From positions 3,033,108 to 3,097,107 of the forward strand of contig NZ_CP032630.1 in NCBI RefSeq assembly GCF_003627075.1: 64,000 nucleotides of DNA. The letters run 5' to 3'. Source of the stretch: Protaetiibacter intestinalis (GTDB lineage Bacteria; Actinomycetota; Actinomycetes; Actinomycetales; Microbacteriaceae). Every line of letters begins with the position of its first letter. Positions within the stretch are counted from its first letter, which is position 1. The notes beneath the pieces were generated by a model. That model made no database searches. It was given only the letters and a program-made list of their open reading frames with translations, and was not told the origin of the DNA. This document shows, piece by piece, positions 1 to 64,000 of the stretch. Both the position numbers and the translations under genes were made by a program.

Positions 1-415
1 TCGCGGCGCGGAGGGTGTGCTGCTCGGCGGCGAGCGCGGCTGCCAGTTCGGCATCCGTGCGGGCCTGCAGGGTGAGTTCGGCGATCGCCTGCGCCCGCTC
101 CGGGTCGGCGACCACCTCGTCCGCGTAGGCGGTGAGCGCGGCGCGCACGGCATCCGCGAGCGAGCCGCCCTCGGGCAGCGGATGCGACCACACGTCTCCG
201 AGGGTGCGCTCGGCCTCCCGACGCAGGAACGCCTCCACGAGCCCCGCCCGCGTGCGGAACGCGTAGCTGACGACGGCGTGCACCACGCCGGCGCGCTGCG
301 CGACGCCGCGCAGGGTGAGGGCCGCCGCGCCCCCCTCGCGCACCGCGTCGAGGGCGGCACCCAACAGCCGCTCCCGGCGGGTGTCGACGTCGAGGTACTC
401 GCGGCGCTCGCTCAT
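1..415 (-). CDS. TetR-family transcriptional regulator (3' end outside the window)
   Basis: The gene runs off the left edge; about 138 N-terminal residues are visible, starting MSERREYLDVDTRRERLLGA from an ATG at 413-415. The first 60 residues have the TetR helix-turn-helix pattern (LLGAALDAVREGG, LTLRGVAQRAGV, VVSYAFRTRAGLVEAF). The ligand-binding part follows and is cut. It is divergent from the acetyltransferase at 525, with a 109-bp gap holding interleaved inverted repeats, so it probably represses itself and that neighbour. The family call is secure from the HTH; the ligand is unknown. Confidence 0.85.
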   Translation of the reverse strand, partial: MSERREYLDVDTRRERLLGAALDAVREGGAAALTLRGVAQRAGVVHAVVSYAFRTRAGLVEAFLRREAERTLGDVWSHPLPEGGSLADAVRAALTAYADEVVADPERAQAIAELTLQARTDAELAAALAAEQHTLRAA

Positions 416-421
416 GCACCC

Positions 422-481
422 ATCACAGCAAACTTTCATCCATCTGGTCAATACTGTGATTCATCCACCCGGACGAAAGTT
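422..481. promoter_or_regulatory. Interleaved inverted repeats between divergent TetR and GNAT genes
   Basis: Two inverted repeats interlock in this AT-richer gap: ATCACAG (422-428) with CTGTGAT (454-460), and AACTTTC (431-437) with GAAAGTT (475-481). TCATCCATC and TCATCCACC also form a direct repeat (437-445, 461-469). The position between a TetR gene and its divergent partner fits an operator, but the spacings of 25 and 37 bp are long for one TetR dimer. Operator function is inference only. Confidence 0.3.
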
Positions 482-524
482 CCCACCGGAACCATAGCCA
501 CAGCCACGAGCAGAGGAGCACCCC

Positions 525-1163
525 ATGATCCGCGTCAGCCGAGCCACCGCATCCGAACTCCCCGGCGCCGCCGCCGTGCTCGCCGACGCGTTCCACGACG
601 ACCCCGTCATGCGCAGCATCATCCCGGGCGATGAGCAGCGCGGCGAGCGACTGCGGATGCTGTTCCTCGCCCTGCTGCGCTCGGGTGCCTACCCGCGCGG
701 CGTCGTCGACATCGCCCGCACCGAGCACGACGACACGATCATCGGGGCCGCCGCATGGGAGTCGCCCAGCGCCCGCACCGGCACCTTCCTGCGACAGCTC
801 GGCCAGCTGCCGCTCTTCGCGCGCGCCATCGGCTTGCGCAACCTCCCCCGCGCCCTTCGCCTGCTCGGCACCCTCGAGAGCCGACGCCCGAGCCTCACCC
901 ACTGGTACCTCGGCGAGATCGGCGTGAGCGCCGACGCCCGCGGACTCGGGGTCGGATCCGCCCTGCTCGAGACCCGCCTGCGCGCCCTCGACGAAACCCA
1001 CCAGGTCGCCTACCTGGAGTCGTCGACGCCGCAGAACCGACGCCTCTACCGCCGCCTCGGCTTCCGCGACCAGGGCATCATCACGGGCCTGCCGGGCGCC
1101 GCCCCGATGAGCATGATCCGGCTGCGGTCCCCGCACGGCACGCAGGAACCCGCAGCCGCCTGA
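525..1163 (+). CDS. GNAT-family N-acetyltransferase
   Basis: The 212-residue product has the GNAT fold. The acetyl-CoA motif A is GEIGVSADARGLGVGSALLE near residues 131-150, followed by LESSTPQNRRLYRRLGF, the usual motif B region. The middle part is the helical segment of GNATs annotated as related to puromycin or small-molecule acetyltransferases. GNATs transfer acetyl from acetyl-CoA to an amine; the substrate cannot be read here. The ATG follows an AGAGGAG-type ribosome site. The divergent TetR gene suggests it answers to a small ligand, possibly a detoxified compound. Confidence 0.85.
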   Translation: MIRVSRATASELPGAAAVLADAFHDDPVMRSIIPGDEQRGERLRMLFLALLRSGAYPRGVVDIARTEHDDTIIGAAAWESPSARTGTFLRQLGQLPLFARAIGLRNLPRALRLLGTLESRRPSLTHWYLGEIGVSADARGLGVGSALLETRLRALDETHQVAYLESSTPQNRRLYRRLGFRDQGIITGLPGAAPMSMIRLRSPHGTQEPAAA

Positions 1164-1207
1164 CCCCGGCCCTCACCCTGCCCCGGACCCGGGCCCGGCC
1201 ACGGGCC

Positions 1208-1450
1208 TCAGGCGAGCTTCGCCTTCACGTACCCGACGATGGCGTTCGCGTGCCCGTGGCCGAGCCCGTGCTCGACCTTGAGCCACTCGACAACCTCCAT
1301 GTGCCGGTGGCCGTCGAGCCGATCCGCGGCGAGGTCGAGCCAGTGCTGGATCGGCTGACCGTAGGTCTTCTCGATGCTCGGGAAGTACGACGCCGGTCCG
1401 GCGAGCTTCTCCCCCGGCCGGATCGACGGTGCGGGCACACGGTGCGTCAT
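1208..1450 (-). CDS. DUF4287 domain-containing protein
   Basis: A complete 80-residue protein (MTHRVPAPSIRPGEKLAGPA at the start). The central part, SIEKTYGQPIQHWLDL, then HMEVVEWLKVEHGLGHGHAN and IVGYVKAKL, matches the small DUF4287 family common in actinobacteria; its biochemical role is not known. TACCCT lies exactly six bases before the ATG (1457-1462), so the mRNA is probably leaderless. It is divergent from apt, whose own -10 hexamer is 22 bp away. Confidence 0.8.
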   Translation of the reverse strand: MTHRVPAPSIRPGEKLAGPASYFPSIEKTYGQPIQHWLDLAADRLDGHRHMEVVEWLKVEHGLGHGHANAIVGYVKAKLA

Positions 1451-1495
1451 GCGTCGAGGGTAAACCCGGCCATCCGATCCGCGTAGCCTGGATCG

Positions 1496-2020
1496 GTGAC
1501 CGATGCGACCGCGTACCTCGACGCCCTCACCCGCGTGATCCCCGACTTCCCCGAGCCCGGCATCCTGTTCCGCGACCTGACGCCGGTGTTCGCGGACGGC
1601 CCCGCCCTCACGGCTGTCGCGGATGCGCTGGTCGCCCCGTTCGCGGGCGGATTCGACGTCATCGCGGGCGTCGAGGCGCGCGGCTTCGCCCTCGCGGCCG
1701 CGGCGGCGGCGCGCAGCGGGCACGGCCTGCTGCTCGTGCGCAAGGCGGGCAAGCTGCCCGGCGCGACCCTCAGCGAGAGCTACGCACTCGAATACGGCGA
1801 GGCCACGCTGCAGGTGCACGCCGGCCAGCTGCCGGCCGGCACGCGCGTGCTGCTCGTCGACGACGTGCTCGCCACCGGCGGCACCCTGGGCGCCTCGCAG
1901 CGGCTCATCGAGCGGGCCGGATGGGTGCTCGCCGGCACCGCGGTCGTGCTCGAGCTCGAGGGGCTCGGCGGACGCGAGCGGCTCGCCCCGCGCGAGGTCG
2001 TGGCGCTGCAGCAGGGTTAG
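1496..2020 (+). CDS. apt: Adenine phosphoribosyltransferase
   Basis: The 174-residue length is usual for Apt, which makes AMP from adenine and PRPP in purine salvage. The N-terminus has IPDFPEPGILFRDLTPVF, diagnostic of the family. The PRPP-binding loop VLLVDDVLATGGTL lies at 118-131, and the flexible-loop region around residues 81-90 (VRKAGKLPGA) is present. The GTG start has no ribosome site; a TAGCCT hexamer (1484-1489) ends six bases before it, which points to a leaderless message. In many actinobacteria apt sits near relA; here it stands alone between DUF4287 and an HNH protein. Confidence 0.95.
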   Translation: MTDATAYLDALTRVIPDFPEPGILFRDLTPVFADGPALTAVADALVAPFAGGFDVIAGVEARGFALAAAAAARSGHGLLLVRKAGKLPGATLSESYALEYGEATLQVHAGQLPAGTRVLLVDDVLATGGTLGASQRLIERAGWVLAGTAVVLELEGLGGRERLAPREVVALQQG

Positions 2021-2119
2021 GTCACAGCTGGGTAACGGTGTGTGAATTGCTCCCGCCGTCGGGCCTCTGAGGGCCTGTTTCGGTCCCTGAATGTCGGGGG
2101 TCTCGTGTGGCCTTGAGGC

Positions 2120-3373
2120 ATGAAGGAACGACCCGATCCGGTTGCTGTGGCGGATGCCGCGCTGGGTCGTGTCGTGGCGATTCAGGCGCAGATGGATGCT
2201 CTGTCGGCGGCGCGTGCGGAGGCTCTGTTGGAGTTCGAGCAGGCGTTCGCGGTGGCGTATCCGCCGTCGGCTGCCCCGTTGCGGGAACGTGCTGAGCGGG
2301 CGGAGTTGGCGTGTGCGTTGCGGATGCCGGAACGTGCCGTCGAGACGCTGTTGGGTGAGTCGCGGATGCTGACCCGGCAACTGCCCGCAACGTTCGCCGC
2401 GTTGGGGGAAGGGTTGTTCTCGTATCGGCACGCGCAGGTGCTGATCGACGAGACCGCGGAACTGGACCCGGTGGACCGGGAAGCGGTGGAGCGGGTGGCG
2501 CTCGGGGTCGCCGGGACGGTGACGGTGACACAGTTCCGCAGGAAGGTGCGCCGCCTGCGGGAGCGACGGAACCCAGAATCGATGGTCGAACGGGTGCGCA
2601 CCGCCCACACCCGACGAGAACTCGTGCTCGAACCCGCCCGAGACGGGATGGCATACCTGGGCATCTACACGAACGCGGTCGACGCGGCGGCGATCTACGA
2701 GAAGGCCACCACCGCCGCCGGACACGCCTTGGAGGATGGGGATCCGCGGACGTTGACCCAACTGCGGGTCGACGTGCTCATCGACGCCCTCCTCGAACGC
2801 GACTCCACCCTCGGGTTGGGTCGGACCATGTTGGAGACCATGAACGCGGACCCGGACGAGTTGTTGGCGATCCAGGAGACCACGATGGGACCGTTCGCCG
2901 GCATCACCCCGACCGTGATCGTCACCGTCCCGATCTCGACTCTCCTCGGCGGCAGCGAACCGGGCAACCTGGAAGGGGTGGGGCCGATCGACGCCGCGAC
3001 CGCCCGGAAACTCTCCTCGCACGCACCGGTGTTGTATCGGATGCTCACCGACCCGGACACCGGGACCGGGCTGTCGATGGGACGCACCAGCTACCGCATC
3101 CCCGAACCATTACGACGATGGCTCCGGGTCCGGGACGGATCATGCCGGTTCCCGATGTGCCTCATCTGCACCCGACGATGCGACATCGACCACACCCGCG
3201 ACTGGCACGCCCAGAACGGACCCACCGATCACGACAACCTCGCCCACCTCTCCCGCGGACACCACACCCTGAAACACCACGGCGGGTGGAAAGTCGTCCA
3301 GGACACCCGCGGGGTACTGCAATGGACCTCCTACCTCGGCAGGGAGTACACAACCCTGCCCGACGCGAGCTGA
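2120..3373 (+). CDS. DUF222 / HNH endonuclease domain protein (13E12-repeat family)
   Basis: The 417-residue protein has a DUF222 region over roughly residues 15-300 and a C-terminal HNH motif, with CRFPMCLICTRRCDIDHT giving paired cysteines and the DH pair, then NGPTDHDNLAHLSRGHHTLK. This family occurs in many near-identical copies in Microbacteriaceae and mycobacteria and may be mobile; a nuclease activity is predicted from the HNH motif only. The first half has many TTG and GTT codons, unlike its neighbours, and the gene is followed at once by a palindromic repeat (3396-3438). The start has only a poorly spaced GAGG, so the exact start is uncertain. Confidence 0.85.
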   Translation: MKERPDPVAVADAALGRVVAIQAQMDALSAARAEALLEFEQAFAVAYPPSAAPLRERAERAELACALRMPERAVETLLGESRMLTRQLPATFAALGEGLFSYRHAQVLIDETAELDPVDREAVERVALGVAGTVTVTQFRRKVRRLRERRNPESMVERVRTAHTRRELVLEPARDGMAYLGIYTNAVDAAAIYEKATTAAGHALEDGDPRTLTQLRVDVLIDALLERDSTLGLGRTMLETMNADPDELLAIQETTMGPFAGITPTVIVTVPISTLLGGSEPGNLEGVGPIDAATARKLSSHAPVLYRMLTDPDTGTGLSMGRTSYRIPEPLRRWLRVRDGSCRFPMCLICTRRCDIDHTRDWHAQNGPTDHDNLAHLSRGHHTLKHHGGWKVVQDTRGVLQWTSYLGREYTTLPDAS

Positions 3374-3395
3374 CCGCCGGGGAGGAACTGCGAGT

Positions 3396-3438
3396 GTCTC
3401 GAGACGCGTCCGCCTCCGGCGGGCGCTCCTCGACCACC
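3396..3438. repeat. Imperfect palindromic REP-like hairpin after the HNH gene
   Basis: It begins with the 10-bp palindrome GTCTCGAGAC (3396-3405). GCGTCCGCC then pairs with GGCGGGCGC around a short loop, followed by TCCTCGACCACC, which imperfectly mirrors the start. From memory, hairpins containing TCTCGAGACGCG and CTCCTCGACCACC are scattered through Microbacteriaceae genomes; only one copy is in this window. It may also end transcription of the HNH gene and of the acetyltransferase that converges on it. Confidence 0.5.
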
Positions 3439-3469
3439 TAGGGAGCGACGGCGTCGGGGGCGACGGCGG

Positions 3470-3904
3470 TCAGCGGGCCTCGCGCACCATCCACGTGTCG
3501 GGCTCGGCGAGGGGCTCGAAGCCGAAGCGGGCGTAGAGGCCGTGGGCGTCGGCGGTGCGCAGCACCCAGCGGCGCACCCCGAGCCGCTCGAGTTCGGCGG
3601 CGACGCCCGCGATGAGCCCGACACCCACACGCCTGCCCCGCACCTCGGGGGCCACGTAGACGTCGCACAGCCACGCGAACGTCACCCCGTCGGTCACGAC
3701 CCGCGCGAACGCCACCTGCTCCCCCGACGCGGAGTCGACGACCGCGAAGTTGCGCGAGCCGTCGAGGGCGGCGTCCTGCAGCTCGCGACTGCGACCGCGC
3801 GCCCAGTAGGCGTCCTCGCTGAGCCAGCGGTGCACCCGCTCGCGATCGATGTCGGCCGGGTCCGTCGAGAACCGGAACCGCGCATCCATGACGTCACCGG
3901 GCAT
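3470..3904 (-). CDS. GNAT-family N-acetyltransferase
   Basis: The product has 144 residues, or 139 if translation starts at the second ATG (3887-3889). The acetyl-CoA site is CDVYVAPEVRGRRVGVGLIA around residues 79-98, and AHGLYARFGF is the usual C-terminal GNAT motif. It resembles small YjdJ/YitI-like acetyltransferases acting on unknown amines. The first ATG lies inside the end of the xylanase gene, giving an 11-nt overlap, so the two are probably co-transcribed. No substrate can be assigned. Confidence 0.85.
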   Translation of the reverse strand: MPGDVMDARFRFSTDPADIDRERVHRWLSEDAYWARGRSRELQDAALDGSRNFAVVDSASGEQVAFARVVTDGVTFAWLCDVYVAPEVRGRRVGVGLIAGVAAELERLGVRRWVLRTADAHGLYARFGFEPLAEPDTWMVREAR

Positions 3905-5000
3905 CGAGGATCCCCCACAGGGTGTCGTAGGCGGGCTTGCGGCTGAGGTCGTCCCACCAGGGCGTCGCCGCCCCCTGCGAGGGGAAGAAGACGGGTACCC
4001 AGGAGTACCGGTCGGGGGCGCCCCACAGCGTGAACGAGGTGCAGTGGCCGGCGTCGAGGCAGCCCTCGAGCAGTTCGCCGAACCACTCCGCCTGTTGCGT
4101 GAGCTGCGCGTTCGTCGGGGTGCCGTCCACCGGCATCCGCACGTCGGCCTCCGTCACCGCGACGGCCAGCCCGAGGTCGACGAAGCGCCGCAGGTTGTCG
4201 GCCATGCCGCCGGGTGCCGAGTACTCGAACGCCAGGTGCCCCTGGAACCCCACGCCGCCCACCGGCACCCCCTCGGCCAGCAGCTCCTTCACGAGCGCGA
4301 GGTAGGCGTCGGCCTTCGGGCCGCCCGACTCCATGCCGTAGTCGTTGAGGAACAACCGCGCGTCGGGGTCGGCTTCATGCGCCCAACGGAACGCGTCGGC
4401 CACGATGCCCTCCCCCAGCCGCAAGATCCAGAGGTTCTCCGACCGCAGCGCGCCCGAGTCGTCGAAGATCTCGTTCGCCACGTCCCACTCCGCGATCCGG
4501 CCGGCGTAGCGCCCGACGACCGTGCTGATGTGCTCGTGCAGGATGTCGCGGAGCTCGGCATCGCTGAACTCGCCCTCCGTGAGCCAGTCGGGGTTCTGAC
4601 TGTGCCACAGCAGCGTGTGGCCGCGCACCGCCTGCCCGTGCTCCTCCGCGAATGCGACGATTGCGTCCGCCGCACCGAACTCGTAGCGGTCGCGCTCGGG
4701 GTGCACGAACTCCCACTTGAGCTGGTTCTCGGGTGTCAGCGAGCTGAACTCGGATGCCAGCAGCTCGCGGTAGGGCTCGTCGTTCGGGAACGGGTCCGGG
4801 TAGTCGGCGTCGACGTGATGCCCGCCGCCCGCGACCGCGGCGCCCACGAGCAGCCCCTCCGGGGCCGCATCCCGCAACCGCGCGTCCGCGGGCGCCGTGG
4901 GCCCCGCCGTCGGGGGGTCGGGCTCCGCCGCGCTGCACGCCGTGAGAGCGAGCGCGGAGGCCAGGGCGAGGACGAGAAGGGGACGAGGCGTCGCGGGCAC
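3894..5000 (-). CDS. Secreted endo-1,4-beta-xylanase (GH10) lipoprotein
   Basis: The 368-residue protein starts with a lipoprotein signal; the lipobox LTAC puts the lipidated cysteine at residue 22. The mature part is a GH10 barrel. LWHSQNPDWL is near residue 131, WDVANEIFDD carries the acid/base Glu177, and VTEADVRMP carries the nucleophile Glu284. GH10 enzymes cut internal beta-1,4-xylosyl bonds of xylan, suggesting use of plant hemicellulose. In the nucleophile motif Ala replaces the more common Leu, a conservative variation. The GTG start is six bases after TACACT (5007-5012), so the mRNA is probably leaderless. It is separate from the ABC operon upstream, though only 27 bp away. Confidence 0.92.
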   Translation of the reverse strand: MPATPRPLLVLALASALALTACSAAEPDPPTAGPTAPADARLRDAAPEGLLVGAAVAGGGHHVDADYPDPFPNDEPYRELLASEFSSLTPENQLKWEFVHPERDRYEFGAADAIVAFAEEHGQAVRGHTLLWHSQNPDWLTEGEFSDAELRDILHEHISTVVGRYAGRIAEWDVANEIFDDSGALRSENLWILRLGEGIVADAFRWAHEADPDARLFLNDYGMESGGPKADAYLALVKELLAEGVPVGGVGFQGHLAFEYSAPGGMADNLRRFVDLGLAVAVTEADVRMPVDGTPTNAQLTQQAEWFGELLEGCLDAGHCTSFTLWGAPDRYSWVPVFFPSQGAATPWWDDLSRKPAYDTLWGILDAR

Positions 5001-5027
5001 GCGGCGAGTGTAGACCCCGAGGATGCG

Positions 5028-5927
5028 TCAGCTGAGCGACGCGCCCATGCCCATCCGGGCGAGCACGAGGTTCTCCACGAGCTGCACCACGTTGTAGAGC
5101 ACGAGCGTCACGAGGGTGATGAGCGCCACCGAGGCCCACAGCTCGTCGAAGCGCGCGGAGGCGCTGAACTTCTGGATCATGCCGCCGATCCCCGTGCCGG
5201 TCGACAGCCACTCGGCGAGCAGCGCCCCCGTCACGGCGCCCGGCACCGACACCCGCGCCGCCACGAACAGCGACGGCAGCGCACCCGGCACGCTCACCTT
5301 GCGCAGCTGGGTCAGTCGCCCGCCGCCGTAGACGTGCACGAGGTCGAGACTCTCGCGGCTCGCCCGGCTCAGGCCGAACATGACCGAGGCGAGCGCCGGG
5401 AACAGCACCACGATCGAGCCGATGACGGCGACGGATGCCGTGGTGCCGCGCCCGGTGAGCAGGATGATCACCGGCGCGATCGAGACGAGCGGCACCGTGC
5501 GCAGCACGAGCGCGAGCGGCATGACGCCGGCCTCCACGGCCCGCGACAGCGAGAACAGCACGGCGAGGACGATCGCGACCGCCATGCCGACCACCCAGCC
5601 GAGCGCGGCATCCTGCAGCGTCGTCACGAGCAGCGGCAGCAGCGCCGCGCGGTGCGCGGCCGCCGAGCGGTCCGGGTCGACGCCCGGCTCGTCGACGAAC
5701 AGGAAGTCCCACACGTCGAGCGGACCCTTCGCCACGTACGGCGAGATGCCGGTGAAGCTCACGATGGCCTGCCAGAGGGCGAGCACGATGACGATCGTCA
5801 GCAGCGCGTTGCCGAGCGAGCGGCCCACCGAGCGGCCGAAGGCGCGCCCGCGGTCGCGCCGCAGTCGGCGGCGGATCGCGGCATCCGCCTCGGGGTCGGT
5901 GACCGTGCCGAACGTCGCGAGCGTCAC
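5028..5927 (-). CDS. ABC transporter permease, NitT/TauT (SsuC/TauC) type
   Basis: The 299-residue protein starts at a GTG preceded by GGAGG with 8-nt spacing and overlaps the upstream permease stop by 4 nt (GTGA). About six transmembrane segments are seen, beginning with ALLTIVIVLALWQAIVSF. The EAA-type cytoplasmic loop SRESLDLVHVYGGGRLTQLRKV is close to that of SsuC/TauC permeases. It is the second, paired permease of the importer at 5028-8685 and probably forms a heterodimer with the product of 5924-6742. The substrate is not evident. Confidence 0.88.
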   Translation of the reverse strand: MTLATFGTVTDPEADAAIRRRLRRDRGRAFGRSVGRSLGNALLTIVIVLALWQAIVSFTGISPYVAKGPLDVWDFLFVDEPGVDPDRSAAAHRAALLPLLVTTLQDAALGWVVGMAVAIVLAVLFSLSRAVEAGVMPLALVLRTVPLVSIAPVIILLTGRGTTASVAVIGSIVVLFPALASVMFGLSRASRESLDLVHVYGGGRLTQLRKVSVPGALPSLFVAARVSVPGAVTGALLAEWLSTGTGIGGMIQKFSASARFDELWASVALITLVTLVLYNVVQLVENLVLARMGMGASLS

Positions 5928-6742
5928 GAGGCCGACCTCCGGGCCGCGGCACCCGTGACCCACGGGGTCACCAGGCGGGCGACGAGCCCCACGAGCGCGT
6001 AGCCGACGAGCGCGACCGCCGCGCACAGCAGGAACACGGCCCACACGCGCGTCGAGTCGAGGTTGCCCTGCAGGCGGATGAGGGTGATGCCGACACTGCG
6101 ATCGGTGGCACCCATGTACTCGCCGAGCACGGCGCCGAGGAAGGCGCTCGGCACGGCGATCTGCAGGGCGTTGAGGATGGCGGGCGAGGCCGCGATGAGC
6201 CGCACCTTGACGAGCTGGGTCCAGCGTCCGCCGCCGAACACCCGCACGACGTCGAGGCTCGCGCGGTCGGCGGCGCGGAAGCCGGCGAGCGCCCCCACGA
6301 CCGTCGTGAAGAACACCGCGAGCGCGGCGAGGAAGATGGCGGTCGCCGAGGGGTCGCCGGGCTGCTTCGCGCCGCCGAGCACGACGATCGAGATGCCGCC
6401 GACCGCGACGACCGGCAGGCAGTACGACACGACCGCGATCTGCGTCACCACGGGTTCGAGCCTCGGCAGCAGCAGCACGATCGAGGCGAGCAGCAGCGCG
6501 ATGCCGTTGCCCCACGCGAAGCCGAGCAGCGCCTCGGTGATCGTCACCTGGAACACGCTCCAGTAGGCGGCGGGCCCGTCGGCGACGAGCTGCTGCACGA
6601 CCGCGAGCGGGCTCGGCACGGGCGTGAAATCGGTGCCGGGGGGTGGCGTGAAGACCGTGGCCGACAGCAGCCACCATGCCCCCACCAGCACGACGGCGCC
6701 GATGATGCCCGCGAGCCACCCGGGGATGCGTCGCCGCGCCAC
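5924..6742 (-). CDS. ABC transporter permease, NitT/TauT type
   Basis: A 272-residue inner-membrane protein with the first segment IIGAVVLVGAWWLLSATVF and further hydrophobic helices through the length. The EAA-like loop DRASLDVVRVFGGGRWTQLVKV matches that of the second permease. The GTG start directly follows the TAG of the ATPase gene, and the stop overlaps the next permease, so translation is tightly coupled. Two unlike permease subunits in one NitT/TauT operon argue for a heterodimeric channel. Confidence 0.88.
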   Translation of the reverse strand: MARRRIPGWLAGIIGAVVLVGAWWLLSATVFTPPPGTDFTPVPSPLAVVQQLVADGPAAYWSVFQVTITEALLGFAWGNGIALLLASIVLLLPRLEPVVTQIAVVSYCLPVVAVGGISIVVLGGAKQPGDPSATAIFLAALAVFFTTVVGALAGFRAADRASLDVVRVFGGGRWTQLVKVRLIAASPAILNALQIAVPSAFLGAVLGEYMGATDRSVGITLIRLQGNLDSTRVWAVFLLCAAVALVGYALVGLVARLVTPWVTGAAARRSAS

Positions 6743-7570
6743 CTAGGACTCCGCCTCGGCGTGACCGTCGGCCCCGAACAGCAGCTCGGATGCCCGGTCG
6801 ACGAGCGCGTGGAACTCCGGCGAGCGCATCATGTCGGGGGTGCGCGGCCGCGGCAGGTCCACCTCGATGATCTCCTTCACGCGCCCCGGTCGCGGCGACA
6901 TCACCGCGACCCGGTCGGAGAGGAAGATCGCCTCGGCGATGCCGTGCGTCACGAGCAGCGTCGTGGCGGGCTTCTCGGTCCAGATGCGCAGCAGCTCGAG
7001 GTTGAGGTTCTGCCGGGTCATGTCGTCGAGCGCGCCGAAGGGCTCGTCGAGCAGCAGCACGGAGGGCTTGAGGGCGAGCGCGCGGGCGATCGACACGCGC
7101 TGGCGCATGCCGCCCGAGAGCTGTGCGGGCTTGGCCTTCTCGAAACCGGTCAACCCGACGAGCGAGATGAGCTCGTCGATGTACGCCTCATCCGCCTTCG
7201 CCCCGGCCACCTCGTACGGCAGCCGGATGTTGGCGCGCACGCTCCGCCAGGCGAGCAGGGCATGATCCTGGAAGGCGATGCCGAGCTGGCTGTCGCGTCG
7301 CAGCTCGTGCGGCGTGCGACCGTCGACCCGCACCTCGCCCGTCGTGGGCGACTCGAGGTCGGCGAGGATGCGCAGGATCGTCGACTTGCCGCATCCGGAG
7401 GGCCCGAGCAGCGCCAGGAACGAGCCCTGGTCGGTGTGCAGTTCGGTGTCCTGCAGAGCCTGCACGGTGCGCCCGCGCCCCACCTCGAACGACTTGCTGA
7501 GCCCGGAGATCTGGATGCCGGTGCCCAGGGTGACCTGGGCACCGGCGTCCGGTGTTGCAGAGAGGACCAT
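6743..7570 (-). CDS. ABC transporter ATP-binding protein, NitT/TauT (SsuB/TauB) type
   Basis: The 275-residue protein has Walker [10 protein letters not shown] near residue 56, the Q-loop [13 protein letters not shown], signature [15 protein letters not shown], Walker [13 protein letters not shown] and the H-loop [11 protein letters not shown]. The [10 protein letters not shown] region is typical of SsuB/TauB-like ATPases. It powers the importer formed by the flanking permeases and the binding protein. The ATG was chosen because it begins two bases after the TAA of the binding-protein gene; longer in-frame readings upstream run antisense-like through that gene and are not credible. Confidence 0.93.
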
Positions 7571-7572
7571 GA

Positions 7573-8685
7573 TTACGGAAGGTACGCCTTCAGCTCGGGG
7601 TTCTCGGCGTAGATCTCGTCGATGATCGTCGTGTCGAACAGCTCGTCGACGCTCACCTCCCAGCCGGCGGCCGCGAGGGATGCCACCGTCTGCGCCTTGA
7701 GCTCGTCGGTGATCGTGAACAGGCCGTTCGCCTCCGTGTCGGCGGTCGAGATGAGCTCCTTCTCCGCCTCCAGGCCCTTGCCGGTCTTCACCGGGTCGAG
7801 CGCACCGAAGACCGACTCGAGTCCGTCGGCGTTGTCGGCGGCCGCCTTGTTGTAGTACTTCTCGATGAGCGCGACCGAGTCGTCGGTCGAGTTCGTGAAG
7901 ACGTCGGTCCAGCCCTTGATCTCGGCGGTCAGGAACGCCTTGATGAGCTCGGGGTTCTCGGCGAGGTACTGGTCGGTCACCGTGAAGGTCTCGGCCACGT
8001 AGGGCACGCCGTTGTCGGCGTACGGCAGGTTCGTGATGTCGTAGCCCGCGAGCTCCACCGTGAGCGCCTCGTTGGTGAGGTAGGCCATGAAGCCGTCGAC
8101 GTCGCCGTTCATGAGCGGGGTCGGGTCGAAGTCGACCGGCACGACCGTCACCTGGTCGGGCGAGATTCCGTTGGCGTTGAGGATCGCCTGGAAGACGCTC
8201 GCGTTCGAGTCCTGCACGCCGATCTTCTTGCCGATGAGGTCCTCGGGCGTCGCGATGTCCGCACCGTCCTTGAGCGACAGGATCGTGAACGGGTTCTTCT
8301 GGAAGGTGGCGCCGATGATCTTGAGCGGCGCATCCTGCTCGGCGACGGCCGCGCCGACCGAGGCGGCGTCGGAGAGCGCCACCTGCACGGTGCCGGAGAG
8401 CAGCTTCGCGACGCCGGTGTCGGGGCCGGAGACGCCGATGACGTTCGAGAATCCGGCCTCGTCGTAGTAGCCGTTCTCGTAGGCGTAGAACTCGCCCGCG
8501 AACTCCTCGTTCTTGATCCAGGAGTACTGGACGCTGATCTCGCCGTAGGAGGCGGCATCGCCGTCGCCTCCGGGTGCGGGGGTGTCGCCGGTGGCGCACG
8601 CGGAGAGCACGAGCGCGGCCGCGGCGGAGGCGGCGAGGGCGGCGGTGATGCGACGGACGGTGCGGTGCGCGGGGCTGGATGCCAT
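7573..8685 (-). CDS. ABC transporter substrate-binding lipoprotein (NMT1/THI5-like)
   Basis: The 370-residue product has a twin-Arg-flanked hydrophobic signal and the lipobox VLSAC (cysteine near residue 30). The mature part has the periplasmic-binding fold of the NMT1/THI5 and SsuA group: [56 protein letters not shown]. Members bind thiamine precursors, riboflavin, sulfonates or similar compounds. I see no TPP or FMN riboswitch upstream, so the ligand stays open. It is first in the four-gene operon, and a 23-bp palindrome lies upstream at 8759-8781. A longer reading from 8757 is possible but would put a polar segment before the signal peptide. Confidence 0.9.
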
Positions 8686-8731
8686 GCGGATGCGGATCCC
8701 TTCGGGACGGGGCGGGAATGTGATGCCGCCG

Positions 8732-8781
8732 ACGCTATCCCTGTCACGTTTCGCCATCCGTGCCGGAGTATTTCCGGCACG
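8732..8781 (-). promoter_or_regulatory. Putative promoter and palindromic operator of the ABC importer operon
   Basis: A perfect inverted repeat, CGTGCCGGA (8759-8767) and TCCGGCACG (8773-8781) with a 5-bp centre, lies 74-96 bp before the binding-protein start. On the minus strand TAGCGT (8737-8732) is a possible -10, which places the palindrome over the -35 region, a usual repressor position. The regulator is unknown and no regulator gene adjoins. Three further copies of TCCTCCCG or its complement lie at 8794-8801, 8818-8825 and 8873-8880 and can form alternative hairpins that may end ldh transcription. Confidence 0.4.
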
Positions 8782-8912
8782 TTACGGGCCCGCTCCTCCC
8801 GCCATCCGGGTTTCGTTCGGGAGGACGACACGCCGCCGGATGCCGGGAATCGGGTCCGGGCGCGGCGCGTCATCCTCCCGAACAGGGCTCGCGCGCGCGG
8901 GCGCGGCGCGGA

Positions 8913-9866
8913 CTACTCGATGCCGAGCGAGTCGAGCGAGGCGCGGATGGCGGCGGCGGATGCCGCGAAGCGTCCCTGCTCGTCCTCGTCGAACGGCACG
9001 TCGATCACCCGGCGCACGCCCGTGGCATCCACGACGCTCGGCACCGAGAGGGCCACGCCGCTCACGCCGTGGTAGCCGTCGAGCACGCTCGACACCGGCA
9101 GCACGGCGCCCTCGTCGCGCAGGATCGCCTCGACGATGCGCGCGCCCGAGAGCCCGATCGCGTAGTTGGTGGCGCCCTTGCCCGCGATGACCGTGTAGGC
9201 GGCGTTCTTGACGTCGTCGGCGATGCGGTCGAGCTCCGCGCGCGGCAGGGGCCCGCCGCCCGCATCCCAGTGGCCGAGCGGCACCGGCCCGATGCGCGCC
9301 TGCGACCACAGCGCGAACTCCGAGTCGCCGTGCTCGCCGATGATCATGGCGTGCGTGCTCGACGCCGCCACCCCGAGCCGCTCGGCGAGCAGCCAGCGCA
9401 GACGCGCCGAGTCGAGCACCGTGCCGGAGGCGAAGACGCGTGAGGCGGGCAGCCCCGAGAAGCGCTGCGCGGCCACCGCGAGCACGTCGCACGGGTTCGA
9501 GACGATCACGAACACGGCGTTCGGGGCCCGCTCGACGAGCTTCGGCATGAGGTCGCGGATGATGCCCACGTTGACGCCGGCCAGCTCGAGCCGGGTCTGC
9601 CCCGGCTTCTGCTTGGCGCCGGCCGTGATGACGACGACGTTCGAGCCGGCCACGACATCCAGGTCTGCCCCGCCAGAGATGCGCGAGGTGCCCGTGAACG
9701 GGGTGCCGTGCGCGAGGTCGAGCACCTCGGCGTCGACGCGCGCCGCGTCGATGTCGTAGAGCGCCACCTCGCGCGCCGACTCGCGGATGAGCGCGGCGTA
9801 GGCGAGCGAGGTGCCCACCGCGCCTGCGCCGATGACGGACAGCTTCGCGTTCTCGATGACGGCCAT
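8913..9866 (-). CDS. ldh: L-lactate dehydrogenase
   Basis: The 317-residue length is normal. The NAD site is SVIGAGAVGTSLAYAAL at the N-terminus. TAGAKQKPGQTRLEL includes the substrate-loop arginine region, NPCDVL follows, and IGEHGDSEFALW holds the catalytic histidine. The enzyme interconverts pyruvate and L-lactate with NADH. The malate/lactate family could be confused, but KQKPGQTRLEL and GEHGDSE favour lactate. The start MAVIENAKLS was chosen since translation upstream has no conserved sequence. The gene stands alone, 105 bp from the divergent glycosidase gene. Confidence 0.93.
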   Translation of the reverse strand: MAVIENAKLSVIGAGAVGTSLAYAALIRESAREVALYDIDAARVDAEVLDLAHGTPFTGTSRISGGADLDVVAGSNVVVITAGAKQKPGQTRLELAGVNVGIIRDLMPKLVERAPNAVFVIVSNPCDVLAVAAQRFSGLPASRVFASGTVLDSARLRWLLAERLGVAASSTHAMIIGEHGDSEFALWSQARIGPVPLGHWDAGGGPLPRAELDRIADDVKNAAYTVIAGKGATNYAIGLSGARIVEAILRDEGAVLPVSSVLDGYHGVSGVALSVPSVVDATGVRRVIDVPFDEDEQGRFAASAAAIRASLDSLGIE

Positions 9867-9972
9867 GCTCCGATCATGGCGGAGATCCCCCGGATCACGA
9901 CAGGCCGGAAGTCCCAGCCCCGACCAAGACTCCCCTGGCTCGCCGCTCAAGCTCCCCCCGCATCCTCGGTGC

Positions 9973-10950
9973 ATGGAGACGACGCCCCCGACCCCGGACG
10001 ACGGCACCCGCCGCGACCGCGGCCCCGGCGTGACCCGGCGCACCGTGCTCATCGCGGTCGGCACGACGACGGCCCTCGTCGTCGGCGGCGGTGTCTGGTG
10101 GGCGGCCGACCGCTTCCTCATCCCCCACGTCGAGGTCTCCGACGTGCGGGCGCTCGAGCAGCGGAACGGCACCGCGCAGACGGTGTCGGACGACGACGGC
10201 ACCCTCACCGCCGACGCCTACACGAGCGACGACGCGACGATCGCCGTCTCGACGGTGACCACGGGTTCCGGGGACGACACCGTCACCTACTACATCGCCG
10301 ACGTGACGCTCGCGGATGCGACCGTGCTGCGCTCGGCGTTCGCCGACGACTCCTTCGGCACCAACATCATCCAGACCACCTCCGAGATCGCCGCGGCGCA
10401 CGACGCCGTGTTCGCGATCAACGGCGACTACTACGGCTTCCGCGACACGGGCATCGAGATCCGCAACGGCGTGATCTACCGCGACGAGGGCGCCCGGGAG
10501 GGTCTCGCCTTCTACACCGACGGCCACGTCGAGGTGTACGACGAGACCGCCACGAGCGCGCGGGAGCTGCTCGACGCGGGCGTCTGGAACACGCTCTCCT
10601 TCGGCCCGGCGATCGTCGAGCACGGCGAGGCGGTCGACGGGATCGACGAGGCTGAGGTCGACACCAACTTCGGCAACCACTCCATCCAGGGCGCCCAGCC
10701 GCGCACGGCGGTGGGGGTGATCGACGACAACCACCTCGTGTTCGTCGTCGTCGACGGACGCCAGAAGGGCTACAGCGAGGGCGTGACGCTCGGCCGGCTC
10801 GCCGACATCATGATCTCCCTCGGTGCGAGCACCGCCTACAACCTCGACGGCGGCGGCTCGTCCACCATGTACTTCGGCGGCGAGGTGATCAACTCGCCCA
10901 GCAACGGCGGCGAGCGCGGCACCTCCGACATCCTCTACATCGCGGGATGA
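9973..10950 (+). CDS. Membrane-anchored phosphodiester glycosidase (NAGPA-like domain)
   Basis: The 325-residue protein has a basic N-terminus and one membrane segment (RRTVLIAVGTTTALVVGGGV, residues about 22-41), with the rest outside. The domain matches the phosphodiester glycosidase family (GlcNAc-1-phosphodiester alpha-GlcNAcase fold): AVFAINGDYYGFRDTGIEIR, then QPRTAVGVIDDNHLVFVVVD and YNLDGGGSSTMYF near the C-terminus, all characteristic. Family members cut a sugar from a phosphodiester or modify exopolysaccharide. Its stop overlaps the ATG of the GT2-GtrA-CotH gene by 4 nt, so the two are one operon, which suggests work on the same surface glycan. Confidence 0.88.
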   Translation: METTPPTPDDGTRRDRGPGVTRRTVLIAVGTTTALVVGGGVWWAADRFLIPHVEVSDVRALEQRNGTAQTVSDDDGTLTADAYTSDDATIAVSTVTTGSGDDTVTYYIADVTLADATVLRSAFADDSFGTNIIQTTSEIAAAHDAVFAINGDYYGFRDTGIEIRNGVIYRDEGAREGLAFYTDGHVEVYDETATSARELLDAGVWNTLSFGPAIVEHGEAVDGIDEAEVDTNFGNHSIQGAQPRTAVGVIDDNHLVFVVVDGRQKGYSEGVTLGRLADIMISLGASTAYNLDGGGSSTMYFGGEVINSPSNGGERGTSDILYIAG

Positions 10951-13286
10951 GGCGGCCCATGATCGTGCTCATCCCCGCCTACGAGCCGGGCGACCGGCTC
11001 GCCCCGCTCGTCGCGCAGCTGCGGCGGATGGCACCGGAGCTCGCGATCGTCGTCGTCGACGACGGCTCGGGGCCCGCCTTCCGCGCCGTGTTCGACGCGA
11101 CGCGCGTGCTCGGCGCCCAGGTGCTCACGCATCCGCGCAACCTCGGCAAGGCCGCGGCGCTGCGCACGGGGCTGCGCCACGCGCTCGAGCACCATCCGGG
11201 CGCGGATGTCGTGACGGCCGACAGCGACGGCCAGCACACCGCGCAGGACATCCTCCGCGTCGCCGAACGGCTCGACGGGCCGGGCGGGCGGGGAACCGAC
11301 GGGGTGCCGCACCCGGATGCCGGCGGGCGTCCCCTCGTGCTGGGTGCGCGCACCTTCGGGACCGGGACGCCGGCGCGGAGCCGATTCGGGAACGCGGTGT
11401 CGACGGCACTGTTCGGCTTCGCCGCCGGCTACCGCGTGCGCGACACGCAGACGGGGCTGCGCGGCATCCCGGCGGAGCGGATCGCGTGGATGCTCGAGGT
11501 TCCGGGCGAGCGCTTCGCCTACGAGCTCGAGGTGCTGCTGGCCTGCCGCGGCGCGGGAGTGCCCGTCGTCGAGGTGCCGATCGAGACCGTCTACCTCGAG
11601 CGCAACGCCGCGAGCCACTTCCGTCCGCTGCGCGACTCGGCGCTCGTCATGCGGCCCCTGCTGCGCTACCTCGCGGCGTCGTTCGCGGGGTTCCTCGTCG
11701 ACGTCGTGCTGCTGCAGGGGCTCGTGCTGCTGGGGGCGCCGCTGCTCGCGGCGGTCGTGGGGGCGCGGCTCGTGAGCGGCTCGGTGAACTTCGTGCTCAA
11801 CCGCCGCTACGTGTTCCGGGCGCGCGCGGGATCGTGGGGCGGCCAGGCGCTGCGTTACGCGGCGCTCGCCACGATGGTGCTCGGCGTGAACTATCTGGCC
11901 CTCGCCGCGCTCACCTCCCTCGGCGTCGCACTGCTCGCCGTCAAGGTGACGGTCGAGCTCGTGCTGTTCCTCGTCGCCTTCGCGGTGCAGCGGGTGCTCG
12001 TCTTCGCCCGCCGGGTGCGGCCGGCCCGGGCGCACCGCGGGCACCGCATCCGCCGCGCCGCGAGCGCGACCGTCGCCGGGGCGTCGGTGCTCGTGCTCGC
12101 GGGCTGCGCCGTCGCCTCCGGCTCGACGACCACGGCCTCCGAGCCGAGCCCCGCCGCGGATGCGGATCTCTGGGACACCTCGCTCGTGCACGAGGTGAGC
12201 GTCGACGCCGACGACGCCGTGCTCGAGGGCCTCGTCTCGACGTACCTCGAGACGGGCGAGAAGGACTGGGCGGAGGTCAACGTGACGATCGACGGTACGA
12301 CGATCGACCACGTGGGCATCAAGCTCAAGGGCAACTCCTCGCTGCGGCGGATCGACAGCGACACGGCGCTCGCCGAGATCCCGTGGATCATCCGGCTCGA
12401 CAAGTACGTCGACGAGCAGAGCTACCAGGGCGAGACCGAGCTCGTCGTGCGCGGCAACGACTCGGCGACCTCGCTCAACGAGGCGGTCGCGCTCGGGCTG
12501 CTGCGGGCGGCCGGGCTCGCGGCCGAGAACGCGACCGCCGTGCGGTTCTCGGTCGGCGACGGGGATGCCGCACTGCGTCTCGTGATCGAGAACCCGACCG
12601 GGGCGTGGGCGGAGGAGGAGTTCGGCGCCGCGGGCCAGCTGTACAAGGCCGAGAGCGGCGGCGACGAGGAGTACCACGGCGACGATCCCGACGCCTACGC
12701 CGACTCGTGGGACCAGGAGGGCGGGGACGACGAGCTGGCGGCCCTCATCTCGTTCCTGAGGTTCGTGAACGAGTCCGACGACGCGACCTTCGCCGCGGAG
12801 CTCGCCGAGCACCTAGATGTCGACGCCTTCGCGCGCTACCTCGCCTTCCAGGATCTGGTGTCGAACACCGACGACATCGACGGCCCCGGCAACAACTGGT
12901 ACCTCTACGTCGACGACGCCACCGGCGTCGCGACGGTCGTCACGTGGGATCTGAACCTCGCGCTCGGCGGCAGCAACGGCGGGAATCGCGGGGGTGGCGG
13001 GGGCGATCGCGGCCAGGGCGATGCGCCGCGCCAGGACGGCGCGGGTGGCGGCGGCCGGGGCGGCGGCAGCGTCCTGCGCGACCGCTTCCTCGACGTGCCC
13101 GCGTTCGCGGAGCTCTACGCCCAGGCGGCCGCGACGCTGCAGGCGCAGCTCGTCGACAGCGGGGTCGCCGCCGAGCTCGTCGACGACTGGCAGCAGACCC
13201 TCGACGCGGGTGCCGCCGACCTCGTGCCGGCCGCGACGGTCGCGGACGAGGCGGATGCCATCCGCACGAAGCTCGGGATCGGCTGA
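10947..13286 (+). CDS. Three-part fusion: GT2 glycosyltransferase, GtrA membrane domain, CotH-like kinase domain
   Basis: In 779 residues, positions 5-230 are a family-2 glycosyltransferase resembling polyprenol-phosphate mannosyl or glucosyl synthases (VLIPAYEPGD, VVVDDGS, ADSDGQHT with the metal-binding Asp, DTQTGLRGIP). Positions 240-352 are a four-helix GtrA domain (ASFAGFLVDVVLLQG, VNFVLNRRYVFR). Residues 371-387 look like a lipoprotein signal ending LAGC. Positions 410-779 are CotH-like (IKLKGNSS, VVRGNDSATSLNEAVALGLL, NTDDIDGPGNNWYLY, VTWDLNLALGG) with a Gly/Arg/Asp-rich insert. CotH proteins are atypical protein kinases. The reading frame is open throughout. An internal GTG (12015) could also yield a separate CotH lipoprotein. 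The role is inferred as lipid-linked sugar transfer plus phosphorylation at the cell surface. Confidence 0.85.
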   Translation: MRRPMIVLIPAYEPGDRLAPLVAQLRRMAPELAIVVVDDGSGPAFRAVFDATRVLGAQVLTHPRNLGKAAALRTGLRHALEHHPGADVVTADSDGQHTAQDILRVAERLDGPGGRGTDGVPHPDAGGRPLVLGARTFGTGTPARSRFGNAVSTALFGFAAGYRVRDTQTGLRGIPAERIAWMLEVPGERFAYELEVLLACRGAGVPVVEVPIETVYLERNAASHFRPLRDSALVMRPLLRYLAASFAGFLVDVVLLQGLVLLGAPLLAAVVGARLVSGSVNFVLNRRYVFRARAGSWGGQALRYAALATMVLGVNYLALAALTSLGVALLAVKVTVELVLFLVAFAVQRVLVFARRVRPARAHRGHRIRRAASATVAGASVLVLAGCAVASGSTTTASEPSPAADADLWDTSLVHEVSVDADDAVLEGLVSTYLETGEKDWAEVNVTIDGTTIDHVGIKLKGNSSLRRIDSDTALAEIPWIIRLDKYVDEQSYQGETELVVRGNDSATSLNEAVALGLLRAAGLAAENATAVRFSVGDGDAALRLVIENPTGAWAEEEFGAAGQLYKAESGGDEEYHGDDPDAYADSWDQEGGDDELAALISFLRFVNESDDATFAAELAEHLDVDAFARYLAFQDLVSNTDDIDGPGNNWYLYVDDATGVATVVTWDLNLALGGSNGGNRGGGGGDRGQGDAPRQDGAGGGGRGGGSVLRDRFLDVPAFAELYAQAAATLQAQLVDSGVAAELVDDWQQTLDAGAADLVPAATVADEADAIRTKLGIG

Positions 13287-13295
13287 CGCCCCGCC

Positions 13296-13877
13296 TCAGG
13301 CGCGCACGAGCGGCAGGAACACCTCGTCGACGATCTCGACGAGGACCTCGTCGGGCACCGGACCGAGCCGCAGGATCGCCTCCGAGCGGAACAGGTCGAA
13401 GGCGGAACGCGCGACGCGCTCGGAGACGTCCGCCCGCGCCTCGCCGCGTTCGGCGGCGCGGGCGAGGATCGCGGGCACGAGGCTCGGCCGCTCGCCGAGC
13501 ATCTGCGTGCGCAGCTCGGCCGGGGTGATGCCGGTCTCCGCGTAGAAGCCGGCGAGCTGCACGCTCAGCACGACCCACATGCCGAGCCGGTGCTCGTTGG
13601 AGAAGCGCAGCAGCGCGAGCATGTCCTCGCGGAGGCTGCCCGTGTCGGGCGAGACGGTCGGGGTGCGGGCGCCGAGCCGGCGGATCGCCGCCAGGACGAG
13701 CTCTTCGCGCGTGGGCCAGCGTCGGTAGAGCACGGCACGGCTCGTCTGGGCGCGGCTCGCGACGCCCTCGAAGGTGAGGCCCCCGTAGCCCTTCTCCGAG
13801 ATCTCGTCCCAGACGGCGTCGAGGATGGCGTCCTCGAGTTCCGTGCCGCGGCGGCGCGTCGCCTTCTCAAGAGTCAC
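13296..13877 (-). CDS. TetR-family transcriptional regulator
   Basis: The 193-residue protein has an N-terminal TetR HTH: LEDAILDAVWDEISEKGYGG, LTFEGVASRAQTSRAVLYRRW, PTREELVLAAI. The C-terminal half resembles the TetR_C domains of drug-efflux regulators. The GTG start is exactly six bases after TAAGAT (13889-13884), giving a probable leaderless mRNA. It is divergent from an efflux pump and very probably represses both genes; the shared promoter has two direct GCGTATCTT repeats. Confidence 0.92.
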   Translation of the reverse strand: MTLEKATRRRGTELEDAILDAVWDEISEKGYGGLTFEGVASRAQTSRAVLYRRWPTREELVLAAIRRLGARTPTVSPDTGSLREDMLALLRFSNEHRLGMWVVLSVQLAGFYAETGITPAELRTQMLGERPSLVPAILARAAERGEARADVSERVARSAFDLFRSEAILRLGPVPDEVLVEIVDEVFLPLVRA

Positions 13878-13906
13878 TTGCGTATCTTATCGCATCGGCG
13901 TATCTT
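13878..13906. promoter_or_regulatory. Overlapping divergent promoters with direct repeats, TetR/MFS pair
   Basis: For the efflux gene TTGCGT (13878-13883) and TATCTT (13901-13906) have 17-bp spacing. For the regulator, TAAGAT (13889-13884, minus) serves as -10 for a leaderless start at 13877. GCGTATCTT occurs twice (13880-13888, 13898-13906), 18 bp apart, so one bound regulator could cover both promoters. Binding is inferred from the layout. Confidence 0.5.
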
Positions 13907-13946
13907 CCCAAGAGACACAAACGTTTCTTATGTGAAAGCCGCCCCC

Positions 13947-15416
13947 ATGAACGCTCGCCCCACCCCCGTGCCCGCCGACACCGCCATCCCGCCCGGCGTC
14001 ATGCGCACGGCCTGGATCCTCATCGTCGGTGCCTTCGCCGGCATCCTCGACACCACGATCGTCGCCATCGCGCTCGACTCGCTGGCCCGCGAGTTCGACG
14101 TGCCGGTCTCCACGATCCAGTGGATCTCGACCGCCTACCTGCTCGCCCTCGCCGCCGCGATCCCCCTCGTCGGCTGGGCGCAGGCCCGCATCGGCGGCAA
14201 GCGGCTGTGGATCATCGCGCTCAGCGTGTTCCTGCTCGGCTCCGTGCTGTGCGCGACCGCGTGGGACGCCACGAGCCTCATCGCGTTCCGCGTCGTACAG
14301 GGCATCGGCGGCGGCATCCTGTTCCCGCTCATGCAGTCGCTCGCCATGCAGGCGGCCGGCGGACGCACGCGCGGCATGGGGCGGATCATGGCCGTCGTCA
14401 CGGTGCCCGTCGCCCTCGGGCCGATCCTCGGGCCGGTCATCGGCGGTCTCATCCTCGGCAGCCTCAGCTGGCAGTGGCTGTTCCTCGTGAACGTGCCCGT
14501 GGTGCTCGTCGGCATCGCCCTCGCGGTCTGGAAGCTGCCCGACGACTCCGCGCGGCGCACCCGCGCCCGCCTCGACGTCGTCGGGCTCGTGCTGCTCATC
14601 CCCGGCCTCGCACTGCTGCTGCTCGGGCTCTCGAACGTCGAATCCGGCGACAGCCTCGGCCGCGTCGAGGTGTTCGCCCCCTTCGCCGCCGGGCTCGCGC
14701 TCGTCATCGCGTTCGTCGCGTGGTCGCTGCGCCGTCGCGACAGCGCCCTCGTGCGGCTGCGCCTGCTCGGCTCGCACCGCTCCCTCGCCGGGGCGACCGG
14801 CGTGCTCATGCTCTCCGGGGCCGCGCTGTTCGGGGCGATGCTGCTGTTCCCGCTCTACTGGCAGGTGCTGCGCGGCGAGACGGTGCTCGCGGCGGGCCTC
14901 CTGCTCATCCCCCAGGGCGTCGGCTCGCTGCTCGCGCGCCCCGTCGCGGGCGTGCTGCTCGAGCGGATCGGCCCGCGCGCCCTCACGGTCGCCGGCTTCG
15001 CCCTCATCGCCCTCGGCACGGTGCCGTTCGCCCTCGCCGACGCCGAGACCTCGGTGCTGTGGCTCTCGATCGCGGTCGCCGTGCGCGGCTTCGGCCTCGG
15101 CACGGTGCTCATCCCCCTCATGACGGTGTCCATGACGGGGCTCGAGCACGACGAGATCCCCCAGGCGACCATGATCACCCGCATCGCCCAGCAGGTCGGC
15201 GGCGCGTTCGGCACCGCCGCCCTCGCGGTCGTGCTCACGAGCCTCATGGAGGTCGTGCACGGACCGCAGGATGCCGCACGCGCCTTCGACGTCGCGTTCT
15301 GGGTGTCGACGGCGGTCGCCGTCGCGGCCATGCTGCTGAGCCTCGTGCTGCCCGGCCGCGGGCACGACGAGCCCACCCTCGAGGAGGCGGAGGTCGCCGA
15401 GGCGGAAGCGGCCTAG
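13947..15416 (+). CDS. MFS multidrug efflux transporter, EmrB/QacA (DHA2, 14-TM) type
   Basis: The 489-residue length and about 14 hydrophobic segments fit the DHA2 drug:proton antiporters. The family motif [10 protein letters not shown] is in the first membrane segment, [21 protein letters not shown] follows, and the antiporter motif [13 protein letters not shown] is in helix 5. Such pumps export cationic or lipophilic drugs using the proton gradient. A GTG at 13932 is an alternative start. The stop overlaps that of der: the two genes share CTAG at 15413-15416, each using it as TAG. Regulation by the divergent TetR protein is likely. Confidence 0.92.
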
Positions 15417-16954
15417 CGCTTGCGCTTCTCCCGGACGCGCATGTTGACGACGATCGGGGTGCCCTCGAAGCCGTAGACCTCGCGCAGGCGGCGCTGGATG
15501 AAGCGGCGGTACTGCGGGTCGAGGAACCCGGTCGTGAACAGCACGAAGGTCGGCGGGCGGGTGGAGGCCTGGGTGCCGAACAGGATGCGGGGCTGCTTGC
15601 CGCCGCGCACCGGGTGCGGGTGCTCGGCGGTGAGCTCGGCGATGAGCGCGTTGAACTTGCCCGTCGGGATGCGGGTGTCCCAGCTCTCGAGGGCCGTCTC
15701 GAGGGCGGGCACGAGCTTCTCGAGGTGCCGCCCGGTGCGGGCCGAGATGTTGACCCGCGGCGCCCAGGTGACGTGGGCGAGATCCTGCTCGATCTCGCGT
15801 TCCAGGTAGCGGCGGCGGTCGTCGTCGAGCAGGTCCCACTTGTTGTAGGCGAGCACGAGCGCACGGCCCGATTCGAGCACGAGGTCGATGATGCGCAGAT
15901 CCTGCACGCTGATCGGCTCGGTCACGTCGAGCACGACCACCGCGACCTCCGCCTTCTCGAGCGCGGCGGCGGTGCGCAGCGACGCGTAGAAGTCGGCACC
16001 CTGCTGCAGGTGCACGCGCTTGCGGATGCCGGCCGTGTCGACGAAGGTCCAGATGCGTCCGCCGAGCTCGATCTGCTCGTCGACGGGGTCGCGCGTGGTG
16101 CCCGCGAGCTCGTTGACGACGACGCGCTCCTCGCCCGCGGCCTTGTTGAGCAGCGAGCTCTTGCCGACGTTCGGGCGCCCGAGGATCGCAACCCGGCGCG
16201 GGCCGCCGATCTCCTGCTTGGCGACCGCCGACACCTCCGGCAGCACCGTCATGGCGTGGTCGAGCAGGTCCGCGACCCCGCGGCCGTGCAGTGCCGAGAC
16301 GGGCCACGGCTCGCCGAGGCCGAGACTCCACAGCTCCGCGGCCTGCGGGTCCTTGATGGCGTCGTCCGCCTTGTTCGCGACGAGGATGACGGGCTTCTTC
16401 GAACCGCGCAGCATCCGCACGACGTGCTCGTCGGTCGCCGTCGCACCGACGTTGACGTCGACGACGAACAGCACGGCATCCGCGAGGTCGACCGCGACCT
16501 CCGCCTGCGCCGCGACCGAGGCGTTGATGCCGCGGGCGTCGGGCTCCCAGCCGCCCGTGTCGACGAGGGTGAACCGCCTGCCCAGCCACTCGGCCTTGTA
16601 CGAGACGCGGTCGCGCGTGACGCCCGGAACGTCCTCGACGACCGCCTCGCGACGGCCGAGGATGCGGTTGACGAGCGCCGACTTGCCGACGTTCGGCCGG
16701 CCGACGATCGCGAGCACCGGCAGCGCCGGCAGGTAGGTGATGCCGTCGGGTCCCGCCTCGGCGGCCTCGAGCACCTCGAGGTCGTCCTCGTCGAGCTCGT
16801 AGTCGGCCAGTCCCGCGCGCAGCGACGCGGCGCGCTGCTCGGCGACGTCGTCGTCGAGTTCGGCGAGCCGCTCGGCGAGCTCCGGGTCGATCGCGTCGAA
16901 GTCGTCGTCGGCGTCGAACTCGGCGTCGGAGCGGTCGTGGTCGCGCTCGGTCAT
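15413..16954 (-). CDS. der: Ribosome biogenesis GTPase Der (EngA)
   Basis: The 513-residue protein has the tandem GTPase domains unique to Der. The first has [29 protein letters not shown] and NKAD. The second has [30 protein letters not shown] and NKWD, then the C-terminal KH-like domain ending in MRVREKRKR. Der acts in 50S subunit assembly. The N-terminus carries an acidic extension of about 75 residues rich in Asp and Glu, as in many actinobacterial homologues. It follows cmk by 11 bp with an AGGAC ribosome site, repeating the cmk-der order known in M. tuberculosis. Confidence 0.97.
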
Positions 16955-16965
16955 GTCGTGTCCTG

Positions 16966-17628
16966 TCAGTGGGGGATCGTGTCGTGCACCAGCTCGACGA
17001 CCGCCTGCACGGTGCCGGCGAAGTCCAGGTGCGTGGAGTCGATCGTCGTGACCCCGGGCGCCGCGGTCAGGAAGTCGACCACCTGGGCGTCCCGGCGGTC
17101 CCGCTCGCGCAGTTGCTCCGCCGTGGAGGCGGCACCGGGGGCGAGCTCGGCCGATCGCCTGGCAATCCTAACGGCTTCGTCGGCGGTGAGCAGGATCCGC
17201 ACCTCGGCGTCGGGCGCGACGACGGTCGTGATGTCGCGTCCCTCGACGACGATGCCGGGCGCATCCGAGGCCCGGATGAGCCGACGGAACGCGTCGTTGA
17301 GGGCCGTCCGCACCTCCGGGATGCGCGCGACGTCGCTCACGAGCGCCGAGACGCGCGGCTCGCGGATCGCGATCGTGACGTCGGCGTCGCCGACCCGCAC
17401 CACCGTGCCGGCGTCGGTCACCTCGGTCGTGTACGCGAAGTCGCCGAGCAGCGCGACCACGGCATCCGCGTCGGCGGTGTCGACCCCGCGCTCGAGCGCG
17501 AGCCAGGTGAGGGCGCGGTAGGCCGCCCCGGTGTCGAGGAAGGCGTAGCCGAGCGCGCGCGAGGCCGCGCGGCTCACGCTCGACTTGCCCGAGCCCGCGG
17601 GCCCGTCGACGGCGACGACGACGGCCAT
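16966..17628 (-). CDS. cmk: Cytidylate kinase
   Basis: The 220-residue enzyme phosphorylates CMP and dCMP with ATP. It shows the P-loop [15 protein letters not shown] at the N-terminus, [13 protein letters not shown] for nucleotide binding, and [21 protein letters not shown] with [11 protein letters not shown] in the lid region. I start at the ATG that overlaps the tyrA stop by one base (TGATG); an upstream ATG at 17655 would add nine residues that lie inside tyrA. It belongs to the long minus-strand block and is followed by der. Confidence 0.95.
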
Positions 17629-18719
17629 CACCGTTCCGCTTCCATGAGCGTCCATCCGCGCGCCTCGAGGGCCGCGGCGAGCGGGTGCGCGGCCTCCGGC
17701 AGCACGGAGATCTCGGCGAAGCCGACCTTCGTCTCGGGCGAGTGCTCGATGCGGAGGTCCTCCATGTTGACGCCCTCCTCGCCGATCTCGGTGAGCAGGC
17801 GTGCGAGCTCGCCCGGCTTGTCGTCGACCTTCACGACGAGCGCGGTGAAACGCTTGTCCTGGCCGTGCTTGCCGGGGATGCGCGCGACGCCGTCGTTGCC
17901 GGCGGCGAGCGCCTCGGCGATCGTCCGGCGGGATGCCGAGGCCTCCGGGTCGTCGAGGGCCGCGATCACGGTGTCGAGCTCGGCGCGCAGCGGCCGCAGC
18001 ACGGCCGCGATCTCGGCCGCGTTCGCGCCGAGGATCTGCACCCAGAGCGCCGGGTTGCTCGCGGCGATGCGGGTCGTGTCGCGGAGCCCCTGGCCCGCGA
18101 GCCCGAGAGCCGAGCCCGAGCCCTCGCGCAGGCGGCTCGCGAGCAGGCTCGCGACGAGTTGCGGGGCGTGCGAGACGAGGGCGACGGCGCGGTCGTGATC
18201 GTGCACGTCCATCTCGATCGGCACGGCGCCGAGGTCGAGCACGAGGTCTTCGATGGCGGCCGCCCGCCGGTAGCTGATGGCGTCGTGGCCCGCGAGGATC
18301 CAGGGCCGCCCGACGAACAGGTCGGCGCGCGCCGAGACCGCTCCCCCGCGTTCGCGCCCCGCCATGGGATGCGAGCCGAGGTAGCGGGAGAGGTCGGCAC
18401 CGCGGGCGCGCAGCTCCTCGAGGGGTGCGACCTTGACGCTCGCGACGTCCGTGACGAGCGCGTCGGGGTACTTCTGCAGCTCCGCCGCGACGATGTCGGC
18501 GGTCACATCGGGCGGCACGGCGACGACGACGAGCCCCGGGGCGTCGTCGACGGCGGGTGCGCGGCCGGCGCCGTAGGCGATCGCGAGGGCGCGGGTCGAG
18601 GGCGAGGCGTCGTCGACGATGACGTCGACGCCCTTCGCGCTGAGGCCGAGCCCGATGCTCGCCCCGAGCAGTCCCGAGCCGACGATGCGCACCTGCTCGG
18701 CGAGGCGGCGGTCGTTCAT
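17628..18719 (-). CDS. tyrA: Prephenate dehydrogenase
   Basis: The 363-residue protein has an N-terminal NAD site, [21 protein letters not shown], the conserved [12 protein letters not shown] around residue 120, and a helical dimerisation domain with [16 protein letters not shown]-terminal ACT domain follows ([20 protein letters not shown]), which in this family allows feedback by tyrosine. It oxidatively decarboxylates prephenate in tyrosine synthesis. It sits between rluB and cmk with 4-nt and 1-nt overlaps, so expression is coupled to ribosome-maturation genes. In M. tuberculosis cmk directly follows the rluB homologue, so tyrA is an insertion relative to that order. Confidence 0.95.
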
Positions 18720-19498
18720 GGCTTCCTTCTCGCGTTCTTCGCGTCGGGTTCCGCCGCGTCGCGCGCGAGGGCGAGCAGCGATCCGACCTCCACCTTAGTG
18801 AGGTCGCGCATCCGCCCGGCTCCGAGTGAACCGAGGTGCAGCGGCCCGAACTGGCGTCGCACGAGCTCGATCACGGGATGCCCCACCTCGGCGAGCATGC
18901 GCCGCACGATGCGGTTGCGGCCGGAGTGCAGCGTGACCTCGACGATCGTGCGGCCGCCCGAGGGCTCCCCCACGACCCGGGCGCGATCCGCGGCGATCGG
19001 GCCGTCGTCGAGCTCGACCCCCTGCCGCAGCCGTCGGAGGGCGTCGGGCTTGACGACGCCGCGCACCGTCGCGAGGTAGGTCTTCTCGACGCCGAAGGAG
19101 GGATGCGCGAGCACGTGGGCGAGTTCGCCGTCGTTGGTGAGCACGAGGAGCCCCGTGGTCTCGGCGTCGAGCCGGCCCACGTTGTACACCCGCTCGCCCG
19201 CCTGCTCGGCGTAGCGCGAGAGGTCCGGGCGGCCGTTCTCGTCGGACATCGTGCTCACGACGCCCTTCGGCTTGTTGAGCATGAGGTAGCGCTTGGCGGT
19301 GTCGAGCTGGATCGGCACCCCGTCCACCTCGACGCGGTCGGTCTCGGGGTGGATGCGCGTGCCGAGTTCGTCGGCGACGCGTCCGTTCACCCGGATGCGG
19401 CCCGCGACGATGTACTGCTCGACGACGCGACGCGAGGCGACGCCCGCCGCGGCGAGCACCTTCTGCAGGCGCTCGCCCTCGGGTTCCCCGCCGCTCAT
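18716..19498 (-). CDS. rluB: 23S rRNA pseudouridine synthase, RsuA/RluB family
   Basis: The 260-residue protein begins with an S4 RNA-binding domain ([34 protein letters not shown]) followed by the RsuA-family synthase core. The catalytic aspartate is in [19 protein letters not shown], and [12 protein letters not shown] is the family motif. It isomerises a uridine in rRNA; RluB rather than RsuA is preferred because of the scpB neighbourhood shared with many bacteria, but the exact target is not proved. It overlaps scpB and tyrA by 4 nt each. Confidence 0.92.
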
Positions 19499-20073
19499 CG
19501 GGCGCCGAGCTCCTCGAAGCCCTCCACGCCGTCCGGCAGCAGGGGCGAGATCGGCGGCAGCTCGTCGAGCGAGTTGACGCCGAGCTGGGTGAGCAGCAGC
19601 GGGGTCGTCTCGTAGTGGATGGCGCCCGTCTCGGCATCCGTGTACGCCTCGGTGATGAGGCCGCGGCCGAGCAGGGTGCGCACGACCGAGTCGACGTTGA
19701 CGGCGCGGATGGCGGCGATCGAGCCGCGGCTGATGGGCTGCTTGTAGGCGATCACGGCGAGGGTCTCGAGGGCGGCCTGCGAGAGCTTGGTGGGGCTCTG
19801 GGTGAGCACGAAGTCGCGCACGAGCTCGTCGTGCTCGGCGCGCACGTAGAGCCGCCAGCCGCCGCCCACCTCGCGCAGCTCGAAGCCGCGTCGCGGGCCG
19901 CCGTCCGCGCCGTCGTAGTCGGCGACGAGCCGTTCGATCGACTGCCGCACCGCGGGCACGGGCGCGCCCAGCGCGGTCGCGAGCGTCACGAGCGGCAGCG
20001 GCTCGTCGGCGACGAGCAGCACCGCCTCCAACTGGGCCTCCACCCGCACGTCCTCCGTCAGGTCATCGGTCAT
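19495..20073 (-). CDS. scpB: Segregation and condensation protein B
   Basis: The 192-residue protein has the tandem winged-helix form of ScpB, the regulatory partner of ScpA in the SMC condensin. Recognisable parts are LEAVLLVADEPLPLVTLATALG, QAALETLAVIAYKQPISRGSIAAIRAVN and VVRTLLGRGLITEAY. It overlaps scpA by 11 nt and rluB by 4 nt. SMC itself is not in the window. Confidence 0.95.
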   Translation of the reverse strand: MTDDLTEDVRVEAQLEAVLLVADEPLPLVTLATALGAPVPAVRQSIERLVADYDGADGGPRRGFELREVGGGWRLYVRAEHDELVRDFVLTQSPTKLSQAALETLAVIAYKQPISRGSIAAIRAVNVDSVVRTLLGRGLITEAYTDAETGAIHYETTPLLLTQLGVNSLDELPPISPLLPDGVEGFEELGAR

Positions 20074-20890
20074 AGTCGGCCCCCAGGCTCGCGAGCTGTT
20101 CGTCGTTCCAGTGCTGCGCCATCCAGCGGAGCGTGAGCTCGCCGAGCGGTTCCAGCTGTTCGAAGGAGATGGCGGCGTGCCGGTAGAGCTCGAGCACGGC
20201 GAGGAAACGCGCGATGACGACGCCGCGCTGCTCGGCTCCCGCGATGAGCTGCCGGAAGGTGGTCGCCTCGCCCGCGCGCAGCAGCGTCACGACGATGGCG
20301 GCCTGCTCGCGGATGCTGACGAGCGGGGCGTGCAGGTGGTCGAGTCCCACGATGGGGATCTCGCGCGGTGCCATGGCGAGCGCCGCGAGCGCCGCGAAGT
20401 CGTGCAGGCTCAGCGTCCACACGAGCTCGGGCGTCTGGCGGCGGTACTTCTCCTCGAGCCGCACCGAGCGCGCGTGCCGGGACCCCTCCGCCTCGAGGTG
20501 CCCCTCGAACCAGCGCGCGGCCTCCTTGAAGGCGCGGTACTGCAGCAGCCGTGCGAAGAGCAGATCGCGCGCCTCGAGCAGCGCGACGTCCTCGGCATCC
20601 ACGAGCTCGCCCTGCGGCAGCAGGCCCGCGACCTTGAGGTCGAGCAGGGTCGCCGCGACGACGAGGAACTCGCTCGCCTGGTCGAGCTCCTCGGGGCCGT
20701 CGAGCCCCCGGAGGTACGAGATGAACTCGTCGGTGACCCTCGAGAGCGAGACCTCGGTGATGTCGAGCTCGTGCTTCGTGATGAGCGACAGCAGCAGGTC
20801 GAACGGGCCGTCGAAGTTGGCGAGCGTCAGCCGGAACCCGGATGCGGCGTCGGCCGGTTCGGCCTCCGTCACCGTCATCGCGTCGTCCAT
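20063..20890 (-). CDS. scpA: Segregation and condensation protein A
   Basis: The 275-residue kleisin bridges SMC heads. The N-terminus holds the diagnostic FDGPFDLLLSLITKHELDIT, followed by LVVAATLLDLKVAGLLP, and the C-terminal winged helix (ISFEQLEPLGELTLRWMA). A TAGACT hexamer lies seven bases before the ATG (20903-20898), so a leaderless promoter inside the block is possible; a second ATG at 20876-20878 is an alternative. A palindromic repeat separates it from parA. Confidence 0.95.
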   Translation of the reverse strand: MDDAMTVTEAEPADAASGFRLTLANFDGPFDLLLSLITKHELDITEVSLSRVTDEFISYLRGLDGPEELDQASEFLVVAATLLDLKVAGLLPQGELVDAEDVALLEARDLLFARLLQYRAFKEAARWFEGHLEAEGSRHARSVRLEEKYRRQTPELVWTLSLHDFAALAALAMAPREIPIVGLDHLHAPLVSIREQAAIVVTLLRAGEATTFRQLIAGAEQRGVVIARFLAVLELYRHAAISFEQLEPLGELTLRWMAQHWNDEQLASLGADYDR

Positions 20891-20907
20891 CCTGCCGAGT
20901 CTAGAGT

Positions 20908-20968
20908 CTCCGCGAGAGTACGTACTTTTGGTGCGTTTCGGGGCCTCTTCCACCCAAAAGTACGTACT
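20908..20968. repeat. Long palindromic repeat, copy 1 (AGTACGTACT family)
   Basis: AGTACGTACTTTTGG (20917-20931) is inverted as CCAAAAGTACGTACT (20954-20968) around a 22-nt loop. The left arm extends outwards to 20908. The 24 bases 20908-20931 are identical to 63803-63826 in the other copy, while the loops differ, as in REP/BIME elements. Each arm also contains the self-complementary AGTACGTACT. It separates parA and scpA and could act as a terminator. Confidence 0.7.
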
Positions 20969-20985
20969 TTCGGGGACAGTTGCCG

Positions 20986-21879
20986 TCAGGCGACGGCGTG
21001 GCGGTGGACGAGTTCGCGGGCGAGCTGGCGGTACTGCTCGGCGGCGTGGTGGTCGGGGGCGAACTCGGTGATCGGGGTACCCGCGACGGAGGCGTCGGGG
21101 AACTTCACGGTGCGGTTGATGACCGTCTCGAGCACGCGGTCGCCGAACGCCTCCACGACGCGCTCGAGCACCTCGCGCGAGTGCAGGGTGCGCGGGTCGA
21201 ACATCGTCGCGAGGATGCCGTCGAGCTCGATCGCGGGGTTCAGCCGATCGCGCACCTTGTCGATCGTCTCGACGAGCAGCGCCACGCCACGCAGCGCGAA
21301 GAACTCGCACTCGAGCGGGATGAGCACGCCGTGCGCCGCCGTGAGCGCGTTGACGGTGAGCAGCCCGAGCGAGGGCTGGCAGTCGATGAGCACGACGTCG
21401 TAGTCGGCCGTCACCTGGCGCAGCACGCGCGCCAGGATCTGCTCGCGCGCGACCTCGTTGACGAGGTGCACCTCGGCGGCCGAGAGGTCGATGTTGGCGG
21501 GGATGACGTCGAGGTTCGGCGTGCCCGTGTGCTGGATCGCGGCGGCGACGTCCTTGCTGGATCCGAGCAGGAGGTCGTAGATGGTCGTGACGTCGTGGGT
21601 CTGCACGCCGAGCCCGGCCGAGAGCGCGCCCTGCGGGTCGAAGTCGACCGCGAGCACGCGCCGACCGTAGGCGGCGAGCGCCGCCCCGAGGCTGATCGTC
21701 GTCGTGGTCTTGCCCACACCGCCCTTCTGGTTGCACAGGGCGATGATGCGCGCGGGCCCGTGGGTCTTCAGTGCCCGGGGCACGGGGAAGTCGGTGACGG
21801 GCCTGCCCGTCGGACCGATCTCGACGCCCAGCTCCTCGAGGCCGGGCAGCTCGGTCACCTGCTCCCGCTGCGCTGTCAT
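20986..21879 (-). CDS. parA: ParA-family chromosome-partition ATPase
   Basis: The 297-residue protein has the deviant Walker A CNQKGGVGKTTTTISLGAAL near residue 50, VLAVDFDPQGALSAGLG as the Walker A' region, and VVLIDCQPSLGLLTVNAL as Walker B. It is the second ParA-like ATPase usual in actinobacteria, encoded beside xerD and scpAB, rather than the oriC ParA, since no parB adjoins. It probably works with the SMC-ScpAB machinery in nucleoid organisation. TAGACT (21891-21886) is exactly six bases before the ATG, so transcription probably also starts here, without a leader. Confidence 0.93.
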   Translation of the reverse strand: MTAQREQVTELPGLEELGVEIGPTGRPVTDFPVPRALKTHGPARIIALCNQKGGVGKTTTTISLGAALAAYGRRVLAVDFDPQGALSAGLGVQTHDVTTIYDLLLGSSKDVAAAIQHTGTPNLDVIPANIDLSAAEVHLVNEVAREQILARVLRQVTADYDVVLIDCQPSLGLLTVNALTAAHGVLIPLECEFFALRGVALLVETIDKVRDRLNPAIELDGILATMFDPRTLHSREVLERVVEAFGDRVLETVINRTVKFPDASVAGTPITEFAPDHHAAEQYRQLARELVHRHAVA

Positions 21880-21986
21880 GCGGCGAGTCTACGTCTGGCC
21901 CCGGAGGCGTCCCGGCGGCGACAGGCGGCACCCGGACGGTTCACCTCACCCTCAAGCAGAGGTTGAGAGATGGCCGTCCCGACGCC

Positions 21987-22910
21987 CTAGCGGGCCCGCG
22001 GATGCGCCTGCTGGTAGGCGTCGCGGAGCCCGTCGATCGTGACGTGGGTGTAGAGCTGCGTCGTCGCGACGGAGGCGTGGCCCAGCAGCTCCTGGACGAC
22101 CCGCACATCCGCACCCCCCGCGAGCAGGTGGGTCGCGAAGGAGTGCCGCAGGCTGTGCGGCGACACCTCGACCGAGATGCCCGCGCGCTCGGCCGCGGCG
22201 CGGATCACGAGCCACGCGTTCTGACGGCTGAGCCGCGCGCCGCGGGCGCCGAGGAACAGCGCCGGCGTCGCGTGCCCGCGCACCGCGAGCAGCGGACGCG
22301 CCCGCACGAGGTAGGCCTCGACGGCCGCGCGCGCGAAGCTGCCCACCGGCACGATGCGCTGCTTGTCGCCCTTGCCGATCACGCGGATGAGCTCGGGCGT
22401 GCCGTCGGCGCCGAGCAGGTCGTCCACGTCGAGCGACACCGCCTCCGAGACGCGCGCACCCGTCGCGTAGAGCAGCTCGAGCAGCGCCTTGTCGCGCAAC
22501 CGCACGGGGTCGTCGCCGTCGGTGGCGGCGAGCAGCGCCGACACCTGCTCGACGCTGAGCGCCTTCGGCAGCCGCTTCGGGAGCTTCGGCGGGGCGAGCT
22601 CCTCCGCCGGGTCGCGCGAGACGACGCCCTCCTCCACGAGGAAGCGCGTGAAGCCGCGGATCGACGAGATCACCCGCGCCGTCGAGGCCGCCGCGAGCGG
22701 GCGCTCCCGGTCGCGCAGTCCCAGCACGTACGCCCGCACCCCCTCGGCGTCGAGGGAGTCCGCATCCCGCACCCCGCGCTCGGCGAGCGCGGCGAGGAAC
22801 GCCGTGAGGTCGCGCCGGTAGGCGGCGACGGTGTTGCGTGAGAGCCCCCGCTCGATCTCGAGCTGGCGCAGGTAGCGGTCGAGCTGCCGCCCCAGCTCAG
22901 CCGCGGGCAT
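21987..22910 (-). CDS. xerD: Site-specific tyrosine recombinase XerD
   Basis: The 307-residue length matches XerD. The N-terminal SAM-like core-binding domain spans about 1-100. The catalytic domain holds Arg153 (ATGARVSE), a Lys near 180-183 (GKGDKQR), His252 and Arg255 ([14 protein letters not shown]), His278 (LLGHAS) and Tyr287 (QLYTHV). It resolves chromosome dimers at dif. It is chromosomal housekeeping, not an integrase of a mobile element, as shown by its place between the Nudix gene and parA. Its start overlaps the Nudix gene by 14 nt. Confidence 0.95.
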
Positions 22911-23484
22911 GGGCCGCGAGCACCGCGACGAGCAGGATCGAGTTGCGGATGCGGCCCGCGAGCGCCGCCTCGACCGCCTCGGCGAGCGGCACCCAGCGCA
23001 CCAGCAGCTCGGCCTCCTCCTCGCTGCGGGCGAAGCGCTCCGGCGCGGGCGAGAGGCCGCGCGCCTCGTAGACGCGGATCACTTCGTCGCTGCCGCCCGG
23101 CGAGGTCGCGAAGACCAGCAGCTCGCTCCACTCGGCGGCCACGAGGTCCGCCTCCTCGGCGAGTTCGCGTTGCGCGGCGGCGAGCGGCTCCTCCCCCGCC
23201 ACGTCGAGCAGTCCGGCCGGCAGCTCCCAGTCGCGCGAGCGGATCGGATGCCGGTACTGGTTGATGAGCAGCACGCGGTCGTCCTCGCCGCGCGCGAGCA
23301 CCGCGACGGCGCCCGTGTGGTCGACGTAGTCGCGCTCGAGCTCGTGACCGCCGAAGCGGAAGCGGTCGCGCCGGACGTCCCACACCCGCCCCTCGTAGAC
23401 CCGCGTCGACGACACGACCTCGGCGGGGTCGGCGAGGTCGGCGAGCGGACCGTTCATCAGCCGGTCGAGCTCGGCGGGCGTCAC
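22897..23484 (-). CDS. Nudix hydrolase, ADP-ribose pyrophosphatase type
   Basis: The 195-residue protein has a complete Nudix box, from [18 protein letters not shown] to AEEADL, preceded by [20 protein letters not shown], the pattern of ADP-ribose pyrophosphatases; downstream is [16 protein letters not shown]. It probably hydrolyses ADP-ribose to AMP and ribose-5-phosphate. The GTG at 23484 was chosen because it lies four bases after the pyrG stop and has GAGG nine bases before it. It corresponds in position to Rv1700, a Nudix ADP-ribose pyrophosphatase between pyrG and xerD in M. tuberculosis. Confidence 0.92.
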
Positions 23485-23488
23485 CGGC

Positions 23489-25246
<1,758 letters not shown>

Positions 25247-25306
25247 TCAGCATATGTCACCGAACGGGGTGCGTGCTGCGACGCGCGCGCCGATCGCGGC
25301 AAATCG

Positions 25307-27007
25307 TCAGGATCGGGCGAGCTCGAGCAGCTCGCGGGCGTGCTCGAGGCCGCTCTCCGAGTCGGGCAGGCCCGACAGCAGCCGCGCCATCTCGGCCGCG
25401 CGCTCCCCCGCGTCGACCCGGCGGACGCTCGACGCGGTGACCTGACCGGCGGAGTCCTTGACGACGACGAGGTGGTTGCTCGCGAAGGCGGCCACCTGCG
25501 CCAGGTGGGTCACGACGATCACCTGCGCCGTCTCGGCGAGGCGCGCGAGGCGCCGGCCGATCTCGATCGCGGCGGCGCCGCCGACCCCCGCGTCGACCTC
25601 GTCGAAGACGAAGGTGGGCACCTCGCCCTGCGCCGCGAGCACCACCTCGAGCGCGAGCATCACGCGCGAGAGCTCGCCGCCGGAGGCGCCCTTCGCGAGC
25701 GGGCGGGGCTCGGCGCCCGGATGCGGTTGCAGCAGGAAGGCGACCCGGTCGCGCCCCGTGGGGCCGAGCTCGGCGTCGGCGACCTCGACCACGAGACGCG
25801 CGTCGGGCATCGCGAGCGCCGCGAGCTCGGCGCTCACGCGCTCCGCGAGCTCCGCGGCCGCCGTGCGCCGTCCCTCGCCGAGCCGGGCCGCGTCGCCCGC
25901 GACGAGCGCCGCGGCCTCCGCCTCCTCCGCCTCGAGCCGGGCGATGCGGTCGTCGTCGCCGTCGAGCTCGACGAGCCGCAGACCCGCGGTCTCGAGCCGG
26001 GCGATCACCTCCTCGAGCTCGCCGCCGTGCTTGCGCGCGAGGGCGCCGAGCGCCGCGCGGCGCTCCTGCACGGCCTCGAGCTCGCGGGCGCCGTCGACGT
26101 CGAGCGCGCCCAGGTAGTGCGAGAGCTCACCCGACACCTCGGCGAGCTGGTACGACACCGCGTCGAGCCCCTCGCGCACGGGGGCGAGGGCCGGGTCGTG
26201 GTCGGCGACGCGCGCGATCGCCCGCCGCGCCTCCTCGACGAGCGCCACGGCATCCGGATGGTCGTCGCCCGACTGGGCGGAGACGGCCTCCTGGGCGAGG
26301 GTCGCCGCCTGGCGCAGCTCCTCGAGGTTGCCGAGCCGCTCCGCCTGGGCGGCGAGCTCGGCGTCCTCGCCGGGGCGCGGGGCGAGCTCGGCGAACTCCT
26401 CGAGGTCGGCCCGCAGCCGCTCCGCCTCCTGGGCGCGGGCGTCGCGGGCGGCGATGAGGGTCTCGAGGCGGGTCGCGAGCTCGCGCCACTCGCGGTAGCG
26501 CCGGCCGTACCGCTCGAGCAGGCCGCGGTGCTCGGCACCCGCCGCGCCGTCGAGCGCCTCGCGCTGGGCGGCGGCCGAGCGCAGCCGCAGCTGCTCGGAC
26601 TGACCGTGCACGACCACGAGCCGCTCGCCGAGCTCGGCGAGCACCCCGACGGGCGTCGAGCGACCGCCGACGACGCCGCGGCTGCGTCCCTCGGCCGAGA
26701 CGGTGCGGGCCAGGATGAGCTCCCCCGCGCCGTCGCCCGCGGGGTCGAGCTCGCCCCCCGCCTCGCGCACGCGCTCGGCGACCGGGCCCGGGTCGGGCAC
26801 GAGCCAGCGGCCCTCGACGCCCGCCTGGGCGCTGCCCGCGCGGATCGCGCCGGCATCCGCCCGCTCGCCGAGCAGCAGGGCGAGTGCCGTGACGACCATG
26901 GTCTTGCCGGCGCCCGTCTCGCCCGTCACCGCCGTGAAGCCCGGGCCGAGCGGCAGCACCGCCTGCCCGATGACGCCCAGATCGCGGATGGAGAGCTCCT
27001 CGATCAC
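25307..27007 (-). CDS. recN: DNA repair protein RecN
   Basis: The 566-residue SMC-like ATPase starts IEELSIRDLGVIGQAVLPLG, with Walker A VTGETGAGKTMVVTAL. A long coiled-coil-like region rich in Arg, Glu and Ala spans about 150-370. The C-terminal head has KGASGGELSRVMLALE as signature and VFDEVDAGVGG as Walker B. RecN tethers DNA ends in double-strand-break repair. The GTG start overlaps the nadK stop (GTGA), showing translational coupling; longer readings upstream belong to nadK in another frame. nadK-recN order is conserved in actinobacteria. Confidence 0.96.
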   Translation of the reverse strand: MIEELSIRDLGVIGQAVLPLGPGFTAVTGETGAGKTMVVTALALLLGERADAGAIRAGSAQAGVEGRWLVPDPGPVAERVREAGGELDPAGDGAGELILARTVSAEGRSRGVVGGRSTPVGVLAELGERLVVVHGQSEQLRLRSAAAQREALDGAAGAEHRGLLERYGRRYREWRELATRLETLIAARDARAQEAERLRADLEEFAELAPRPGEDAELAAQAERLGNLEELRQAATLAQEAVSAQSGDDHPDAVALVEEARRAIARVADHDPALAPVREGLDAVSYQLAEVSGELSHYLGALDVDGARELEAVQERRAALGALARKHGGELEEVIARLETAGLRLVELDGDDDRIARLEAEEAEAAALVAGDAARLGEGRRTAAAELAERVSAELAALAMPDARLVVEVADAELGPTGRDRVAFLLQPHPGAEPRPLAKGASGGELSRVMLALEVVLAAQGEVPTFVFDEVDAGVGGAAAIEIGRRLARLAETAQVIVVTHLAQVAAFASNHLVVVKDSAGQVTASSVRRVDAGERAAEMARLLSGLPDSESGLEHARELLELARS

Positions 27008-27942
27008 GCCCGGCCACGCTCCTCGGCGGACTCGGAGGTCGGACCACGCCATCCCGCCACGGGGAGCGCGAACTTGTTCACGAGCCGGTCGACGAAGGGT
27101 CGCGGCGCGAGCCGCGCGAGCCGCACGGGCTTCGAGGAGCGCCGCACCACGACGCGGGCACCCGGCGGCAGCTCGAAGGGGCGCCGCCCGTCGCACCACA
27201 GCACGCCCGCGCCCTGGGACCGGTCGAGCAGCTCGATCGCGACGGGCGACTCGGGCCCCACCACGAGCGGACGCGCGAAGAGGGCGTGGGCCGAGAGCGG
27301 CACCATGAGGATCGCCTCGACACTGGGCCACACCACGGGACCGCCCGCCGAGAAGGCGTAGGCGGTCGAGCCGGTGGGAGTCGACACGACGACGCCGTCG
27401 CAGCCGAAGCTCGACAGGGGTCGCTGGTCGACCTCGATGACGACCTCCAGCATCCGCTCGCGGGAGGCCTTCTCGACGGTCGCCTCGTTGAGCGCCCAGG
27501 TCTCGTAGACCACCTCGGCGCCGCGCTTGACGCGCACCGAGAGGGTCATGCGCTCCTCGACGACGTAGTCGCGGGCGAGGGCGCGCTGCACCGTCTCGTC
27601 GAGATCCTCGCGCTCCGCCTCGGCGAGGAACCCCACGTGGCCGAGGTTCACGCCGAGCAGCGGCGCCGTGCAGCCGCGCACGAGCTCGGCGGCACGCAGG
27701 ATCGTGCCGTCGCCTCCCAGCACGATCACGAGCTCGAGCTCCTCCGGTGGCACGTCGGCGCCGAGCAGCGCGAGCGGGGCCAGGTCGGGGGCCGCCTCCA
27801 TGAGGTCGGCGAGCTCGTCGTCCGAGACGACGGGCGTGAGCCCCGCGGCGATGAGCCGACGGCACACGTCGATGCCCGCCTCGAGCGAGTCGCGGCGGCC
27901 GGTGTGGGCGACCACCAGCAGGTGGCGCGCGGCGTCGGTCAT
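27004..27942 (-). CDS. nadK: NAD kinase
   Basis: The 312-residue enzyme makes NADP from NAD with ATP or polyphosphate. The signature VIVLGGDGTILRAAEL is near residue 93, GVNLGHVGFLAEA follows, and the glycine-rich STPTGSTAYAFSAGGPVVWP is in the C-terminal domain. ATG 27942 has CAGAAT six bases upstream, a weak -10, so its own promoter is possible. It lies between tlyA and recN as in M. tuberculosis (ppnK). Confidence 0.96.
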   Translation of the reverse strand: MTDAARHLLVVAHTGRRDSLEAGIDVCRRLIAAGLTPVVSDDELADLMEAAPDLAPLALLGADVPPEELELVIVLGGDGTILRAAELVRGCTAPLLGVNLGHVGFLAEAEREDLDETVQRALARDYVVEERMTLSVRVKRGAEVVYETWALNEATVEKASRERMLEVVIEVDQRPLSSFGCDGVVVSTPTGSTAYAFSAGGPVVWPSVEAILMVPLSAHALFARPLVVGPESPVAIELLDRSQGAGVLWCDGRRPFELPPGARVVVRRSSKPVRLARLAPRPFVDRLVNKFALPVAGWRGPTSESAEERGRA

Positions 27943-28006
27943 GCCCCCATTCTGTCGGATGCCCGCGACGCGCGCGGGGTCGGGCGCACAGGCGGGCCGC
28001 CCCGGG

Positions 28007-28828
28007 TCACGCCAGCGCCGCGACCGCCTCGCGCAGCTCCGACGGATCCGGCGCGCCGCGCCTCAGGTGCACGAGGTACTCGCGGTTGCCGCTGCCGCCC
28101 GGGATGGGGCTGTCGACGATGCCGAGGGCGCCGAGCCCGAGATCCCACGCCGCCCAGAGCACGGTGCTCGCGGCGTCGTGCCGCAGCGCCCGGTCGCGCA
28201 CGACCCCCTCGCGCACTCCCCCGCGACCCACCTCGAACTGCGGCTTCACGAGCAGCACGAGGTCGGCATCCGGCTCCGCCAGCGCCGCGAGCGGTTCGAG
28301 CACCTGGGTGAGCGAGATGAAGCTCAGGTCCCCCACGACGAGGCTCGGCCATCCGGTGCGCGCCAGCTCCCCCGCATATGTCGAAAATGCAGGAGATTCG
28401 CGGGTGAGGTACCGGAGGTTCTGCCCCTCCAGGTTCGCCACGCGCGGATTCTCCTGCATTTTCGACACCAGTTGGCCGTGGCCGACGTCGACGGCGAACA
28501 CGCGCACGGCGCCGCGCTCGAGCAGCACCTGGGTGAAGCCGCCCGTCGAGGCGCCCGCGTCGAGCGCGACCCGACCCGCCGGATCGACGCCGAAGGCGTC
28601 GAGGGCGGCGAGGAGCTTGTGGGCGCCGCGGCTCACGTAGTGGTCGGCGCCCGCGACCTCGAGCACGGCATCCGGCCCGACCTTCACGGCGGGCTTCAGC
28701 GCGGGGCGACCGTCGACGGTGACGAGACCCTGCGCGATCGCCTCGGCGGCGACGCCGCGCGAACGGGCGAGGCCGCGGCGCACGAGCTCGGCATCGAGTC
28801 GCGCACCGGATGCGGGGCCGTCAGGCAT
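28007..28828 (-). CDS. tlyA: TlyA-family rRNA (cytidine-2'-O)-methyltransferase
   Basis: The 273-residue protein has an S4 domain (ARLDAELVRRGLARSRGVAA, GLVTVDGRPALKPA) and a FtsJ-like methyltransferase with the SAM site VALDAGASTGGFTQVLLERG. The catalytic region is in LVVGDLSFISL and VLLVKPQFEVGRGG. In mycobacteria TlyA methylates 16S C1409 and 23S C1920, affecting capreomycin sensitivity. An unusual feature is an 18-bp inverted repeat inside the gene (28379-28396, 28450-28467). Both arms are translated, as SKMQEN and SPAFST, within the segment between GHGQL and DLSFISL. The start overlaps the small upstream gene by 8 nt. Confidence 0.93.
   Translation of the reverse strand: MPDGPASGARLDAELVRRGLARSRGVAAEAIAQGLVTVDGRPALKPAVKVGPDAVLEVAGADHYVSRGAHKLLAALDAFGVDPAGRVALDAGASTGGFTQVLLERGAVRVFAVDVGHGQLVSKMQENPRVANLEGQNLRYLTRESPAFSTYAGELARTGWPSLVVGDLSFISLTQVLEPLAALAEPDADLVLLVKPQFEVGRGGVREGVVRDRALRHDAASTVLWAAWDLGLGALGIVDSPIPGGSGNREYLVHLRRGAPDPSELREAVAALA
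28379..28467. repeat. Inverted repeat inside the tlyA coding sequence
   Basis: TGTCGAAAATGCAGGAGA (28379-28396) and its exact complement (28450-28467) form 18-bp arms around a 53-nt loop. The arms are AT-rich against the local average, and both keep the tlyA frame. The arrangement looks like a REP/BIME-type element captured in a gene or a strong mRNA hairpin. No second copy is in this window. Confidence 0.75.
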
Positions 28829-28982
28829 GCGGGCGCGGCGCGTCCCCGGATTCGAGACGGGCCCGCAGTTCGTCGTGCACCTGGGAGAGCGCGGCCGCAC
28901 GGTCGGCGAGCGGCTGGTCCTCGATGACCCGGAGGCGAGAGACGAGCGCGCTCGGCTCGGAGTCGGGGGTGTCGTCGGTCAC
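28821..28982 (-). CDS. Small conserved protein between HAD phosphatase and tlyA (53 aa)
   Basis: The GTG start is one base after the TGA of the HAD gene, and the stop overlaps the tlyA start by 8 nt, so it is translated from the operon mRNA. The product begins MTDDTPDSEPSALVSRLRVI and continues with IEDQPLADRAAALSQVHDEL, an amphipathic helical pattern with no membrane segment. A small ORF stands at the same place in M. tuberculosis (Rv1693 by position), supporting a real gene. Function is unknown. Confidence 0.8.
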   Translation of the reverse strand: MTDDTPDSEPSALVSRLRVIEDQPLADRAAALSQVHDELRARLESGDAPRPHA

Positions 28983-28983
28983 G

Positions 28984-29994
28984 TCACGAATATAGTTCGG
29001 GCGCCACGTCGAGCGCGTAGATCGGCACACCCGCGGTCCACACCGCCGTCGCGGCCGCGCGGATCCGGTCGATGCGCTCCCCCGCGGTCTCGAGGGCGAG
29101 CGCCATGCCGCGCTGGGCGACCACGGCATCCCCCGAGCGGATGCGACGCACTCCGGCGATGTCGGTGTGCTGCTCGATCCGCGGGTAGGGCTCGGAGAGA
29201 CCGCGCAGGTCGTCGAGCACGAAGGTGGGACGCGAGTCGGCGGCCGCGGCGAGCAGCTGCTTCGGCCCGTCGATACCCGTGAGCACGAGCACCGAGGCCA
29301 TGCCCGCCCTGTTCGCACCGAGGATGTCGGTGTCGAGCCGGTCGCCGATGAACAGCGGCTGCCGGGCGTCGAACCGGCCCACGGCGACATCGAACAGGGC
29401 ACGTTCGGGCTTGCCTGCGACCACCGGCAGGCGCCCGACGGCGGTGTGCACGGCCGACACGAGCGTGCCGTTGCCGGGCGCCGTGCCCCGGGCCTGCGGG
29501 ATCGTCCAGTCGGTGTTGGTCGCGACCCACGGGATGCCGTCGTCGCCGCCCGCGAGGGCGTAGGCGGCCTCGGCGAGGTCTGTCCAGGCGACGTGCGGTG
29601 CGAAGCCCTGCACGACGGCGGCGGGTGCGTCCTCGGCGGAGCGGGTGATGCGGAACCCGGCGCGCTCGACCTCGCTCGTGAGACCCTCACCGCCCACCAC
29701 GAGCACGGTCGAGCCGGCCGGCACGAGTTCGGCGAGCAGCACGACGGCGGCCTGCGGCGACGACACGATGTCGTCGGGCTCGGCGGGGAGGCCGTAGCCC
29801 CGCAGCTGCTCGGCCACCGTCTGCGGGGTGCGCGAGGCGTTGTTCGTGAGGTACCCGACGCGCCGCTCCCGGCCGGCGGCGACGAGCGCCTCGACCGCGT
29901 GCGGGATCGCCCGGGCACCCGCGTAGACCACGCCGTCGAGGTCGGCGAGCACCACATCCACCCCGTCGAGCGGGGCGGGGCCGTGGCCGGTCAC
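28984..29994 (-). CDS. HAD-superfamily (subfamily IIA) phosphatase
   Basis: The 336-residue protein has HAD motif I in VVLADLDGVVYAG, motif II TNNASRTP, a C2-type cap, and motifs III and IV in KPERALFDVAV and LFIGDRLDTDILGANRAG. This pattern fits the NagD/pNPPase-like IIA group (phosphoglycolate or nucleotide phosphatase); the substrate is unknown. The C-terminal extension of some 80 residues after LSEPYPRIEQ is typical of the actinobacterial form. The GTG overlaps the upstream stop by 4 nt (GTGA). It corresponds in place to Rv1692, reported as a glycerol-3-phosphate phosphatase, so that activity is plausible. Confidence 0.9.
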   Translation of the reverse strand: MTGHGPAPLDGVDVVLADLDGVVYAGARAIPHAVEALVAAGRERRVGYLTNNASRTPQTVAEQLRGYGLPAEPDDIVSSPQAAVVLLAELVPAGSTVLVVGGEGLTSEVERAGFRITRSAEDAPAAVVQGFAPHVAWTDLAEAAYALAGGDDGIPWVATNTDWTIPQARGTAPGNGTLVSAVHTAVGRLPVVAGKPERALFDVAVGRFDARQPLFIGDRLDTDILGANRAGMASVLVLTGIDGPKQLLAAAADSRPTFVLDDLRGLSEPYPRIEQHTDIAGVRRIRSGDAVVAQRGMALALETAGERIDRIRAAATAVWTAGVPIYALDVAPELYS

Positions 29995-30995
29995 TCGGCG
30001 TCGTCCGCGACGTCGAGCGGTTCCTCGACGATCTCGACCGTGTCCTGACCCTCGGGGGTCGCCGCCTCCTCGAGCGCGACCATCGCGCGCTCCGAGCGCT
30101 CCCACCACTCCTCGGCCTCCTCGGTGCGGCCGAGCTCCTCGAGCACGGTCGCGTAGGCGTCGAACAGGGCGGGGCTGTAGCTGAAGGCCCGCTCCGGGTC
30201 GAGCTGCGGGATCTGCAGCTCCGTGAGCGCGAGCTCCGGCTGGCCGAGGTCGAGGCGCGCGCCCGACATGGCGATGGCGAGCTCGACCTGCACGGGCACG
30301 TCGAGCGAGGCGCGCGGCACCGAGCGGGCCAGCTCGAGCGCGGCCTGCGGTCGCCCGACGCCGCGCTCCGAGTCGACCATGAGGGGCAGCTGGTCGTCAC
30401 GCCCCGTGATGCGCCGGTAGGTGCGGATCTCGCGGAGTGCGAGCGCGAAGTCCCCGGTCGCGTAGGCGGTGATCGCCGCGGTCTCCCGCACGATCCCGAT
30501 GCGGCCGGCACGACGCGAGGCGGCGAGGGCGTGCCTGTGCGCGAGTGCGGGATCCTCGTCGATGAGGCGCGCCGCCATCACGAGGTGCTTCGCCACCCAG
30601 TCGGCGTTGTCCTTGCTGAGGGTCTTCAGCTCGATGCGCGCGGCGCGGTCGAGCTGGTTGGCCGCGACGTCGTCGGGGATCGCGGGGTCGTCGTGACGAG
30701 GACGCGCGTCGGCGTCGGGGCGCGGAGCCCGGTCACGGACCGGACGATCGCCCTTCCGGTCCTCCCACGGCTTGCGATCGCCCGCCTTGCGCTCGCCGGG
30801 CTTGCCACCGCGCTGCGGCCGGTCCCCCGGTTTGCCGTCGCGCTGCGGCCGGTCCCCCGGCTTGCCGTCGCGCTTCTTCCACTCGGGCTTGCCCGCAGCA
30901 CCACCCGGGCGACCGCCGCCACCCGCGCCACGTCCGCCGCGCGGAGCGCCGCCGTCCGGGCGCTTGCCCTGCGGTCGCTTGCTGTCGTCAGCCAT
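29991..30995 (-). CDS. TPR-like protein with a basic disordered N-terminal region
   Basis: The 334-residue protein has two parts. Residues 1-100 are low complexity, rich in Gly, Arg, Lys, Pro and Asp, with tandem copies of a decapeptide close to RDGKPGDRPQ. Residues 115-300 are all-helical and TPR-like (ARIELKTLSKDNADWVAKHL, ALREIRTYRRITGRDDQLPL, QPELALTELQIPQLDPERAF, AYATVLEELGRTEEAEEWWE). The C-terminus is acidic. Homologues at this position occur across actinobacteria (Rv1691 by position); the role is unknown, though a basic tail suggests nucleic-acid or ribosome contact. ATG is preceded by GGGAGAG. It is the first gene of the block after the rRNA operon. Confidence 0.8.
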   Translation of the reverse strand: MADDSKRPQGKRPDGGAPRGGRGAGGGGRPGGAAGKPEWKKRDGKPGDRPQRDGKPGDRPQRGGKPGERKAGDRKPWEDRKGDRPVRDRAPRPDADARPRHDDPAIPDDVAANQLDRAARIELKTLSKDNADWVAKHLVMAARLIDEDPALAHRHALAASRRAGRIGIVRETAAITAYATGDFALALREIRTYRRITGRDDQLPLMVDSERGVGRPQAALELARSVPRASLDVPVQVELAIAMSGARLDLGQPELALTELQIPQLDPERAFSYSPALFDAYATVLEELGRTEEAEEWWERSERAMVALEEAATPEGQDTVEIVEEPLDVADDAE

Positions 30996-31060
30996 CTCTC
31001 TCCCGTGGTCGGTTCATGTTACGGCCTGGCCGGCATCCGGATTCGGGCCTTAAACAAGGA

Positions 31061-31087
31061 AGGCCCACCCGGTATACGGGTGGGCCT
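31061..31087 (-). terminator. Rho-independent terminator of the rRNA operon
   Basis: AGGCCCACCCG (31061-31071) and CGGGTGGGCCT (31077-31087) form a perfect 11-bp stem with loop GTATA, just beyond the 5S gene. On the transcribed strand TCCTTGTTT follows, giving a short U-rich tail. It separates the rRNA operon from the TPR-like gene. Confidence 0.85.
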
Positions 31088-31100
31088 CCTCGAAAGAAGT

Positions 31101-31217
31101 CCGGCGGTGTCCTACTCTCCCACGAGGTCGCCCTCGCAGTACCATCGGCGCTGTAGGTCTTAGCTTCCGGGTTCGGAATGTAACCGGGCGTTTCCCCTAC
31201 GCTATGGCCGCCGAAAC
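31101..31217 (-). rRNA. rrf: 5S ribosomal RNA
   Basis: Read on the minus strand, the gene starts GTTTCGGCGGCCATAGCG and ends GTAGGACACCGCCGG; the two ends pair as the 5S helix I. The length of 117 nt is normal. It is last in the 16S-23S-5S operon and is followed by a strong terminator. Ends are set by helix I and may shift by a base or two. Confidence 0.95.
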
Positions 31218-31280
31218 ACTATTGATTTCTCAGTCAATGTGCTTCGAACAGTGTTCGAAGCGATTCCCGACCGTCAATCA

Positions 31281-31306
31281 GGAACCACAAAGTGGACGCG
31301 AGCAAC
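31281..31306 (-). other. 23S rRNA processing stem, 3' strand
   Basis: AGTGGACGCGAGCA (31291-31304 on the plus strand) is the exact complement of TGCTCGCGTCCACT at 34573-34586 in the 16S-23S spacer, and the bases around extend the pairing partially. The transcript can therefore close a long stem around the whole 23S sequence, the usual RNase III-type processing site. This is the 23S-5S spacer half. Confidence 0.7.
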
Positions 31307-31329
31307 TCGATTCGAAGAACTCATGTGTT

Positions 31330-36400
<5,071 letters not shown>

Positions 36401-36653
36401 GGTTTGGTAGCACGACAGCCGAAGCTGCCGGCAGAACCGTTGCGTTCACCCTGGGGAAAACCAGGGATCCTGCGAGTTGATCTGACTGAAAGGATCGTCT
36501 ACTGACAATCCGTCAATCCAAAGGAATCTCTCTGATGACCGAGGTCACCAGTCGAGGTTTTTGGCATTTGACATAGTGCACGCTGTTGAGTTCTCAAGGA
36601 TCGGACGCACCTGGTGCTCTCCGTCTCCGGATCGCTGCCAGGGCAACTTCTCT

Positions 36654-36681
36654 ATCCTAACCCTCTCGTTCCGTCTGTCAA
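36654..36681 (-). promoter_or_regulatory. rRNA operon promoter, proximal
   Basis: On the minus strand TTGACA (36681-36676) and TAGGAT (36659-36654) are 16 bp apart, the best sigma-70-type match in the region. It lies about 250 bp before the 16S gene. Between it and 16S is the leader, which contains GAGAACTCAACAG and processing sequences but no ORF. Confidence 0.75.
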
Positions 36682-36749
36682 ATCGACGCGCCGGGAGCAT
36701 GGCTCCGGGCTTCGGTCGATGACCGCGGTCTCCGCGAGGGGGGACTCCC

Positions 36750-36894
36750 ATCCTAGACCCGAAGGTCACGCGATTCCAGAACCGCTTCAGAAGGGGGTTT
36801 GTTCCCGCTTGAGGGGGCGGGGCCTTCCGGCCTCTCCGCTCTTCCCTTTGGGGCGAACAAGGAAGACATTACGTGGGATCCGGCCGGGTGCCAA
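36750..36894 (-). promoter_or_regulatory. rRNA operon promoters, distal
   Basis: TTGGCA (36894-36889) and TAATGT (36871-36866) on the minus strand have 17-bp spacing and form a good distal promoter just after the tyrS stop. A weaker middle candidate is TGGAAT with TAGGAT (-10 at 36755-36750), also at 17 bp. Tandem promoters are usual for actinobacterial rRNA operons. The rest of 36401-36926 appears non-coding. Confidence 0.6.
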
Positions 36895-36926
36895 ATTCCG
36901 AGTGAATCCCGGGCGTGTCGCGCGGG

Positions 36927-38243
36927 TCAACGGGCGGAGACGCCCGTGATCACGAGGCCGGCGAGGGTCTTCTTGCCGCGGCGCAGCACGGCGCGACCGC
37001 CCGCGAGGGCGGAACCCGCGAGGGTCGCCGACTCGTCCTCGACCTTGACGTTGTTGAGGTAGACGCCGCCCTGCGCGATCGCGCGCCGCGCCTCCGAGGT
37101 GCTCGAGCAGAGGCCCGTGTCGACGAGCGCCTGCACGACGAGCGCGCCCTCCCCCAGCTCCGCCGAGGGCAGCTCGGCGACGGCGGCCCCGAGGGTCGCG
37201 GCGTCGAGCGCGGTGAGCTCGCCCTGGCCGAACAGCGCCTCCGACGCCGCGATCACCGCATCCGTCGCCGCCGCACCGTGCACGAGCGTCGTCACCTCGC
37301 GGGCGAGCGCCCGTTGCGCGGCCCGCCGGAACGGCTCATCGCGCACCGCGAGGGCGAACTCCTCGATCTCGGCACGGGTGAGGAAGGTGAACACCTTGAG
37401 GCGCTCGACCACGTCGGCGTCGTCGGTGTTGAGCCAAAACTGGTAGAACGCGTACGGGCTGCACATCTCGGCGTCGAGCCAGATCGCGTTGCCCTCGCTC
37501 TTGCCGAACTTGGTGCCGTCCGAGTTCGTGATGAGCGGCGTGCCGATCGCGTGCACGCTCACCCCCTCGGCGCGGTGGATGAGGTCCGTGCCGCTCGTGA
37601 GATTGCCCCACTGGTCGCTGCCGCCCGTCTGCAGCACGCAGTCGTACTGGCGGTAGAGCTCGAGGAAGTCCATGCCCTGCAGGAGCTGGTAGCTGAACTC
37701 GGTGTAGCTGATGCCGGCCTCGGAGTTGAGTCGCGCCGAGACCGCGTCCTTCTTGAGCATCGTGCCGACCCGGAAGTACTTGCCGACGTCCCGCAGGAAG
37801 TCGATCGCCGAGAGCGGCGCCGTCCAGTCGAGGTTGTTGACCATGCGGGCGGCGTTGTCGCCCTCGAAGGAGAGGAAGCGCTCGATCTGCCCGCGCAGGT
37901 ACCCCACCCACTCGGCGACCGTCTCGCGCGTGTTGAGGGTGCGCTCGGCGGTGGGGCGCGGATCGCCGATGAGACCCGTGGAACCGCCGACGAGTCCGAG
38001 CGGGCGATGGCCGGCCAGCTGCAGCCGGCGCAGCACCAGGATCTGCACGAGGTTGCCGAGGTGCAGGCTCGGCGCGGTCGGGTCGAAGCCGCAGTAGTAC
38101 ACGATGGGCGGCCCGGCGAGCAGCTCCTTGAGGGCCGCCGCGTCGGTCGACACGTGCACGAGGCCCCGCCAGTTCAGCTCCTCCCAGATGTCGGGGAAGG
38201 TCGGATCGTTGCGCTGCGCGTTCAGGGACTCGGATGCGGGCAC
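36927..38243 (-). CDS. tyrS: Tyrosyl-tRNA synthetase
   Basis: The 438-residue class I enzyme charges tRNA-Tyr. Its HIGH-type motif is PSLHLGNLVQI, the tyrosine site includes GGSDQWGNLTSG, and the KMSKS-type motif is KFGKSEGNAIW. The C-terminus is an S4 domain (STSEARRAIAQGGVYLNNVK). The GTG start lies exactly six bases after TAGCCT (38255-38250), suggesting a leaderless mRNA and no T-box or leader control. In M. tuberculosis tyrS is followed within two genes by the TPR-like gene; here an rRNA operon lies between. Confidence 0.96.
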   Translation of the reverse strand: MPASESLNAQRNDPTFPDIWEELNWRGLVHVSTDAAALKELLAGPPIVYYCGFDPTAPSLHLGNLVQILVLRRLQLAGHRPLGLVGGSTGLIGDPRPTAERTLNTRETVAEWVGYLRGQIERFLSFEGDNAARMVNNLDWTAPLSAIDFLRDVGKYFRVGTMLKKDAVSARLNSEAGISYTEFSYQLLQGMDFLELYRQYDCVLQTGGSDQWGNLTSGTDLIHRAEGVSVHAIGTPLITNSDGTKFGKSEGNAIWLDAEMCSPYAFYQFWLNTDDADVVERLKVFTFLTRAEIEEFALAVRDEPFRRAAQRALAREVTTLVHGAAATDAVIAASEALFGQGELTALDAATLGAAVAELPSAELGEGALVVQALVDTGLCSSTSEARRAIAQGGVYLNNVKVEDESATLAGSALAGGRAVLRRGKKTLAGLVITGVSAR

Positions 38244-38249
38244 CGGGCC

Positions 38250-38289
38250 AGGCTACCGCCTCGGCAGCGGGGGTCGTGCTCGGTAGGCT
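38250..38289. promoter_or_regulatory. Divergent leaderless promoters of tyrS and the DUF2207 gene
   Basis: TAGCCT (minus strand, 38255-38250) ends six bases before the tyrS GTG. TAGGCT (plus strand, 38284-38289) ends six bases before the DUF2207 GTG at 38296. Neither start has a ribosome-binding site. The two -10 boxes are only 28 bp apart, so polymerases must compete for this 52-bp gap. Confidence 0.55.
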
Positions 38290-38295
38290 CGCCCC

Positions 38296-40143
38296 GTGCG
38301 ACGCCCCCACCCCCGCCCCCGCATCCGCTCCCGGCTCGGGATCGCCGCGCTCCTCGGGATCCTCGCGACGGTCCTGCTGCCGACGGCGACGGCATCCGCG
38401 GCCGTGTGCGACTTCGACGACTTCACGATCGCGTCCTTCGACGCGCAGTACACGCTGGGGCGCGACGCCGACGGCCACGCGACGCTGCACGTCGTGGAGT
38501 CGATCGTCGCGCGGTTCCCCGACTTCGACCAGAACCACGGTCTCGAGCGCGCGATCCCGACGGGCTACGCGCGCCTCGACCTCGGCCTCTCGATCCTCTC
38601 GGTCTCCGACGGCGACGGCCGACCGCGGGCCTACTCGACCCGCACGGAGGACTACGGCGACGAATCCTTCCTCGTGCTGCAGATCGGCGACGCCGACCGC
38701 TACCTGCACGGCGACCAGGAGTTCGTGATCGAGTACACGATGCGCGACGTCGTGCGCAGCTTCGCCGACACGGGTGCCGACGAGTTCTACTGGGACGTCA
38801 ACGGCGACGGCTGGGCCCAGCCGTTCACGAAGGTCACGGCCACCCTGCACCTCGACGAGGAGCTGCAGGCGGCGCTCACCGGGGAGGCGGCCTGCTACGT
38901 CGGGGGCTACGGCGACACGACCCCGTGCGCGCTCGAGCGCACCTCGGCCGGCTTCACGACGAGCGCGTCCGACCTCGGCCCGTACCAGACGGTCACCTGG
39001 GCGATCGGCTTCCACCCCGGCACCTTCGCCGCTCCCCCGTTGCCGACCGACTCGTGGATCGTGCGGATCGTGCCGTGGGTGCTGCTGGGCGTCGCGGCCT
39101 GCGCGGCGGCCGTCGTCGTGTGGCTGCGGCTGCGGGTGTTCCGGGATGCGCCGGGGCGCGGCATCGTCGTGCCGCAGTACGAGGGGTTCCCGGGGCTCGG
39201 CGTCATGGAGGCGGCGACGCTGCTCGGGATGGACTCCCGCGGGCTGCCCGCGCAGTTCGTGCAGCTCGTGGTCACCCGGGCGGCACGGCTCGTCGACCGC
39301 GGCGACTACCTCGGCCGGCAGGACCGCTACCGGCTGGAGCTCGTCGATCCGGGAGGGCTCGACCACGACGACGCGATCGCCGTGGCCTCCATCTTCGGCG
39401 GCACGAAGGAGGGCTCGGGCGTCGAGCTCGACCGCACCGACCGCGCGCTCGGCGACCGCCTCGCGGGGCTGACCGCGAAGGTGCGCACCTCGGTCTCGAG
39501 CCAGTACCGGGCGCGCCGGCGCTCCGGGTGGGCCACGGCGGTGCGCTGGGTGCTGTTCGCGAACGGTCTCGCCGCGCTCATCGTGTGGGCGTGGGCGGTG
39601 CGCATGGATGCGGCCGAGCCGCTCACCGTGTGGACGCTCATCGCCGTGCTGCTCGGGGGTCTCGTGATGTTCGGGTTCGCCGGTGCGCCGGAGCGCCTCA
39701 CCCGGAAGGGCTCGCTCGCCCGCGAGCATCTCGAGGGCATCCGCGACTACCTGCAGCTCGCGGAGGCCGACCGCATCCGGGTGCTGCAGAGCCCCGAGGG
39801 CGCCCCGCGCACGCGCATCGACACCTCCGACGGCGAGGCGGTCGTGCGGCTCGACGAGCGCCTGCTGCCCTACGCGATCATCTGGGGGGTCGAGGAGCGC
39901 TGGCAGCAGGAGCTCGGTTCGCGCTACGCGACGACGCCGACCGAGCTCGCCACGACCGTGACGTCGACGAACTTCGCGGCGTTCGCGACCGGGTACGCCG
40001 TGGCGGGGTTCGCGACGACTCCCCCGGTGAGCTCCTCGTCGTCGTCCTGGTCGGGCTCGGGCGGCTCGAGCTTCTCGGGCGGTTCGGGGGGCGGCGGGTT
40101 CTCGGGCGGAGGCGGCGGCGGAGGCGGCGGAGGCGGTTGGTGA
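38296..40143 (+). CDS. DUF2207 domain membrane protein
   Basis: The 615-residue protein starts with a signal peptide (LGIAALLGILATVLLPTATASAA, ending near residue 35). A large external DUF2207 domain follows (residues about 40-250, with FYWDVNGDGWAQPFTKVTAT), then a membrane segment VPWVLLGVAACAAAVVVWL, a cytoplasmic middle part, and two helices near 425-465 (WVLFANGLAALIVWAWAVRM, LIAVLLGGLVMFGFA). The C-terminus is an extreme Gly/Ser tail ending in 11 glycines and Trp. The function of this widespread family is unknown. The GTG start is leaderless by its -10 spacing. It is divergent from tyrS. Confidence 0.85.
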   Translation: MRRPHPRPRIRSRLGIAALLGILATVLLPTATASAAVCDFDDFTIASFDAQYTLGRDADGHATLHVVESIVARFPDFDQNHGLERAIPTGYARLDLGLSILSVSDGDGRPRAYSTRTEDYGDESFLVLQIGDADRYLHGDQEFVIEYTMRDVVRSFADTGADEFYWDVNGDGWAQPFTKVTATLHLDEELQAALTGEAACYVGGYGDTTPCALERTSAGFTTSASDLGPYQTVTWAIGFHPGTFAAPPLPTDSWIVRIVPWVLLGVAACAAAVVVWLRLRVFRDAPGRGIVVPQYEGFPGLGVMEAATLLGMDSRGLPAQFVQLVVTRAARLVDRGDYLGRQDRYRLELVDPGGLDHDDAIAVASIFGGTKEGSGVELDRTDRALGDRLAGLTAKVRTSVSSQYRARRRSGWATAVRWVLFANGLAALIVWAWAVRMDAAEPLTVWTLIAVLLGGLVMFGFAGAPERLTRKGSLAREHLEGIRDYLQLAEADRIRVLQSPEGAPRTRIDTSDGEAVVRLDERLLPYAIIWGVEERWQQELGSRYATTPTELATTVTSTNFAAFATGYAVAGFATTPPVSSSSSSWSGSGGSSFSGGSGGGGFSGGGGGGGGGGGW

Positions 40144-40229
40144 ACCCTCCGGGGCTGATCGCCTCTCGATCTAGCCTTGATGGTTGATTGAATCGCGATC
40201 ATCCCTGTACGGTTGTTCCGGAGGGTCCC

Positions 40230-40850
40230 ATGTTCGCCATCACCGCCGATCAGATCGACAGCAGGCTCGGCCCCGACCTCGCCGAGGACGCCCTCGCGCT
40301 GCTCGCCGAGACGGCCCGCGACCGGCTCGCCCTCCCGCCCGACCGTACGGCGGGCGACGAGGTGCAGGCGCTCACCGCCGATCCCCGCGCCGCGCTCGAC
40401 CTCGTGCTCGCCCTCGCCCGCACCGGGAGTTGGAGCGTCGGCCTCGGGATCGGCGAGGTGCGCACCCCGCTGCCCGCGCAGACCCGCGCCGCGACGGGCG
40501 ACGCGCTCATCGCCGCGCGCACCGCGGTCGAGTCGGCGAAGAAGCGGCCCACGCGCGTGAGCATCGCGAGCGAGCGGTCGACGCGGCCCGAGGCGGAGAC
40601 GCTGCAGTCGATGCTCGACCTGCTCCTGCAGCTGCGCGAACGACGCTCTCCCGAGGGATGGGAGCTGTACGATCGCGTCGAGTCGGGGCTCACCCAGGCG
40701 CAGGCCGCGCACCAGCTCGGGATCACCCCGCAGGCGGCCAGCAAGCGGGCGATCGCCGCCGGCATCCGCCTCGACGTCGCGGCGCGGGAGGGCCTCACGG
40801 CACTGCTCGCCCTCGCCGCCGAGACCAGCACCCCGGGAGAGCGCGCATGA
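40230..40850 (+). CDS. SatD-family-like protein with C-terminal HTH
   Basis: The 206-residue protein has ITADQIDSR at the N-terminus, GDEVQALTADPRAALDLVLA and GSWSVGLGIGEV, the pattern of SatD proteins, which have a nucleotide-cyclase-like fold of unknown role. The C-terminal SGLTQAQAAHQLGITPQAAS is a helix-turn-helix of sigma-region-4 type. The ATG follows CGGAGGGTCCC, a good ribosome site. It overlaps the next gene by 4 nt, as SatD genes are usually paired with a small membrane-protein gene. The assignment is from motif memory, so moderate. Confidence 0.65.
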   Translation: MFAITADQIDSRLGPDLAEDALALLAETARDRLALPPDRTAGDEVQALTADPRAALDLVLALARTGSWSVGLGIGEVRTPLPAQTRAATGDALIAARTAVESAKKRPTRVSIASERSTRPEAETLQSMLDLLLQLRERRSPEGWELYDRVESGLTQAQAAHQLGITPQAASKRAIAAGIRLDVAAREGLTALLALAAETSTPGERA

Positions 40851-41416
40851 TCGTCGTCGGATACCTGCTCTGGGCGCTCTCCGTGTTCGCGATCGCGGGC
40901 GGCATCGCCGCCGCGGTGATCGCCACCCGGCTGCGGCGCCCGGTGGTCGCGCTGCTCGCCGTCGTCCCCGTCGGCGGCGGGCTGCTCGCCGCGGCGTTCC
41001 GCCTCGAGCTGCTGCCCGAACCGCACGCCTTCGGCGTCGTGCTCGGGATCGGGTTCGCGGCGCTCGGCGTCCTCGCCGGCAACCCGCTCACCGTCTACGT
41101 GCTCGACCTGGCGACCCGCGACACCATCCGGCGCGGGGCGCACGGCGGCATCCTCATCCGCCGCGAGGGCACCGGAGAGGAGCGCGAGGTGCTGCGCGGC
41201 GGCACGACGATCGGCTACCTCGAGCGTGCGGCGATCGTCGGCTCGATCGCCGTCGGACATCCGGAGGTCATCGCCGCCCTCATCGCCGTCAAGGGCCTCG
41301 GGCGCTTCTCGGAGCTCGAATCCTCCGCCGCGCGCGAGCGGTTCATCATCGGCACGCTCGCGAGCATGGGCTGGGCGGGCGCGTGCGCGCTGCTCGTCGC
41401 CCTCACGCTCGGCTGA
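40847..41416 (+). CDS. Integral membrane protein, partner of the SatD-like gene
   Basis: The 189-residue protein has several hydrophobic segments: [55 protein letters not shown], then ERAAIVGSIAVGHPEVIAAL and FIIGTLASMGWAGACALLVA. The segment GYLERAAIVGSIAVGHPEVI with AVKGLGRFSELES resembles the C-terminal part of the membrane proteins that accompany SatD in other bacteria, some with DUF3307. The function is unknown. Its last 202 bp overlap, on the other strand, the 3' end of the DUF817 reading frame. Confidence 0.75.
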   Translation: MIVVGYLLWALSVFAIAGGIAAAVIATRLRRPVVALLAVVPVGGGLLAAAFRLELLPEPHAFGVVLGIGFAALGVLAGNPLTVYVLDLATRDTIRRGAHGGILIRREGTGEEREVLRGGTTIGYLERAAIVGSIAVGHPEVIAALIAVKGLGRFSELESSAARERFIIGTLASMGWAGACALLVALTLG

Positions 41417-42303
41417 TCCGACGCCGCGGCCTCGGCCGCATCCGCCTCGGAAGGTTCGACCGACGGCATCGGCGGATAGACCCAGGTGACGAGCACGACC
41501 GACACGATGAGCAGCAGGAACCAGGAGCCGACCTTCGCGAGCGACACGGGCTCCCAGCCGTCCTGCTGGCCCGGATAGCTCCACGCGCCCGCCCAGGTGG
41601 CGATGTTCTCGGCGACCCAGATCGCGACGCCCGCCCCGCCGAGCACCGCCAGCAGCGGCAGCTCGAGGTGCCGCCGGTGCACCCGCGCCCGCATGACGGT
41701 CGGCCAGTACGCGGCGACCACGAGGGCGATGAGCAGCGCGCGGACGTCGGCGACGACGTGATGGGTGAAGAAGTTCACGTACACCCCGGCCGCGACAAGT
41801 GCCATGAACCCGCGGCGCGGGTAGCGGTCGAACCGCAGCTCGAACAGCCGGTGCACGCGCACGAGGTAGGAGCCCACCGCGGCGTACATGAAGCCGGAGA
41901 ACAGCGGCACCCCCGCGATCCGCAGCACTCCCTGTGCGTCGTACTCCCAGGACCCCGCCGCGGTCTTGAACAGCTCCATGACGGTCCCCGCGAGGTGGAA
42001 CAGCAGGATCACGCGCAGCTCGCCGACCGTCTCGAGCCGAGCGAGCAGCATCCCGAGCTGGATGAGGACGGCGACGATCGTGAGCAGGTCGTTGCGGGCG
42101 AGTGCCGCGTCATCCGGGTACCAGAGCCGGGCGGCCACGAGCGCCACGAGCAACAGCACGCCGAACAGGCATGCCCACAGCTGCTTCGCGAGGAACACCG
42201 CGGCCTCGAGCAGCCACCCGGGAGCGCCGCGGCGCTCCGCCGCCGCCACCGCAGCGAGGGCCAGCGCGTCGATCCGCTCTTCCAGCGGCGTGAAGCGGGC
42301 CAT
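41215..42303 (-). CDS. DUF817 domain integral membrane protein
   Basis: The 362-residue protein has about eight membrane helices in residues 40-285, with the family segments LFHLAGTVMELFKTAAGSWEY, FSGFMYAAVGSYLVRVHRLF, YVNFFTHHVVADVRALLIAL and AENIATWAGAWSYPGQQDGW. DUF817 has no known activity; the conserved His, Glu and Asp in membrane segments recall metal- or heme-related proteins. The last 70 residues (after WVYPPMPSVEPSEA) are non-conserved and antisense to the gene ending at 41416. The frame simply stays open to 41215, so the tail may be real or the consequence of a lost stop. The ATG is that of MARFTPLEER. Confidence 0.82.
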   Translation of the reverse strand: MARFTPLEERIDALALAAVAAAERRGAPGWLLEAAVFLAKQLWACLFGVLLLVALVAARLWYPDDAALARNDLLTIVAVLIQLGMLLARLETVGELRVILLFHLAGTVMELFKTAAGSWEYDAQGVLRIAGVPLFSGFMYAAVGSYLVRVHRLFELRFDRYPRRGFMALVAAGVYVNFFTHHVVADVRALLIALVVAAYWPTVMRARVHRRHLELPLLAVLGGAGVAIWVAENIATWAGAWSYPGQQDGWEPVSLAKVGSWFLLLIVSVVLVTWVYPPMPSVEPSEADAAEAAASDQPSVRATSSAHAPAQPMLASVPMMNRSRAAEDSSSEKRPRPLTAMRAAMTSGCPTAIEPTIAARSR

Positions 42304-42355
42304 GCAGCCAGCCCAGCGCACGCCCGCACGCGCCGCGTCCGTCCGGAGGCGGACT

Positions 42356-42925
42356 TCAGCCCCGGGGGGACCTCCGGTAGACGGATACCGTCGGGTCGCC
42401 TGGGATCCAGAACCGCAGCGGGAAGGCATCCGTGCCCCCGGGCCCGGAGACGCCCACGCGCGGGCCCGAGACGGAGAGCACGGAGGCGGATGCCGGCTCG
42501 AGCGCGAAGGGGGCGCCGTCGAGCGGGGCCGTGTCGTCGTCGAGCGCGATGCCGAGCGCACGGGTGAGGCGGGCGGGCCCGCGTGCGAGCTCGGCATCCA
42601 CCCGGGCCGTCGGGCGCCGTTCGCGCGCGAGGTCGAGCCCGTCCACGACCTCGCCGGCCCGCAGCAGCACGGCGCTCGCCTCGCCCGCGGGCGAGCAGAC
42701 GATGTTCGCGCACACGTGCATGCCGTAGCTGAAGTACACGTAGAGGTGCCCGGGCTCGCCGAACATCGTGCGCGTGCGCGGGGTGACGCCGCGGAAGGCG
42801 TGGGATCCGGGATCGCGCTGCCCCAGGTAGGCCTCGACCTCGGTGAGCCGCACCGTCACGCCGCGCCCGGTGAGCGTGGCGCCGAGCAGCAGGGGCGCGA
42901 CCTCGTCGGCGGGACGCGCGAGCAC
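42356..42925 (-). CDS. mpg: 3-methyladenine DNA glycosylase (AAG/MPG family)
   Basis: The 189-residue enzyme removes alkylated purines. [20 protein letters not shown] carries the catalytic Glu, [17 protein letters not shown] is the family motif, and [13 protein letters not shown] and [13 protein letters not shown] complete it. A GTG at 42925 is the first usable start; the frame extends a little upstream without another common start codon. In M. tuberculosis mpg lies just before tyrS (Rv1688-Rv1689), and the order here is similar, with four genes inserted between. Confidence 0.92.
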
Positions 42926-42939
42926 CTCCGCGAGGGAGC

Positions 42940-44582
<1,643 letters not shown>

Positions 44583-44615
44583 CTAGAAGTCGAGAGGGGC
44601 CGCTAAGGTGGGCGC

Positions 44616-48349
<3,734 letters not shown>

Positions 48350-48353
<4 letters not shown>

Positions 48354-49501
48354 GAGGCGTAGGCGCTGTTCTCGTGGACGTAGTCGTGGGTGAGGTCGTT
48401 GGTGAGCACGGTGGCCTGCTCGCCACCGGCGTGCAGGTCGATGAGCACGTGGACGGCCCGCGGGCGCAGGTCGACCTCGGTGCGGGGGCGGTCGGGGCCG
48501 CCCGCGCTGCAGACGCGCACGCCGTTCATCGACACGTCGACCTGGTAGGGGTCGAAGGCGGCGTCGGTCGTGCCGATCGCGGCGAGCACCCGGCCCCAGT
48601 TGGGGTCGTTGCCGAACACGGCCGCCTTGAAGAGGTTGCTGCGGGCGACGGCGCGCCCCACCTCGACGGCGTCGTCCTCGCTCGCCGCGCCCACGACCTC
48701 GATCGCGATGTCGTGGCTCGCTCCCTCGGCGTCCGCCTGCAGCTGGCGGGCGAGGTCCTGGCACAGCTCGACGAGCGCGGCCGTGAAGGCGTGCTGCTCG
48801 GGCTCGTAGCCGGATGCGCCGCTCGCGAGCAGGGTGACCTGGTCGTTGGTCGACATGCAGCCGTCCGAGTCGAGGCGGTCGAAGCTCACCCGGGTGGCCT
48901 CGCGCAAGGCCGCGTCGAGCTCGGCGGGCAGCAGCACGGCATCCGTCGTGATGACCACGAGCATCGTCGCGAGCCCCGGTGCGAGCATGCCCGCGCCCTT
49001 CGCCATGCCGCCGATCGTCCAGCCGCCCTGCCGCACGACCGCGGTCTTGGGCTTCGAGTCGGTCGTCATGATCGCCTCGGCGGCATCCGCGCCGCCCTTC
49101 TCGCTGCGCTCGACGGCCGCGAGGTGCGCGCCGTCGACGAGCTTGGCGCGGTCGAGCTGCTCGCCGATGAGCCCCGTGGAGCACACGAGCACGTCGCCCG
49201 CTGAGACGCCGAGCGCCTCGCCGACGGCCTCCGCCGTGACGTGGGTGGTCTGGAAGCCCTCCGCCCCCGTGAAGCAGTTGGCGCCCCCCGAGTTGAGCAC
49301 GATGGCGCTCACCGTGCCGTCGGCGATGACCTGCTCCGACCAGATGATCGGGTTCGCCTTCGCACGGTTGCTCGTGAAGACGGCCGCGGCGCTGCGCAGC
49401 GGGCCCTCGTTGACGACGAGCGCGAGGTCGCGCTTCTCGAAGCCCTTGAGGCCGGCGGCGATGCCGGCCGCGGTGAAACCGGATGCGGCGGTGACGCTCA
49501 C
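48350..49501 (-). CDS. argJ: Glutamate N-acetyltransferase / amino-acid acetyltransferase
   Basis: The 383-residue protein is made as a precursor that cleaves itself between Ala178 and Thr179 in [10 protein letters not shown], giving alpha and beta chains with Thr as nucleophile. [12 protein letters not shown] and [15 protein letters not shown] are family motifs. It transfers acetyl from acetylornithine to glutamate, closing the cyclic pathway. The GTG start overlaps the argC stop by 4 nt. Confidence 0.95.
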
Positions 49502-50547
49502 GGGGCGACTCCGTTCAGGGGAAGGCCGAGCGTCTCGGGGAGCCCGAGCGCGAGGTTGGCGGACTGGATGGCGGCACCCGCGGTGCCCTTGACGAGGTTG
49601 TCGATCGCCGACACGACGACGACCCGACCGGCGTTCTCGTCGACCGCGAGGCCCATGAGCGCCGTGTTGGCTCCGAGGGTGTCGCTCGTACGCGGGAACG
49701 AGCCCGCCGGCAGCACATGTACGAACGGCTCGTCGGCATAGGCGACCTGCCAGGCCTCCCGGACCTCGGCGGCGGAGACGCCCGACGCGAGCCGCGCCGT
49801 GGAGGTCGCGAGGATGCCGCGCGACATCGGCACGAGCACGGGCGTGAACGAGATGGAGACGCCGGCACCGCCCGCCGCGGTCAGGTTCTGCACGATCTCG
49901 GGCGTGTGCCGATGCGTGCCGCCCACGGCATACGCGGAGGCCGAGCCCATGATCTCGCTCGCGAGCAGGTCGGGGCGGAGCGACTTGCCCGCCCCCGAGG
50001 TGCCGACCGCGAGCACCGAGACGAGGTCGTCCGCCTCGACGACGCCCGCGGCGACGCCGGGTGCGAGGCCGAGGGTGATGGCGGTGACGTTGCAGCCGGG
50101 TACCGCGATCCGGGTGACGCCCGCGAGGGTGTCGCGCTGCTTCGCCGCGCCGCCGTCGAGCAGCAGCTCGGGCAGCCCGTAGCTCCAGGCCCCGTGGTAC
50201 TCGCCGCCGTAGAAGGCGGCCCAGGCGTCCTCGTCGGTGAGGCGGTGGTCGGCGCCGCAGTCGACGGCGAGCACGTCGTCGGGCAGCTGTGCCGTGACGG
50301 CGCCGGACGCGCCGTGCGGCAGGGCGAGGAAGACGACGTCCGCCTCGGCGAGCACGCGGGCCTCGGTCGGCTGGAGCACGAGCTCGGCGAGGCTCCTCAG
50401 GTGCGGGTGCACCGCCCCGAGCGGGGAGCCCGCGTTCTGGTGGGCGGTGACGACGCGGATCTCGAACTCGGGGTGGTTCGCGAGCAGCCGCAGCAGCTCG
50501 CCCCCCGCGTATCCGCTCGCGCCGGCGACGGCGACGGAGATGGGCAT
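49498..50547 (-). CDS. argC: N-acetyl-gamma-glutamyl-phosphate reductase
   Basis: The 349-residue NADPH enzyme reduces acetylglutamyl phosphate. The N-terminal site is [19 protein letters not shown], the catalytic Cys152 is in [10 protein letters not shown], and [14 protein letters not shown] holds the conserved histidines. It is the first gene of argCJBDF. AAGG stands seven bases before the ATG. The 150 bases upstream encode an Arg-rich peptide and alternative hairpins, described separately, which probably control the operon. Confidence 0.96.
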
Positions 50548-50564
50548 GGATCAACCTTATTGTT

Positions 50565-50642
50565 CGTGCGGACGGGGCTGAGGCGGCGACGTCGCACGAG
50601 GCTGACGGAGGGTCAGCGCTGCGACGTCGCCGAGATTCGGCG
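50565..50642 (-). promoter_or_regulatory. Putative arginine attenuator before argC
   Basis: Three competing stems can form in the transcript. CGCCGA (50642-50637, Arg codons 19-20 of the leader) pairs with TCGGCG (50633-50628). CGGCGACGTCGCA (50632-50620) pairs perfectly over 13 bp with TGCGACGTCGCCG (50596-50584), enclosing an inner GCTGAC/GTCAGC stem. CGTGCGACG (50598-50590) pairs with CGTCCGCACG (50574-50565), one bulge, ending seven bases before the argC ribosome site. A ribosome stalled at the Arg codons frees the middle stem and blocks the last hairpin; one at the stop codon does the reverse. No U-run follows the last stem, so it may act on transcription or on argC translation. The mechanism is inferred. 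Confidence 0.65.
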
Positions 50643-50696
50643 CGCGCGGCGGAGACGACGGAGCTCGACGCTCACGAACGACATCCGCTGACCCAT
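50613..50696 (-). CDS. Arginine-rich leader peptide of the argCJBDF operon (27 aa)
   Basis: ATG 50696-50694 opens a 27-codon frame with eight arginines, six of them clustered as ELRRLRRARR (residues 11-20), and the last residue before TGA is also Arg. TACCCT (50709-50704) is seven bases before the ATG, so translation would be leaderless, like other genes in the window. It lies between the DUF2252 stop and argC, where a regulatory leader is expected. The codons used include CGT, CGC, CGG and CGA, the last rare in this genome. Arg-rich short frames arise easily in GC-rich DNA, so the call rests on the matching alternative hairpins. Confidence 0.65.
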   Translation of the reverse strand: MGQRMSFVSVELRRLRRARRISATSQR

Positions 50697-50717
50697 GCCG
50701 TCGAGGGTAGCAGGGTT

Positions 50718-52097
50718 CTACACCGGGAAACGGCCATCGCGGGCCGCCTCGTCGAAGGCGGCGTGATCGGCCTCCGCCTGGTCCGCATAGGCGGCGCCCC
50801 AGCGCGCGACCGCGCGGTCGAAGGCGTCGCCGCCGCCGAGGTAGCCGGCGATGTACGGGGCGGCGGGACTCTGCGCGTGCCCGCGGGCGAGCACCATGCC
50901 GCACGCGCGGGCGTACCAGACGAAGCCGTCCTCGTCGAGCGTGTCGACCGCGACCGAGGAGTTGCCGTCGCGGAACTGCCGCACGTAGAACGCCCGCCCG
51001 TCGTTCTCGAGGTGGCCGAGGAAGGGGTCGGAGACCGCCTGCAGGATGCGCTGCCCGCTCACGACGCGGTAGCCGTGCTCGGCGATCGCGCGCTCCTCGC
51101 GCATCCCCGGCATCGACTCCCCCGGCATCCCCCCGTACTGGTAGGCGACCGCCTGCCCGGCCTGCTTGACCTGCATGACGAGCGGTTCGCCGTCGGGGCC
51201 GGAGAGGGCGATGATGTAGCACCGCGTGCCGACGCTGCCGACGCCGACCACCCGTCGCACGAGGTCGTCGATGCGGTAGTGCTGGAACAGCAGCGCGACA
51301 TCGGCGCGCACCGTGAGCAGGTACTCCTGGAAGAGACGCTCGACGACGTCGCGGAGCTCCTGGGCGACGTGACTCGACACCGGTGGATCCTCGACGAAGC
51401 GCCGGCGGCCATCCTCGCCCTGCACCGTGGTGCGCGCGATGACGCGGGATGCCGTGCGGCGCTTCGCCGCGCGACGCGCCTCGCGCACGACGGGGCGGAG
51501 GCTCCGCGGAGGCGCGACGCCCGCGTCGAGGTCGATGCGCCGGTAGAAGCGCTCGAGCGCGGGCAGCGCGTCGAGGCGGCGGAGCGCTCCCCGGTAGGCC
51601 TCCGCCGCGGCGACGGCGGCCGCCTCCGCCTGTACGGGCGAGCCGCCGAGGGCGCGTGCCGCGACGACGACGCTCGCGACGAGGCGCTTGACGTCCCACT
51701 CCCACGGGGCGACCGCGGCCTCGTCGAAGTCGTTCATGTCGAAGACGAGGCTGCGCTGCGGGGAGCGGTAGAAGCCGAAGTTCGACAGGTGCGCGTCGCC
51801 CGAGACGACGACGTCGGCGCCCGTCACGACCTCGTGGGCGAGGTCGGCCGCCTGGATGGCGGCGGTGCCGCGGTAGAAGGCGAACGCGCTCTCCCGCATC
51901 CGCGAGGTGCGCAGCCCGATGAGCTCGGGAACCCGGTCGACGTTCTGGTCCTCGACGATGCCGAGCGGATCCCGGCCGCCGTGCGGGTGGTACTCGGCGT
52001 GCGCGGAACGCGGAACCGACGCCCGCCGCGCCCGACCGGCTTCGCGGAGCGCGGCGCCCGACGCCATGTCGACGCCGTCCAGCTGGGTGAGGCTCAT
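50718..52097 (-). CDS. DUF2252 family protein
   Basis: The 459-residue protein has the family blocks ESAFAFYRGTAAIQAADLAH, VVVSGDAHLSNFGFYRSPQR, LVFDMNDFDEAAVAPWEWDV and QVKQAGQAVAYQYGG. DUF2252 proteins have a kinase-like fold (SGDAHLSNFG and FDMNDFDE resemble the catalytic and metal loops) with unknown substrates. The second ATG (52095-52097) has AAGGA six bases ahead and is preferred to the ATG at 52103. The gene is read towards the arg leader, whose promoter lies at its 3' end. Confidence 0.88.
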   Translation of the reverse strand: MSLTQLDGVDMASGAALREAGRARRASVPRSAHAEYHPHGGRDPLGIVEDQNVDRVPELIGLRTSRMRESAFAFYRGTAAIQAADLAHEVVTGADVVVSGDAHLSNFGFYRSPQRSLVFDMNDFDEAAVAPWEWDVKRLVASVVVAARALGGSPVQAEAAAVAAAEAYRGALRRLDALPALERFYRRIDLDAGVAPPRSLRPVVREARRAAKRRTASRVIARTTVQGEDGRRRFVEDPPVSSHVAQELRDVVERLFQEYLLTVRADVALLFQHYRIDDLVRRVVGVGSVGTRCYIIALSGPDGEPLVMQVKQAGQAVAYQYGGMPGESMPGMREERAIAEHGYRVVSGQRILQAVSDPFLGHLENDGRAFYVRQFRDGNSSVAVDTLDEDGFVWYARACGMVLARGHAQSPAAPYIAGYLGGGDAFDRAVARWGAAYADQAEADHAAFDEAARDGRFPV

Positions 52098-52181
52098 GAG
52101 CATTCCTTCCCGGTGCCGGTGACTCTAGCGGTCGGGGGTCTACAGTGTGCGGCATCGGACTTCGAGGGAGAGGACCACACC

Positions 52182-52733
52182 ATGGCCGGATTCGATGAAC
52201 TGCTCGCTCAGATCCCGATCGCCGACATCGCGCGACAGCTGGGTGTCGATCCGAACGACGCCGAGGACGCCGTGCAGAAGGTGCTCCCCGGGCTCGTGGG
52301 CGGTCTCGAGGCGAACGCGCAGGACCCCGCGGGGGCCGCCTCCCTCCAACAGGCGCTCGCGCAGCACAGCACGCGGCCGAGGCTGAAGTCGGTCGACGAG
52401 ATCGACACCGCCGACGGCGCCAAGATCGTCGGGCACGTGTTCGGCGGCAACACCGACCAGGTCGCCTCGCGACTCGCCGACTCCTCCTCGAAGTCGGGCG
52501 TGACGGGCGACCTCATCCAGAAGGTGCTGCCGATCGTCGCACCCATCGTGCTCGGCTGGATCGCGACCAAGTTCTCGGGATCCGACGGCTCGGCCTCGGC
52601 CGGGTCGGACGGCGCGGGTGGGCTCGGCGATCTGCTGGGCGGCCTCCTCGGCGGAGGAGGCGGCGGCTCGGGCGCCTCCGACGGAGGGCTCGGCGACCTG
52701 CTGGGCGGACTGCTCGGCGGCGGTTCGCGCTAG
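52182..52733 (+). CDS. DUF937 domain protein
   Basis: The 183-residue protein starts FDELLAQIPIADIARQLGVD, has VQKVLPGLVGGLEANAQDP and KIVGHVFGG, all DUF937 (YidB-like) features, and ends in two Gly-rich repeats of GGLGDLLGGLLGGG. A hydrophobic segment VLPIVAPIVLGWIATKF precedes them. The role is unknown. A GGGAGAGG ribosome site precedes the ATG. It converges with pheT, leaving three bases between the stops. Confidence 0.85.
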   Translation: MAGFDELLAQIPIADIARQLGVDPNDAEDAVQKVLPGLVGGLEANAQDPAGAASLQQALAQHSTRPRLKSVDEIDTADGAKIVGHVFGGNTDQVASRLADSSSKSGVTGDLIQKVLPIVAPIVLGWIATKFSGSDGSASAGSDGAGGLGDLLGGLLGGGGGGSGASDGGLGDLLGGLLGGGSR

Positions 52734-52736
52734 TCG

Positions 52737-55219
52737 CTACTCGCGCAGCGTCGCGCCGAAGCGCTCGGCCGCGAGCGCGAGGCCGGCGAGCTTCGCCTCG
52801 GTGGCCTCGGCGGCGGTGAGCGTGCGGTCCGCCGCGCGGAAGCGCAGGGCGAAGGTGAGCGACTTGCCGCCCTCCGGCACGCCTGGCCCGCGGTAGTCGT
52901 CGACGAGGCGGAGGTGCTCGAGCAGCTCCCCCGCACCCTCGGCCACGGCATCCCGTACGGCCCCCGCCGGCACCGTCGCGTCGACGACGAGCGAGAGGTC
53001 CTGGGTCGCGGCCGGCAGCGTGCCGATGGGCGTCGCGACGCGGTCGCGGTCGCCGAGCCGCACGAGCTCGTCGAGGTCGAGTTCGTAGACCCCGACGACG
53101 CGCGGCAGGTCGGACTCGGCGGCGATCGCCGGCAGCAGTTCGCCCGCGTGGCCGACCACGACCTCCCCGACCCGCAGTTCGGCCGTGCGACCGGGGTGCA
53201 GCGCCGGATGCGCGCCCTGCACGGGGCGGATCTCGACGCCGAGGGCGAGCGCGAGCTGCTGCACCGCGTCGAGCGCGTCGCCGATCCCCGCGGCGACGGC
53301 CGCGGCGCCGGGCTGCTTGGGCAGCGCCTCGCCGAGGAACAGACCCGCGACGCGACGCGACTGCGGCGGGATGCCCGCGCCCAGACGCGCGAGCGTGTCG
53401 TCGCCCGGGCGCTCGGCGCCGAGCGGGATGAAGTCGGTGCCGTAGGCGACGCCCTGCTCGGGGAGGAACACGGTGCCGAGCTCGAAGAGCGCGAGGTCGG
53501 TGAGCCCGCGGGCGAGGTTGCGGTGCGCGGTCTCGACGAGACCCGGCAGCAGGCTGCGGCGCAGCAGCGACACCTGGGCGTCGAGCGCGTTCTGCAGGCG
53601 CACGGACGCGGCACCCGGCGTGAACCGCTCGGCCACGGCATCCGCGACGAAGGGGTAGCTCAGCACCTCGGTCGCCCCGGCCGCGGCGAGCGTCTGCGCG
53701 ACGCGACGGCGGGCGGACTGCGCCCCCGTGAGTCCGCGGCCGGCGGGGGCGATCGGCAGCTGGGCGGGGATGCGGTCGTAGCCCGTGATGCGGGCGACCT
53801 CCTCGACGAGCGAGACGTCGTCGACGAGGTCGGGGCGCCAGCTCGGCGGTGTGACGACGAGCTCGTCGCCCTCCGCCGCGACCGTCGCGCCGATGAGCTC
53901 GAGGGTGCCGACGACCTCCTCGCGCGTGTACGGCACGCCGATGACGGCCGCCGCCTTGCCGAGCGGAAGGCGGATGGGCGCGGGAGCCGCCGACGCGTCG
54001 TACAGGGCGCCGAGCGTGTCGAGGGTGCCCCCCGCGAGCTCGACGAGCAGCTGCGCGACGCGCGCCGTGGCGAGGCTCGCGAGCGCCGGATCGACGCCGC
54101 GCTCGTACCGCTTCGCGGCCTCGCTCGGCAGCTTGTGGCGGCGGACGCTGCGCGCGATCGTCACGGGATCCCAGATCGCCGCCTCGACGAGCACGTCGGT
54201 GGTGGCATCCGAGAGCTCGGAGTACGCGCCGCCCATGACGCCCGCGAGGCCGAGTGCGCGCTGCGCGTCGGCGACCACGAGATCGGCCGCATCCAGGGTG
54301 CGCAGCTTGCCGTCGAGCGTCTCGAGCTGCTCCCCCGCGGTCGCACGCCGCACGACGAGCCCACCCGCGTCGACCTTGGCGAGGTCGTAGGAGTGGTTGG
54401 GCGCGCCGAGCTCGAGCATGACGTAGTTCGAGATGTCGACGGCGAGCGAGATGGAGCGGATGCCGGCGAGGCGCAGGCGCGACGCCATCCACGGCGGGGT
54501 GGGCCGGGTCGGGTCGATGCCGCGCACGACGCGCACCGAGAACACCGAGCAGCCGGCGCGGCCGCGGACGGGCGCCGTGTCGGTGATCTCGAGCGGGTAG
54601 CCGGATGCCGCGGGCGCCTCGATCGAGGCGGCCGGGTCGCGGAAGGCCGCGCCCGTCGAGTGGGAGTACTCGCGGGCGATGCCGCGGATCGAGAAGGCGT
54701 AGCCGCGGTCGGGCGTGACGTTGACCTCGACGGCCGCGTCGTCGAGCCCGAGCAGCGCGATCGCATCCGTGCCGACCTCGGGGTCGAGCCCGAGTTCGGC
54801 GAGCCGCAGGATGCCGTCGTGCTCGTCGCCGAGGCCGAGCTCGCGCGAGGAGGCGATCATGCCGTCCGAGACGTGGCCGTAGGTCTTGCGGGCGGCGATC
54901 GCGAACGGGCCCGGCAGCACGGCGCCCGGCAGCGTCACCACGACCTTGTCGCCGGGTGCGAAGTTGTGGGCGCCGCACACGATCCCGCGGGGCTCCGCCT
55001 CGCCGACGTCCACCTGGCACCAGTTGATGGTCTTGCCGTTGGACTGCGGCTCGGGCTCCGCCGAGATCACCCGCCCGACGACGATGGGCCCGGTGAGCGG
55101 GAAGCCGTGGGTGCCCTCCTCCTCGAGGCCCACCTTCACGAGCGCCGCGTGCAGGTGCTCGAGGGTGACGTCCTCCGGAAGATCGACCCATTCGCCGAGC
55201 CAGCTGATCGGGACGCGCA

Positions 55220-55220
<1 letters not shown>
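52737..55220 (-). CDS. pheT: Phenylalanyl-tRNA synthetase beta subunit
   Basis: The 827-residue subunit has the N-terminal MRVPISWLGEWVDLP and an EMAP-like tRNA-binding domain (VVGRVISAEPEPQS, NWCQVDVGE, GIVCGAHNF). The B3/B4 editing region includes DISNYVMLELGAPNHSYD, B5 follows, then a catalytic-like core with LYDAS and VVGTLELIG segments, and a C-terminal anticodon-binding domain (DLSLVVDATVPAGAVRDAV, SLTFALRFRAADRTLTAAEA). The ATG overlaps the pheS stop by one base (TGATG). With pheS it forms the alpha2-beta2 enzyme. Confidence 0.96.
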
Positions 55221-58196
<2,976 letters not shown>

Positions 58197-58265
58197 GTTC
58201 GACCGCGAGCACATCGTCCCGGTGGCGGCGGATGCCGTCGCCACCGGGACGCGAAAGGAGATCAG

Positions 58266-58910
58266 GTGGGCGTCCTCTTCGACAACCTCGACCTGTGGGG
58301 TCAGGCCCTCGGCAACACGCTGCTGCTCTTCCTCGCGGGCGGCGCCATCGCCCTCGTGCTCGGCACGATCGTCGGGGCTATGCGGGTCTCCCCCGTGCCG
58401 ATCGCACGGGCCGTCGGCACGATCTACGTCAATATCGTGCGGAATACCCCGCTCACCCTCATCTTCTTCTTCTTCGCCTTCGGCTACCCCCAGCTGCTGC
58501 CGAGCCCCGGCTTCACGGTGCTCGCCATGTGGGCCCTCGGGATCTACACGGCCACCTACGTGGCGGAGGTCATCCGCGCGGGGATCAACACGGTGCCGGT
58601 CGGGCAGGCCGAGGCGGCCCGCGCGATCGGGCTGCCGTTCGGCCAGGTGATGACGCTCATCGTGCTGCCGCAGGCGTTCCGCTCGGTCGTGCCGCCCATG
58701 ATGAGCGTGTTCATCGCGCTCCTGAAGAACACGACCGTCGCGGCCGGCTTCTCCGTCATGGAGCTCGGCGTCATCCGCGCCTACCTGAGCGAACGGGGCG
58801 AAAACGCCCTCGTGGTGCTGCTGTGGGTGGCCGCCATCTTCGTCGTCCTCGTGCTGCTGCTGAGCCTGCTGCAGAGACGGCTCGAGAACAGCTGGAGGAT
58901 CGCACGATGA
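58266..58910 (+). CDS. gluC: Glutamate ABC transporter permease
   Basis: The 214-residue permease has about five membrane helices. The N-terminal LGNTLLLFLAGGAIALVLGT and IYVNIVRNTPLTLIFFFFAF are typical of polar amino-acid permeases, and the EAA loop is EAARAIGLPFGQVMTLIVLPQ. The GTG follows AAAGGAG. It overlaps gluD by 4 nt and is expected to pair with it. Confidence 0.93.
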   Translation: MGVLFDNLDLWGQALGNTLLLFLAGGAIALVLGTIVGAMRVSPVPIARAVGTIYVNIVRNTPLTLIFFFFAFGYPQLLPSPGFTVLAMWALGIYTATYVAEVIRAGINTVPVGQAEAARAIGLPFGQVMTLIVLPQAFRSVVPPMMSVFIALLKNTTVAAGFSVMELGVIRAYLSERGENALVVLLWVAAIFVVLVLLLSLLQRRLENSWRIAR

Positions 58911-59800
58911 GCTCCGTGCTGTACGACGTCCCCGGCCCCCGGGCGGTGCTGCGCAACCGCATCCTCGGGGTGGTCACGGTGCTCGTGATCGCGGGGCTGC
59001 TGGCGTTCACCGTCTACCGCTTCGCCGAGACCGGCCAGTTCGCCGCCGAGAAGTGGTACGTGTTCACCTTCACGGCGGTGTGGAACGGCATCCTGGGCGC
59101 CCTCGGCAACACGCTCGCCGCCTTCGGGGCGGCGGCCGTCGGCAGCCTCGTGCTGGGCTTCCTGCTCGCCGTGGGCCGGCTCTCCGACCACGCCTGGGTG
59201 CGCGTGCCCGTGACGGGGCTCACCGAGCTGTTCCGCGCCGTGCCGGTGCTCATCTTCATGATGCTGCTGTTCTACGGACTGCCGACGATCGGCGTCCGGA
59301 TGTCGCCCTACTGGGCCGTCGTCATCGCGCTCGTCGCCTACAACGGCTCGGTGCTGGCCGAGGCGCTGCGCGCCGGCGTCGAGGCGCTGCCGCGCGGTCA
59401 GCGCGAGGCGGGCTTCGCGATCGGCCTGCGCAAGAACGCGGTGATGCGGCTCATCCTGCTGCCGCAGGCGGTGCGGGCGATGCTGCCGGTCATCGTCTCC
59501 CAGCTCGTGGTGACCCTCAAGGACACCGCGCTCGGCTTCATCATCACCTACCCCGAGCTGCTGTACTACGCGAAGCAGCTCATCACGCAGCCCGCCCGGC
59601 CCATCATCCCGACCGCCATCGTCATCGGGGCGATCTACATCACGATGTGCCTCGTGCTCTCGGGGGTCGCCAAGTGGCTCGAGGTGCGCACCCGCCGCTC
59701 GCCGCGCGTGAACGGGCGGCCGCCCGTCACACGTGCCACGGTCGCGGCGCACGACATCACGAGCACCCAGATCATCGCCACCCAGCGCGACGAGGGTTGA
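58907..59800 (+). CDS. gluD: Glutamate ABC transporter permease
   Basis: The 297-residue permease begins with a longer cytoplasmic N-terminus and a first helix ILGVVTVLVIAGLLAFTVY. It has ALGNTLAAFGAAAVGSLVLG, GLTELFRAVPVLIFMMLLF and the EAA loop QREAGFAIGLRKNAVMRLIL. The C-terminal 40 residues are polar. The ATG overlaps the gluC stop (ATGA). It completes the GluABCD-type importer. Confidence 0.93.
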   Translation: MSSVLYDVPGPRAVLRNRILGVVTVLVIAGLLAFTVYRFAETGQFAAEKWYVFTFTAVWNGILGALGNTLAAFGAAAVGSLVLGFLLAVGRLSDHAWVRVPVTGLTELFRAVPVLIFMMLLFYGLPTIGVRMSPYWAVVIALVAYNGSVLAEALRAGVEALPRGQREAGFAIGLRKNAVMRLILLPQAVRAMLPVIVSQLVVTLKDTALGFIITYPELLYYAKQLITQPARPIIPTAIVIGAIYITMCLVLSGVAKWLEVRTRRSPRVNGRPPVTRATVAAHDITSTQIIATQRDEG

Positions 59801-59804
59801 CCGC

Positions 59805-59832
59805 GGCCCCCGATGTGACCACAATGGGGGCC
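59805..59832 (+). terminator. Probable terminator after gluD
   Basis: GGCCCCC (59805-59811) and GGGGGCC (59826-59832) form a 7-bp GC stem with a 14-nt loop, five bases after the gluD stop. No U-tract follows, as is common for actinobacterial terminators, so the call is moderate. Confidence 0.5.
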
Positions 59833-59890
59833 ACCACGCGGACGTGTCCCGGTCATGGCCGCACCTCCTCCCCCTATCTCGAGGTGACCT

Positions 59891-61078
59891 GTGACCGCAT
59901 CCGTTCTCCGTTCGACGACCCTGCCCGCCGTCGCAATCGGTGCCCTTCTGCTCGCCCTCCTCCCCGCCGGGGCGGCGTCGGCCACCCCGGTCAACGACGA
60001 CCTCGCCGACGCCGCCCCCGTGGCCCTCGGCTGGACGGTGGCCGACCTCACCGACGCCACGCTCGAGACCGACGAGCCGAACGTGTGCATCGAACACGAT
60101 CCGGATCTCAGCTCCTACAGCTACACGACCGACGCGACGGTCTGGTACTCCTTCGTCTCCGACGCGACACAGACGATCCGCGGATCGATCACCGACTACG
60201 AGGGGGACAGTTCGGCATCCGCGCATGTGTTCCGGTACGTCGGAGGCACGCTCGAGTCGGTGACCTGCGCCGACTCCGACGCCCGCGACACCTTCGCCTT
60301 CCAGGCGACCGTCGGAGAGGAGTTCCTCATCCAGGTGGGGGCGCTCGACTGGAGTGCGACCGACCTCGATGAGGCGACACTGTTCCTGACCGGGCTGCCC
60401 CCCATCCCCAACACGACGCCGGCGACCGCGACTCAGCTCTCGATCCCCTCCACGACGACCCAGGGGACCTACGGCACCGATGCCGAGCTCGAGCTCCCTT
60501 ACGGCTGCAACGCCGAGGACAGTGCCATCATGAACGACGTCTGGTACCGGATCACGGCATCCGCCACCGGACCGATCACGATCGACGCCTCGGCATCCGA
60601 CTTCCACGTCACCTTCGCCGTCTACGCGGACGCCGCCCCGACCACACCCGTCGCGTGTCCGCCGATCGGGTCGTACGTGGACGGGTACCCGGGCACTCAG
60701 GCCGCCGTCGCGACCTTCCCCGCGACCGCGGGACAGGGCTTCCTCGTGCAGGTCGGCGGCTTCTACCTCAACACGGGAACCGTCTCGCTGAACGTGAGCC
60801 AGCAGGCGAATGTGCCGCCCACCGTCACCCGCACGAGCCCGGCGATCGGACAGCGCGCCGGCGGCACGACCGTGACGATCACGGGGGCCGGCTTCACGCC
60901 GGATGCGACCGTGAAGTTCGGCGCGCTCCCGGCGACCTCGGTCACCTACGTCTCACCGACGACACTGCGTGCGGTGACCCCGCGGGTGCCGTCGGCGCGC
61001 CTCGTCGAGGTGACCGTCACCACTCCCGGAGGCACCTCGCCGAAGGCGCTGCTCGCGAAGTTCGGCTACCTGGGGTGA
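59891..61078 (+). CDS. Secreted protein with pre-peptidase-like domains and an IPT/TIG domain
   Basis: The 395-residue protein has a signal peptide (AVAIGALLLALLPAGAASA, cleavage near residue 31) and no later membrane helix or sortase signal, so it is exported freely. Two similar beta domains follow, each opening as NDDLADAAPV or NTTPATATQL and containing a WY(S/R) strand (DATVWYSFVSD, NDVWYRITA), like PPC/CUB-type modules. Residues 310-395 are an IPT/TIG fold (PTVTRTSPAIGQRAGGTTVT, ITGAGFTPDATVKFG). Binding to a polysaccharide or cell-wall partner is possible. GAGGTGACCT precedes the GTG start. Not linked by operon to its neighbours. Confidence 0.82.
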   Translation: MTASVLRSTTLPAVAIGALLLALLPAGAASATPVNDDLADAAPVALGWTVADLTDATLETDEPNVCIEHDPDLSSYSYTTDATVWYSFVSDATQTIRGSITDYEGDSSASAHVFRYVGGTLESVTCADSDARDTFAFQATVGEEFLIQVGALDWSATDLDEATLFLTGLPPIPNTTPATATQLSIPSTTTQGTYGTDAELELPYGCNAEDSAIMNDVWYRITASATGPITIDASASDFHVTFAVYADAAPTTPVACPPIGSYVDGYPGTQAAVATFPATAGQGFLVQVGGFYLNTGTVSLNVSQQANVPPTVTRTSPAIGQRAGGTTVTITGAGFTPDATVKFGALPATSVTYVSPTTLRAVTPRVPSARLVEVTVTTPGGTSPKALLAKFGYLG

Positions 61079-61082
61079 GCGT

Positions 61083-61895
61083 TCAGCCGCGCTGCGCGAA
61101 GGCCGACTGGTAGAGGCAGACCGACGCGGCGGTCGCGAGGTTCATCGACTCGGCGTGCCCGTAGATCGGCACGCGCACCGCGCGATCGGCCAGCGCGAGC
61201 TCCTCGTCGGTCAGCCCGTGGGCCTCGTTGCCGAACAGCCAGGCGGTCGGACGGGCGAGCTCCTCGCGCAGCGTCGGCAGTTCCTCGCCGGAGATGTCGG
61301 CGGCGAGCACCCGCATGCCCGCGCCACGCACGAGCTGCAGGGCGTGCTCGAGGGTGCCGCCCTGGGCGAGCGGCAGGTGGAAGATCGACCCGGTCGTCGA
61401 CCGCACGACCTTCGGGTTGTAGGCGTCGACGCTCTTGCCCGTGAGGATCACGCCGTCGGCGCCCGCGGCATCCGCGGCGCGGATGATGGTGCCCGCGTTG
61501 CCGGGGTCGCGCACCTCCTGCAGGATCGCGACGAGGCGCGCACCGCCGCCCAGAAGATCCTTGATCGTCACCGGGAACTGGCGGCACACGGCGACGACGC
61601 CCTGTGGGGTGACGGTGTCGGCCATCGCCTCGACCACGGCATCCGACACCTGCTCCGCCTCGATGCCGGCGGCGGCGAGACCGCGGCTGAGCTCCGGGTG
61701 ACGCTCGAACACGCCGCGCGCCGCGAAGACGTCCACGATGAGCTCGGGGTGGAAGGCGAGCGCCTCGCGCAGCGCCTGCGGCCCCTCGACGAGGAACAGG
61801 CCCGTCTCCTCGCGGGCGCCGCGCTTGGCGAGCTTCGCCACGGCGCGCACGCGCGGGGAACGGGGGTTGTCGATCACGAGGGAAATGCTATTCAT
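61083..61895 (-). CDS. SpoU/TrmH-family rRNA (ribose-2'-O)-methyltransferase
   Basis: The 270-residue SPOUT enzyme has an N-terminal substrate domain (NPRSPRVRAVAKLAKRGARE, TGLFLVEGPQALREAL). The knotted C-terminal domain has the motifs LQEVRDPGNAGTIIRAADA, WLFGNEAHGLTDEELALAD and ESMNLATAASVCLYQSAFA. It methylates a ribose in 23S rRNA; position after rplT matches tsnR (Rv1644) of M. tuberculosis. The ATG used gives MNSISLVIDN; a GTG six codons on (61877) with TAGCAT seven bases upstream could be a leaderless start. Confidence 0.92.
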   Translation of the reverse strand: MNSISLVIDNPRSPRVRAVAKLAKRGAREETGLFLVEGPQALREALAFHPELIVDVFAARGVFERHPELSRGLAAAGIEAEQVSDAVVEAMADTVTPQGVVAVCRQFPVTIKDLLGGGARLVAILQEVRDPGNAGTIIRAADAAGADGVILTGKSVDAYNPKVVRSTTGSIFHLPLAQGGTLEHALQLVRGAGMRVLAADISGEELPTLREELARPTAWLFGNEAHGLTDEELALADRAVRVPIYGHAESMNLATAASVCLYQSAFAQRG

Positions 61896-61912
61896 CCCCG
61901 GTCCGGAATACG

Positions 61913-61948
61913 CGAACGGCGCACCTCCCGGAGGAGATGCGCCGTTCG
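61913..61948 (-). terminator. Terminator of the infC-rpmI-rplT operon
   Basis: CGAACGGCGCACCTCC (61913-61928) pairs with GGAGATGCGCCGTTCG (61933-61948) with a 4-nt loop; the single imperfect position is a G-U pair in the RNA. It lies 14 bp after the rplT stop. The tail is GCGTATTCC, not a clear U-run. Confidence 0.75.
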
Positions 61949-61962
61949 ACGGATCGCGGAGC

Positions 61963-62349
61963 TTACGCGGCGCTCCTGGGAGCGTTGACGTCCTTCGGGA
62001 GCGCGGCCTTGGCCGCCTCGACGAGACCCGCGAAGGTCGTCGGCTCGTTGACCGCGAGGTCGGCGAGGATGCGACGGTCGACCTCGATGCCCGCGAGGCC
62101 GAGGCCCTGGATCAGGCGGTTGTAGGTGATGCCGTTCGCGCGGGCGGCGGCGTTGATGCGCTGGATCCACAGGCGACGGAACTCGCCCTTCTTCGCGTGA
62201 CGGTCGCGGTAGGCGTAGACGAGCGAGTGGGTGACCTGCTCCTTCGCCTTGCGGTAGAGGCGCGACCGCTGACCGCGGTAGCCCTCGGCGCGCTCGAGCG
62301 TGGTGCGGCGCTTCTTGGCGGCGTTGACCGCCCTCTTGACACGTGCCAT
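61963..62349 (-). CDS. rplT: Ribosomal protein L20
   Basis: The 128-residue protein has the L20 pattern [56 protein letters not shown] and [15 protein letters not shown]20 is a primary 23S-binding protein needed early in 50S assembly. The C-terminus is a little longer than in E. coli, as in other actinobacteria. It follows rpmI by 31 bp. Confidence 0.98.
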
Positions 62350-62380
62350 TTCTCTGAAGTCCTTCGTTCTCGGCCGGGGC

Positions 62381-62574
62381 TTACTTGCCCAGGAGGCGCT
62401 TGATGACCTTGGCGTCCTGCGGGGCCAGGACGACGTCCTGGTTGAGGCGACGCGTCACGCGCGACGACTTGTGCTCGAAGTTGTGGCGCATACCCGCGCC
62501 CTGCTTCTTGACCTTGCCGGAGCCGGTGATCTTGAAGCGCTTCTTCGCACCGGAGTGCGTCTTCTGCTTGGGCA

Positions 62575-62575
<1 letters not shown>
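62381..62575 (-). CDS. rpmI: Ribosomal protein L35
   Basis: The 64-residue protein begins [20 protein letters not shown] and ends [11 protein letters not shown], matching L35. The ATG overlaps the infC stop by one base (TAATG), so it is translated by reinitiation after infC. Confidence 0.98.
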
Positions 62576-63207
<632 letters not shown>

Positions 63208-63435
63208 GCGGGTCTCCTTCATTCGTTGTGGGTGTGCCGGGTGGCACGCACGCACGTGAGGAGATCCGCACCCGTGCAACCGGCCGGAGCCGGCGGAGTG
63301 CGCCACCGACCCTCGCGGATCGGTTGCCAACTCGAACCCGATAACCTGAAGAGGCGGTCAGCGGGTGGGATTTCTCCACTTGCGTTACCGGGGAGATGGC
63401 CCCGGAGCCCGCACAAGGATAGCAGAGGATCCCCC

Positions 63436-63798
63436 GTGAGCGCAGAGCCCGTGTCGACGCCCGACCCCGACGACGTGACGGAGGAGATCCGCGACATCGC
63501 GGACGTGCCCGCCGTCGAGGTCATCAACACCGTCGCGGTGCACCTGCTGAGCGCCGCGGCCGTCAAGGTGGGGCTCGCCGACGACCCCGAGGCGCAGACC
63601 GACCTCGACGAGGCCCGCAAGCTCATCGACGCCCTCGCGGGGCTCGTCACGGCATCCGCCCCGAGCCTCGGCGACCACCACGCGCGCGCCCTGCGCGACG
63701 GCCTGCGCACGGTGCAGCTCGCCTTCCGCGAGGCCTCGCCGTTCCCCGACGAGCACGGCAAGGGCCCGGGCGAGAAGTTCACCGGCCCCGTCTCCTGA
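63436..63798 (+). CDS. DUF1844 domain protein
   Basis: The 120-residue protein has the DUF1844 pattern: [54 protein letters not shown] and [16 protein letters not shown]. It is helical, soluble and of unknown function, and commonly stands divergent from infC in actinobacteria, as here. The GTG was chosen since it begins the conserved reading. The 213 bp before infC contain no other ORF, and I see no recognisable L20- or IF3-binding leader. Confidence 0.88.
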
Positions 63799-63802
63799 CG
63801 CC

Positions 63803-63872
63803 CTCCGCGAGAGTACGTACTTTTGGGCCCGACGCGCCGCTGCGGGGCCCAAAAGTACGTACTCTCACGGAG
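63803..63872. repeat. Long palindromic repeat, copy 2 (AGTACGTACT family)
   Basis: The arms 63803-63830 and 63845-63872 pair with one mismatch over 28 bp, around a 14-nt loop. Each contains AGTACGTACTTTTGGGCCC or its complement. Bases 63803-63826 equal 20908-20931 of copy 1. It sits between two converging genes and includes the stop codon of the minus-strand gene, so it may act as a two-way terminator. Confidence 0.75.
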
Positions 63873-64000
63873 TTGAGGCGAGGCGCAGCGCGATCGAGTC
63901 GACGCGGGATGCGATGAGCTCGTCGGCGGACCAGCGCTGCGAGAGCCGGGCGAGCAGTTCGTGACGCTCGACCTCCGCGAGCTCGGGCGCGAGCTGCAGC
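63865..64000 (-). CDS. Unrecognised protein, C-terminal part only
   Basis: The last 44 residues are visible: LQLAPELAEVERHELLARLS, QRWSADELIASRVDSIALRL and the end ASTP, followed by TGA at 63867-63865. The helical, charged pattern gives no family. The final three codons and the stop lie within the right arm of the palindromic repeat. The gene continues beyond 64000. Confidence 0.6.
   Translation of the reverse strand, partial: LQLAPELAEVERHELLARLSQRWSADELIASRVDSIALRLASTP

What the first reader, a model, noticed from the sequence alone, without database searches (positions are those of the whole stretch)
50565..50709. Arginine-responsive ribosome-mediated attenuator before argCJBDF
A -10 box (TACCCT), a start codon seven bases on and a 27-codon frame with eight Arg codons (ELRRLRRARR cluster) precede argC. 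The Arg19-Arg20 codons form one strand of a short hairpin; its other strand is the start of a 13-bp perfect stem, which in turn competes with a third hairpin that ends just before the argC ribosome site. Stalling at Arg codons favours the 13-bp stem and opens argC; reading to the stop codon, which is immediately past the left arm of that stem, favours the last hairpin and closes it. Amino-acid leader attenuators are known for trp, leu and ilv operons in actinobacteria, but I know of no established arginine one; ArgR repression is the textbook mode. The structure is seen in the sequence; the function is inferred.
Basis: partly seen in the sequence, partly recalled or inferred. Interest (0 to 1): 0.92.

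Follow-up and report, generated by a model that had tools for sequence, protein, structure and literature searches.

The report
Arginine-codon switch before argC
In one bacterial family, whose genomes examined here lack the usual arginine repressor, many members carry a short arginine-rich reading frame and a conserved folding RNA just before their arginine-making genes, which probably lets a stalled ribosome switch those genes on when arginine runs short.

Summary
The -10 box, 27-codon frame with 8 Arg codons, 13-bp stem and last hairpin are at the stated places. A covariance model of the element hits 69 of 149 Microbacteriaceae genomes at E<=1.5e-5, all 69 abutting argC, and no genome outside the family in a draw of 297 from the order. 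A leaderless Arg-rich frame lies in the expected frame in 55 of 56 aligned loci, in 0 of 56 in each other frame, and in 17 of 20 loci left out of the alignment. Stem 2:3 folds better than shuffles (mean z -3.7) and covaries. ArgR was found in 0 of 149 family genomes but in 268 of 297 of the order. Best reading: an arginine-codon, ribosome-mediated attenuator standing where ArgR is missing. No intrinsic terminator follows, so the output is probably argC translation; this and the arginine response are inferred. The closing hairpin is less well supported. TAAGGT over the argC ribosome site may be a second promoter. A 2005 survey saw no such element for arginine in Actinobacteria.

The parts
50704..50709 (-). 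-10 box TACCCT of the leader transcript; start codon 7 nt on, so the mRNA should begin at or next to the ATG (leaderless)
   Evidence: TANNNT 6-9 nt before an in-frame start in 56 of 56 aligned loci, 43 at 6 nt and 11 at 7 nt; background 17 of 261 sampled start codons at 5-8 nt
50613..50696 (-). leader ORF, 27 codons plus TGA, 8 Arg
   Evidence: conserved in the genus and in much of the family
50637..50660 (-). Arg cluster, codons 13-20 (RRLRRARR), proposed sensor codons
   Evidence: Arg in the last 14 codons over 56 loci: 342 in frame, 56 and 139 in the other frames, of 784
50637..50642 (-). strand 1 (CGCCGA, codons 19-20), pairs with UCGGCG
   Evidence: fold; nearly invariant, no covariation
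50620..50632 (-). strand 2, left arm of the 13-bp stem
50601..50617 (-). small hairpin in the loop of stem 2:3, variable in sequence between genomes
   Evidence: loop segment mean z -1.47 over 56 loci, below -1 in 37
50584..50596 (-). strand 3, right arm of the 13-bp stem
50564..50599 (-). hairpin 3:4 (TCGTGCG 50599-50593 with CGCACGA 50570-50564), alternative to stem 2:3
   Evidence: 4 or more joining pairs in the MFE in 48 of 56 loci, 9 or more in 39 of 56, against 62% and 32% of shuffles
50555..50558 (-). Shine-Dalgarno AAGG of argC (the 16S 3' end in the window reads CACCTCCTTTCT)
   Evidence: an [AG]AGG 4-20 nt before argC in 56 of 56 aligned loci
50554..50559 (-). TAAGGT, 6 nt before the argC ATG: possible -10 of a second, leaderless argC promoter overlapping the Shine-Dalgarno
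   Evidence: TAAGGT 6 or 7 nt before the start in 43 of 56 aligned loci
49498..50547 (-). argC, first gene of argCJBDF (argJ, argB, argD, argF frames end at 48350, 47439, 46249, 45326)

Best explanation
It is an arginine-responsive, ribosome-mediated attenuator. Transcription starts at the leader's own start codon and a ribosome translates the Arg-rich frame. When charged tRNA-Arg is short the ribosome stalls on the Arg cluster, covers strand 1 and leaves strand 2 free; strand 2 pairs with strand 3 (13 bp), hairpin 3:4 cannot form, and the argC ribosome site stays open. When arginine is plentiful the ribosome runs to the stop codon and covers strand 2; hairpin 3:4 then forms right before the Shine-Dalgarno and lowers argC initiation, and the untranslated operon may then be lost to Rho. 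Shown: the parts, their conservation, the frame, the spacing, the covariation of 2:3, the absence of ArgR from the genomes searched. Inferred: the start point, stalling, the arginine response, and that the output is translational.
For: Element next to argC in 69 of 149 family genomes (7 of the 69 with a pheT end in place of the leader), 69 of 69 hits abutting argC, one strong hit in the window's own genome (2.5e-22; next 0.009). Leaderless Arg-rich frame in 55 of 56 loci in frame, 0 and 0 of 56 in the other frames; in 17 of the 20 rows left out of the alignment. Stem 2:3: mean z -3.68 over 56 loci against -1.11 for 95 argC upstream stretches outside the aligned set; positions 10-13 pair in 39, 38, 32, 35 of 56 against 25, 27, 22, 23 expected from exchanged partners, position 10 using GC, CG, GU and UG. 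3:4 has the best score of 36 window pairs in the exchange test (z -5.7). Arg codons and stop sit where stalling and release would need them in 56 of 56. Leader Arg codons avoid CGG and AGR (39 of 443) compared with argC (100 of 269), as expected if one isoacceptor is read (assignment recalled). ArgR in 0 of 149 family genomes, in 268 of 297 of the order. No intrinsic terminator. No such frame before argG (0 of 9 genus loci) or argH of the window.
Against: No expression data. 3:4 is not unusually stable (mean z -0.32; -0.92 for the longer stretch, no better than the -1.11 of the controls), and AAGG pairing does not differ between the two states (unpaired 0.48 and 0.44, p 0.26), although AAGG with the 12 nt before it does (0.59 and 0.48, p 9e-6). 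Exchange z-scores are inflated by kinship: pairs with no proposed helix reach +4.1, strand 1 with strand 4 also gives -5.6, and 2:3 itself, with its invariant core, only -3.2. Strand 3 was anchored by the best match to strand 2, which favours pairing somewhat. Stem 1:2 does not covary. TAAGGT may drive a leaderless argC mRNA that bypasses the leader. Up to 75 of 145 argC-bearing family genomes show no such frame in my scan yet also lack ArgR.
Confidence: 0.78

Rival explanations
1. Output is at transcription: 3:4 or the untranslated stretch behind it promotes RNA polymerase pausing or Rho termination, rather than blocking argC initiation.
For: AAGG itself is not consistently paired in the closed state; Rho together with an arginine-codon leader is known for Salmonella orf34-speF (abstract and passages).
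Against: No U tract: longest T run from 12 nt before AAGG to the ATG is 1-3 in 56 of 56 loci; 0 terminator-like sites in 50450-50800; the hairpin sits at the ribosome site in 48 of 56 loci.
Confidence: 0.3
2. argC is transcribed mainly from its own leaderless promoter (TAAGGT, 6-7 nt, ATG); the upstream transcript is a minor species or a separate small RNA or peptide acting in trans.
For: TAAGGT before argC in 43 of 56 aligned loci and TANNNT there in 65 of the 95 other loci, with the spacing of the leaders' own -10.
Against: 13 of 56 aligned loci lack the -10 form but all 56 keep [AG]AGG, while 43 of 87 other loci with a located start have no Shine-Dalgarno-like motif (p 3e-12). The conserved element runs up to argC.
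Confidence: 0.15
3. The leader peptide acts by its own sequence: an arrest peptide that senses free arginine, like the fungal arginine attenuator peptide (recalled), or a functional small protein.
For: A C-terminus like RRISATS.R is shared across one group of loci.
Against: Lengths of 20-37 aa and very different N-termini; the stop lies before strand 2 in 31 of 56 loci and after its start in 25. The shared C-terminus overlaps strand 2, so RNA pairing can explain it.
Confidence: 0.06
4. Conserved structure without arginine control: a translation-coupling or mRNA-stability element whose Arg codons reflect GC-rich RNA pairing.
For: Strand 1 is made of Arg codons and pairs with strand 2; in 7 of 149 genomes a pheT 3' end stands in place of the leader.
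Against: The Arg excess is specific to one frame also without the two strand-1 codons (242 against 56 and 138 of 672), and codon choice is skewed.
Confidence: 0.1

Closest known systems
Ribosome-mediated attenuators of amino-acid operons (trp, his, leu, ilv leaders; in Actinobacteria trp, ilv and leuS candidates, PMC1262725)
   Same: Short leader frame with clustered cognate codons before the operon of that amino acid; alternative stems; stalling opens, completed reading closes.
   Different: Arginine, which that survey lists among pathways without a conserved RNA structure in Actinobacteria (passages; its genomes included Leifsonia xyli); leaderless frame; no intrinsic terminator.
Salmonella orf34-speF (PMC6386406, abstract and passages)
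   Same: Consecutive Arg codons in a leader; pausing at low arginine lets a hairpin after the stop form and keeps the downstream ribosome site usable.
   Different: Polyamine gene, conserved DUF2618 peptide, Rho and RNase G involved, also ornithine; unrelated sequence and taxon.
Cysteine-codon uORFs before actinobacterial cys operons (candidates in PMC1262725, passages; leaderless translation and experimental work recalled)
   Same: Short actinobacterial uORF with clustered cognate codons and no clear terminator.
   Different: Cysteine; that survey found no conserved hairpins that could act as terminators there.
ArgR repression of arg operons
   Same: Same genes and presumably the same physiological aim.
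   Different: ArgR found in 0 of 149 genomes of the family draw.

Membership tests
ribosome-mediated amino-acid attenuator | short leader ORF with clustered codons for the operon's amino acid | tested here: met
ribosome-mediated amino-acid attenuator | mutually exclusive RNA stems conserved by covariation | tested here: inconclusive
   2:3 supported; 3:4 supported by exchange test and pair counts, not by stability; 1:2 invariant
ribosome-mediated amino-acid attenuator | sensor codons and stop codon placed to mask strand 1 or strand 2 | tested here: met
   56 of 56; ribosome footprint size recalled
ribosome-mediated amino-acid attenuator | intrinsic terminator as the closing hairpin (transcriptional type) | tested here: not met
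ribosome-mediated amino-acid attenuator | expression responds to the amino acid through leader translation | not testable with these tools
   needs reporter and growth experiments
ArgR-controlled operon | ArgR encoded in the genome | tested here: not met
   0 of 1 own (C-terminal domain); 0 of 149 family, window genome included
known Rfam RNA families (T-box, riboswitches, other leaders) | match to a covariance model | tested here: not met

The most novel reading that the evidence does not exclude
The family Microbacteriaceae lost ArgR at its base and handed arginine control of argCJBDF to a leaderless, terminator-free, translation-level attenuator that reads mainly one tRNA-Arg isoacceptor, backed by a second leaderless argC promoter built into the Shine-Dalgarno; in some lineages the tail of the tRNA-synthetase gene pheT has since replaced the leader ORF inside the same RNA switch.
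Probability: 0.35. Interest if true: 0.82.

Novelty: new variant of a known kind. Interest (0 to 1): 0.74.

Why it matters
Arginine biosynthesis is the textbook case of control by a repressor protein. Here a whole bacterial family shows no ArgR in 149 genomes searched, and about half of those with argC carry instead an RNA switch that the ribosome would read. If true it adds arginine to the amino acids whose biosynthesis is controlled by leader translation, gives a natural experiment in how a protein regulator is replaced by an RNA one, and makes that replacement directly testable.

Tried and rejected
Rfam at gathering and E-value thresholds: no relevant match. RNAalifold on the MAFFT alignment A1 gave four invariant pairs and no covariation, the spacer being misaligned; replaced by anchored counts. 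That 3:4 sequesters AAGG in general was tested and not supported. 1:2 covariation: none. A second copy: no Arg-rich leaderless frame before argG in 9 of 9 genus loci, where TAGGCT stands 6 nt before GTG (one search had located only 5 of the 9 starts), none before argH of the window, and no second strong model hit in the own genome. The idea that the leader descended from the pheT tail (similar ends) was set against an ArgC tree of 52 rows that holds 4 of the 7 pheT-tail loci: L031 and L033 fall inside leader-bearing loci; L019 and L035 join two loci without a leader beside a leader-bearing one. So replacement of the leader by pheT is likelier than the reverse (one gene tree, many weak forks; four weak leader loci were labelled as leader-bearing and two loci without it that group with the family as outgroup). 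An Arg-codon count held one locus read on the wrong strand (L009); it was redone without it and only that is used.

Rows dropped. The first pattern, which asks for strands 1, 2 and 3, gave 76 of 151 loci; 10 were set aside as pheT-tail or spurious, 5 were re-anchored and 10 added, giving 76 references, of which 56 were aligned. Invariant columns there are partly by construction. Of the 20 left out, 17 have a leaderless Arg-rich frame and L150, L195 and L202 do not by the scan (its list of 13 'held-out' loci, 13 of 13, had left out seven of the 20).

Full report
What is there. On the minus strand before argC lie, in order, TACCCT (50709-50704), seven bases, and a 27-codon frame (50696-50613; MGQRMSFVSVELRRLRRARRISATSQR) with eight Arg codons. 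CGCCGA of codons 19-20 can pair with the UCGGCG that follows; CGGCGACGTCGCA (50632-50620) and TGCGACGTCGCCG (50596-50584) form a perfect 13-bp stem around a small hairpin (50617-50601); a last hairpin (50599-50564) ends five bases before AAGG, and argC starts at 50547. Folded from strand 2 on, the RNA takes the 13-bp stem (-41.2 kcal/mol, z -5.6); folded from after the stop codon, it takes the last hairpin, in this genome prolonged by an outer stem that pairs the GG of AAGG (-22.5, z -4.0); folded whole, it takes 1:2 and 3:4. The genes behind are argC, argJ, argB, argD and argF; argH is separate, beyond a gene on the other strand; argG is elsewhere in the genome.

Conservation in the genus. 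The window belongs to a 3,097,107-base single-contig genome; its ArgC is 88% identical to that of Protaetiibacter mangrovi, whose contig has the same length and place as that of the genus member G003. 9 of 9 genomes of the genus keep the frame, with the pattern MxQR...ES..LRR.RR.RRISAT or near it. Between 8 of them, third codon positions differ most in codons 12-20 (30 against 12 and 19 at first and second positions) but not over the whole frame (94 against 121 and 85).

Conservation in the family. ArgC was found in 145 of 149 family genomes drawn, and the upstream stretches of the 145 were taken. 56 loci (51 from the draw, 5 more from the genus) were aligned; they were chosen by pattern, as told under rows dropped. 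In 56 of 56 a start codon in the frame of the conserved CGA codon has TANNNT 6 to 9 bases upstream, 43 at exactly 6 and 11 at 7; the leaders have 20-37 residues and 6-10 Arg. With spacing limited to 5-8 the count is 55 of 56 in frame and 0 of 56 in each other frame; 17 of 261 sampled background start codons have such a box. Arg fills 342 of the 784 codons next to the switch in frame, 56 and 139 out of frame. Of 20 rows left out of the alignment 17 have such a frame, as do L156, L171 and L173. So at least 70 of the 145 argC-bearing genomes drawn carry it.

A covariance model from the 56 (9 pairs) has a match at E <= 0.05 in 86 of 149 family genomes; 69 genomes have one at E <= 1.5e-5, and those 69 of 69 end at argC, while most of the weaker ones lie elsewhere. 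7 of the 69 are of the pheT type described below. In the window's genome there is a single strong hit. In a draw of 297 genomes of the order 21 match at E <= 0.001, all 21 in the family; by my count from the handles 25 of the 297 are family members, so 0 of 272 others match. In 80 named argC loci, which partly repeat the same genomes, 12 score over 60 bits: 10 are titled Microbacteriaceae or genera that I recall as its members, 2 are MAGs titled only at order level; no Nocardioides, Streptomyces, Pseudonocardia or similar locus exceeds 21 bits.

The missing repressor. Neither ArgR domain is found in any of 149 family genomes, although the same searches ring in Corynebacterium glutamicum and 7 or 8 other controls of 14. 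In the order draw 268 of 297 genomes have ArgR and no family member is among the hits listed, so by my count 25 of the 29 misses are the family and 4 lie outside it. Absence of ArgR does not imply the switch: up to 75 of 145 family genomes with argC showed no such frame. Among the 95 loci outside the alignment (20 of them with a leader after all) 51 have pheT within the upstream stretch read and 65 a TANNNT before argC.

Structure. Stretches from strand 2 to strand 3 fold better than shuffles with mean z -3.68 over 56 loci; 80-nt argC upstream stretches of the 95 other loci give -1.11. Positions 10-13 of the stem pair in 39, 38, 32 and 35 of 56 loci against 25, 27, 22 and 23 if partners are exchanged; position 10 uses GC 11, CG 11, GU 9, UG 7 times. 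Positions 9 and 14-16 do not clearly exceed expectation. Strand 3 was anchored by its best match to strand 2, which favours pairing somewhat. For 3:4, native partners bind better than exchanged ones (0 of 5000 permutations as good; z -5.7, the best of 36 window pairs), and 39 of 56 loci show nine or more joining pairs against 32% of shuffles, with quite different sequences (for example GAGTGGGCG with CGCCCACTC, TCGTGCG with CGCACGA). Against it, its energy is no better than shuffles (z -0.32; -0.92 for the longer stretch), and exchange tests are blurred by kinship: pairs without a proposed helix reach +4.1, strand 1 with strand 4 gives an unexplained -5.6, and 2:3, much of it invariant, -3.2. 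Stem 1:2 is invariant and cannot be tested.

Mechanism. At least two Arg codons lie 14-42 bases before strand 2 in 56 of 56 loci, so a ribosome waiting there would cover strand 1 and leave strand 2 free; the stop codon begins 2 bases before strand 2 in 31 loci or 13-22 bases after its start in 25, so a terminating ribosome would cover strand 2 in both designs (footprint sizes recalled). No stop lies between, but there the conserved GGCGAC leaves little room for one, so this gap is not evidence by itself. The leaders use CGC, CGU and CGA in 404 of 443 Arg codons and AGA or AGG in none, while argC of 19 loci uses CGG, AGA or AGG in 100 of 269; choosing an isoacceptor that loses charge first is what theory expects (PMC1183508, passages; which tRNA reads which codon is recalled). 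There is no U tract, so I favour an effect on argC initiation. AAGG with the 12 bases before it is more open with 2:3 formed (0.59 against 0.48, p 9e-6), AAGG alone is not (0.48 against 0.44, p 0.26). Rho polarity on an untranslated operon may add to it.

A complication. TAAGGT stands 6-7 bases before argC in 43 of 56 aligned loci, with the spacing of the leaders' own -10 boxes, and 65 of the 95 other argC genes have TANNNT there. All 56 keep [AG]AGG, whereas 43 of 87 others with a located start have no Shine-Dalgarno-like motif. I read this as a double-purpose box: a second leaderless promoter for basal argC, and a ribosome site for the regulated long mRNA. It is inference.

Evolution. In 7 of 149 genomes (G012, G036, G040, G087, G102, G107, G143) the model matches but the codons before strand 2 are the end of pheT. 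On an ArgC tree with 4 of the 7, one pair falls inside leader-bearing loci and the other joins leaderless loci beside a leader-bearing one, which suggests that pheT replaced the leader, perhaps twice. Support on many forks is low.

Known or not. PMC1262725 (passages) found trp, ilv, leu and cys elements in Actinobacteria and states that no conserved RNA structure was seen before arginine operons; one member of this family, Leifsonia xyli, was in its set. Salmonella orf34-speF (PMC6386406, abstract and passages) is the nearest in logic. The passages seen of PMC8632094 and PMC4997734 (it cites a leader peptide before carA of Pseudomonas aeruginosa, with control by pyrimidines) show nothing equivalent. 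Ten searches of open-licence papers (titles and abstract starts seen) showed no arginine-operon attenuator in Actinobacteria; subscription papers were not covered. Rfam has no match.

Verdict. What is added here is that it is an element of much of a family, standing where ArgR is missing. Whether arginine really moves it remains to be measured.

Noticed in passing
L031, L033, L035, L019, L148, L165, L168 (argC upstream): The attenuator model matches where the end of pheT (tail like GERFGATLRD) takes the place of the Arg leader; strand 2 lies inside the pheT reading frame.
   Followed up: partly
50554-50559 minus and the same place in 43 of 56 aligned loci: TAAGGT overlaps the argC Shine-Dalgarno and fits a leaderless -10 box for argC.
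   Followed up: partly
50696-50687 with 50555-50546, minus strand: In the fold of the whole leader the start of the leader ORF (AUGGGUCAGC) pairs with the argC ribosome site and start (GUUGAUCCAU); not tested in relatives.
   Followed up: no
strand 1 and strand 4 of 56 loci: Strand 1 and strand 4 windows also pair better natively than when exchanged (z -5.6), though no helix between them is proposed.
   Followed up: no
L020, L024, L043, L044 (Salinibacterium type): Degenerate version with a weak model match (about 20-22 bits); in L020 and L024 the leader has only 5 Arg and ends GADERR.
   Followed up: no
L251-L259 (argG of the genus): argG has TAGGCT 6 nt before its GTG in 9 of 9 loci and no leaderless Arg-rich frame within 350 nt: it looks leaderless and outside this switch.
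   Followed up: yes
50718-52103 minus: A DUF2252 gene lies between pheT and the leader; its stop is just upstream of the leader's -10 box.
   Followed up: no
31099-36400 minus: An rRNA operon (16S, 23S, 5S) with no tRNA gene in it or elsewhere in the window.
   Followed up: no
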